NCBI GenBank assembly: GCA_018698915.1
Contig: JABIPN010000017.1
Coordinates: 1-44,491 of the forward strand
DNA: 44,491 nt
Direction of reading: 5' to 3'
Source of the DNA: Candidatus Woesearchaeota archaeon
Lineage (GTDB): Archaea; Nanobdellota; Nanobdellia; UBA10117; ARS21
Of the stretch, positions 1-44,491 are shown one piece after another. The translations under genes and the position numbers were made by a program. Under the pieces are notes generated by a model, which ran no database searches, was not told the DNA's origin, and worked only from the letters and a program-made list of their open reading frames with translations. Position 1 is the first letter of the stretch. Every line of letters starts with the position of its first letter.

Positions 1-1365
1 AAATATATTTCAGGTTATGTGTTTGCAGCAGACAACACGTTAAACCTAATAACAGATAACTGGATAAATATAGTTTTGACTTGGGATGAAGATACAGAAG
101 AGTTCAAACACTATTATCAAGGAAATAATAAAAAGACATATGAATACAGATATCAAAATAATGTTATAGATGGAATAACTACTGACTGCGTAAATAGTGA
201 TGGTGTTCCAGTGACCAGTTGGGTACCAGACGAACAAATAGTTAAGTTCTACGGAGATCCATGGAATTCAAAACTAGACGAAATCAGGATATATGACATA
301 GCTCTAACAGAAGCTCAAGTTGCAGCATTATACGGCGCTTACACTGCAAATCAACCACCAACTATTACAGCCATAGACGATATTTCACGTCCAGAAGACT
401 CAGTGTTCACAGTGCAAGTGGAAGCAACAGATCCAGAAAACAATCCCACAGTTTATGCACTAGACTCTGCTTCTGATTTAACTAATGAACTTTCTATAGA
501 TTCTTCCAGTGGAGTAATAACTGGAACATTACCTTCATTCATAGATGGAGGCAACAATCAATATACTATTGTGGTTGAAGCATCAGACGGCGACGGAAAT
601 GCAGCAACAGAATCTTTCAGTATAACTGTATTATCTGACGCAGATTCAGACGGAGTCCAAGATGATGAAGATCTTTGTTCAAATACTGCTGTGGGCACAA
701 CTGTAAATGAAGCAGGATGTTCAGAGTCTCAATTAGATTCAGATTCAGACGGAGTCTCAGATGATGCAGATCTTTGTTCAAATACTGCTGCTACTGATTC
801 AATTGATGAATATGGGTGTTCAGAGTCTCAATTAGACGCTAACGCAGATTCAGATGAAGATGGAGTAATAAATAGTGATGATTTATGTCCAGCAACACCT
901 ATAGATGCAACAGTAAATAGTGTTGGATGTCCAGATACTGATGGCGATGGAACACACGATGATACAGACACAGTTTGGTCACTAACTGAAGATGTACCAG
1001 GCGCAACAACAGACGAAGAAGTCCAAGTAATAAGCCACTCATTAGAAAATGATGGAACGTTCAGTATGAATTTACAAGCTGCAACAAATGATGATGAAGA
1101 ACTAACAAGTTTAACAGATTCATTAGTATTAGTAAAAGTAACATATTATGATCTACAAACAAATGAAGAAATTTCATCAACAATTTACACATCACAAATA
1201 TCAATAGGTGAAACTTCAGTAGAAGCATTCTCAATATCCGTACCTGCGTCAGAAACAGCAGTAAGATATATCGCCACAGTTAATATTTGGTCAGGAATGA
1301 TTGGTGCAGCAGATTGGCAACCATACTCCGAAAAGATTGAATTGAGAGGAGAATTCCACCCTTAA
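1..1365 (+). CDS. Surface/secreted protein, C-terminal part: LamG-like domain, cadherin-like domain, thrombospondin type-3 Ca-binding repeats (5' truncated by window edge)
   Basis: Frame is open to base 1 (KYISGYVFAAD...). LamG-type signature KLDEIRIYDIALTEAQVAALY, cadherin-like PPTITAIDDISRPEDSVFTVQVEATDP...ASDGDGNAATESFSITV, then DxDxDGxxDxxDLC repeats. Confidence 0.8.
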   Translation, partial: KYISGYVFAADNTLNLITDNWINIVLTWDEDTEEFKHYYQGNNKKTYEYRYQNNVIDGITTDCVNSDGVPVTSWVPDEQIVKFYGDPWNSKLDEIRIYDIALTEAQVAALYGAYTANQPPTITAIDDISRPEDSVFTVQVEATDPENNPTVYALDSASDLTNELSIDSSSGVITGTLPSFIDGGNNQYTIVVEASDGDGNAATESFSITVLSDADSDGVQDDEDLCSNTAVGTTVNEAGCSESQLDSDSDGVSDDADLCSNTAATDSIDEYGCSESQLDANADSDEDGVINSDDLCPATPIDATVNSVGCPDTDGDGTHDDTDTVWSLTEDVPGATTDEEVQVISHSLENDGTFSMNLQAATNDDEELTSLTDSLVLVKVTYYDLQTNEEISSTIYTSQISIGETSVEAFSISVPASETAVRYIATVNIWSGMIGAADWQPYSEKIELRGEFHP

Positions 1366-1367
1366 TA

Positions 1368-2042
1368 ATGAAAAAGATACTAACTTTGTTGGCATTATTA
1401 TTTCTTCTTCCAGCAGCGCTAGCAACAACGCTAACTGCAACTTCACCACTGGCATCAAACTCAGTTATTCAATATTCAGGATCATGTAGCTCTGCAGGGG
1501 CTGTCGGAATCCAAATTTCATTTAGCGGAAACATGGTTCATTTTGACCAATTAACTGGATCACCGAGCTTTACTAGTTCTAGCTCATCAACACCTTACAC
1601 AGCAACAACTGATGGAGATTACACAATTTCTGCATCATGTGCAGGAGAAGCTTCAGCAAGCGCAACTGTTTGTGTGGGTTCAAGTTGTCCAGCAGCAAGT
1701 GCAGGAAACGGTGAAGGAAACGGTGAAGAAGTCTCAGAAAACGAAGGAAGTAGTGGAGGTTCCGGACCGCCAGTCGTCGTAGGTTCATCTGGCGGAAGCT
1801 CAGGCAGTTCTGGCGGAAGCGCTAGCTCAGCAGCAGGATCAAATCAAGCAGTAGATAACACACCAACACAAGACGCAAGTGATTCAAATCAAGACGATAA
1901 TGGAGATCAAGAAGAAGGAAGTTCAACACTATTAATCACATTACTAATATTAGCATTATTAATTGGCGGAGGATTTTTCTTATGGAAGAAATACAAGAAA
2001 CCACAAGAATATACTCCAATGCCTCAAACACCACCTCAATAA
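1368..2042 (+). CDS. Secreted, membrane-anchored Ser/Gly-rich protein (signal peptide plus C-terminal TM)
   Basis: N-term MKKILTLLALLFLLPAALA signal peptide; low-complexity GSSGGSSGSSGGS linker; C-term LLITLLILALLIGGGFFLWKKYKK. Confidence 0.7.
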   Translation: MKKILTLLALLFLLPAALATTLTATSPLASNSVIQYSGSCSSAGAVGIQISFSGNMVHFDQLTGSPSFTSSSSSTPYTATTDGDYTISASCAGEASASATVCVGSSCPAASAGNGEGNGEEVSENEGSSGGSGPPVVVGSSGGSSGSSGGSASSAAGSNQAVDNTPTQDASDSNQDDNGDQEEGSSTLLITLLILALLIGGGFFLWKKYKKPQEYTPMPQTPPQ

Positions 2043-2043
2043 A

Positions 2044-2805
2044 ATGGTTTTAGAAAGAATAATATCTCCAGACAATTACAAAGGTAGTTACTTGAAAGCA
2101 ACTTTGTTTGGAATAATAATAACTGCTATTGGATTAACAATTGGTTATAATCTATTTCCTGACGACGCAGCACTTGCAGCAATATTTTTTATACTAATAG
2201 CAGCAGTCCCATTTTTCAGAACATTAATGGTTCAAGAAGAGCGAGCTGAAAAGACATCACACAATCTAAAAGAGATGATCGTAAGAAACAAATATGCGTT
2301 AGAATATTTTTTCTTTTTCTATGCAGGAATTTTCCTAACATATTTTGTAGGAGCATTAATTCTTCCAGAAACAATACAATCTGCTTTATTCGGAAATCAA
2401 TTTGGAGTATTCAAATCAGTTCTCGGTAGCTTTGCAAATCAAGAACATTTTTACATGATTTTATTCAATAATTTGAAAATAGTAATATTGGCACTTATTC
2501 TTTCATTAATCTACGGAGCAGGAGCATTAATGATTCTAACTTGGAATGCATCAGTTCTCGGAGTTTTCCTAGCACAACAAGGACTTCAATTATGGAAATA
2601 TTTACCTCATGCAGGATTAGAATTTTTAGGATTCTTTGCAGCTTCAATTGCCGGAGGAATTCTTTCAGCAGGTGTCGAAAAGCATGAAGTCGGAACAAAG
2701 AATTTCAAACATGTTTATGAAGATGCATTATTCCTAGCAATCGCCGCAGTTTTAATTATAATTTTAGCAGCAATTGTGGAAGTTTACGTTTTTCCAATAT
2801 TTTAA
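2044..2805 (+). CDS. SpoIIM-family (stage II sporulation protein M-like) integral membrane protein
   Basis: Track ORF starts at 1963, but ATG 2044 (MVLERIISPDNYKGS) directly follows the previous stop. Multi-TM with YLPHAGLEFLGFFAASIAGGILSAG, typical of SpoIIM/DUF95. Confidence 0.65.
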   Translation: MVLERIISPDNYKGSYLKATLFGIIITAIGLTIGYNLFPDDAALAAIFFILIAAVPFFRTLMVQEERAEKTSHNLKEMIVRNKYALEYFFFFYAGIFLTYFVGALILPETIQSALFGNQFGVFKSVLGSFANQEHFYMILFNNLKIVILALILSLIYGAGALMILTWNASVLGVFLAQQGLQLWKYLPHAGLEFLGFFAASIAGGILSAGVEKHEVGTKNFKHVYEDALFLAIAAVLIIILAAIVEVYVFPIF

Positions 2806-2918
2806 ACCAAAACTTATATAAACACATCACTACAACTCTTAATACCCCTACATCGTATCTAGAATTCTGTCGCGAAAGCAAGATTATTAAGAACTATAAA
2901 CTCTCAAAAACACGCAAC

Positions 2919-2932
2919 ACAAGGTTTAAAAA
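2919..2932 (+). promoter_or_regulatory. Candidate archaeal BRE/TATA promoter for the ribosomal-protein cluster
   Basis: acaaggTTTAAAAAca about 30 nt before ATG 2961. A second TATA-like acTTATATAAAcac lies at about 2811-2823. Confidence 0.45.
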
Positions 2933-2960
2933 CACAACCTAACAATCGAATAAATAAAAA

Positions 2961-3959
2961 ATGGGAAGTTCAGCAGGATTCAGACGAAGACCAAGAAGAG
3001 GAAGCCTACAGTATTGGCATAGAAAGAAAGCCAATCGTGAAACTCCTAGAATTCGGGCTTGGAACCGAATTTCTGACGTAAAACTATTAGGTTTTGCAGG
3101 GTATAAAGCCGGTATGACCCACATCAATTTTGTTGACAACCGACCAAAATCTCCAACAAAGGGCGAGGAAATCCGAGTCCCAGTTACGATTCTTGAAACA
3201 CCTTCAATTAACATTTTTAACATCCGATTATATTCTTCTGACAATTACGGTAAAAAAGTAATGGCTGAATCATTTGCTGACAACCTTGATCTGAAACTTG
3301 CAAAGCGATTAGATCTACCAAAAAAGAGAGCAAATCCAGATAAATTAGCTGAACTTTTACCAAAAGCTTCCGAAGTCAGAGTTCTTGCATACACAAATCC
3401 AAGCGCAACAGCAATTGCAAAAAAGAAACCGGACATAATGGAATTAGCAATTGGCGGAAATGATGTCAACGCACAATTCGAATACGCAAAATCAATTTTA
3501 GGAACAGAAGTTCAAATTGAAGATATTTTCTCAAGTTCAGAATCAATCGATGTTCATGCTGTAACAAAAGGAAAAGGATTCCAAGGATCAATTAAAAGAT
3601 TCGGAGTATCTATTCTACACAGAAAAGCACACAGCGATGGAAGAAGAAAAGTAGCTACACTAGGTAACTGGATGGCTAAAACTTGGAGAGTTCCACACCC
3701 AGGACAAATGGGTTATCATAATCGAACTGAATCCAGCAAGCAAATTTTAAAGATTGCAAACGCTGAAGAATCACCAATTACACCAAAGGGCGGATTTGTA
3801 AAGTACGGAGAAGTTAAAGGAAAGTATGCTTTAATCGCAGGGAGCCTTCCTGGTCCAAAAAAGAGACTTATTCGACTAACCTTTGCAAAAAGAGCACATT
3901 CAGGTGCATTCCCTGCAATTGAAAGTATAGAAGCGTCAACAATTACACAACAAAGATAA
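2961..3959 (+). CDS. rpl3: Ribosomal protein uL3
   Basis: MGSSAGFRRRPRRGSLQYWHRKKA...; KGKGFQGSIKRFGV and HPGQMGYHNRTE motifs; first gene of the canonical operon. Confidence 0.97.
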   Translation: MGSSAGFRRRPRRGSLQYWHRKKANRETPRIRAWNRISDVKLLGFAGYKAGMTHINFVDNRPKSPTKGEEIRVPVTILETPSINIFNIRLYSSDNYGKKVMAESFADNLDLKLAKRLDLPKKRANPDKLAELLPKASEVRVLAYTNPSATAIAKKKPDIMELAIGGNDVNAQFEYAKSILGTEVQIEDIFSSSESIDVHAVTKGKGFQGSIKRFGVSILHRKAHSDGRRKVATLGNWMAKTWRVPHPGQMGYHNRTESSKQILKIANAEESPITPKGGFVKYGEVKGKYALIAGSLPGPKKRLIRLTFAKRAHSGAFPAIESIEASTITQQR

Positions 3960-4720
3960 TGAAAAAGGCACAAGTATTACGAGTCAGTGGAGGAAAAACC
4001 TCAGATATAGAACTACCTATTCAATTTGTAGAACCACTTAGAATCGATCTTATTCAAAGAGCAGTTAGAGCATTACAATTTAATAGAAGACAACCATACG
4101 GACATGATTTAATGGCCGGAAAAAGACAAGGATATGCAACTTCTAAATTAAGAAATAGTTACAGAACAACATATGGAAAAGGAATTTCAAGAGTTCGTAG
4201 AAAACACTTACGAAGTCAAGGAAAACAATTTACTTGGGTTGGTGCATTTGTTGCTAGTGCAATTGGTGGAATGAAGGTATTCGCACCGAGAGCAGAAAAG
4301 AATCTAATAGTTAAAATTAACAACAAGGAACGAAGAAAAGCAATTCGTTCTGCAATCGCAGCGTCAAAATATACAATAATTGATGCAAAGATTGAAGTAT
4401 TAAAGAAAACTGCTGAAGTCAAAAAATCAATGGAATCAAACAATCTTGGAAAAGAATTGGAAAGAGCAAAAATTAAGAAGGTTCGAGCAGGAAAAGGAAC
4501 ACGAAGAGGAAGAAAATATAAAACAAAAGTAGGCCCTCTATTAGTATTTAGTAAAGTTTGTCCAGCATTAATTGCAGCTGAAAACATTCAAGGAATTGAT
4601 GCCGTTATTGTAAATAATCTTAATGCAGAATTACTTGCACCAGGAGGACAACCAGGAAGATCAACTGTTTGGAGTTCTGATGCAATCAAAAGACTAAAGG
4701 AGGAGAATTTATTCAACTAA
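3959..4720 (+). CDS. rpl4: Ribosomal protein uL4
   Basis: Archaeal L4 sequence (RRQPYGHDLMAGKRQ..., GGQPGRSTVWS); TAATG overlap with uL3. Confidence 0.96.
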   Translation: MKKAQVLRVSGGKTSDIELPIQFVEPLRIDLIQRAVRALQFNRRQPYGHDLMAGKRQGYATSKLRNSYRTTYGKGISRVRRKHLRSQGKQFTWVGAFVASAIGGMKVFAPRAEKNLIVKINNKERRKAIRSAIAASKYTIIDAKIEVLKKTAEVKKSMESNNLGKELERAKIKKVRAGKGTRRGRKYKTKVGPLLVFSKVCPALIAAENIQGIDAVIVNNLNAELLAPGGQPGRSTVWSSDAIKRLKEENLFN

Positions 4721-4721
4721 A

Positions 4722-4991
4722 ATGAAAGGAAATAAAGTATTTGACATTTTGAAGTATCCTTTAGCAACAGAAAAAGCAGTTCGAGCAATCGAGGCAGAAA
4801 ACACATTAATATTCGCAGTTCACAGAGAATCAACAAAGAAACAAATTAAGTGGGCTATTGAAACAGAGTACAAAGTAAAAGTAACTTCTGTTCGAACACT
4901 AAATGACATGAATGGAATAAAGAAAGCCTATGTAAGATTGGATCAATCAAACTTAGCAGTTGATGTAACTTCCAAGCTAGGATTAATATAA
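4722..4991 (+). CDS. rpl23: Ribosomal protein uL23
   Basis: 89 aa, LKYPLATEKAVRAIEAENTLIFAVHREATK-type sequence; operon position. Confidence 0.95.
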   Translation: MKGNKVFDILKYPLATEKAVRAIEAENTLIFAVHRESTKKQIKWAIETEYKVKVTSVRTLNDMNGIKKAYVRLDQSNLAVDVTSKLGLI

Positions 4992-4992
4992 A

Positions 4993-5709
4993 ATGGGTAA
5001 ACGATTAAGACAACAAAGACGAGGAAAAGGGTCTATTCATAAGACACCTAGTCACCGTTCTCTTGGGAAATTAAGTTATCCTTCATATCAAGGCGAAGCC
5101 CTATACGGAAGAATTCTAGATATAACTACTTCTCGAATGCATAATGGTCCATTAATGGTTGTTGAATATGACAACGGAGACTTATCACTAACTCCAGCTC
5201 CATTTGGAGTCAGAGTAGGGCAAAATATCTCAATGGGAGATACAAACCCAGGAAACGGGAATATAATGAAGATCAAAGATATGCCAACAGGAACATTAGT
5301 CTTCAATTTAGAAAGAGTGCCGGGAGATGGTGGAAAATACGTAAGAACTTCAGGAACTGCAGCTCAAGTTTTAGGAAGAGAAGGAAAAGGGATTGCAATA
5401 AAATTACCTTCAAAGAAAAAATTGATACTTAACGAAAACTGCTTTGCAACAATTGGGACAATTGCAGGAGCAGGAAGAACTAACAAACCTTTTGTCCGAG
5501 CTGGAAACAAATTCTATGCCATGAAAGCAAGAGGACTAAAGTATCCAAAAGTTAGAGGTCGAGCAATGAATGCTGTAGATCACCCACACGGTGGAACTAG
5601 ACCTAAACAAATGGGTATGGGTAAATATTCCACAACAGTTCCTAGAAACTTACCGCCAGGTAAGAAGGTAGGACATATCGCAGCCAGAAGAACAGGAAAG
5701 AAGAAATAA
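4993..5709 (+). CDS. rpl2: Ribosomal protein uL2
   Basis: MGKRLRQQRRGKGS...; VRGRAMNAVDHPHGGTRPKQ. Confidence 0.97.
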   Translation: MGKRLRQQRRGKGSIHKTPSHRSLGKLSYPSYQGEALYGRILDITTSRMHNGPLMVVEYDNGDLSLTPAPFGVRVGQNISMGDTNPGNGNIMKIKDMPTGTLVFNLERVPGDGGKYVRTSGTAAQVLGREGKGIAIKLPSKKKLILNENCFATIGTIAGAGRTNKPFVRAGNKFYAMKARGLKYPKVRGRAMNAVDHPHGGTRPKQMGMGKYSTTVPRNLPPGKKVGHIAARRTGKKK

Positions 5710-5710
5710 A

Positions 5711-6094
5711 ATGGTAGAAAAAGTGTTTAAGTTTAAAGGGAAGACAATGGAAGAACTTCTAGAATTAGATAGAAATCAATTTGCTGAATTATTAAGCTCA
5801 AGAAAAAGAAGAACAATAAAGAGAGGAATCTCAGAAAATCAAGAAAAGTTTATGGAAAAATTAGCAAAGGGAAAACCAAAGTTAAGAACTCACCGAAGAG
5901 ATATTATAATCACTCCAGCAATGGTTGGGAAAACTGTTGAAGTTTACAACGGAAAAAAGTTTATTACAATTATAATAAACGAAGAAATGCTCGGTTATTA
6001 CTTAGGATCACTTGTACAAACAAGAAAAATTGCATCACACAAAGGAACTGGAGTCGGAGCTACAAAGAGTTCAAAGCACCAAGGTAAGAAATAA
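5711..6094 (+). CDS. rps19: Ribosomal protein uS19
   Basis: LRTHRRDIIITPAMVGKTVEVYNGKKF. Confidence 0.96.
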   Translation: MVEKVFKFKGKTMEELLELDRNQFAELLSSRKRRTIKRGISENQEKFMEKLAKGKPKLRTHRRDIIITPAMVGKTVEVYNGKKFITIIINEEMLGYYLGSLVQTRKIASHKGTGVGATKSSKHQGKK

Positions 6095-6726
6095 TGGTAA
6101 AAGGAATTAGTATGCAAGCATATGATGGAAAGACAATGGCTAAAGTAATTGGAAAGAACTTGCCAGTATCAAAGAAAGTCGCATACGAAGTAACAAATCA
6201 CATTCGAGGAAGAACAATCGAAAAAGCAATAGCAATATTGGAAGATGTTCAAGCAATGAAGATGCCCGTACCTTACAAGAGATATAATAAAGACACACCT
6301 CATCGAAAAGGAGATTTTGCAGCTGGAAGATTCCCTGAAAAAGCAGCAAGATACATAATTCCACTATTAAAATCACTAAAGTCAAACGCAGATGATAAAG
6401 GATTAACTGGCGAACTAATATTAGTTCATTCAGCAGCAAACATGACTGCAAAGAGACACAGATATGGAAGAGTAAGAGGAGTAAAGAGAACAACACACGT
6501 TGAGTTTGTTGCAGCTCCAACAACTAAACCAGCTAAAAAGGTTGAATCAAAGAAAGAAATCAAACCAGCTAAAAAGGTTGAATCAAAGAAAGAAATTAAA
6601 CCAGCTAAAAAGGTTGAATCAAAGAAAGAAATTAAACCAGTAAAGAAAGTTGAAGAAAAACCAAAGGCTGAAACAAAACCAAAAGAATCAAAATCTGAAA
6701 CAAAACCAAAGGAGAATAAAAAATGA
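6094..6726 (+). CDS. rpl22: Ribosomal protein uL22 with repetitive Lys-rich C-terminal tail
   Basis: KRHRYGRVRGVKRTTHVEFV, followed by (KPAKKVESKKEI)x3. Confidence 0.95.
   Translation: MVKGISMQAYDGKTMAKVIGKNLPVSKKVAYEVTNHIRGRTIEKAIAILEDVQAMKMPVPYKRYNKDTPHRKGDFAAGRFPEKAARYIIPLLKSLKSNADDKGLTGELILVHSAANMTAKRHRYGRVRGVKRTTHVEFVAAPTTKPAKKVESKKEIKPAKKVESKKEIKPAKKVESKKEIKPVKKVEEKPKAETKPKESKSETKPKENKK
6526..6633 (+). repeat. Three tandem 36-bp in-frame repeats in the uL22 tail
   Basis: aaaccagctaaaaaggttgaatcaaagaaagaaat[c/t] at 6526-6561, 6562-6597 and 6598-6633; a degenerate fourth copy follows. Confidence 0.95.
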
Positions 6727-7490
6727 TTGAACGAGAATTCATAAATGAAAAAATGAAGCAACTAAAAATCAAAGAAGCAATAGGAAGAGAATTCACAAAG
6801 AGCGCTGAAATCGGCGAAATCACTATGGAAAAAACACCATTAGGTGAACGAATCATAATCAGTACAACTCGACCAGGAATAATCATCGGGAGAGGCGGTT
6901 CTACAATTAAAGAATTAACTAATAAGTTAAAAAATAAATTCAGATTAGAAAATCCGCAAATTGAAACTTTAGAAATTCCAAATCCACACAAAAGTGCAGA
7001 AGTTGTTGCAAAGAAAATTGCAGGAGAACTTGAAAGATTCGGACCTTCAAGATTCAAAGGAATAGGTTACCGAGAGATGGGAAAGATAATGACTGCCGGA
7101 GCATTCGGAGTAGAAATTGTTATTGATGGACCAATTCCTGGTGCACGTTCAAGAAAATGGAGATTTTATAATGGTTACATGAAGAAGTGCGGTTTCATTT
7201 CAGATAATTTACTAGATAAAGCTCAAGCAGATGCAGTTCTAAAGAAAGGAACAGTCGGAGTTTCAGTTACAATAATGCATCCAGATACACCACTTCCAGA
7301 CAAAATTATTATCGTAGAACCTGAATCTGAAAAGACAGAAACTATTGAGTTGGAAGAAGTAGTAGAAGAAAAACCAAAAGAAGAAACTAAACCAGAGGTA
7401 AAGAAAGCACCAGCTAAAAAAGTTGAAGTAAAGAAAGAAACTAAACTCGCGGTAAAGAAAGCACCAGCAAAAAAGGAGACTAAGAAATAA
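6723..7490 (+). CDS. rps3: Ribosomal protein uS3
   Basis: KH motif GIIIGRGGSTIKELT; GYREMGKIMTAGAFGVEIVIDG; Lys-rich tail. Confidence 0.96.
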   Translation: MIEREFINEKMKQLKIKEAIGREFTKSAEIGEITMEKTPLGERIIISTTRPGIIIGRGGSTIKELTNKLKNKFRLENPQIETLEIPNPHKSAEVVAKKIAGELERFGPSRFKGIGYREMGKIMTAGAFGVEIVIDGPIPGARSRKWRFYNGYMKKCGFISDNLLDKAQADAVLKKGTVGVSVTIMHPDTPLPDKIIIVEPESEKTETIELEEVVEEKPKEETKPEVKKAPAKKVEVKKETKLAVKKAPAKKETKK

Positions 7491-7696
7491 TGGCAATACT
7501 CAGATCAAAAGAAATCAGAGACAAGAAAATGAAAGCAAGAGAATCAAGTATGATTGACTTAAAACGAGAACTTGCAAAATTAAACTCACAAAAAGCATCA
7601 GGAAGAATCCCAGAAAATTCAGGTAAGATTCGAGAAATAAGAAGAACTGTTGCAAGAATATTAACAATCAACAAAGAGGAGGTAACTAGCAAATAA
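7490..7696 (+). CDS. rpl29: Ribosomal protein uL29
   Basis: 68 aa, LRSKEIRDKKMK...RIREIRRTVARILT-type; operon position. Confidence 0.92.
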   Translation: MAILRSKEIRDKKMKARESSMIDLKRELAKLNSQKASGRIPENSGKIREIRRTVARILTINKEEVTSK

Positions 7697-8001
7697 TGAG
7701 CGACATAGACCCATTAACCGGTTTGCCAAAAGATCTTGGTACAATTGAAAATATTTCCAAGGAAACGCAGATAATTCAAATTAGAGTTGATCGGCGAAGA
7801 TACGGAAAGGCAATGACAATTGTTGAAGGCTTCGATTCTTCAGTAGATGTAAAATCTTTGGCAAAACAACTTAAGTCTCGTTTAGCAACTGGCGGAACTT
7901 TGAAGGGAAAGACAATTGAACTTCAAGGGGACCAACGCGAACGAGTTAAGGCGATACTAATTAAGATGGGCTATTCACAAGAAGGGATTGATGTAAAATG
8001 A
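7696..8001 (+). CDS. sui1: Translation initiation factor aIF1 (SUI1 family)
   Basis: LPKDLGTIENISKETQIIQIRVDRRRYGKAMTIVEGF; operon position. Confidence 0.94.
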   Translation: MSDIDPLTGLPKDLGTIENISKETQIIQIRVDRRRYGKAMTIVEGFDSSVDVKSLAKQLKSRLATGGTLKGKTIELQGDQRERVKAILIKMGYSQEGIDVK

Positions 8002-8258
8002 TAACACCTCAAAATATACTGAGACATGAGTTGATTGGACTTAATGTGCAAGTCACAAAAGCACTCAACCCACTTTCAAGAAATATTAAAGGTGAAGTCA
8101 TAGATGAAACCCAACAAACAATACTCATTCGAACAAAAAACGGCGACAAAAAACTCCTTAAACGACTTGCGACTTTCGAGTTTGACTTGAAAAAAGCAAG
8201 AGTAGAAGTTAAAGGATTAGAATTGATTGGACGTTCGTGGGAAAGAATAAAAAAATAA
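7998..8258 (+). CDS. rnp1: RNase P protein component 1 (Rnp1/p29)
   Basis: 86 aa, [35 protein letters not shown]; operon position between SUI1 and uS17. Confidence 0.92.
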
Positions 8259-8259
8259 A

Positions 8260-8598
8260 ATGGCAAAAACTGAAAAATCAAAGGCAAAGAAACCTGCAAA
8301 GAAACCTGCGCCAAAGAAAGAAGTAACTAAAATAGACTCAATTGCACCAACTCGAGGAAGAACTTTTGTTGGAAAAGTTATTTCGGATAAGATGCCTAAG
8401 ACAGTAAATGTTGAATGGGCAAGACAGGCTTACTTGTACAAATATGAACGTTATTATCCAACGAAATCAAGAGTTAAAGCACACAATCCTGAACACATTA
8501 AAGCAAAAGTTGGAGATATGGTAAGAATTGCAGAATGTAGACCAATTAGTAAAACTAAGAAATTCATAGTTATCGAAAAAATGGAGGCAAAGAAATGA
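8260..8598 (+). CDS. rps17: Ribosomal protein uS17 (Lys/Ala/Pro-rich N-terminal extension)
   Basis: [46 protein letters not shown]. Confidence 0.95.
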
Positions 8599-8999
8599 GA
8601 CCAATTAAAATAAATCCAGTAAGATCAATTCCAATTGGCGCTGTAATTAATATTGCTGACAATTCAGGAGCTCGTAAACTTAAAGTAATTAGCGTAAAAG
8701 GTTTCAAAGCAAGAACTAGACAATTAGGATGTGCAGGAGTTGCAGATCTAGTAACAGGAACAGTAGTTGCAGGAAACCAAGACATGAAACACAACGTAGT
8801 CCAAGCAGTAATTATTCGACAAAAGAAAGAATATGCAAGACAAGACGGAATTAGAGTTTCATTTGAAGATAATGCCGGAGCAATAATTAAAGATCTAAAA
8901 TTAGGAACACCAAAGGGAACCGTTATTAAGGGCCCAGTAGCAAAGGAGGTAGCCTTGCGATGGTCACAAGTTGGCAAGTTGGCAAGTATATTACTATAA
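8595..8999 (+). CDS. rpl14: Ribosomal protein uL14
   Basis: [34 protein letters not shown]. Confidence 0.97.
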
Positions 9000-9379
9000 T
9001 GAAAATAAGATGGAGTAAAACATGGGGAAGAAGTGTTCAACCTAGAAAGCAAAGAAAGTTCATATTCAATGCTCCAAATCATATTAAGAGAAAATTACTG
9101 GCTTCACCACTAAGTAAAGTTCTTAGAAAAGAACACAAAAAAAGAAGTCTAGTAGTGAGGAAAGGAGATACAGTAAAGATATTGAGAGGACAATTCAAAG
9201 GAACAATGGGAAAAATAACTGAAATTAATATGAAGAAAACTCGAATATTTGTAGATGGAGCTCACCAAATAAAAGCAAACGGTCAAATTGCACCGTACCC
9301 AATCCATCCGTCGAATTTAGTAATAATCACACCAATACTTTCAGACAAAAAAAGAAAGGAGGTATTAGCTAGAAAATGA
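8999..9379 (+). CDS. rpl24: Ribosomal protein uL24
   Basis: TAATG overlap at 8997-9001; MKIRWSKTW...QPRKQRKFIFNAPNHIKRKLL...KGDTVKILRGQFKG. An alternative ATG at 8960 exists. Confidence 0.93.
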   Translation: MKIRWSKTWGRSVQPRKQRKFIFNAPNHIKRKLLASPLSKVLRKEHKKRSLVVRKGDTVKILRGQFKGTMGKITEINMKKTRIFVDGAHQIKANGQIAPYPIHPSNLVIITPILSDKKRKEVLARK

Positions 9380-10092
9380 GCAAACAAAGACATATTTCAA
9401 GATTAGCAGCACCAAGATCATGGCAAGTTGCACGTAAAGCAACAAAATGGATATCAAAACCATTACCGGGTCCAAGAACAAAAGTAGAAGGAATTCCACT
9501 AGTTGTATTGCTACGAGATGTAACTGGAATAATCGAAAATAAAAGAGAATTAAAATATCTAATCAACACAAAACAAATTATGGTAAATGGAAAATTATAC
9601 AAAGAAACAAACCTGGCAGTGGGGTTGTTTGATGTAATTTCATTTCCATCAATAAAAAAGAGCTACAGAGTTGTTCTAACAAAACTTGGAAAACTCCAAA
9701 TGGTTGAAATTTCAGAAAAAGAAGCAAACACATTATTACTTCAAGTCAATGAAAAGACCTCAGTAAAAGGAGGAAAACTCCAAATAAATCTTTCAAATGG
9801 ATGGAATTTACTAACTGATACAAAAACAAAAGTTAAAGTTGGAGAATCAGTATTATTCGATCTTAAGAAAAGAAAAATCAGTGAAAACTTTGGATTTAAC
9901 AAAGGAGCAACAGTATACTTCGTAAGAGGTAAACGAGCAGGACATTCAGCAGTATTTAAGTCTCTAAAAGAATCAGGAATTCTTCAAAGACAAAAGATTG
10001 CAGTACTTGAATTCGGAAAGGAGACAATTGAAAGTACTTTGAACAATTTAATTACCGTTGGTTCAAAGAAAGCTTCAATAACAATTAATTAA
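9376..10092 (+). CDS. rps4e: Ribosomal protein eS4
   Basis: HISRLAAPRSWQVARKATKWISKPLPGPRT; operon position. Confidence 0.95.
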   Translation: MSKQRHISRLAAPRSWQVARKATKWISKPLPGPRTKVEGIPLVVLLRDVTGIIENKRELKYLINTKQIMVNGKLYKETNLAVGLFDVISFPSIKKSYRVVLTKLGKLQMVEISEKEANTLLLQVNEKTSVKGGKLQINLSNGWNLLTDTKTKVKVGESVLFDLKKRKISENFGFNKGATVYFVRGKRAGHSAVFKSLKESGILQRQKIAVLEFGKETIESTLNNLITVGSKKASITIN

Positions 10093-10093
10093 A

Positions 10094-10627
10094 ATGGCAG
10101 AAACAGCAACAAAAACCCAGACTAAGGACAATCCAATGCAAGAAATAAGAATCGAAAAGATTACTCTGAACATCGGGGCAGGAGCAGATCCTAAGAAGGT
10201 TGAAAAAGCAATAATGTTACTTTCAACAATTTCAGGGATGAAAGCAGTTGAAGCACAAGCAAAAAAGAGAATTGCAGCATGGAAACTTAGACCAGGTTTA
10301 GCAATCGGAGCAAAAGTAACAATTCGAAATAATACTGAAGAATTATTGATCAGATTATTAAAAGCAAATAGTTCAGTAATCTCCAAAAGAAAGTTCAATG
10401 AAAATGGATTCAGTTTTGGAATTGAAGAATACATCAACATTCCAGAAGTAAAATACGAACCAAAGATTGGAATTATTGGATTAAATGTTTCAGTAACTTT
10501 GAAACGTCCAGGTTTCAGAATAAAAAAGAGAAAACTTGCACCTAGAAAAATATCAAGCTCACATCGAATCACAAAAGAGGATGCAATTAAATTTGCAGAA
10601 ACTAAATTGGGAGTAAAAGTAGAATGA
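10094..10627 (+). CDS. rpl5: Ribosomal protein uL5
   Basis: IRIEKITLNIGAGADPKKVEKA; operon position. Confidence 0.95.
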   Translation: MAETATKTQTKDNPMQEIRIEKITLNIGAGADPKKVEKAIMLLSTISGMKAVEAQAKKRIAAWKLRPGLAIGAKVTIRNNTEELLIRLLKANSSVISKRKFNENGFSFGIEEYINIPEVKYEPKIGIIGLNVSVTLKRPGFRIKKRKLAPRKISSSHRITKEDAIKFAETKLGVKVE

Positions 10628-10845
10628 AATTACCGGGAATAAAAACAATGTCTTTCTCAAAGACAAAAAAGAAAAAGGTAGTCAGAAATAACTCAATTAA
10701 ACCAAGATCATATGGAAAAAACTTATCCAGATGTAATCGATGCGGAGGAAGAAAAGGAGGAAAAATTGGCCGATATGGTTTGGACATCTGTAGAAGATGT
10801 TTCAGAGAAGTTGCTCAAGACATAGGCTTTACAAAATACAGATAA
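10624..10845 (+). CDS. rps14: Ribosomal protein uS14 (zinc-binding)
   Basis: CNRCGG...GLDICRRCFREVAQDIGFTKYR. Confidence 0.96.
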   Translation: MKLPGIKTMSFSKTKKKKVVRNNSIKPRSYGKNLSRCNRCGGRKGGKIGRYGLDICRRCFREVAQDIGFTKYR

Positions 10846-10846
10846 A

Positions 10847-11236
10847 ATGATGAATGATATACTTGCACAAGCATTGTCAAAAATAAATAACGCAGCAGCA
10901 AGAGGTAAATCAGAAGTTACACTACATCCATCCTCAAAAGTAGTTACAAAGATAATGACTTTATTAAAAGAGGAAGGCTACATTCAAGATTTCAAATCAG
11001 AGAATACAACAAGAGGAACCATTACAACAGTTCAACTAAACGGAAAGATAAACAAGGTTGGATCAATTAAACCAAGATTTTCTGTAACAATGGACACATA
11101 TGAAAAGTTCGAAAAGAGATATCTACCAGCAAAAGATTTTGGAAGAATTTTCGTGTCAACAACAGACGGAATAATCACACACATCAAAGCAAAAGAAGTA
11201 AACAAAGGAGGAGCATTAATAGCTTATATTTACTAA
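10847..11236 (+). CDS. rps8: Ribosomal protein uS8
   Basis: 129 aa; ILAQALSKINNAAARGKSEV...VSTTDGIITHIKAKEVNKGGALIAYIY. Confidence 0.96.
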   Translation: MMNDILAQALSKINNAAARGKSEVTLHPSSKVVTKIMTLLKEEGYIQDFKSENTTRGTITTVQLNGKINKVGSIKPRFSVTMDTYEKFEKRYLPAKDFGRIFVSTTDGIITHIKAKEVNKGGALIAYIY

Positions 11237-11237
11237 A

Positions 11238-11894
11238 ATGGCAACAACAAGGAGAACTCGAGTACAAGGAACACACTTTAGACATCAAGGAAAGTTTAGA
11301 CCTGTTTTGAAGTATAGAAAGGGTGGAAAGACAATTCCGATGCCCTTCGGAGAAAAAGTAAAACCAGAAGCAAGAGTCACAATAAGTGAAGGAGTAACTG
11401 TAATAATCGATAACAAGATGATAACCTTTTCAAAAGGAGAATATAAACTATCACGAGAATATCCTGTAGCACTAATTAAATTCAAACAAGAAAATAATGA
11501 AATCCTAATTCAAGGTCAATCAACTAGTGCAAAAGTAAGAGCAATTGTAGGATCATTTAATGCACACTTAAAAAACATTCAAAGAGGATTAGAAGAACCA
11601 TTTATATACAAATTAAAAATAACTTCAGTTCACTTTCCAATGACTGCAAAAATTGAAAATAATATTTTTGAATTAAAGAACTTTTTAGGTGGGAAGAAAC
11701 TTCGAACAGCAAAGATTCCAGAAGGAGTAGATATCAAACTAAATGGTGATGTTATCGAATTATCTTCAAGAGATATTGAACTTGTTGGAATGGCTTCAAC
11801 TCGATTAGAATTACTTACGCGAGTTACAAAACGAGATCGAAGAGTTTTCCAAGACGGCATATTCATTACAGAAAAGGCAGGTAAAGTATTATGA
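11238..11894 (+). CDS. rpl6: Ribosomal protein uL6 (with N-terminal extension)
   Basis: AHLKNIQRGLEEPFIYKLKITSVHFP; operon position. Confidence 0.92.
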   Translation: MATTRRTRVQGTHFRHQGKFRPVLKYRKGGKTIPMPFGEKVKPEARVTISEGVTVIIDNKMITFSKGEYKLSREYPVALIKFKQENNEILIQGQSTSAKVRAIVGSFNAHLKNIQRGLEEPFIYKLKITSVHFPMTAKIENNIFELKNFLGGKKLRTAKIPEGVDIKLNGDVIELSSRDIELVGMASTRLELLTRVTKRDRRVFQDGIFITEKAGKVL

Positions 11895-12526
11895 AAGAAT
11901 TAATAGCTCAAAAAATTTCAATGAAGAAAAGAAGACCTAAGTTTGAGCGACAAGAAGCTCATGTTAAACCAAGACTAAGTAGATCTGGATGGAGAAAACC
12001 AAGAGGGATTCAATCAAAGATGAGACTTCAAAGAAAAGGATACAACGCAACAGTAAAAGTAGGTTATAGAACTCCAAGAGCACTACGAGGAAGACTAATT
12101 AGCGGACTTATTGAAACAATAGTTATAAATCCAACTGAGTTAAAAGATATTCAAAAAGATCAGATTGCATTAATTCCAAGAACTTTAGGAAACCGAAAAA
12201 GATTGGAAGTACTAAAAGAAGCAAAAAAATTGAAAATAAGAATCTCAAATTATTCAAACATTGATGCAAAGATTTCAGAAATTGAAGATAATCTAGTTGA
12301 ACGAAAGAAACGAAGATCAGAATCAAAATCAAAGAAAACAGAAAAGGCAAAAAAACTAGCAAAGAAAGAAGAAGAAAAGAAAAACAAAGATAAGAAAAAA
12401 CAAAAGAAAGAAGAAAAGAAAGTAGAAGAAAAAACAAAAGAATCAAACTCAAAAACTGAAAAAACAAAGGCTGAACCAAAAAAGTCACCAGTCAAGAAAA
12501 AATCAAAGAAGGAGACTAAGAAATGA
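11891..12526 (+). CDS. rpl32e: Ribosomal protein eL32 with long Lys/Glu-rich tail
   Basis: RPKFERQEAHVKPRLSRSGWRKPRGIQSKMRLQRKGYNATVKVGYRTPRALRG. Confidence 0.94.
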   Translation: MKELIAQKISMKKRRPKFERQEAHVKPRLSRSGWRKPRGIQSKMRLQRKGYNATVKVGYRTPRALRGRLISGLIETIVINPTELKDIQKDQIALIPRTLGNRKRLEVLKEAKKLKIRISNYSNIDAKISEIEDNLVERKKRRSESKSKKTEKAKKLAKKEEEKKNKDKKKQKKEEKKVEEKTKESNSKTEKTKAEPKKSPVKKKSKKETKK

Positions 12527-12981
12527 ATCTAGAAATGCAAAAGCGACTATCTTCAAAAGTAGCAAAAGTAGGACTAGCTCGAGTAAAAATTAATCCTGAA
12601 AATGTTGATCAAGTCAAGGAAGCAATTACAAAAGCAGATATCCGTGATTTAATTGACAACAAAGTAATTGAAATCTTACCTCTTGTAAGAAATTCAAAAG
12701 CAAGAGCAAGACTTCGAGCCAAAGCAAAGAAAAAAGGACGTCAAAGCGGACCAGGTTCAAAAGTAGGTACAAGGAATGCAAGAACTCCAACAAAAAGAGT
12801 GTGGATTAATAGAATAAGACTCCAAAGAAAAATAATCAAATCATTCAAAGATTCAGGAAGACTTTCCACGGGCGATTGGAAAACATTATATTATCGTGCT
12901 AAAGGAGGATTCTTCCGTAACAAGCGACACTTACTTCAAACCCTTGAACAAGGTAAATTGCTTAAGGAGAAAAAGAAATAA
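12523..12981 (+). CDS. rpl19e: Ribosomal protein eL19
   Basis: ARLRAKAKKKGRQSGPGSKVGTRNARTPTKRVWINRIR. Confidence 0.95.
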   Translation: MNLEMQKRLSSKVAKVGLARVKINPENVDQVKEAITKADIRDLIDNKVIEILPLVRNSKARARLRAKAKKKGRQSGPGSKVGTRNARTPTKRVWINRIRLQRKIIKSFKDSGRLSTGDWKTLYYRAKGGFFRNKRHLLQTLEQGKLLKEKKK

Positions 12982-13472
12982 TGGCAACAGGAAAAAGATT
13001 CAACGTAAGATTTAGAAGAAGAAGAGAAGGTAAAACAAGTTACAAAAAGAGACTTGCTTTAGCAAAATCTGAACTACCAAAATTAGTAGTAAGAAGATCA
13101 AATAGATATTTGATTGCACAAATTGTAAACTATACGGAAGAAGGAGACACAACAGTTGCACACTTCAATTCACAGTCACTGAAATCAAAAGGATGGAAAC
13201 ATTCATGTACAAATATTCCTGCAGGATACTTAACAGGTCTTGCAATTGCAGGCGCAGCTAAGAAAGCAAAAGTTGCAGAAGCAATTTTGGATATGGGTTC
13301 ATATACGCCTACAAAAGGATGTAAAGTTTATGCAATTTTGAAAGGAGCAATAGATGGTGGACTAAAAGTTTCAGCATCTGAAGAAGCATTACCAAGCGAA
13401 GAAAGACTAACCGGAGTACATATTAATGAGAAGATTTCAGCAGATTTAAAAAAGCTTAAGGAGAGCATCTAA
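12981..13472 (+). CDS. rpl18: Ribosomal protein uL18
   Basis: FRRRREGKTSYKKRLALAKS...KLVVRRSNRYLIAQIV. Confidence 0.95.
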   Translation: MATGKRFNVRFRRRREGKTSYKKRLALAKSELPKLVVRRSNRYLIAQIVNYTEEGDTTVAHFNSQSLKSKGWKHSCTNIPAGYLTGLAIAGAAKKAKVAEAILDMGSYTPTKGCKVYAILKGAIDGGLKVSASEEALPSEERLTGVHINEKISADLKKLKESI

Positions 13473-13474
13473 AA

Positions 13475-14239
13475 ATGGCACGACCAAAAAGAAACTTCAA
13501 ACCTAGACAAAGACTCGATGCAGACGGAAACGTAATCGATCCTAGAACAAAAATGCTTGAAGAATGGAATCCAAAAACAGAATTAGGAAGAAAAGTAAAA
13601 GCAGGAGAAATCACAACAATTGAAGAAGTTATGAATTCAGGAAAGAGAATATTAGAATCAGAAATTGTTGATGCAGTTATTCCAAATTTAGAATCAGATT
13701 TTATTAATGTTGGTCAAGCAAAAGGTAAATTTGGTGGCGGACAAAGAAGAATATTTAAACAAACTCAAAAGAAAACAAAAGATGGAAATAGAATTTCATT
13801 CAATGCATTGGCAGTTGTAGGAAACCGAGACGGTTATGTTGGCGTAGGAGTTGGGAGATCTAAAGAAACAGTTCCTGCAAAAGACAAAGCAATCAGAAAT
13901 GCTAAATTAAATATAATGCAAATTGGAAGAGGAAATGGCTCTTGGGAAAGTGAAACCCCAGAACCAACTTCAATACCTTTTGAGATTAGTGGAAGAAGCG
14001 GATCTGTAAGAGTAACATTTATGCCCGCGCCACCAGGAACAGACTTAGTTATTGAAAATGAACTTAAGAAAATATTCAAACTTGCAGGAATCAAAGATGT
14101 TTGGTCAAAATCCAAAGGTCAAGCAAGACAAAAATTCAATCTTGTTGCAGCAACAATGAAGGCGCTGAAACAAACAACAACTTTCAGACTTAGAGATCAA
14201 CAAAAAGCACTAGTGAGAGAAGGATCAATTAACAAATGA
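13475..14239 (+). CDS. rps5: Ribosomal protein uS5
   Basis: SFNALAVVGNRDGYVGVGVGRSKETVPAKDKAIRNAKLNI. Confidence 0.96.
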   Translation: MARPKRNFKPRQRLDADGNVIDPRTKMLEEWNPKTELGRKVKAGEITTIEEVMNSGKRILESEIVDAVIPNLESDFINVGQAKGKFGGGQRRIFKQTQKKTKDGNRISFNALAVVGNRDGYVGVGVGRSKETVPAKDKAIRNAKLNIMQIGRGNGSWESETPEPTSIPFEISGRSGSVRVTFMPAPPGTDLVIENELKKIFKLAGIKDVWSKSKGQARQKFNLVAATMKALKQTTTFRLRDQQKALVREGSINK

Positions 14240-14721
14240 AATCAATAGAAGGAACTTTAATTGCAGTATTAAGAATTCGAGGAGAAGTTGGAGTTCGAGA
14301 TCAAATAAAACAAGCAATGAACTTAATGAAACTTCACAGAAAGAATCGAGTTATTCTATTGAAAAATACTCAATCAAATGTTGGAATGATCAATAAAGTA
14401 AAAGACTATTGTACTTTTGGAGAAGTTGATGCAGAATTAGTAAAAGAACTTCTTGAAAAGCGAGGTCGTACTGCAGGAAATAAACAATTGACAGCAGATT
14501 ATTTGAAAAAAGAAGCAAAAACTGACTTCTATTCATTATCAAAAGCTTTAGTTGAAGGAAAAGCTTCATTGAAAGATATTCCTGGTCTAAAGCGATACTT
14601 CAAAATGCATCCACCAGTTGGAGGATTTGAACGAGGCGGAGTTAAGCATCCGTTTGCAGCAGGAGGAGCACTTGGATATAGAGGAAAAGAAATGAGCAAA
14701 CTTATCCAAAAGATGATCTAA
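14236..14721 (+). CDS. rpl30: Ribosomal protein uL30
   Basis: LIAVLRIRGEVGVRDQIKQAMNLMKLHRKNRVILL. Confidence 0.95.
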   Translation: MKSIEGTLIAVLRIRGEVGVRDQIKQAMNLMKLHRKNRVILLKNTQSNVGMINKVKDYCTFGEVDAELVKELLEKRGRTAGNKQLTADYLKKEAKTDFYSLSKALVEGKASLKDIPGLKRYFKMHPPVGGFERGGVKHPFAAGGALGYRGKEMSKLIQKMI

Positions 14722-14722
14722 A

Positions 14723-15190
14723 ATGGCAGAAAAGAAATCTCGAAAGAAACGCGGAACTCGAACCCACGGATGGGGTGCAGGTAAAAAGCACAGAGGTGCT
14801 GGAAACCGCGGCGGACGAGGAAGAGCAGGAATGGGAAAACGAGGACAACAAAAGAAAACTTTACCTCTAGCTCAAGGAAAGAAACCTGTTGGTCAAATTG
14901 CAAACAACAATAAAGGAATGCCGGTCGTTCTTGAAAGAGTTAAGAAAATTAATGTTCTAAATTTAGTTGATTTACAAAACAATATGGAAAAATGGACTGC
15001 TGAAGGAAAAGCAGAGAAAACAAAAACTGGTTATTCAGTTGATTTAGAAAAGATTGGATACACAAAACTTCTATCAAAAGGTGAAGTTACATTTAAACTC
15101 AATATTAAAATAAATTCAGCTTCAGCAAAAGCTAAAGAAAAACTTGAAGCTGCAGGCGGAAAAATTGAACTAAGAGTTTCAAAAGAGTAA
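14723..15190 (+). CDS. rpl15: Ribosomal protein uL15
   Basis: RKKRGTRTHGWGAGKKHRGAGNRGGRGRAGMGKRGQQKK. Confidence 0.96.
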   Translation: MAEKKSRKKRGTRTHGWGAGKKHRGAGNRGGRGRAGMGKRGQQKKTLPLAQGKKPVGQIANNNKGMPVVLERVKKINVLNLVDLQNNMEKWTAEGKAEKTKTGYSVDLEKIGYTKLLSKGEVTFKLNIKINSASAKAKEKLEAAGGKIELRVSKE

Positions 15191-15221
15191 GTAATAAAAA
15201 CGCAAGACTGCATTCATAATC

Positions 15222-16616
15222 ATGAGTTTGATTCAAACAGTTTCAAAGTACATCCCAGATGTTAATGGACCAACTAAAAAGCTCGGATTCAATAAAAAAT
15301 TAAAATGGACAGGAATTGTCCTACTTCTTTATTATGTTCTTTTACACATTCCACTTTATGGTTTAGGTACTAATGCACTTAAACAATTTGAAGCATTATC
15401 TACAATTCTCGGAGCAAGTTTCGGTTCCTTAATTTCATTAGGTATTGGTCCTATTGTAACTGCAAGCATTGTATTACAATTACTAGCAGGATCGGGAATT
15501 CTCAAAATCGATTTAACAAAACCAGGCGGTAGAGCAGCATTTCAATCTATGCAGAAAGTATTCATACTTCTTTTTGTAGTATTCGAATCGATAGTCTATG
15601 TTATGATGGGTGGTTTAGCACCAACAGCCGAACTAACTGGAGGAGCATATCTATTTATGGAAATAATACTAATCATTCAGCTAATTGTTGGAGGATATAT
15701 GATTGTTCTTATGGATGGAGTTGTCCAGAAATGGGGATTCGGATCAGGAGTATCATTATTCATCGCAGCAGGAGTTTCCAGAGAAATATTCATCGCAGCA
15801 TTCAGTCCATTTCCATCACCAACAAATCCAGATGCACCAGTAGGTAAAATTCCACTACTTATTCAAGCACTAGGAACAGGTAATTCACCAGAAGTAATTC
15901 TTTCAATTATAGCCGTAGTAGCAACAATCGGAGTATTTGCTATGTCGGTTTATGGACAATCAATGAAGGTTGAAATTCCACTTTCATGGGGTAGAGTAAG
16001 AGGTCACGGAATAAGATGGCCATTAAAATTCATGTATACTTCAAATATTCCAGTAATTTTAGTCGCTGCACTTATGGCAAATATACAACTATGGGGGAGA
16101 CTTTTAGAAAATTGGGGAAAACCAATTCTTGGAACATTTGAAAACGGAGTGGCACAAACAGGATTAGTAAAGTGGGTTAATGCACCAGATATTATAAGAC
16201 CAATAGTTGCAGGTTCAGGACTGACGGGAGAAATATTTCTTCAAGCAATAATTTATTCATTATTACTAATTGCGGGTTCAGCATTCTTCTCTGTTCTTTG
16301 GGTAAAGACTGCGAATATGAGTGCGGATGCTCAAGCAAGACAAATTTTATCCTCAGGAATGCAGATACCAGGATTCAGACGAGATCCTAGAGTTCTTGAA
16401 AGTATATTAAACAGATATATACCGGGACTTACAATAATGGGTGGAGCATTAGTTGGTTTACTTGCAGCATTTGCAGACTTAATGGGATCTCTAAGTCGAG
16501 GAACAGGAATACTATTGGCAGTTATGATTATATACAAACTCTATGAAGATATTTCGAGAGAGCACGCAATGGATCTACATCCAGCGCTAAAGAAAATGAT
16601 GGGCGGCGAAAAATAA
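15222..16616 (+). CDS. secY: Protein translocase subunit SecY
   Basis: 464 aa multi-TM; Sec61/SecY motifs (GGYMIVLMDGVVQKWGFGSGVSLFIAAGV; PGFRRDPRVLESILNRYIPGLTIMGGALVGLLAAFADLMGSLSRGTGILL). Confidence 0.97.
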   Translation: MSLIQTVSKYIPDVNGPTKKLGFNKKLKWTGIVLLLYYVLLHIPLYGLGTNALKQFEALSTILGASFGSLISLGIGPIVTASIVLQLLAGSGILKIDLTKPGGRAAFQSMQKVFILLFVVFESIVYVMMGGLAPTAELTGGAYLFMEIILIIQLIVGGYMIVLMDGVVQKWGFGSGVSLFIAAGVSREIFIAAFSPFPSPTNPDAPVGKIPLLIQALGTGNSPEVILSIIAVVATIGVFAMSVYGQSMKVEIPLSWGRVRGHGIRWPLKFMYTSNIPVILVAALMANIQLWGRLLENWGKPILGTFENGVAQTGLVKWVNAPDIIRPIVAGSGLTGEIFLQAIIYSLLLIAGSAFFSVLWVKTANMSADAQARQILSSGMQIPGFRRDPRVLESILNRYIPGLTIMGGALVGLLAAFADLMGSLSRGTGILLAVMIIYKLYEDISREHAMDLHPALKKMMGGEK

Positions 16617-16617
16617 A

Positions 16618-17040
16618 ATGGCATTAATATTTGGACTTGGCCCAATAACTTTCATGACTGTGGCAGTTATAATAATAACTTTACTAATCACAGTTGTTCA
16701 AAAATATACTGTTGATCAAAATGTTATGCGGGAATTAAAAGAAGATTCCAAAAAGATGAGGAAGGAACTAAAAGCAATAAAAGATAATCCAGCAAAAATG
16801 CAACAACATCAGAAAAAAATGATGGAGCTTTCAATGAAACAAATGAAAATGTCATTTAAACCAATGATGTATTATATGATTCCACTAATCTTATTCTTCA
16901 CATGGCTAAGAAATACTATGACTGGAATAATTGTATTAAAGCCACCAATCTGGCCATGGGAAATGGGTTATCTTGGTTCATATATCATATTATCAATATT
17001 TTTCTCTATGATGTTTAGAAAGATACTTAAAGTAAATTAA
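16618..17040 (+). CDS. EMC3/TMCO1-family (DUF106) membrane insertase-like protein
   Basis: 140 aa, N-TM + coiled coil + TMs, KPMMYYMIPLILFFTWLRNTM; conserved position after secY in archaea. Confidence 0.8.
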   Translation: MALIFGLGPITFMTVAVIIITLLITVVQKYTVDQNVMRELKEDSKKMRKELKAIKDNPAKMQQHQKKMMELSMKQMKMSFKPMMYYMIPLILFFTWLRNTMTGIIVLKPPIWPWEMGYLGSYIILSIFFSMMFRKILKVN

Positions 17041-17052
17041 CAAAAGTGAATT

Positions 17053-17337
17053 ATGGAAATTGGGAAAGTTTGTATGAAGATTGCAGGACGCGATGCAGGT
17101 AGACCGGCAATCGTAATCGAAGTACACAAAGACGGTTATGTAACAATTGACGGATATTCTAGAAGAAAGAAAGTTAATCCACAACATTTACAATTTATTG
17201 GAACAAAGGTTGATATAAAGAAAGGTGCAACTCATGACACAGTAATTAAGGCTCTTGAAAAGCTTGGATTCTCTCAACCAGAAAAATCAACTTTCGAGAA
17301 AAAAGCAAGGAAGAAAAACAAGAAGTCTAAAAAGTAA
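17053..17337 (+). CDS. rpl14e: Ribosomal protein eL14
   Basis: MEIGKVCMKIAGRDAGRPAIVIEVHKDGYVTIDG...RRKKVNPQHL. Confidence 0.93.
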   Translation: MEIGKVCMKIAGRDAGRPAIVIEVHKDGYVTIDGYSRRKKVNPQHLQFIGTKVDIKKGATHDTVIKALEKLGFSQPEKSTFEKKARKKNKKSKK

Positions 17338-17367
17338 TTTTTTATACACACAAAACCTTACAAAAAC

Positions 17368-18279
17368 ATGAAAATCTTAGTTAGAGACAAATCAATAAAA
17401 ATTCTTAAGAGAACTCCAAAGAAAGATATTAAAGAACTAAGAGAACATTCACTAATAATTCTAAATAAACCAAAAGGTCCGTATTCAAGAAAAGCAACCA
17501 GATTTTTACTAGATCTGGGAATAAAAAAAGCAGGACATGCTGGAACATTAGATCCAATTACAACAGGAGTTTTACCAGTATTTCTAAATAGAGGAAACAA
17601 GATATCAGGAATACTCACAATATCAAAAAAAATATACCGAGCAAACATGCATCTACATAAAGAAGTTCCAAATAAAAAAATCCAAAAAGCAGTAAAAAAA
17701 TTCACTGGAAAAATTGAACAACTTGTTCCAAAGAAATCGGCAGTAAAAAGACAAGTCAGAACAAGAGAAATTTATAAGTCAAAGATAGAAAAAATTGATG
17801 GAAGAGATGTAACACTTTATGTCGAATGTGAAGCAGGAACATACATAAGAAAATTAATTCATGACATTGGAGAAGATCTGAGTGTTGGAGCAAACATGGA
17901 TCAACTTGAAAGAATAAAATCGGGACCTTTTTTCCTAAAACATGCACACTCAACAAAAGTAATTAACGAAGCAATAAAATCAAAAGATGAAACAAAATTA
18001 AGAAAAGTTTTACTTCCATTAGAAAGAGCAGTTGAAGAAATGCCTAAAGTGTGGGTTGATGACGGCGTATTGAAACCATTTAGTTATGGTTCACCAATTT
18101 ATTACAACGGAATATTACAACTAACTAATAATATCGAGTTCAAAGATAAGGTTGCACTGTTCAATACGAAGAATGAATTAATTGGAGTTGGAATTGCACG
18201 CGGAAATTCAAAAGAATTATTAACTGAAACTGAAGGGACTGCAATAAGAAACGATATCAATTTAACTAAAATAGAATGA
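17368..18279 (+). CDS. cbf5: H/ACA RNP pseudouridine synthase Cbf5/TruB family
   Basis: KKAGHAGTLDPITTGVLPVFLNRGNKIS (catalytic GTLDP), PUA-like C-terminus. Confidence 0.95.
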   Translation: MKILVRDKSIKILKRTPKKDIKELREHSLIILNKPKGPYSRKATRFLLDLGIKKAGHAGTLDPITTGVLPVFLNRGNKISGILTISKKIYRANMHLHKEVPNKKIQKAVKKFTGKIEQLVPKKSAVKRQVRTREIYKSKIEKIDGRDVTLYVECEAGTYIRKLIHDIGEDLSVGANMDQLERIKSGPFFLKHAHSTKVINEAIKSKDETKLRKVLLPLERAVEEMPKVWVDDGVLKPFSYGSPIYYNGILQLTNNIEFKDKVALFNTKNELIGVGIARGNSKELLTETEGTAIRNDINLTKIE

Positions 18280-18425
18280 TACAAAAAGAACTACTAGATG
18301 TTTTAGCATGTCCAGATGATAAATCTGAATTAGATCAGGGAAATGGAAAATTAATTTGTAAAAAATGTAAAAGAGTTTTTAAAATTGAAGATGGAATTCC
18401 AATAATGCTTCCAAAAGATTTCTAA
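18276..18425 (+). CDS. Trm112/YcaR-family small zinc-binding protein (49 aa; not in supplied ORF track)
   Basis: Hand translation MIQKELLDVLACPDDKSELDQGNGKLICKKCKRVFKIEDGIPIMLPKDF*; ATGA overlap with cbf5 stop. Confidence 0.85.
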   Translation: MIQKELLDVLACPDDKSELDQGNGKLICKKCKRVFKIEDGIPIMLPKDF

Positions 18426-18811
18426 ATTTTAATTCGACGTTCAATTTTTTTCTTAACTTCAATTGGATTCTTTATATAATGAAATACTAAATCTGCATGC
18501 CCGCCAGTTTGAGTATGAATATGAATGTGTCCATAATTCAAAATTGCACCCAATGCACTTTGATTAACTTTTACAGTAGTCATATTATTATATCTAACTG
18601 CTTTGGAATGATCACCAATCAAACCATGTCGCAACAGTACTCGATCATTAGTAATAACTAAATGAGTAGTATATTTTTTTATTGTAGCATGGATTAGTGG
18701 GATAATTAAGGGAGACAATGCAAGTTGCCTATGATATTTAAGCCAAGAAGGGCGTTCAACATATTGTATTTTTTCACCTTCATGAAGATGTCTTTTTATT
18801 TTTTTACTCAT
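18422..18811 (-). CDS. Bacterial-type PH-domain (YdbS/bPH_2-like) protein
   Basis: LVITNDRVLLRHGLIGDHSKAVRYNNMTTVKVNQSALGAILNYGHIHIHT. Confidence 0.7.
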   Translation of the reverse strand: MSKKIKRHLHEGEKIQYVERPSWLKYHRQLALSPLIIPLIHATIKKYTTHLVITNDRVLLRHGLIGDHSKAVRYNNMTTVKVNQSALGAILNYGHIHIHTQTGGHADLVFHYIKNPIEVKKKIERRIKI

Positions 18812-18895
18812 AATTATACCATATCTTTCAAATATTTAAAGATTCAGATAAGCCAGTAATAAGGTTTTTAAACCTAAAACAATGACAAAAACCAC

Positions 18896-18978
18896 GCCAA
18901 GGTCGCATAGCCTGGTATTGCGCAGGATTGCTAATTCTGTTCCTTCGGGAGTCGCGGGTTCAAATCCCGTCCTTGGCG
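18896..18978 (+). tRNA. tRNA-Ser (GCU)
   Basis: Acceptor GCCAAGG/CCTTGGC, anticodon stem CAGGA-TTGCTAA-TTCTG, long variable arm TTCCTTCGGGA, T-arm GCGGGTTCAAATCCCGT; discriminator G. Confidence 0.93.
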
Positions 18979-19067
18979 TTCGTTATTAAAATTTAACAAA
19001 CCACTTGCTCTAAGTGATTTGGTTTTCCATCGATACCTTTAAAAACTAAACATAAATTAATGAGGTT

Positions 19068-19523
19068 ATGGCTGAGAGTGAATTCAGAGCAATTATTCGA
19101 TTAGGAGACAAGGATATCAAGGGCGAAGTACCAATGGGTCACGCACTAACAAAGCCTAAAGGCTCATCCTTTATGTTTGCTAATGCTATTTGTAAAGTTC
19201 TTAATTTAGATATAAAGAAGAAATGTGGTGCTTATGATCTTAAAGAAATTGAAAAAATTGAAGATGCTATTAGAAATCCATCAAAATATAATATTCCAAC
19301 TTGGCTTATGAATCGTAGAAAAGATAGAGAAACAGGAGAAGATAAACATCTTTTATCCTCAGATCTAGATCTTACAAAACAATTCGACATAAGAGCCATG
19401 AGAAAGATTAAGAGTTATAAGGGAGTTAGACACGCAGCAGGTTCTAAGAAAGTTCGTGGTCAATCCACTAAATCTACTGGAAGAAAAGGTAGCGTTGCTA
19501 CACGTAAGAAGGAAACTAAATAA
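19068..19523 (+). CDS. rps13: Ribosomal protein uS13
   Basis: FRAIIRLGDKDIKGEVPMGHALTKPKG...KSYKGVRHAAGSKKVRGQSTKSTGRKG. Confidence 0.95.
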   Translation: MAESEFRAIIRLGDKDIKGEVPMGHALTKPKGSSFMFANAICKVLNLDIKKKCGAYDLKEIEKIEDAIRNPSKYNIPTWLMNRRKDRETGEDKHLLSSDLDLTKQFDIRAMRKIKSYKGVRHAAGSKKVRGQSTKSTGRKGSVATRKKETK

Positions 19524-20074
19524 TGGGACTAGCAAGACACCAAAGAAAAAAATACACATCACCAAACCACCCTTGGAAAGCTGATAGAATTGATGAAGAA
19601 ACTGAAATCGTCAAAGAATACGGCTTTAAAAACAAGAAACAAATTTGGAAGATGGAATCCATTCTAAGAAATTATAGAGTTCAAGCTAGAGAAATTGTAG
19701 GTCTTCGAGGAGAACGAAAAGATCAAGCACTTAATACTTTAATTACAAAATTAGTCAAACTTGGACTAGTAGAAAAAGGAGCTACTGCAGACAATGTTCT
19801 AAATTTACAACTTCGAGATTTACTTGAACGGAGACTTCAAACGGTTGTATACAAAATGGGATTATCAAATTCAGTTAATCAATCAAGACAATTTATTCTA
19901 CACAAAAAAGTTACAGTAAATGGAACTGCACTAACTTCACCATCATATTTAGTTAGAGAGGGTGACAAGATTGCATTCAAAGAAGGATTTTCACCAGTTC
20001 TTGTTGAAGTAGTTGAAAAGGCTCCAAAAACTGAAGAAAAAGTAGAAGTTAAACTTCAAGAGGTGAAGGAATAA
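19523..20074 (+). CDS. rps4: Ribosomal protein uS4
   Basis: LLERRLQTVVYKMGLSNSVNQSRQFILHKKVTVNG (S4 domain). Confidence 0.96.
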   Translation: MGLARHQRKKYTSPNHPWKADRIDEETEIVKEYGFKNKKQIWKMESILRNYRVQAREIVGLRGERKDQALNTLITKLVKLGLVEKGATADNVLNLQLRDLLERRLQTVVYKMGLSNSVNQSRQFILHKKVTVNGTALTSPSYLVREGDKIAFKEGFSPVLVEVVEKAPKTEEKVEVKLQEVKE

Positions 20075-20469
20075 TGGCAAAAGAAGGACAAACAGGAATT
20101 GCACACATTTACTCCTCTTACAATAATACTATATTACATATCACAGATATGACTGGCGCAGAAACAATTGCACTAGTTTCAGGTGGTCAAGTTACAAAGC
20201 AACAAAGATTAGAAGCTCATGCAAACACTTCAATATTTATGGCAAAAAACGCAATTAATACTGCAAAAGTAAAAGGAGTAAACAAATTACATGTTCGAGT
20301 TAGAGCTCAAGGAGGACACAATGGTTCAAGATATCCAGGTCCGGGAGCACAACCAGCAATCAGAACACTAACAAAGAATGGAATGAAAATATTATCAATT
20401 TCAGACGTCACACCAATTCCGCACGGTGGATGTCGAAAGAAAGGCGGAAGAAGAGGTAGAAGAGTATGA
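20074..20469 (+). CDS. rps11: Ribosomal protein uS11
   Basis: GIAHIYSSYNNTILHITDMTGAETIALVSGGQVTKQQR; DVTPIPHGGCRKKGGRRGRRV. Confidence 0.97.
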   Translation: MAKEGQTGIAHIYSSYNNTILHITDMTGAETIALVSGGQVTKQQRLEAHANTSIFMAKNAINTAKVKGVNKLHVRVRAQGGHNGSRYPGPGAQPAIRTLTKNGMKILSISDVTPIPHGGCRKKGGRRGRRV

Positions 20470-21113
20470 AATTTCAAATACTTAATTCAACAGATAATGA
20501 ACTTCAACTGGTTGTTGAAGATGTATCAGAAGCTTTGATGAATATAATCCGAAGAACAGTTTCTTTCGAAGTACCTACTTTCGCAGTAGAAGAAGTTTAT
20601 TTCAAAGAAAATACGTCAGTATTATATGACGAAATCCTTGCACACAGAATAGGATTAGTTCCACTAAAAGTTGATAAAGGAATATTTGTAATGAAGGATC
20701 CAAAAGTTGAATTAACTTTAACAGTCGAAGGTCCAAAAGAAGTAACTTCAGCAGATTTGAAATTAGAGGGAAAAGGCGTAGAAGCACTTTATCCAAAAAC
20801 ACCACTAGTTAAAATTTCAAAGAATCAAAGAATTGAACTCAGAGCAGTTGCAATTCCCGGAACAGGAAAAGAACATGTAAAATGGTCTGCAGGTCATGCC
20901 TACTATTTCCACTATCCCTCAAAAGCAAAAGGTTCAGAAAACCTCGAAAAACTACGAAAAATGGTAGACGAAGAGGAAATAGGAACACTTAAAAACCAAC
21001 CAAATAAATTCATACTTGTAATCGAAAGCTGGGGACAGCTTGAACCAAAAGTACTGCTTAAGCAGGCTCTAAATAAAATCGGAGCAAACTTAAGTGAGTT
21101 GAAGGTAAAGTAG
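20466..21113 (+). CDS. rpoD: DNA-directed RNA polymerase subunit Rpo3/RpoD
   Basis: EALMNIIRRTVSFEVPTFAVEEVYFKENTSVLYDEILAHRIGLVPLK. Confidence 0.95.
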   Translation: MKFQILNSTDNELQLVVEDVSEALMNIIRRTVSFEVPTFAVEEVYFKENTSVLYDEILAHRIGLVPLKVDKGIFVMKDPKVELTLTVEGPKEVTSADLKLEGKGVEALYPKTPLVKISKNQRIELRAVAIPGTGKEHVKWSAGHAYYFHYPSKAKGSENLEKLRKMVDEEEIGTLKNQPNKFILVIESWGQLEPKVLLKQALNKIGANLSELKVK

Positions 21114-21121
21114 ACCCTCAC

Positions 21122-21205
21122 GCACGAGTGCCAGAGCGGTCAAATGGGCTGGGTTTAGGTCCCAGTGGCTTAGTGCCTTCGCAGGTTCGAATCCTGTCTC
21201 GTGCA
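21122..21205 (+). tRNA. tRNA-Leu (UAG)
   Basis: Acceptor GCACGAG/CTCGTGC, anticodon stem-loop CTGGG-TTTAGGT-CCCAG, long variable arm, T-arm GCAGGTTCGAATCCTGT. Confidence 0.94.
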
Positions 21206-21231
21206 TAAGATTCACAAAGGAAAAAAAGAAA

Positions 21232-21564
21232 ATGGAAACAAACATACACTTGAAGCTGTTAATTGCTAGCCTTAGAAAGAAGTCTGACTTCTGGAATGAG
21301 GTGTCAACAAAGCTTTCTGTACCTGCAAGAAAAAGAGTTACAGTAAATTTAGGTAGCTTAAATGAATATACTGATGGGGAAACAGTAGTTATCCCTGGAA
21401 AGTTAGTGGCAGGCGGACAACTTACAAAGAAACTTAACATTGCATGTTGGAGATTCTCAGAAGCTGTTCTTAACAAAGTAAAGCAATCAGGTTCAAAGTT
21501 AGTGTCCCTACACGATCTTTCAGCAAAGGATGAGAAAGGCGACAAATTGAGGATAATTGCATGA
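21232..21564 (+). CDS. rpl18e: Ribosomal protein eL18
   Basis: LKLLIASLRKKSDFWNEVSTKLSVPARKRVTVNLG...VVIPGKLVAGGQL. Confidence 0.95.
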   Translation: METNIHLKLLIASLRKKSDFWNEVSTKLSVPARKRVTVNLGSLNEYTDGETVVIPGKLVAGGQLTKKLNIACWRFSEAVLNKVKQSGSKLVSLHDLSAKDEKGDKLRIIA

Positions 21565-21983
21565 AAGTATACGATGCATCCGACTTAGTTCTTGGTAGAT
21601 TATCAAGCGTAGTCGCAAAGGAAGCACTATTAGGAAAAGAGATAGTAATTGTAAATTGTGAGAATGCAATTGTTACTGGATCAAAGAAAGCAATTTTATC
21701 AAAATTTGAAAATTTCAAGAATATTGGAAAACCATTTCATGGACCCTTTACTCCAAAATTCCCTGACAGAATTGTCAGACGATCAATAAAGAGAATGTTA
21801 CCTTACAAAACATCAAGAGGAAGCATAGCATATAAAAAAATTATGTGCTATTTAGGGATTCCAAATGAATTCAAAGATTCAGAATTACAAACAATTGAAT
21901 CGGCAAACTTATCAAAACTTAAATATTCACAATATATGAAGATTGGAGATTTCGCAAAAATAATTGGTAAATATGGTAAGTAA
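21561..21983 (+). CDS. rpl13: Ribosomal protein uL13
   Basis: YDASDLVLGRLSSVVAKEALLGKEIVIVNCENAIVTG. Confidence 0.96.
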   Translation: MKVYDASDLVLGRLSSVVAKEALLGKEIVIVNCENAIVTGSKKAILSKFENFKNIGKPFHGPFTPKFPDRIVRRSIKRMLPYKTSRGSIAYKKIMCYLGIPNEFKDSELQTIESANLSKLKYSQYMKIGDFAKIIGKYGK

Positions 21984-22383
21984 ATCAAACGTAACTGTAG
22001 CAAGCGGAAAACGGAAGCAAGCAATAGCTAGAGCAATCTTACGACCAGGGAAAGGAAATCTAAAAATTAATAGCACTCCAATTTCAGAGTATCAACCAGA
22101 AATGTTCCAGCTAAGAATGCAGGAACCAATCATAATCGCAGGTGACATCGCTCAAAAAGTTGACATCCAAGTTAACATTAAAGGCGGAGGCCAATCTGGT
22201 CAAGCAGAAGCAGCACGTCTAGCAATCGCAAGAGCTCTTGTTAAGCACTCAAAATCTGAGGACTTAAAGAAAGCATATCTTGATTATGACAGACATTTAG
22301 TTGTTGCAGACGTTAGAAGAAATGAACCACACAAACCTAACAAATCTTCTCCAAGAGCCAAGCGACAAAAATCGTACAGATAA
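21973..22383 (+). CDS. rps9: Ribosomal protein uS9
   Basis: ATG 21973 MVSKSNVTVASGKRKQAIARAILRPGKG...NKSSPRAKRQKSYR. Confidence 0.95.
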   Translation: MVSKSNVTVASGKRKQAIARAILRPGKGNLKINSTPISEYQPEMFQLRMQEPIIIAGDIAQKVDIQVNIKGGGQSGQAEAARLAIARALVKHSKSEDLKKAYLDYDRHLVVADVRRNEPHKPNKSSPRAKRQKSYR

Positions 22384-22384
22384 A

Positions 22385-22582
22385 ATGATAATTCCAGTAA
22401 GATGTTTTTCATGCGGAAAGCCAATCGCACACGAGTGGCAGGCTTTCAAAGAAGAAAAGAAGAAAGGCGGAGATCTAAAGAAAGCTTTAGACAAAGCAGG
22501 TCTTAAGAGACAATGCTGTAGAGCAATATTCATGTCTCAAGTTGATGCAATAGACATAATTTCAAAATATCAACGAGGATAG
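22385..22582 (+). CDS. rpoN: DNA-directed RNA polymerase subunit Rpo10/RpoN
   Basis: ATG 22385 MIIPVRCFSCGKPIAHEWQAF...KRQCCRAIFMSQVD. Confidence 0.95.
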   Translation: MIIPVRCFSCGKPIAHEWQAFKEEKKKGGDLKKALDKAGLKRQCCRAIFMSQVDAIDIISKYQRG

Positions 22583-22612
22583 ATTTATTAATTCCTCTTG
22601 CATAATTTTTTT

Positions 22613-23677
22613 ATGACTTTTGGGCAATTCAAACGACATGGGCTTGTTTTTATGTGGGAGACCAAAAAAGGTCTTCGAATATTAGATTCAATTGCTAAGC
22701 GATTTAGAACTATTCTGAAATATTGGTCCTATCTAGGAATTCTAATTGGATTTTTGGGAATGGCTTTCATTTTTTATACTCTAACAAAATCAGTTTATAC
22801 TCTTTTAATTGGAGTTTCAGCAGCACCCGCAGTTTCACTAGTAATTCCTGGAGTTAAAATGGCAAATGGAATAAGAGTACCATTAATCGAAGGAATTCTG
22901 GCACTAGTAACGTTACTCTTCATTCACGAAGGAGGGCACGGAGTAATATCTCGAGTACATAATATTAAAATAAAATCGGCAGGAGCAGGATTATTAGCAA
23001 TACTACCTTTTGCATTTGTTAGACCTGATGAGAAAAAATTAGCCAAATCACCACTAATACACAGGCTATCGATGTATGCGGCAGGACCTTGGGCAAATAT
23101 AACTTCAGCAATTCTCGCAGTATTAGCAATGATGTTTCTAGTAGCACCAGTAATGACAGGAGCATTCGAAACAACAGGTCTCGAAATTATGGGTACTGAA
23201 GAAGGACTACCTATGCAAGAAGCAGGAGTTGTAACGGGAGATACTTTATTAGCAATTGATGGACTAATAATAACTGATTATCAAGAATTTATCAAACAAA
23301 TTTCTGAGAAAAACCCAGGAGACGTGACAACATTCACATTACAAGATCGAGAATTAGAAGTAACTGCAACTAATAATAATAATAATGAAGCAGGATATTT
23401 CGGATTTAGTTTCTACCCAAAACTTGAAGCTACAAAATGGTATTCAAATAGTCTATTAAGATTCTCAAAATTTCTAAATTGGTTCTTCATTCTAAGTTTA
23501 GGAGTAGGATTATTTAATCTATTACCAATTCCAATTCTTGATGGTGGAAGAATGATGAAAGACGGAATTTCCGCAATAATTAAAGACAAAATACGCGCAA
23601 ACAAAGTCTTTATGTATCTTTCTTTGCTTAGTACGGGAGTCTTAATTGGAGCCATCGTGCTACCATTTATGATCTAA
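22613..23677 (+). CDS. Site-2 protease (M50) with PDZ-like domain
   Basis: HEGGH metalloprotease motif; NLLPIPILDGGRMM second motif; PDZ-like segment; ATG 22613 preferred to TTG 22598. Confidence 0.9.
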   Translation: MTFGQFKRHGLVFMWETKKGLRILDSIAKRFRTILKYWSYLGILIGFLGMAFIFYTLTKSVYTLLIGVSAAPAVSLVIPGVKMANGIRVPLIEGILALVTLLFIHEGGHGVISRVHNIKIKSAGAGLLAILPFAFVRPDEKKLAKSPLIHRLSMYAAGPWANITSAILAVLAMMFLVAPVMTGAFETTGLEIMGTEEGLPMQEAGVVTGDTLLAIDGLIITDYQEFIKQISEKNPGDVTTFTLQDRELEVTATNNNNNEAGYFGFSFYPKLEATKWYSNSLLRFSKFLNWFFILSLGVGLFNLLPIPILDGGRMMKDGISAIIKDKIRANKVFMYLSLLSTGVLIGAIVLPFMI

Positions 23678-23723
23678 CGACATCTTTAATTATGAGTGAT
23701 GCGTTAATACATACCCGGCATAA

Positions 23724-24353
23724 ATGTTAAGTATTGATAAAATAAAAGAAATAGTCGAAGACATGGGCATTGAGCTCGATGAACAGACTCAGGAAATTCT
23801 AGAAATATTATCAAATACACCAATAATTTCTGAAAATGAGATAGCAGAAAAATTGGAAATAAAAATTAATGCTGCAAGAAAATCTCTTTACAAATTACAT
23901 TCAGCAGGATTTGTTGAATACACTAAAGAAAAAGATGCAGAGAAAAAATGGTGGTATATTTATTTCTGGAGTTTAAATCAAAAGAAGCTTCTTGATATTT
24001 ATCTGCGACATAAACAAAAAATAGTTAAGAAAAATGAAGAAACAATTGTCGCTGAACGTGAGTTCGAATTCCAAACAAAAGATGGTGCATTAAAATTCAA
24101 ATACGAAGAGGCTCTTGCCAACGACTTTGTTTCTCCTGAAAATGGAAGACCTCTAGTTCAAATTAATAATCTTAATTTTATTCAACAACTTGAAACTGAT
24201 ATTCAAACATTAAATACACAAATTAATGACATTAAACTTTTACAGGAAAAATATAAAGAAGAAATGACTAAACTAATTGTTGCTGAGGAAGTTCCTGAAG
24301 AACCCAAAAAGAAACCAAAAAAAAAGATAGTAGCAAAAGTAGCTAAAAAATAA
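23724..24353 (+). CDS. tfe: Transcription factor E (TFE/TFIIE-alpha-like), cysteine-free zinc-ribbon region
   Basis: N-terminal wHTH (ISENEIAEKLEIKINAARKSLYKLHSAGFVEY...KKWWYIYFWSL) and zinc-ribbon framework FEFQTKDGALKFKYEEALANDFVSPENGRPL. Confidence 0.85.
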   Translation: MLSIDKIKEIVEDMGIELDEQTQEILEILSNTPIISENEIAEKLEIKINAARKSLYKLHSAGFVEYTKEKDAEKKWWYIYFWSLNQKKLLDIYLRHKQKIVKKNEETIVAEREFEFQTKDGALKFKYEEALANDFVSPENGRPLVQINNLNFIQQLETDIQTLNTQINDIKLLQEKYKEEMTKLIVAEEVPEEPKKKPKKKIVAKVAKK

Positions 24354-24357
24354 ATTC

Positions 24358-24430
24358 TAGCCCTGCCCGGATTTGAACCGGGGTCCCGAGATCCAAAGTC
24401 TCAGATGATTGACCACTACACTACAGGGCT
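24358..24430 (-). tRNA. tRNA-Gln (UUG)
   Basis: Reverse complement AGCCCTG...TGAGA-CTTTGGA-TCTCG...CCCGGTTCAAATCCGGG-CAGGGCT; A1:U72 pair. Confidence 0.93.
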
Positions 24431-24477
24431 ATAATGTTCTATCAAATAATTTATTTAAAAGAGTTGTGATAATAAAT

Positions 24478-24495
24478 CCTGCCCCGAAGGGCAGG
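24478..24495. other. GC-rich perfect hairpin (7-bp stem, CGAA loop on +, UUCG on -)
   Basis: CCTGCCC-CGAA-GGGCAGG in an AT-rich intergenic region. Confidence 0.9.
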
Positions 24496-24647
24496 TCCCC
24501 GGCATTTAAAATTTCCCAGTTTAAGAGAATATGACGAGTCTTGAAGGCATGTTTACAGTACAATATTCCCTTAATAAAAGATTATGAACCGAATCTAAAG
24601 AATGACTTTTCATAAGCCTTTTAAGATGTATCACTAAATAGTAACTA

Positions 24648-25340
24648 ATGGTCAACTTTATACTAAGTCCGGCTTGGTTTATAGGAATAGATGCAGGTTT
24701 TGAGACAGTTACAATGGCTGTTGCAGCATTAATTGCTCTAACAAGTCTAAAATTCTACAGACTGAGTAATATGAAGAAGTATTATTATTTCGGAATGGCT
24801 TTCGGACTACTTGCAACTGCATTTGCAACAAAAGTATTTACAAATCTAATAATTTATTATAATTTTATTGAACAGAATTCCTTTGGGATTGCTCAAACAG
24901 TTCACAAAGCAATTGGACCTGCAACTAATTTCTTCAGCACAGGACTGTTAGGGTACAGATTATTAACCTTAGGCGCATTACTAATATTATACTTATTATT
25001 ATCTAGAAAGATTAGGACTTCAAGATCAATCAAAAGTTTACTAATATATTTTGTATTAATTGCATCAGTATTCAGCACGCAAGTAACAATAGTATTTCAT
25101 CTAACTGCTGCTGCATTTTTATTCTTCATTTCAATGTTAACACTTAAGAAATATTATCAAAGACGAGCTAAAAATGCAAAATACACTTTAGCAGCATTTT
25201 CCATGTTAACAATAAGTCAACTAATATTTATTCCAGGAATATATTTTCCATTAGCATATGTAGTAGCACAAGTAGTTCAATTAGCAGGATTCATAACAAT
25301 GCTATTCACATTTCGGAAGGTGAAAAATGAGAAGAACTAG
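24648..25340 (+). CDS. Multi-pass (about 7 TM) membrane protein of unknown function
   Basis: 230 aa, seven hydrophobic segments; overlaps the downstream wHTH gene. Confidence 0.75.
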   Translation: MVNFILSPAWFIGIDAGFETVTMAVAALIALTSLKFYRLSNMKKYYYFGMAFGLLATAFATKVFTNLIIYYNFIEQNSFGIAQTVHKAIGPATNFFSTGLLGYRLLTLGALLILYLLLSRKIRTSRSIKSLLIYFVLIASVFSTQVTIVFHLTAAAFLFFISMLTLKKYYQRRAKNAKYTLAAFSMLTISQLIFIPGIYFPLAYVVAQVVQLAGFITMLFTFRKVKNEKN

Positions 25341-25593
25341 AATTGATATAATTAATGATATGTTATTAGCAATTGTTAACAAAGGAGGATCAATAAAACC
25401 AACGCATCTTCTTTACAAATCAAATCTTTCTCACACTTTAATGAAAGAATATATTAGAGAATTAATTTCAAAGAAACTTATTATGGAACAACCAGAAAAA
25501 CGAGGAAAATCATTTAGAATTACTGACAAGGGTAGACAGTTTTCAAGAGAGTACAAAAAGATGAAAGAGTTCCAAGAGTCTTTCGGGTTATAA
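25327..25593 (+). CDS. Small winged-helix DNA-binding protein
   Basis: MRRTRIDIINDMLLAIVNKGGSIKPTHLLYKSNLSHTLMKEYIRELISKKLI...ITDKGRQFSREYKKM, resembling archaeal single-domain wHTH regulators. Confidence 0.8.
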   Translation: MRRTRIDIINDMLLAIVNKGGSIKPTHLLYKSNLSHTLMKEYIRELISKKLIMEQPEKRGKSFRITDKGRQFSREYKKMKEFQESFGL

Positions 25594-27099
25594 TTTCTTA
25601 CCCATATACCAACCATCTCGTGAATAGCCATGAACATTTTTGTAATATTCCCGAACACCGACGCCAGATATAACTAACATTTTCTTTCTTCCAGCTTCAC
25701 GAGCAATCTCTTCAGCTTTCTTCATAAGTTTTGTTCCCCAACCTTTGTGCTGAGTGTCTTCACCTTCATCCCCAATTCCAGTCACACTTCCATAAACGTG
25801 CAACTCTCGAAGCATTGCTTCAGGTCTTTCACCAAGACGCAATCTACAGAATCCCAATATAATATCTTCCTCTTTATCTTCAGCAGAAATGAAATATTCA
25901 TCTCCACCACTTGATCGATATTTCTCAACAAACAATTCAATATTTCTAGCAACCTTTCCAGTTCGCTTGTAAACTTGACCGGCTTCTCTAAATCGAATTT
26001 CCTTAACTGGATAATTCTCCTCAATCAAATTTGCCTCAACATATTCTCGCAAGTTACCTTTCTTAGGTCCAGCACCAATGTACTGCGCAGGAATATCTCG
26101 TTGAACTCTCATCAGTCGAGTCCACTTTGGAGCTCTTCGATAAGCTTCTTCGATAACTTTAATATAATACTCTTCATCCTTTGGTTCATATTCTCCAGCT
26201 TTCCATTGATCATACAATTCAGTATCTGGCATAACTAAAGTCGGATAAATCTTAAACATGTCTGGACGGAAATCTTCGTTCTCAAAAATCTCAGTCATCA
26301 TTTTGACGTCCATTTCAAAGGTTGTTTTTGGAAGTCCCGGCATAATATGATAAAGAATTTTGTAACCAGCTTCTTTCAAAACTTTAACAGCATCCTTGAA
26401 TTGCTGAACGGTGTGTCCACGATTAACTGCTTCAAGAACTTCATCAGATATTGACTGCAAGCCCATTTCAATCCGAGTGCAACCAAGTTCCAAGAACTGT
26501 TCAGGGAAAATCCAATCTGGACGAGTTTCAACAGTCAAACCAATACATCGATTTTCTGCAGTTTCATTCTTCTCTTGAGCTTCAGCGAGAGTTTCAGAAA
26601 TCTCACCGTTCAAACCATCAAAAGATCTCTTAACAAAATCTTTCTGATAATCCCACTCATAAGATGGAAAAGTTCCACCCTGAATAATAATTTCATTTTT
26701 GTCAGTCAAGTGACCTGTTCGTTTCAAAGCCGAAACTCTTTCAGTAACCGTTTTGTAAGCGTCATAATTATTTCGGATTGAACGCATTGTTGAAGGTTCA
26801 AAACCAGTATAACTCTTCGGAGCATTTTTACCTTCAGGACAGAAAGTGCATCTTGCCGGACAACCATTTGGTTTAGGCATAATTGCAATAATAGAAACTC
26901 CGGCCATACTTCTAGTCGGTTTAGTATTCAAAACCATGCGAAGTTTTTCTTTCTGCTCAGAATTACAAGCTTTCCAAATATGAACATTCAAAGGAAATGT
27001 TTCAAGCGTGCCATCACGAACATATTTCCGTTTAATAGATTCAACTTTGTTCTTAGTAAGTTTCTCAGTTTCAACTAATTCCTGAATCAATGTTTGCAT
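25588..27099 (-). CDS. elp3: Elp3 (radical SAM / GNAT tRNA U34 modification enzyme)
   Basis: CPARCTFCPEG radical SAM motif; C-terminal GNAT (HKGWGTKLMKKAEEIARE); ATG 27099 about 25 nt after a TATA-like element (track start 27144). Confidence 0.95.
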   Translation of the reverse strand: MQTLIQELVETEKLTKNKVESIKRKYVRDGTLETFPLNVHIWKACNSEQKEKLRMVLNTKPTRSMAGVSIIAIMPKPNGCPARCTFCPEGKNAPKSYTGFEPSTMRSIRNNYDAYKTVTERVSALKRTGHLTDKNEIIIQGGTFPSYEWDYQKDFVKRSFDGLNGEISETLAEAQEKNETAENRCIGLTVETRPDWIFPEQFLELGCTRIEMGLQSISDEVLEAVNRGHTVQQFKDAVKVLKEAGYKILYHIMPGLPKTTFEMDVKMMTEIFENEDFRPDMFKIYPTLVMPDTELYDQWKAGEYEPKDEEYYIKVIEEAYRRAPKWTRLMRVQRDIPAQYIGAGPKKGNLREYVEANLIEENYPVKEIRFREAGQVYKRTGKVARNIELFVEKYRSSGGDEYFISAEDKEEDIILGFCRLRLGERPEAMLRELHVYGSVTGIGDEGEDTQHKGWGTKLMKKAEEIAREAGRKKMLVISGVGVREYYKNVHGYSRDGWYMGKKL

Positions 27100-27175
27100 A
27101 AAACAATCCCAAAATCCAAGTTTAAAACAGTTAGGATTGAGCAACTCTTATATACAACAAAAAACATAGCAAGAC

Positions 27176-28063
27176 ATGTTCTTCAAAAGTAAGAAGCCCT
27201 TTAAAGATACTTGGTGGAAAAAGGCAATAAGAATATTTGGTTATATTGTTGCAACATTAACAGTAATTCTTTTAGTTACTGGCGCCCCAGAAGATACAAG
27301 AGATGAAGTTAGAGTAATTCCAATAACTGGCGCAATTTTTTCAGGATCAGATAGTTTTTCTTCAGACACATTCTCAGATGAAGTTATAGCTCAACTAGAA
27401 TATGCACAAAATAATAAACAAATTAAAGCAGTTATCTTAGAAATTGATAGCCCAGGAGGAACTGTTGTAGGTTCAAGAGAAATATCAAACGCAATTGAAG
27501 ACTTTGATAAACCAATAGTAACGTGGATGAGAGAAAGTGCAGCCTCTGGAGCATATTGGATTGCAGTATCAACAGAGCATATAGTTGCAGATCCCGCAAC
27601 ATCAACTGGTTCAATTGGAGTAACGGGATCTTATTTACAATTTTCAGGATTACTAGATGATTATAATGTAACTTATGAACGGTTAGTTTCAGGAGAGTAC
27701 AAAGATACTGGATCACCATTTAAAGAGTTAAGTCAACAAGAACGAGATTTAATCCAACGAAAAATCAATCTCATAAATAATATGTTTATTGAACACATAG
27801 CAACATCAAGAGGATTAAGTAAGTCATATATTCGCGGATTAGCAACAGGCGAAATATTTCTCGGAGTTGAAGCATTAGATAAAAAATTAATTGATTCATT
27901 GGGTGGAAAAAAGGAAGCAGTTGGTATTGCAGTAGAATTAGCAAATTTAGACGACTATCAAATTACAAAATATGAAAAGTCGACGTCAGTATTCGATAAA
28001 TTATTTTTCGGAAAAAATGATAATGAATTATTTTCTAAAACTTCATTCGGACTCAGAGCTTAA
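27176..28063 (+). CDS. sppA: Signal peptide peptidase SppA (S49)
   Basis: EIDSPGGTVVGSREI; RESAASGAYWIAVSTEHIVADPATSTGSIGV. Confidence 0.92.
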   Translation: MFFKSKKPFKDTWWKKAIRIFGYIVATLTVILLVTGAPEDTRDEVRVIPITGAIFSGSDSFSSDTFSDEVIAQLEYAQNNKQIKAVILEIDSPGGTVVGSREISNAIEDFDKPIVTWMRESAASGAYWIAVSTEHIVADPATSTGSIGVTGSYLQFSGLLDDYNVTYERLVSGEYKDTGSPFKELSQQERDLIQRKINLINNMFIEHIATSRGLSKSYIRGLATGEIFLGVEALDKKLIDSLGGKKEAVGIAVELANLDDYQITKYEKSTSVFDKLFFGKNDNELFSKTSFGLRA

Positions 28064-28855
28064 ATCAGAATTCCAAACTTTTTCAAACATTTTACTCATT
28101 GTACCTGAAAAATAGTTTGAATTAATCCAAAAACCCATATCATAAGATGGATGTACTTCCTCATCATCAGTTAACATGAATATAATTTGTTTATTATCAA
28201 CTAAACAAAATCTTCCTTTAAAGTCACCACTATTTTTGAATTTAACATTTTCACCAAAACTAGCTATAATTTTCTGACTTTCTGGATTTTCAGGGGCTAA
28301 AATCCTAATTTTAATGCCTCGGGCAACTGTACGCTCGATTAAAGGCTTCAGAGTATTAAGTTTTCTCAGTAATCCTTCTTCAGAAGTAACCAAATCAACG
28401 CGCTCTTCAGCATTTTTTAACACATAACTTATTTGATCATAAAGGTTATGTCTTCCCTTTAGAGCACCAGAAAAATCAGTTATTTGTAAAGGTTCTATAC
28501 CTTGATTGTACAAATTAGCCAATTCACTCATTAATTCCGAATCTTTAAGTTTAATTACTTTTTCTGAATGTTTAATCAAATTCATACGAATTTTACTATG
28601 AACTCTGTCTAAAACCTCATTTGGAGGAATTGCCATGTATTTAATCGGTTTTTCAGGCTTCACAATAACAAAACCCTTTCTTTCAAGGCTCTCAAGAACA
28701 TCATATGTACGTGAACGAGGAACATCTGAAATATCACTTAATTCTCCGGCAGTAGAAATCCCTCTTGATAATATTGCAGCCCATAGTTTAACTTCATAAA
28801 GATTCAAACTGAAAGAACTTCTCAACTTAACCAAGAAAGACTCATTAATTATCAT
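28043..28855 (-). CDS. TrmB-family transcriptional regulator
   Basis: N-terminal wHTH (GELSDISDVPRSRTYDVLESLERKGFV) plus TrmB-like C-terminal region. Confidence 0.8.
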   Translation of the reverse strand: MIINESFLVKLRSSFSLNLYEVKLWAAILSRGISTAGELSDISDVPRSRTYDVLESLERKGFVIVKPEKPIKYMAIPPNEVLDRVHSKIRMNLIKHSEKVIKLKDSELMSELANLYNQGIEPLQITDFSGALKGRHNLYDQISYVLKNAEERVDLVTSEEGLLRKLNTLKPLIERTVARGIKIRILAPENPESQKIIASFGENVKFKNSGDFKGRFCLVDNKQIIFMLTDDEEVHPSYDMGFWINSNYFSGTMSKMFEKVWNSDLSSESE

Positions 28856-28905
28856 TATTGAGTAATACTATTTTTCCTTTTTAACAATTTCTGCGATTAA
28901 AACTA

Positions 28906-29427
28906 TTATATCTGCTCTAATTTCCTAGAATCAAAGAATCCGGCCTTTTTCATCTCTGAAAACTGCGTATTTGAAAATAAAACAGGGTTAATCTCAGTAT
29001 CTAACTCGCCATTAACAAAGCCAGTTATATCATATAGATTATCTCGGTCCATTAGTGTACTTACAATAACAATCTTATTCTGATCTTTACGATCAACAAA
29101 AATTCTAGGTTCGGAGCCATGTAATAATCCAATTCGATCCTTTATGATTTCTAAGGGAGTTTTGGATTTATCTAGAAACATATTTGCAAACAGTTTAAAT
29201 GATTCAGAAGTTCTGTCAACTTCATAGAATTTAATTCGGTCGCTTTCATCTTTCTTAATCATTTGAGTAGTAACCAATTTCTGTATTATTCGGTGCGCTG
29301 TTGCAAGACTAACTCCGGATTCTCTAGATAAGTCTCTAAGATAAAATCTACCCTTCTTTCCCAGAAGAGCATAAACTACAGCAACAGTTTTAGCATCAAA
29401 TACCTTACTGAGAAGCTTTTTCTTCAT
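28906..29427 (-). CDS. wHTH transcriptional regulator
   Basis: GRFYLRDLSRESGVSLATAHRIIQKLVTTQMIKK; leaderless ATG 29427 about 25 nt after TATA-like element (track start 29478). Confidence 0.75.
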   Translation of the reverse strand: MKKKLLSKVFDAKTVAVVYALLGKKGRFYLRDLSRESGVSLATAHRIIQKLVTTQMIKKDESDRIKFYEVDRTSESFKLFANMFLDKSKTPLEIIKDRIGLLHGSEPRIFVDRKDQNKIVIVSTLMDRDNLYDITGFVNGELDTEINPVLFSNTQFSEMKKAGFFDSRKLEQI

Positions 29428-29538
29428 GTTCAATAATTGAAACGCAGATATAAAAGTGTTTCCTACTAGGAACACCATTTCAAATACTGAACATACTTTT
29501 GAAACAATGTTCCAAAAAGTAAAAAGTGTTCCAAAAAG

Positions 29539-31224
29539 TTATTTACGTCCTCTTTGCGCAGAAGAGAGCTTCAAAATACGTTTTAAGTTATCAACATCTT
29601 TCAAATCTTTATCATCTCTTAGTCTTACAAATCTAGGAAAGCGTAAAGCATAACCTGAACCATAAGTTGGAGACCTCTGAATCTCTTCATATTTAACTTC
29701 AATAATTACACCCGGTTTAATCTTAACACTTCTACCAGATTCACCAATAATAAAAGGTTTCAACAATTTAGTCATTTTGTCAAAACTCACACCCATTTCA
29801 TCCTTTTCTTTAAATCCAGTTCCAATTTTTCCAATTTCTTTAAAACCGTCTTCAGTTCTACAAGCAAGAATAAAACTACTAATCCAGTTTGCACGTTTTC
29901 CAGTTCCCCACTCACCACCAACAATAACTAAATCAAGAGTTTCCATTACAGGTTTAATTTTAACACCAAACCCCACTCTCGAGCCAGGTTTGTAAACACC
30001 TTCGAGATTTTTCATCATAACACCTTCTGCCCCAACTCGTAAAGCTTCTTCATAGAATTCCTGACTCTGCTCAATAGAGGAAGTTGTAATTTCTTTAGCA
30101 AGACTTACAGAAAAAGAATCTTCAGTTATGATTTCTGAAAGTTTTTCACGCCTATCTTTAAACGGAATATCAATAAAATTTTTACCAGACAAACCAATTA
30201 AATCAAATGCAAATATCATAACTGGAACTTCTTTAATCATATCATCAATTCCATATTTTCGTTTAATCCGCTGAGATATCTCTTGAAACGGTTTCCAAGA
30301 TTTAGTGTCTTTATCATAGCCAACAACTTCACAATCAATAATATAATTTTTTGATTTTACATCCTTCTTTACTATTTCAATAATATCAGGAAATTGAGTA
30401 GTAACATCTTCAAGATTACGCGTAAACAATTTGAATTCATTATCTGATCGATGGATTTGCAATCTGAATCCATCATATTTGTAATCAATAATGGCAGGAG
30501 ATCCAACAACTTCAAAGCCTTCTTCAACAGATTCAACTTTCTTGAAAAGCATAACTTTAATTGGAGTACCAACATTTAATGAAATCTTTTCTAGTCCCGC
30601 ATCACCCCTTGTTTTTGCAACAAGTGCTACTCGAGACAAATCAGTAGTTAAATCATATGCTTTCTGAACATTTTTTACATCAACATCAAATGCATCAGCT
30701 ACTGCATCACGCAAGATTCCAAATCCCGAGCCAGTTCTCAAATCTTCGAGACAAGTTCGAACAAGATATTTAGAGTCAACACTATTTGAAGCTCCAAGGA
30801 GTTCAGATATTAATCCAACCTTTTTTCCAGTACTCCCAGTTCCATGAATTTCTGAAAGTTTTCTAAGATTATCAAATACTTGTTTAATAGTTAATTTTCT
30901 CTGAGTTAAAGAATCCTGAGTTCGAGAAGAAATATTTTTTTCAGCAACAAGCCCCAAATCACCGATTTTTGCCCACTGATCATTCAAATCAGTATCAGTT
31001 TTTCCCGATACTTTTGAGATTGATTTCAATATTAATTGATTTCCGATACCTATCTTTCTCTTATCAGATTCAGGAAAAAGTCTACCTTCCAATAACAAAA
31101 TTGATGCTTCAACTTCATCTGGTTTAATACCTCTCAAAAAGTCAGTAATAATTGCTCGTTTTTCAAGCATCTTTGTTGTCTGAGATAATGACTGATAAAT
31201 ATCAACAAGTTTGGAATATTCCAT
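29539..31224 (-). CDS. lig: ATP-dependent DNA ligase
   Basis: 561 aa; nucleotidyltransferase motif I YKYDGFR; IDCEVVGYD; GAEGVMMKNLEGVYKPGSR. Confidence 0.95.
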   Translation of the reverse strand: MEYSKLVDIYQSLSQTTKMLEKRAIITDFLRGIKPDEVEASILLLEGRLFPESDKRKIGIGNQLILKSISKVSGKTDTDLNDQWAKIGDLGLVAEKNISSRTQDSLTQRKLTIKQVFDNLRKLSEIHGTGSTGKKVGLISELLGASNSVDSKYLVRTCLEDLRTGSGFGILRDAVADAFDVDVKNVQKAYDLTTDLSRVALVAKTRGDAGLEKISLNVGTPIKVMLFKKVESVEEGFEVVGSPAIIDYKYDGFRLQIHRSDNEFKLFTRNLEDVTTQFPDIIEIVKKDVKSKNYIIDCEVVGYDKDTKSWKPFQEISQRIKRKYGIDDMIKEVPVMIFAFDLIGLSGKNFIDIPFKDRREKLSEIITEDSFSVSLAKEITTSSIEQSQEFYEEALRVGAEGVMMKNLEGVYKPGSRVGFGVKIKPVMETLDLVIVGGEWGTGKRANWISSFILACRTEDGFKEIGKIGTGFKEKDEMGVSFDKMTKLLKPFIIGESGRSVKIKPGVIIEVKYEEIQRSPTYGSGYALRFPRFVRLRDDKDLKDVDNLKRILKLSSAQRGRK

Positions 31225-31300
31225 GCCTACTACTTAATCAAAGACCAATAAAAGACTTATTATTCGCAAAACTTTATAATGTTCCAATATATAAGAAAAC

Positions 31301-31963
31301 ATGGATGTTCTTGAAGCAATTTTTGGACGGAGGTCAATTAGAAAGTTCAAAAAGGACACAATTCCCTATCGAGTTCTATTTGATATTTTTGAAGCAGCAG
31401 TAAGTGCTCCACGAGCTGGAAATATTCCAAGCACATGGATGGTTTTAATTGAATCAGACAATATTAAAGAGAAATTAAAAAACGCATGTATAGATCAAGA
31501 TTGGATAGCAGAAGCACCAGTAATTGTGGCAGTATGTTCAGATATAAAAAGATTAAAACAAGTATATGGTGAGCAAAGTGAATTATATTCAATTCAAAAT
31601 TCTTCAGCAGTAATCCAGAATATGCTTATTGCCGCAAGAGAATATGATTTGCAAGGCACGTGGATTGGCGCATTTTCAGAGTCAGACGTAAGAAAAGTAT
31701 TAAGCATTCCAAAAAAAATAAATGTACATGCACTAATTGCATTAGGAAAAGCTGATGAGACTCCAAAGAAAATTCCAACAGTTCAGGCAACAGACTTAGT
31801 TTACTATGAAAAATGGAAAGCAAGCAACAAAGCATCCAAATTAATACCGCTAAGTAATAATCCAAAAATTCAAAAGACAATACAGCAAGCAAGAAAGCGT
31901 TCACAAAAAACAAGAGACAAATTTATCAAGCGGTTCGGGAAGACCATAAAGCATTTTAAGTAA
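31301..31963 (+). CDS. Nitroreductase-family protein
   Basis: IFGRRSIRKFKKDTIPYRVLFDIFEAAVSAPRAGNIPSTWMVLI; GTWIGAFSESDVRKVLSIP. Confidence 0.88.
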   Translation: MDVLEAIFGRRSIRKFKKDTIPYRVLFDIFEAAVSAPRAGNIPSTWMVLIESDNIKEKLKNACIDQDWIAEAPVIVAVCSDIKRLKQVYGEQSELYSIQNSSAVIQNMLIAAREYDLQGTWIGAFSESDVRKVLSIPKKINVHALIALGKADETPKKIPTVQATDLVYYEKWKASNKASKLIPLSNNPKIQKTIQQARKRSQKTRDKFIKRFGKTIKHFK

Positions 31964-32152
31964 TTAATTGTATAGTGAAAACTATATTTTGAAACATACA
32001 ATTCAAAAAATCGAACTTAGTACACTGTTTTCAAAACTAAAAAAGGGCCGACCTGTATACTCCACCATATAAACCCTTTTTAAACAATTGTTCCATTGTT
32101 GAAACAAGTCAAAGACATTTTATTGTCAATTGACCTCGGAGAAAAAAAGAAA

Positions 32153-33229
32153 ATGGATTTCCTTGTACAAAACGCACTGGACTCAGCCAACGAGTTGGCA
32201 AGTTCACAAACAGATGACATGAATATCGGACAAGCAAATATAAAAGTACTAGGCTGCGGTGGAGCAGGAAACAATATGGCTGATTGGTTATATCGAAAAG
32301 GCATCAAAGGTGCTGAAATTATTTCTGTAAACACTGACAAGCTACATCTTGATCACAGAGAAGCTGATAAGAAAATACTTATTGGTAGAGATACAACTCG
32401 TGGACTAGGGGCAGGAGGTAATCCTGACGTTGGTGCACAGTCGGCTCGAGAGCAGATTCATGAATTAAAATCAGCAGTTCAAGGCTCAGACATGGTTTTT
32501 GTTTGCGCCGGATTAGGTGGAGGAACTGGAAGCGGAGTAGCTCCAGTTGCAGCACAAGTTGCAAAAGAAAATGGCGCAATTGTCATTGGTGTTGTCACAA
32601 TGCCTTTCAATATTGAAAAAGCAAGAATTGACAAAGCTGAATTCGCACTTAAACAATTGAGAGAAGTTTCTAATACAGTAATTGTAATTGATAACAATAG
32701 ATTATCTTCTATCGCAGGAAATTTACCTATTCGTCAAGCTTTCGCTGTAGCAAATGAATTAATTTCAACAATGATTAAGAGTATTGTAGAGATTATTTCA
32801 GTACCATCCTTGATTAATTTGGACTACGCAGACGTAAGAGCAATAATGTCCGCAGGCGGAGTTTCAGTTACTGGAATTGGTGAAGCAGACGGTGACAAAA
32901 GAGTAGATGAAGCAACCAAGCGAGCACTTTCAAACCCATTATTAGAAGTATCATATAATGGAGCTTCTGGAGCACTAATTCACATTACTGGTGGACCAGA
33001 TATGACTCTTGATGAAGCCGAAAGAATTGGTGAACTTATAACTGGCGGTCTTGACGCAGATGCAAATATTATCTGGGGAGCAAGAATCGACGATGAGATG
33101 AGAGGAAAGATTCGAGTTATGACAATCATAACTGGAGTAAAATCTCCATTCGTTCTTGGAAAAGCAAGCGCAGTACCATCTCCGCAAGCAATAGAAATGA
33201 ACCACGAGCTTGGTTTGGAGACAATATAA
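32153..33229 (+). CDS. ftsZ: Cell division protein FtsZ
   Basis: GGTGSG tubulin signature, GCGGAGNN. ATG 32153 has GGAG upstream; TTG 32096 is an alternative, about 25 nt after ATATAAA. Confidence 0.96.
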
Positions 33230-33273
33230 TAGTTAAGGCGCACCTCCGAGGTTGTCTTACGACGTCTTAGCCC

Positions 33274-33291
33274 GGTACCCTTCGGGGTACC
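33274..33291 (+). terminator. UUCG-tetraloop hairpin followed by T-tract downstream of ftsZ
   Basis: GGTACCC-TTCG-GGGTACC then atttaccTTTTTTT. Confidence 0.65.
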
Positions 33292-33313
33292 ATTTACCTT
33301 TTTTTCAATATTT

Positions 33314-33320
33314 TTATATA
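33314..33320 (+). promoter_or_regulatory. TATA-like element for gatD
   Basis: tttTTATATAgg about 25 nt upstream of ATG 33342 (leaderless architecture). Confidence 0.5.
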
Positions 33321-33341
33321 GGATTACTATAGTCATTTAAT

Positions 33342-34598
33342 ATGGGTTCTATGGGTGACAAAGTTAGAATAAAACATGCAAGTTATGAATATGAAGGAAC
33401 ACTTATTGATTCTCCAGACGAGAAGATATATTTGCTAAAATTACATAATGGATATAATGTAGGAATACCTAAAGCTAACTCAAAAATAGTAGTTACAGGA
33501 AAAATGCCAAAGAAGAAACTTTCTGAATTAAATATAAAATCTGATAGCAGTCTTCCAAACATATCTTTAATTTCTACAGGCGGGACAATAACTTCAAGAG
33601 TAGATTATAGAACGGGTGCAGTTCATCCAATAACAAAACCTGCAGAATTATTATCACAAATTCCTGAACTAAGAAAGATTGCAAACTTTACAGTCATATC
33701 GCCAATATCAAAGTTTAGTGAGGAACTAAATATTGATGACTGGGCAAAAATTGCAGGAGCTGTTGGAAAAGAATTAAACAAAGAAAATGTTCGAGGAGCG
33801 ATAGTTACTCATGGAACTGATACACTACATTATACTTCAGCAGCATTGACATTTGCGCTAGAAGATTTAGGAAAACCAGTAGCAGTTGTAGGTGGACAGA
33901 GATCCTCAGACAGAGGAAGTTTTGACGGAGCAATGAATCTAATCTGTAGTGCCCATTATGTTAATTCAGATATTGCTGAAGTTGCAATTGTGATGCATGG
34001 AACTTCTTCGGATGATTATTGCATTGCAAATCCTGGAACAAAAACAAAGAAGATGCACAAAACAGCAAGAAATACGTTCAGACCAATTAATTCAATGCCA
34101 TTTACAAAAATATTCAAAGACGGTAGATTCGAAAAACTAAGGGGGCATAAACTAAGACATGCTGGAAAAGTAAATATAAATTCAAATTTTGAAAAGAAAG
34201 TTGCACTAATAAAATATCATCCAGGACTATCTTCAAAAGTTTTAGACTTTTATGTAAAAGAAGGTTATAGAGGAGTAATAATTGAAGGAACAGGTTTAGG
34301 ACATGTTGCATTAAGTGATTGGATGAAATCAATTGAATCAGCAACAAAGAAAATGTTTGTAGGAATGACTTCTCAGGCAATTTATGGAAAAGTAGATCCT
34401 TATGTGTATTCAACAGGGAGAGATTTATTCGAAAGAGGAGTAATTTATCTTGGAGACATGCTTCCAGAAACTGCGATAGTAAAATTATCATGGGTTCTTG
34501 GACAAAGCAAGAAGAAAGATGAAATTCGTGAAATGATGACAACAAATCTTCGTGGCGAGTTATCTGAAAAATCCATTCCAAATGGATTCTTATACTAA
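33342..34598 (+). CDS. gatD: Glu-tRNA(Gln) amidotransferase subunit D
   Basis: SLISTGGTITSRVDYRTGAVHP asparaginase motif; THGTDTLHYTSAALTF. Confidence 0.95.
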   Translation: MGSMGDKVRIKHASYEYEGTLIDSPDEKIYLLKLHNGYNVGIPKANSKIVVTGKMPKKKLSELNIKSDSSLPNISLISTGGTITSRVDYRTGAVHPITKPAELLSQIPELRKIANFTVISPISKFSEELNIDDWAKIAGAVGKELNKENVRGAIVTHGTDTLHYTSAALTFALEDLGKPVAVVGGQRSSDRGSFDGAMNLICSAHYVNSDIAEVAIVMHGTSSDDYCIANPGTKTKKMHKTARNTFRPINSMPFTKIFKDGRFEKLRGHKLRHAGKVNINSNFEKKVALIKYHPGLSSKVLDFYVKEGYRGVIIEGTGLGHVALSDWMKSIESATKKMFVGMTSQAIYGKVDPYVYSTGRDLFERGVIYLGDMLPETAIVKLSWVLGQSKKKDEIREMMTTNLRGELSEKSIPNGFLY

Positions 34599-36016
34599 TG
34601 AAAAATTTAGGACTAAAATCAGGAATAGAAATACACCAACAGCTAAATACTGGAAAGCTTTTTTCACGTTGCCAATCCAGACTTGTTTCAACTAATCCTG
34701 ACTTTATAGTTAAACGAAGACTTCGAGCGCTGGCAGGAGAAATGGGAGTTATAGATATTGCTGCAGCACATGCTGCAGAAAAAGGGCTAACTTATTTTTA
34801 TGAAGTTCATAATAACAATACATCTTTAGTTGAACTTGATGAAGAGCCACCAGAATTAATCAATACAGAAGCATTAGATACAGTCTTATTAGTTTGTAAA
34901 ATGCTAAACTGTAGAATTATTCCATATATTAAAGTAATGCGAAAAACAGTAGTTGACGGTTCAAACACCTCAGGATTTCAAAGAACTTGTTTGGTTGGTA
35001 TTGATGGATATATTGAAACTTCAAATGGAAGAGTTTCAATTGACACAGTAGTACTTGAAGAAGATTCAGCAAGAAGGACTTCTGAAACCAAAGACACCGT
35101 AACTTATAGGCTTGACAGATTAGGAATCCCGTTAATTGAGATTGCAACAGGACCGGATATGAAAACTGCAGAGCAAGTACAGGAAGTTGCAAAAAAGTTA
35201 GGAACAATACTACGTTCAACAGGAAAAGTTATTCGAGGATTGGGAACAATTCGTCAAGATGTAAATATTTCAATAAAAGGGCATGCCAGAGTTGAACTAA
35301 AAGGAGTACAAGATTTACAACAAATACCAAAGATTTCTGAAATTGAAGCTAAAAGACAGAAAGCAGAGATTGATATGGCCAGAAAAACAGAAAGCCATGT
35401 GCGAAATGTAAAAGAAGATCTAACTTCAAAATTTCTAAGACCTATGCCTGGATCAGCAAGAATGTATCCTGAAACAGATCATCCAATAATTAAAGTTGAT
35501 ATGGATAGAGTCAAGGAAATGAAGCTCCCTGAATTAATACCTGGACGAATTAAAAGATACAAAAAATTAGGACTTAATACTGAGCTGGCTGAACGAATGG
35601 CAGACTCAAGAAAGAATGAAGTCTTCGATCGAGCCATGATTAAACAAAAATTAAATCCGACATTAGTTGCAACAACATTATTATCAACCGAAAAAGAAAT
35701 CAAAAGGAAACTCAAACTTGAATCTGGGAGGTTTCCTGAAGAATTTTACTCAAGACTTTTCAAGTTATTAGATCATGCTGAGATCACAAAAGAATCAATT
35801 TCAAAAGTTATGGAACGATTTATGACTGGAGAAGATTTTGATGATATAGTCAAAAACTATAAACCAATTTCAGATGTTGAGCTGAGAAAGATTGTCAAAG
35901 AAAACTATGATAAAGAGCTTCCGCACGGAGCACTCATAGGAAAAATAATGTCTGTAGTTGCAGGCAAAGCAGACGGAAAGAAAGTTGCAAAGTTAATTAG
36001 TGAACTTAAGAGATAA
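34598..36016 (+). CDS. gatE: Glu-tRNA(Gln) amidotransferase subunit E (short form)
   Basis: GLKSGIEIHQQLNTGKLFSRCQS; RTCLVGIDGYIETSNGRVSI; RPMPGSARMYPETDHP; YqeY-like tail. Confidence 0.95.
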   Translation: MKNLGLKSGIEIHQQLNTGKLFSRCQSRLVSTNPDFIVKRRLRALAGEMGVIDIAAAHAAEKGLTYFYEVHNNNTSLVELDEEPPELINTEALDTVLLVCKMLNCRIIPYIKVMRKTVVDGSNTSGFQRTCLVGIDGYIETSNGRVSIDTVVLEEDSARRTSETKDTVTYRLDRLGIPLIEIATGPDMKTAEQVQEVAKKLGTILRSTGKVIRGLGTIRQDVNISIKGHARVELKGVQDLQQIPKISEIEAKRQKAEIDMARKTESHVRNVKEDLTSKFLRPMPGSARMYPETDHPIIKVDMDRVKEMKLPELIPGRIKRYKKLGLNTELAERMADSRKNEVFDRAMIKQKLNPTLVATTLLSTEKEIKRKLKLESGRFPEEFYSRLFKLLDHAEITKESISKVMERFMTGEDFDDIVKNYKPISDVELRKIVKENYDKELPHGALIGKIMSVVAGKADGKKVAKLISELKR

Positions 36017-36035
36017 TTCTCCGCACCATGTCAAA

Positions 36036-36046
36036 AACTATATAAA
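36036..36046 (+). promoter_or_regulatory. TATA-like element for fusA (EF-2)
   Basis: aaCTATATAAAAc about 25-30 nt upstream of ATG 36068. Confidence 0.5.
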
Positions 36047-36067
36047 ACTATCACTCTACAAAAAACC

Positions 36068-38254
36068 ATGGCAGCAGATATGACTACTCAAGTTCTTGAC
36101 GGAATGAAGAGACCTGACGATATCAGAAACATTGGTATCGCAGCGCACATTGACCATGGAAAGACAACTTTCTCAGATAATCTACTTGCAGGAGCAGGCA
36201 TGATTTCCCAAGAGCTGGCAGGAAAGCAAAGAGCTCTTGACTTCGATGAAGAAGAAGCTGACCGAGGAATCACAATTTATTCTGCTAATGTTTCTATGGT
36301 CCACGAAGTAAAAGGAAGACCACATCTAATCAACCTTATTGATACACCAGGTCACGTAGACTTTGGTGGAGAAGTTACTAGAGCAATGCGAGCAGTTGAT
36401 GGAGTAGTTGTTCTTGCTTGTGCAGTTGAAGGTTGTATGCCTCAAACTGAAACAGTTCTAAGACAAGCTCTAAAAGAAAGAGTAAAACCAGTTCTATTCA
36501 TCAACAAAGTTGACAGACTAATCAAGGAATTACAATTAACTCCTGAACAAATGCAAGAAAGATTTGTAAAAATTATTGCAAACGTAAACAAGATGATTAA
36601 GTCATATTCACCAGAAGAGTTTAAAGAAAAATGGCAAGTATCTGTTCAAAAAGGATCAGTAGCTTTCGGTTCAGCTTACCAAAACTGGGCACTTTCAGTA
36701 GACTACATGAAAGAGAAAGGAGTAGGATTCAAAGATATTTATGAATTCTACGAAAAAGATGATATGAAAGGATTAGTAAAAGCTGCACCATTACATGAGC
36801 CAGTTCTAAACATGGTTGTAGATCATTTACCAACACCACTTCAAGCTCAAAAATATAGAATTCCAAAATTATGGCACGGAGATCTTGAATCTGAAGCAGG
36901 AAAATCATTAATGAATGGAAATCCAGAAGGTCCATTAGTTTTTGTAGTAACAAAAGTTATTGTAGATCCCCAAGCAGGAGAAATTGCTTATGGTAGAGTT
37001 TTCTCAGGAACGCTAAGAAAAGGATCAGAAGTAAAATTAATAAATGCTGGTTCCTCAGCAAGAACTCAACAAATTGTTTTGGCAAAAGGTGGTTCAAAAT
37101 TAGTTGTAGATGCAGTACCTGCAGGAAATATTGCAGGAATTGTCGGACTTAGAGCAGCACAAGCGGGAGAGACTGTAACTACTGCAGATATTGAAGGTTT
37201 CGAAGCAATATCGCACTTATTCGAACCAGTAGTTTCCAAAGCTATTGAAGCTAAGAATCCTAAAGATCTTCCAAAGTTAATTGAAGTTCTAAGACAACTT
37301 TCAAAAGAAGACCCAACACTGAAAGTAACAATTAATCAAGAGACTGGAGAAAATATTATGGCCGGTCTTGGAGAATTACATTTAGAAATTAAAGAGCACT
37401 TAATCACTCGAGAAAAAGGAATTGATATTGTAACTTCAGATCCAATTGTTGTATACAGAGAATCCGTCCAAAAAGAATCACCAGTATTGGTTGGTAAATC
37501 TCCAAACAAACACAATCACTTATTTGTAACAGTAACGCCGATGACTGATAAAATGTTTGACGCAATCACTGAAGGGGAAATTCCAGAAACAAAAGTAAGA
37601 AAGAAAAATCTGAAAGAAGTTGTAGAATCATTAACAACTTATGGAATGGATCGAAATTTGGCAAAGAAAGTTAAACAGATTTACAATGGAAACATGTTCA
37701 TTGATGGAACCAGAGGTATTGTTTATATTAACGAAATTATAGAATTAGTTCTTGAAGCATTTAGAGAAGCTATGAATGGCGGACCTTATGGAAAAGAACC
37801 TTGTGGAAAGATGATTGTAACCTTAAAAGATGCAAAACTTCACGAAGACTCAATCCACAGAGGACCAGCACAAATTATCCCATCTATGAGAAATGCAATT
37901 TACAATGCAATGCTAACAGCAGGAACAATAGTTTATGAACCAATTCAAACTATGAGAATTGATGCACCAATTGAATATTTGGGAGCAGTTTCAAAATTAG
38001 TTCAAAGTAATCGAGGTCAACTTATAGATACTGAACAAGGAGATGGAGTCTTAACAATCACGGCAAAAGTTCCAGTTGCAGAATCTTTCGGATTCACTGC
38101 AGCTTTAAGATCTAGCACAGGCGGAAGAGGAGCATGGTTCCTTGTAGATCAAAATTTTGAACAACTTCCAAGAGAATTACAAAATGGAGTTGTTGCAAAG
38201 ATCAGACAAAGAAAAGGAATGAAAGCAGAATTACCAGAAGTAACAACTGATTAA
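36068..38254 (+). CDS. fusA: Elongation factor 2
   Basis: AHIDHGKTTFSDNLL; NLIDTPGHVDF; diphthamide loop LHEDSIHRGPAQIIPSMR. Confidence 0.97.
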   Translation: MAADMTTQVLDGMKRPDDIRNIGIAAHIDHGKTTFSDNLLAGAGMISQELAGKQRALDFDEEEADRGITIYSANVSMVHEVKGRPHLINLIDTPGHVDFGGEVTRAMRAVDGVVVLACAVEGCMPQTETVLRQALKERVKPVLFINKVDRLIKELQLTPEQMQERFVKIIANVNKMIKSYSPEEFKEKWQVSVQKGSVAFGSAYQNWALSVDYMKEKGVGFKDIYEFYEKDDMKGLVKAAPLHEPVLNMVVDHLPTPLQAQKYRIPKLWHGDLESEAGKSLMNGNPEGPLVFVVTKVIVDPQAGEIAYGRVFSGTLRKGSEVKLINAGSSARTQQIVLAKGGSKLVVDAVPAGNIAGIVGLRAAQAGETVTTADIEGFEAISHLFEPVVSKAIEAKNPKDLPKLIEVLRQLSKEDPTLKVTINQETGENIMAGLGELHLEIKEHLITREKGIDIVTSDPIVVYRESVQKESPVLVGKSPNKHNHLFVTVTPMTDKMFDAITEGEIPETKVRKKNLKEVVESLTTYGMDRNLAKKVKQIYNGNMFIDGTRGIVYINEIIELVLEAFREAMNGGPYGKEPCGKMIVTLKDAKLHEDSIHRGPAQIIPSMRNAIYNAMLTAGTIVYEPIQTMRIDAPIEYLGAVSKLVQSNRGQLIDTEQGDGVLTITAKVPVAESFGFTAALRSSTGGRGAWFLVDQNFEQLPRELQNGVVAKIRQRKGMKAELPEVTTD

Positions 38255-38283
38255 TTTTTAAGTTTTGTTCAGCATAATAATCT

Positions 38284-39270
38284 ATGGACGTAATAAGTCA
38301 AATTGCACTCAGAGTACCAGAAACTCTTGTAGAAATCTCAGAAAGAGGATTAGCAACACTAAAACAAGCCGAACAACAAAGAGGATTTGCAAGATCAATA
38401 CATAGCACGGTTACAAATTCACTAAAAGAATTAACTGGATATTCTAAAGAAAACCGTCCAGAAGAGATGATAAGAACTCCTTTCAAATTTGGAGATATCT
38501 CAGGAAGAGTAGAATCAAAACCAACTTCAAGTGTTTCATACAAAACAGTATTCAGTGAGCTTTCAAATTATATTCAGCACGAACAACAATCTGGAACTAA
38601 AATAATAAATGTAGAGTTATTAGTAAAGAGTTTTTATGAGTTAGTGGGTGATTCAACAAATCCAACTCTTGAACAAAAAATATACTTTGATAATGAAGGA
38701 GAAATTCTTACTGAGGCAGGAATCTCCGAAGAATCACCAGAAGTAACAACTTTTTACACAGAAACATCTAATTATTCAAATCTAAACAAAGGAACAATTT
38801 TAGATAGATTCAAAGCAAAAAGAATTGATGATCATCTTTCAAAAGAAATAATAAAACCTTTTGATAAGTTAGTAAAAGAAACAGCACTAGACATGTTAGG
38901 ATTAGACTCCGATGATTTGCAAGAAACTGCAAGAACTACAATCAGTAGAGAAAACAGAGCATTTGATGTAAAAGTAATTTCCAGAGAAACAATAGGCTAT
39001 TCAAAAATTCTAAAAGAATTATTTAATACTTCAATAACGCGAGCAACTAAACGAAGCGGAGAAATATATTCACTTATTGATTCTCGAGTAGAGGATATTG
39101 GAGATTTAGTGGAAAGATTTAACGTAAAAAACAGAATGCAAGGAAAATATGTTTCCCTGGAAAAATTATCACAAAGAATGGATGAATTAACTATTGAAAA
39201 TACAAAAACACAGAACAGACTAGAATGGAATTACAATCCAGTTCTGGAATTTGCTGCGATTGCGGAATAA
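38284..39270 (+). CDS. Hypothetical protein (328 aa, no recognised domain)
   Basis: Long ORF with codon usage like its neighbours, 29 bp after fusA. Confidence 0.7.
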   Translation: MDVISQIALRVPETLVEISERGLATLKQAEQQRGFARSIHSTVTNSLKELTGYSKENRPEEMIRTPFKFGDISGRVESKPTSSVSYKTVFSELSNYIQHEQQSGTKIINVELLVKSFYELVGDSTNPTLEQKIYFDNEGEILTEAGISEESPEVTTFYTETSNYSNLNKGTILDRFKAKRIDDHLSKEIIKPFDKLVKETALDMLGLDSDDLQETARTTISRENRAFDVKVISRETIGYSKILKELFNTSITRATKRSGEIYSLIDSRVEDIGDLVERFNVKNRMQGKYVSLEKLSQRMDELTIENTKTQNRLEWNYNPVLEFAAIAE

Positions 39271-39795
39271 TTATTTAACTTTTCCATAAACCCATTCATC
39301 ACCAAGTTTACCAAATAAGTTCTTAACATTATTTCTCAAAATACCTTCTTTAACAAAACCATTTTTTTCAATAACTCGCGCAGAAGCAAGATTCCAATCA
39401 TAGACACTTCCATAAATTCGAATAAGATTGAACTCTTTGAAACAATAATCTGTAAAAACACGAGTCACTTCCGTCATTATTCCTTTTTCCCAATGTTCTT
39501 CAGCAAGCCAATAACCTAAATGTCCTTTATGTCCCGGAACTAATGAAGTTATCCCAATCGATCCAGCAAGTCTACCTTCCAAATCAATAACAAGATTAAG
39601 CTTATCTTTATTTCCGCCATAAATATTTTGATTAATCCACCAAACAGCATCCTTTTTTGTGTAAGGATAAGGTACATTTGCAAGATTTTGAATAATTTTC
39701 TTATTATTTATCGATTTAGCTAAATCAGATACATCAGATTTCTTAAATTTCCTCAACGTGAATTTCAAACCTGATTTTGTTTCACCAATTAACAT
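39271..39795 (-). CDS. GNAT N-acetyltransferase (RimJ/RimL-like)
   Basis: GSIGITSLVPGHKGHLGYWLAEEHWEKGIMTEVTRVFTDYCFKEFNLIRIYGSVYDWNLASARVIEKNGFVKEG. Confidence 0.9.
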   Translation of the reverse strand: MLIGETKSGLKFTLRKFKKSDVSDLAKSINNKKIIQNLANVPYPYTKKDAVWWINQNIYGGNKDKLNLVIDLEGRLAGSIGITSLVPGHKGHLGYWLAEEHWEKGIMTEVTRVFTDYCFKEFNLIRIYGSVYDWNLASARVIEKNGFVKEGILRNNVKNLFGKLGDEWVYGKVK

Positions 39796-39916
39796 AAAAT
39801 AATTAAGAAATTCACATTAAAAAGGTTTAAGATTTAACAAACCAACCCACACCGCAATCTTTTTAAACATCATCAATCAACTCAAATTACGACTTCTAAG
39901 TCGATAAGAAAATAAA

Positions 39917-41182
39917 ATGGCAGACAAACCACACATTAATTTAGTAGTAATTGGTCACGTAGACCACGGTAAATCCACAACAGTTGGACGACTCCTGTTT
40001 GAAGCAGGGGCTGTAGACGAACAAACATTGGCCAAATTTAAGCAAGAAGCAGCTGAAAAAGGAAAAGCTGGTTTCGAGTTTGCTTACGTTATGGACACAA
40101 TAAAAGAAGAGCGTGAACGTGGAGTAACTATTGATTTAACTTATAAGAAGTTTGAGACCAACAAATATAATTTTACAATTATTGATGCACCAGGTCACAA
40201 GGACTTTATTAAGAATATGATCACAGGTACATCCCAAGCTGACGCAGCTGTCTTAGTAGTTGCAGCAACAAACTCTGTTCAAGAGCAAACAAAGGAACAT
40301 GCGTTCCTTGCAAAAACTCTTGGAGTGGGGCAATTAATTGTTGCAGTAAACAAGATGGATATGGTTAGCTACGCACAAGATAAATTTGACGCAACAGAGT
40401 CAGATGTCAGAAAGCTTATCACAACTTATGGTTGGAAAGCAGATGATGTTAAATTTATCCCAATTGCAGCGCTTAAAGGAGACAACATCAAAGACAATTC
40501 AAGTGAAATGTCTTGGTACAAGGGATCAACCTTGTTATCAGCTCTTGATGAATTGAATCCTCCAGAAAAACCAACAGGTCTTGCATTAAGAATGCCAGTA
40601 CAAGATGTTTATAGCATCAAAGGTATTGGATCGGTTCCAGTCGGAAGAATTGAAACTGGAGAAATGAAGATTGGACAAAAACTTATTGGAATGCCTTCTG
40701 GAAAAGAAGGAGAACTGAAGACAATCGAAGCACACCACGAACAAATGAAGGTTGCAGGTCCAGGAGACAATGTTGGAATCTCTATCCGAGGAATTGGAAA
40801 AGAGGATTTAAAACGTGGAGATGTTCTTGGAACAGCAGACAATCCCCCAACAGTAGCTAAAGAGTTTACTGCGAAGATTGTTGTACTGAACCACCCATCT
40901 GTATTAACAATTGGATATACACCAGTATTCCACATTAATACAGCACAAGTATCTTGTAGAGTTACAAAGATTTTGAAGAAAATCAATCCTAAAACAGGAG
41001 AAACTCTTGAAGAAAACCCAGACTTACTTCGAAACGGAGACGTTGCGGAAATTGTTTGTGTTCCAACAAGACCAACTTGTATTGAAAAGAACTCAGATTT
41101 CCCACAATTAGCAAAAGTTGCTATCCGAGACATGGGTAGAACTGTTGCTGCAGGAATCTGTATTGACGTTGTAAAGAAATAA
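39917..41182 (+). CDS. tuf: Elongation factor 1-alpha
   Basis: [36 protein letters not shown]. Confidence 0.97.
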
Positions 41183-41189
41183 GGTTAAT

Positions 41190-41207
41190 GAGGGCCTTCG
41201 GGTCCTC
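41190..41207 (+). terminator. UUCG-tetraloop hairpin downstream of EF-1A followed by T-tracts
   Basis: GAGGGCC-TTCG-GGTCCTC (one G-U pair) then TTTTT and TTTTTTT. Confidence 0.65.
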
Positions 41208-41254
41208 TCATACTTTTTCTAAATTTTTTTATACTACCTGATTGTTCTATCTAT

Positions 41255-41785
41255 ATGCAAAAAGCAATTCTAGTTGTTGGACCTCCCGGCGCAGGTAAAG
41301 GAACTCAGGCAAAATTGATTGCCAAGAAGTTCGGATATAGACATATTTCGACCGGAGATATTCTAAGAAAATTAAACAAAAACACAACTTTAGGAAAGAA
41401 AGTATTTGCGTTGATTAACAAAGGCAATTTTATCCCACCAAAACTAGCAGTCCAAATAACTCTTAATTATATTAAATCCAACAAAAAAATTCTAGTCCTA
41501 GATGGATTCCCAAGAAATATAACTCAAGCAAAACTAATCAAAAACAAGATAGAAGTCATCAAAGTCATCGCATTTACGGGTAGAAATTCAGTTTTCAAAG
41601 AACGTCTCATGAATCGAGGTCAGGGGCGTAAAGATGACACTATAACAGTGATTAATCATCGTTTTGAAGTGTACAAAAAGGAGACTGAACCCCTCCTAAA
41701 ACATTATGGTGCTCAGATCGTCCATAAACTCAACGCAGAACCCTCAATAAAGGCTATTTTTAGAGAAGTTGAGAAAGTCATCTAA
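41255..41785 (+). CDS. adk: Adenylate kinase (bacterial/eukaryotic-type, short LID)
   Basis: GPPGAGKGTQAKLIAKKFGYRHISTGDILR; LDGFPRN; RGQGRKDDT. Confidence 0.88.
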   Translation: MQKAILVVGPPGAGKGTQAKLIAKKFGYRHISTGDILRKLNKNTTLGKKVFALINKGNFIPPKLAVQITLNYIKSNKKILVLDGFPRNITQAKLIKNKIEVIKVIAFTGRNSVFKERLMNRGQGRKDDTITVINHRFEVYKKETEPLLKHYGAQIVHKLNAEPSIKAIFREVEKVI

Positions 41786-41830
41786 GTCAACCAAAACTCT
41801 TTTAAAACACGACACTCAACCCAATCTACA

Positions 41831-42139
41831 ATGCCAACAGCGAGAATAAAACTGTACGGAACTGATTTGAATCAACTAAACGAAGTTATCACTCAAATCA
41901 AAGATATTGCAACAAAAACAAAAACAAAGTTCGCAGGCCCAATTATGATTCCTACTAAAACTCTTAAAGTACCTGTAAGAAAATCTCCACAAGGAGAAGG
42001 TAAAGCTTCTTGGGAAAACTACGAAATGAGAATTCACAAAAGAATGATCGATCTTGCAGCTGATGAAAGAGCATTACATTTAGTTCTTAGAGTACCAATT
42101 CCAAGTGATATTAACTTAGAAATTCAACTTCTAGAATAA
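41831..42139 (+). CDS. rps10: Ribosomal protein uS10
   Basis: ARIKLYGTDLNQLNEVITQIKDIATKT...GPIMIPTKTLKVPVRKSPQGEGKASWENYEMRIHKRMID. Confidence 0.96.
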   Translation: MPTARIKLYGTDLNQLNEVITQIKDIATKTKTKFAGPIMIPTKTLKVPVRKSPQGEGKASWENYEMRIHKRMIDLAADERALHLVLRVPIPSDINLEIQLLE

Positions 42140-42214
42140 GGTCCGATGGTCTAGCCTGGTTATGACGTCCCCTTGACGTGGGGAAGATCCCAAGTTCGAA
42201 TCTTGGTCGGGCCA
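42140..42214 (+). tRNA. tRNA-Val (GAC)
   Basis: Acceptor GGTCCGA/TCGGGCC, anticodon stem-loop TCCCC-TTGACGT-GGGGA, T-arm CAAGTTCGAATCTTG. Confidence 0.93.
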
Positions 42215-42258
42215 TTTTATCAAAACATTCTTAAAGCAAAACTAAAACTCAAAATCAA

Positions 42259-42333
42259 GGGCGGTTAGCTCAGTCCGGTCAGAGCGCTTCGCTGGCAGCG
42301 GAGAGGCCCCGAGTTCGAATCTCGGCCCGTCCA
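42259..42333 (+). tRNA. tRNA-Ala (GGC)
   Basis: GGGCGGT...CTTCG-CTGGCAG-CGGAG...CCGAGTTCGAATCTCGG-CCCGTCC-A; G3:U70 alanine identity pair present. Confidence 0.93.
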
Positions 42334-42371
42334 TTCAGTTAAGTTTTTAAAGCTAAAATCAAAGCCAAAAT

Positions 42372-42683
42372 ATGGTAAAAGTAAAAACAGTTGAAGGTTT
42401 AGAATTAGTAATCGAAAAAGAATTCCCATGTATAATCAATTTTCTAAGAAATATAGAAACTGAAATATCCACTGATTCAGAAAATAAACTAACAAAAAAA
42501 TACTTTACAACTGAAGGTTACAGTGTTCTGTTCACCAGCAAACCTCTCGATCTAGAAATATTCAAAGATATTAATGTTTTAGAACAATATGATCAAATAA
42601 ATGTTCTACACAAAGAAAAAGATCTATGGAATGCGCTAAATAAAGAAAGTATTGATTTCACCGCATATAATTTAGGACAGTAA
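42372..42683 (+). CDS. Hypothetical protein (103 aa)
   Basis: ORF after tRNA-Ala; no recognised domain. Confidence 0.55.
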   Translation: MVKVKTVEGLELVIEKEFPCIINFLRNIETEISTDSENKLTKKYFTTEGYSVLFTSKPLDLEIFKDINVLEQYDQINVLHKEKDLWNALNKESIDFTAYNLGQ

Positions 42684-42959
42684 TTATTGCTTTACAACCT
42701 TGTCCTTTGCCAAACTATTTTCAATAGAATTCAATTTTGTTTTTATGTTTGTAATTTCAGTTGTAGAAATCATATCATCAAACTTCTCAGGGATTCCTCC
42801 TCCACGAGTTTGAATATCTGCAAGCAATCTCCTTGCTTCTTGAATCTTTCCAGAAAGTTGACCTTTGAATGTCAATTTCCGACTTACATCAGCCAAGCTT
42901 CTATATTTATCAAAATCTTCCTCAATTTGAATAACTAATTTTCTAAGGTTATGTGCCAT
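42684..42959 (-). CDS. Hypothetical, predicted helical protein (91 aa)
   Basis: MAHNLRKLVIQIEEDFDKYRSLADVSRKL...; an ORF on the opposite strand (42687-42938) looks less protein-like. Confidence 0.55.
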   Translation of the reverse strand: MAHNLRKLVIQIEEDFDKYRSLADVSRKLTFKGQLSGKIQEARRLLADIQTRGGGIPEKFDDMISTTEITNIKTKLNSIENSLAKDKVVKQ

Positions 42960-42993
42960 ATTAAAAATAGTATCGGAAATATATAAGCTTTAT

Positions 42994-43383
42994 TTAGACA
43001 GAGGCTAGTTGACGGCTCAACTTAATGAATTCATTTATGTGTTCTGCAGAAGTATAAACTTCAAGATTCTCTTCAAGAAGCATACTCATAAATAAGTAAA
43101 CATCATTACCGTGTCTTGACAAAATACCTATCCGATAATTCTCAGGCTTGTTATCCAGCCACAATCTAAAGTTAAATTCATCAATAGTAGGGACATTTAC
43201 GTTATTCGTATAGATCTTTGGGATCAGTGGCTCAAATTCCCAAGTAATATCAGAACCAACATACGTTGGATGGGCAAAGTACAATCCAGCTTCAGAATCC
43301 ATCAAATCATCATGTAATCTGTCCTCCAAAGGATTAAAGTCAATAATTTCTAGCTCGCACTCGTCCAACGAAATTTTTTCCAT
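42994..43383 (-). CDS. Hypothetical acidic protein (about 129 aa)
   Basis: MEKISLDECELEIIDFNPLEDRLHDD...; internal ATG 43383 preferred. Confidence 0.6.
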   Translation of the reverse strand: MEKISLDECELEIIDFNPLEDRLHDDLMDSEAGLYFAHPTYVGSDITWEFEPLIPKIYTNNVNVPTIDEFNFRLWLDNKPENYRIGILSRHGNDVYLFMSMLLEENLEVYTSAEHINEFIKLSRQLASV

Positions 43384-43413
43384 AATTTTGACCACAATTT
43401 CAAATATAAAAAA

Positions 43414-43518
43414 CTATTTCTTTGACTTCTTAAAGCAACCACACAGCTTAGATTTGTGTTTTAAACAACCAATCACCTTGTGATCTCCACAACCACAAAT
43501 AAAACATTTCTTATGCAT
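43414..43518 (-). CDS. 34-aa Cys/His/Lys-rich microprotein, candidate metal-binding (not in supplied ORF track)
   Basis: Hand translation MHKKCFICGCGDHKVIGCLKHKSKLCGCFKKSKK*; ATG overlaps the last 8 nt of the SOD gene. Confidence 0.55.
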   Translation of the reverse strand: MHKKCFICGCGDHKVIGCLKHKSKLCGCFKKSKK

Positions 43519-44107
43519 TGTACCTATCCTCAACAACAGACCAATCAATTACGTTGTAAAAATTCTTAACATATTCAGGTCGTCGATTTTGATACTGCAA
43601 ATAATAAGCATGTTCCCAAACATCCAAACATAAAATAGGAATTGATGAAATTTTATTTACATCCATAAAACAATTATCTTGATTTGAAGTAGAATATATT
43701 TCTAAAGAACCATCTTTTTTCTTTCCAAGCCAAGCCCAACCAGAACCAAATTGAGTTGCAGCTGCGTTTGAAAATTCCTCAACAAACTTATCATACGATC
43801 CAAAGTTTTCTGAAATAATTGCTTTAAATTCAGAAGAGATTTTATTTGAACTCGGTTTATTCAAGGCTTCAAAAAAGAAATTATGATTCCACCATCCGCC
43901 ACCATTATTTCTCAAACCAGCATTTTTAGATGCACGCTTGAATACAACTTTTGGATTATTACTTCGGATTTTTAACGCATCCAAAATCACAGTAGTCTTA
44001 TTAGTATAAGCAGCATGATGTTTATTGTAATGAACATTCATTGTTTCTTTATCAATATACGGTTCCAAATCTCCAAGAGCATAATTTAATTTAATCTGTT
44101 TTACCAT
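43511..44107 (-). CDS. sodA: Superoxide dismutase (Fe/Mn family)
   Basis: HYNKHHAAYTNKT; GWWNHNFFFEAL; GSGWAWLG; LDVWEHAYYLQYQNRRPEYVKNFYNVIDW. Confidence 0.95.
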   Translation of the reverse strand: MVKQIKLNYALGDLEPYIDKETMNVHYNKHHAAYTNKTTVILDALKIRSNNPKVVFKRASKNAGLRNNGGGWWNHNFFFEALNKPSSNKISSEFKAIISENFGSYDKFVEEFSNAAATQFGSGWAWLGKKKDGSLEIYSTSNQDNCFMDVNKISSIPILCLDVWEHAYYLQYQNRRPEYVKNFYNVIDWSVVEDRYNA

Positions 44108-44188
44108 TCCAGTACTAATTGAAATAATTATATAAGACTATCCTACTTGAAGCGTTATGTTTATAAACTCAAATGAGGGAGATAAATT

Positions 44189-44262
44189 GGCGAGGTAGCT
44201 CAGTATGGCAGAGCGTCCGTTTCATGAGCGGAAAGTCGGGGGTTCAAATCCCCCTCTCGCCA
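44189..44262 (+). tRNA. tRNA with CAU anticodon (elongator Met, or Ile2; not initiator-like)
   Basis: GGCGAGG/TCTCGCC acceptor, TCCGT-TTCATGA-GCGGA anticodon stem-loop, T-arm GGGGGTTCAAATCCCCC. Confidence 0.9.
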
Positions 44263-44308
44263 TTGAGTTGCGAAACTCTTAAAAAGCAAAAATAAAACCA
44301 AATCTCAT

Positions 44309-44382
44309 GCATCCATAGCTCAGTCTGGTAGAGCACCTGCCTTGTAAGCAGGGGGCCGCGGGTTCAAATCCCTCTGGGTGCA
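44309..44382 (+). tRNA. tRNA-Thr (UGU)
   Basis: GCATCCA/TGGGTGC acceptor, CCTGC-CTTGTAA-GCAGG anticodon stem-loop, T-arm GCGGGTTCAAATCCCTC. Confidence 0.9.
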
Positions 44383-44383
44383 T

Positions 44384-44491
44384 TCATTCGTTAAATATTG
44401 AAAAAAATCCAGAACGCTTTTTTTGTTTCTTTACAAGTTTCCAATCAATATTTTCAAATGCCCAAGCCACCCATCGCTGAAGAGCCTTACA
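44384..44491 (-). CDS. C-terminal fragment of an unidentified protein (truncated by window edge)
   Basis: Minus-strand frame open to the edge: ...KALQRWVAWAFENIDWKLVKKQKKRSGFFSIFNE*. Confidence 0.4.
   Translation of the reverse strand, partial: CKALQRWVAWAFENIDWKLVKKQKKRSGFFSIFNE

Follow-up and report, generated by a model that had tools for sequence, protein, structure and literature searches.

The minus strand of the window, by which we mean the whole 44,491-nt stretch of DNA analyzed here, raises the question of what is encoded by a very short open reading frame that begins within the end of a superoxide dismutase (SOD) gene, and whether its product has anything to do with that enzyme. 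The SOD gene (43511..44107, minus strand) encodes a 198-aa Fe/Mn superoxide dismutase matching Pfam Sod_Fe_C and Sod_Fe_N, and ends with AAT GCA TAA. The 34-aa frame, read from the window at 43518-43414 on the same strand, opens with ATG CAT AAG and closes with TAG; its sequence and homologues identify it as a coding sequence (43414..43518, minus strand) for the microprotein MHKKCFICGCGDHKVIGCLKHKSKLCGCFKKSKK. At the junction the minus strand reads ...TACAATGCATAAGAAATGT..., and ATGCATAA (43511..43518, minus strand) contains both the SOD stop and the microprotein ATG, an 8-nt overlap found in identical arrangement in the sister species. A GAGG within the SOD gene (43528..43531, minus strand), 9 nt before the ATG and also present in the sister species, is a possible Shine-Dalgarno sequence. 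A T run follows the microprotein stop codon in both species, on which basis SOD and microprotein could share one short transcript. The window peptide has six Cys and two His in the exact spacing C5..C8.C10..H13....C18..H21....C26.C28, forming a 24-residue core (43435..43506, minus strand) with eight candidate metal ligands in the pattern CxxCxCxxHx4CxxHx4CxC. A previous sequence-only reading of this DNA had reported the same sequence, coordinates, six Cys and overlap, and all were confirmed.

The spacing pattern did not occur in 200,000 shuffles of the window peptide. Among 378 genomes from the class, a search for it at the DNA level hit 3, in each case a homologue; a reversed-pattern control hit none of the 378. 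The peptide of the sister species (JAAZWY01, 'Nanoarchaeota archaeon isolate bin102p') is 88% identical to that of the window and has the same overlap, and that of the sister genus (genome G002), 43 aa in length, shows 56% identity in the portion common to both. Between window and sister species, dN was 0.070 and dS 0.39 for the microprotein, values resting on only 11 differences, and 0.026 and 0.62 for the SOD. Across the family, the core dN/dS was approximately 0.07 when pooled over 265 close, non-independent pairs, indicating strongly purifying selection, with third codon positions changing most. A lack of conservation, a noncoding pattern of substitution and broken frames in sister genomes were each looked for and none was observed. 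The frame is thus a real protein-coding gene, far beyond chance, and the earlier proposal of a real, conserved microprotein of metal-binding type is supported. That the frame is spurious and untranslated, as its very short length might suggest, is virtually impossible in the face of conservation across phyla, frames that remain intact and this dN/dS.

The gene overlap, present in both sequenced species of the window's genus, had led to the suggestion that the microprotein is a partner of the Fe/Mn-SOD, acting as metallochaperone, metal sensor or redox buffer. The sister genus argues otherwise, since the microprotein there lies at 166 kb of the contig and the SOD at 181 kb, 14.6 kb apart; a tRNA-Arg gene lies 37 bp from the start of the microprotein, and no such frame stands behind the SOD. 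Linkage to SOD is therefore not a family feature. No SOD was found near the microprotein at any of 95 homologous loci outside the window's genus (stretches of approximately 1 to 8 kb), and no such frame follows the SOD in 27 more distant relatives of the class. Conservation downstream of the SOD gene, which the sequence-only reading had proposed to look for, was thus seen in the sister species only, and both the SOD neighborhood and the 8-nt overlap are confined to the window's genus. A partnership with SOD is largely refuted by these results and must be considered very improbable; the position behind SOD is a local accident that gives no clue to function. In this genus, the microprotein would probably be translated off the SOD transcript by way of the overlap with the SOD stop. 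The overlap is an expression arrangement rather than a functional partnership, because relatives of the microprotein sit behind other, unrelated genes. The case illustrates how a functional link that does not exist may be read into the overlap of two neighboring genes.

Approximately 85,000 genomes were scanned for the exact spacing, yielding at least 119 stretches and at least 94 further members of the family, nearly all of them ORFs of approximately 31-36 aa from Nitrososphaeria (Thaumarchaeota). Among the matches listed were short similar ORFs in Nitrosopumilus, Nitrosarchaeum, Nitrosotenuis, Nitrosopelagicus, Nitrosotalea, Cenarchaeum and other Thaumarchaeota. The set analyzed comprised 98 loci with the exact pattern, which encode 95 distinct peptides, and took in the window, the sister species twice and the sister genus; median length was 34 aa, and the family consensus is KKC[IV][IL]CGCkDH[KR]L.GC.[RK]H.sKkCSC. 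Mean net charge over the family is +5.6, and that of the window peptide is +9. In profile searches, 133 of 250 genomes from the order of ammonia-oxidizing archaea (AOA) contained the family. A stricter profile picked it up in 35 of 250 from the AOA phylum, and it was detected too in 3 of 6 genomes from a phylum of small-genome archaea and in three genomes elsewhere in the window's own phylum (G441, G187 and G212). The family is widespread in AOA and occasional in other small-genome archaea. One copy per genome was found in 38 of 39 genomes in profile searches; the remaining genome, Nitrosotalea sp. TS (G457), has identical peptides on two contigs (L071 and L108), possibly an assembly duplicate.

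Family members matched no Pfam, NCBIfam or PDB family, and literature searches returned no description of the family. The window peptide belongs to a previously unnamed family of strongly basic archaeal zinc-finger-type microproteins of approximately 31-36 aa. Few cells on Earth are as abundant as AOA, and a strongly conserved, usually single-copy gene of approximately 31-36 codons that occurs in many of them and is missed by the family libraries used constitutes an annotation gap in these organisms and lends itself very well to NMR and biochemical work. Several candidate members were rejected: weak matches in other genomes of the class (L004-L010, E 0.02-0.14) proved on translation to be wrong or broken frames or parts of larger proteins of no relation, Cys/His repeats of low complexity found by the pattern scan of genomes were dismissed, and none of five viral-contig pattern matches carries a family member. 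An alignment search of viral contigs likewise gave no relative.

The window copy resembles Thaumarchaeal copies (up to 72%) about as closely as it does that of its own sister genus (53-56%), and among small-genome archaea the family turns up only here and there. Transfer from Thaumarchaea to small-genome archaea is plausible from these similarities, and repeated loss may instead underlie the scattered copies; the 24 informative core residues are too few for a tree that would reliably separate the two. The scattered copies present a testable case of gene sharing.

Among the 97 loci with a start codon, an upstream open frame is overlapped in 50, most of which share one inherited arrangement. In 40 Nitrosopumilaceae-type loci (including L051, L054 and L057), there is a 4-nt overlap between the start codon and the stop codon of an upstream 125-aa protein that is predicted to be helical and whose representative has no Pfam or NCBIfam match. 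This protein is a candidate partner of the microprotein in its AOA lineage. The separate settings in which overlap occurs are the 125-aa gene, SOD, a coiled-coil gene (L158 and L244) and a membrane gene (L240). Neighbors in other lineages are EgtB, a DUF5652 and CRS1_YhbY operon, and, as judged by eye, a small membrane protein and an oxidoreductase-like protein. In five marine AOA loci (L069, L079, L095, L107 and L143), an EgtB-type ergothioneine gene, whose representative matches TIGR03440, lies directly downstream, followed in most of them by what appears by eye to be an EgtD-like methyltransferase gene.

The invariance of the eight ligand positions in the exact-pattern set was imposed by the search and proves nothing alone, but profile searches also found variants. 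In a DPANN genus (G187 and G212; loci L240 and L241), the final CxC is HxH, with both C26 and C28 replaced by His. Three genomes found with the AOA profile retain C5, C8, C10, H13, C18 and H21, and the last Cys pair is swapped for a His a few residues on. The changes from Cys to His, with the last pair varying as a unit, point to metal ligands, and we infer that the six Cys and two His are candidate ligands of a metal-binding protein. Beyond these positions, G9, G17, D12, hydrophobic residues at 7, 15 and 16, and a basic residue at 24 are conserved, suggestive of a folded rather than a flexible chain. The eight residues would most likely hold two Zn2+ in one compact domain. A knuckle-type partition (C5 C8 H13 C18 with C10 H21 C26 C28) and a cross-brace (C5 C8 C18 H21 with C10 H13 C26 C28) are candidates that fit, as are linear partitions.

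We then compared the family with known small metal-binding proteins. A CPxCG-like motif (CPxCG, CxxCG or CPxCx; CFICG in the window) is present in 98 of 98 analyzed members, as is a second Cys/His pair, spaced by 2-3 residues and located 7-40 residues away (C18xxH21 in the window), and the median length of 34 aa is well within the limit of <100 aa. All analyzed members accord with the published sequence definition of the archaeal CPxCG-related small zinc-finger proteins (PMC2253796), with which they also share the character of a small stand-alone domain, many of them missed in annotation. DNA or RNA is the suspected target of this class (PMC2253796). It includes Brz of Halobacterium (PMC2253796) and HVO_0758 and HVO_2753 of Haloferax (PMC10716476, PMC6562870), and some members have been shown to affect transcription, swarming or the formation of biofilm (PMC10716476, PMC6562870). 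Several Haloferax CPxCG proteins are reported not to bind zinc (PMC11241148). The present family differs from the class in being only approximately 31-36 aa long, in its eight ligands with fixed tight spacing, in having no recognizable sequence family, and in occurring not in haloarchaea but in AOA and archaea with small genomes.

The CCHC zinc knuckle (Pfam zf-CCHC; Lin28 is a cellular example) is resembled in the exact CX2CX4HX4C spacing, the Gly after the second Cys, the hydrophobic residues after the first Cys and the basic surroundings. This spacing occurs in 98 of 98 members, where it is forced by the scan pattern, and is retained also in the variants found by profile. The family nonetheless has four more ligands (C10, H21, C26 and C28), interleaved with and following those of the knuckle, and the likeness may be convergent. 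No Pfam knuckle model matched significantly, the best being zf-CCHC_4 (E 2.1, 2 of 29 members), and neither phmmer with the window peptide nor the family profile against PDB chains gave a match. AlphaFold models were uninformative, being of low confidence (pLDDT 65.7 and 68.7), and fold searches with them returned as best hits Lin28A zinc knuckles (E 7.5) and a C2H2 finger (E 6.6), which are non-significant and mutually inconsistent and were not used as evidence. The likeness of one member to nucleocapsid zinc knuckles (phmmer, best E 0.35) was set aside as a mere echo of the motif. The C-x2-H-x4-C-x2-H-x4-C-x-C arrangement also resembles the second half of the AN1 zinc finger, but the family has no long loop after the first Cys pair, and none of 29 members matched Pfam zf-AN1 at E up to 10.

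The basic charge, the CX2CX4HX4C spacing and the agreement with the CPxCG class definition all point to a nucleic-acid type. The reading we favor is a compact two-site Zn microprotein predicted to bind nucleic acid, probably RNA, and we hold it with about even confidence; nucleic-acid binding by itself, the most likely job, is likewise predicted at close to an even chance. The basic, zinc-knuckle-spaced first half would probably contact the nucleic acid, most likely RNA, with the microprotein, single-copy and stand-alone, serving in regulation or RNP assembly. The sequence-only reading had offered as its second choice a zinc-knuckle binder unrelated to SOD. This fits best: its independence of SOD holds, and its nucleic-acid binding keeps the standing of a prediction. 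No conserved neighbor points to RNA or DNA work. A more specific and speculative version, which we consider unlikely, is a widespread RNA-binding regulator of AOA whose 24-residue core would rank with the smallest two-zinc folds; DPANN archaea would have obtained it on several occasions from Thaumarchaeal neighbors or hosts, and its expression would have been maintained by overlapping stop and start codons behind unrelated genes.

Two other functions would account for some of these features, and each is possible yet doubtful. The microprotein could be a protein-protein zinc module, that is, an accessory subunit of the ribosome, RNA polymerase or another complex in which zinc serves only for folding. 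Archaeal ribosomes and polymerases do contain small zinc proteins, and a single-copy, strongly conserved, very small protein without a fixed operon partner would suit such a role. Against this, no PDB chain matches (the entries may lack a solved ribosome or polymerase from Nitrososphaeria), and at the sensitivity of the profile the family is not seen throughout the AOA order and has a patchy distribution in DPANN. A metallothionein-like metal or redox buffer, handling for example copper or zinc in ammonia oxidizers, is a similarly distant prospect. The 24-residue core packs six Cys and two His, its CxC and CGC motifs are typical of soft-metal binding, and its main home is AOA, which are copper-dependent and possess copper-rich enzymes. 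Prokaryotic metallothioneins of the SmtA/BmtA type are likewise very short and rich in Cys, with some His, but the family is basic and glycine-anchored and has fewer Cys. A defined fold is suggested by the conserved glycines, hydrophobics and Asp12, the strong positive charge and the exact number of eight ligand positions; no metallothionein profile of Pfam or NCBIfam matched, and the family also occurs in DPANN and is unlinked to metal genes in the neighborhoods read.

Downstream of the microprotein in the window are two small ORFs (42684-42959 and 42994-43383, minus strand), which adjoin it only in the window's genus; Pfam matched neither the 129-aa ORF nor the version of the 91-aa ORF found in the sister species. 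The whole cluster is flanked by two pairs of tRNA genes, Val/Ala and Met/Thr (42140-42333 and 44188-44383 of the window).
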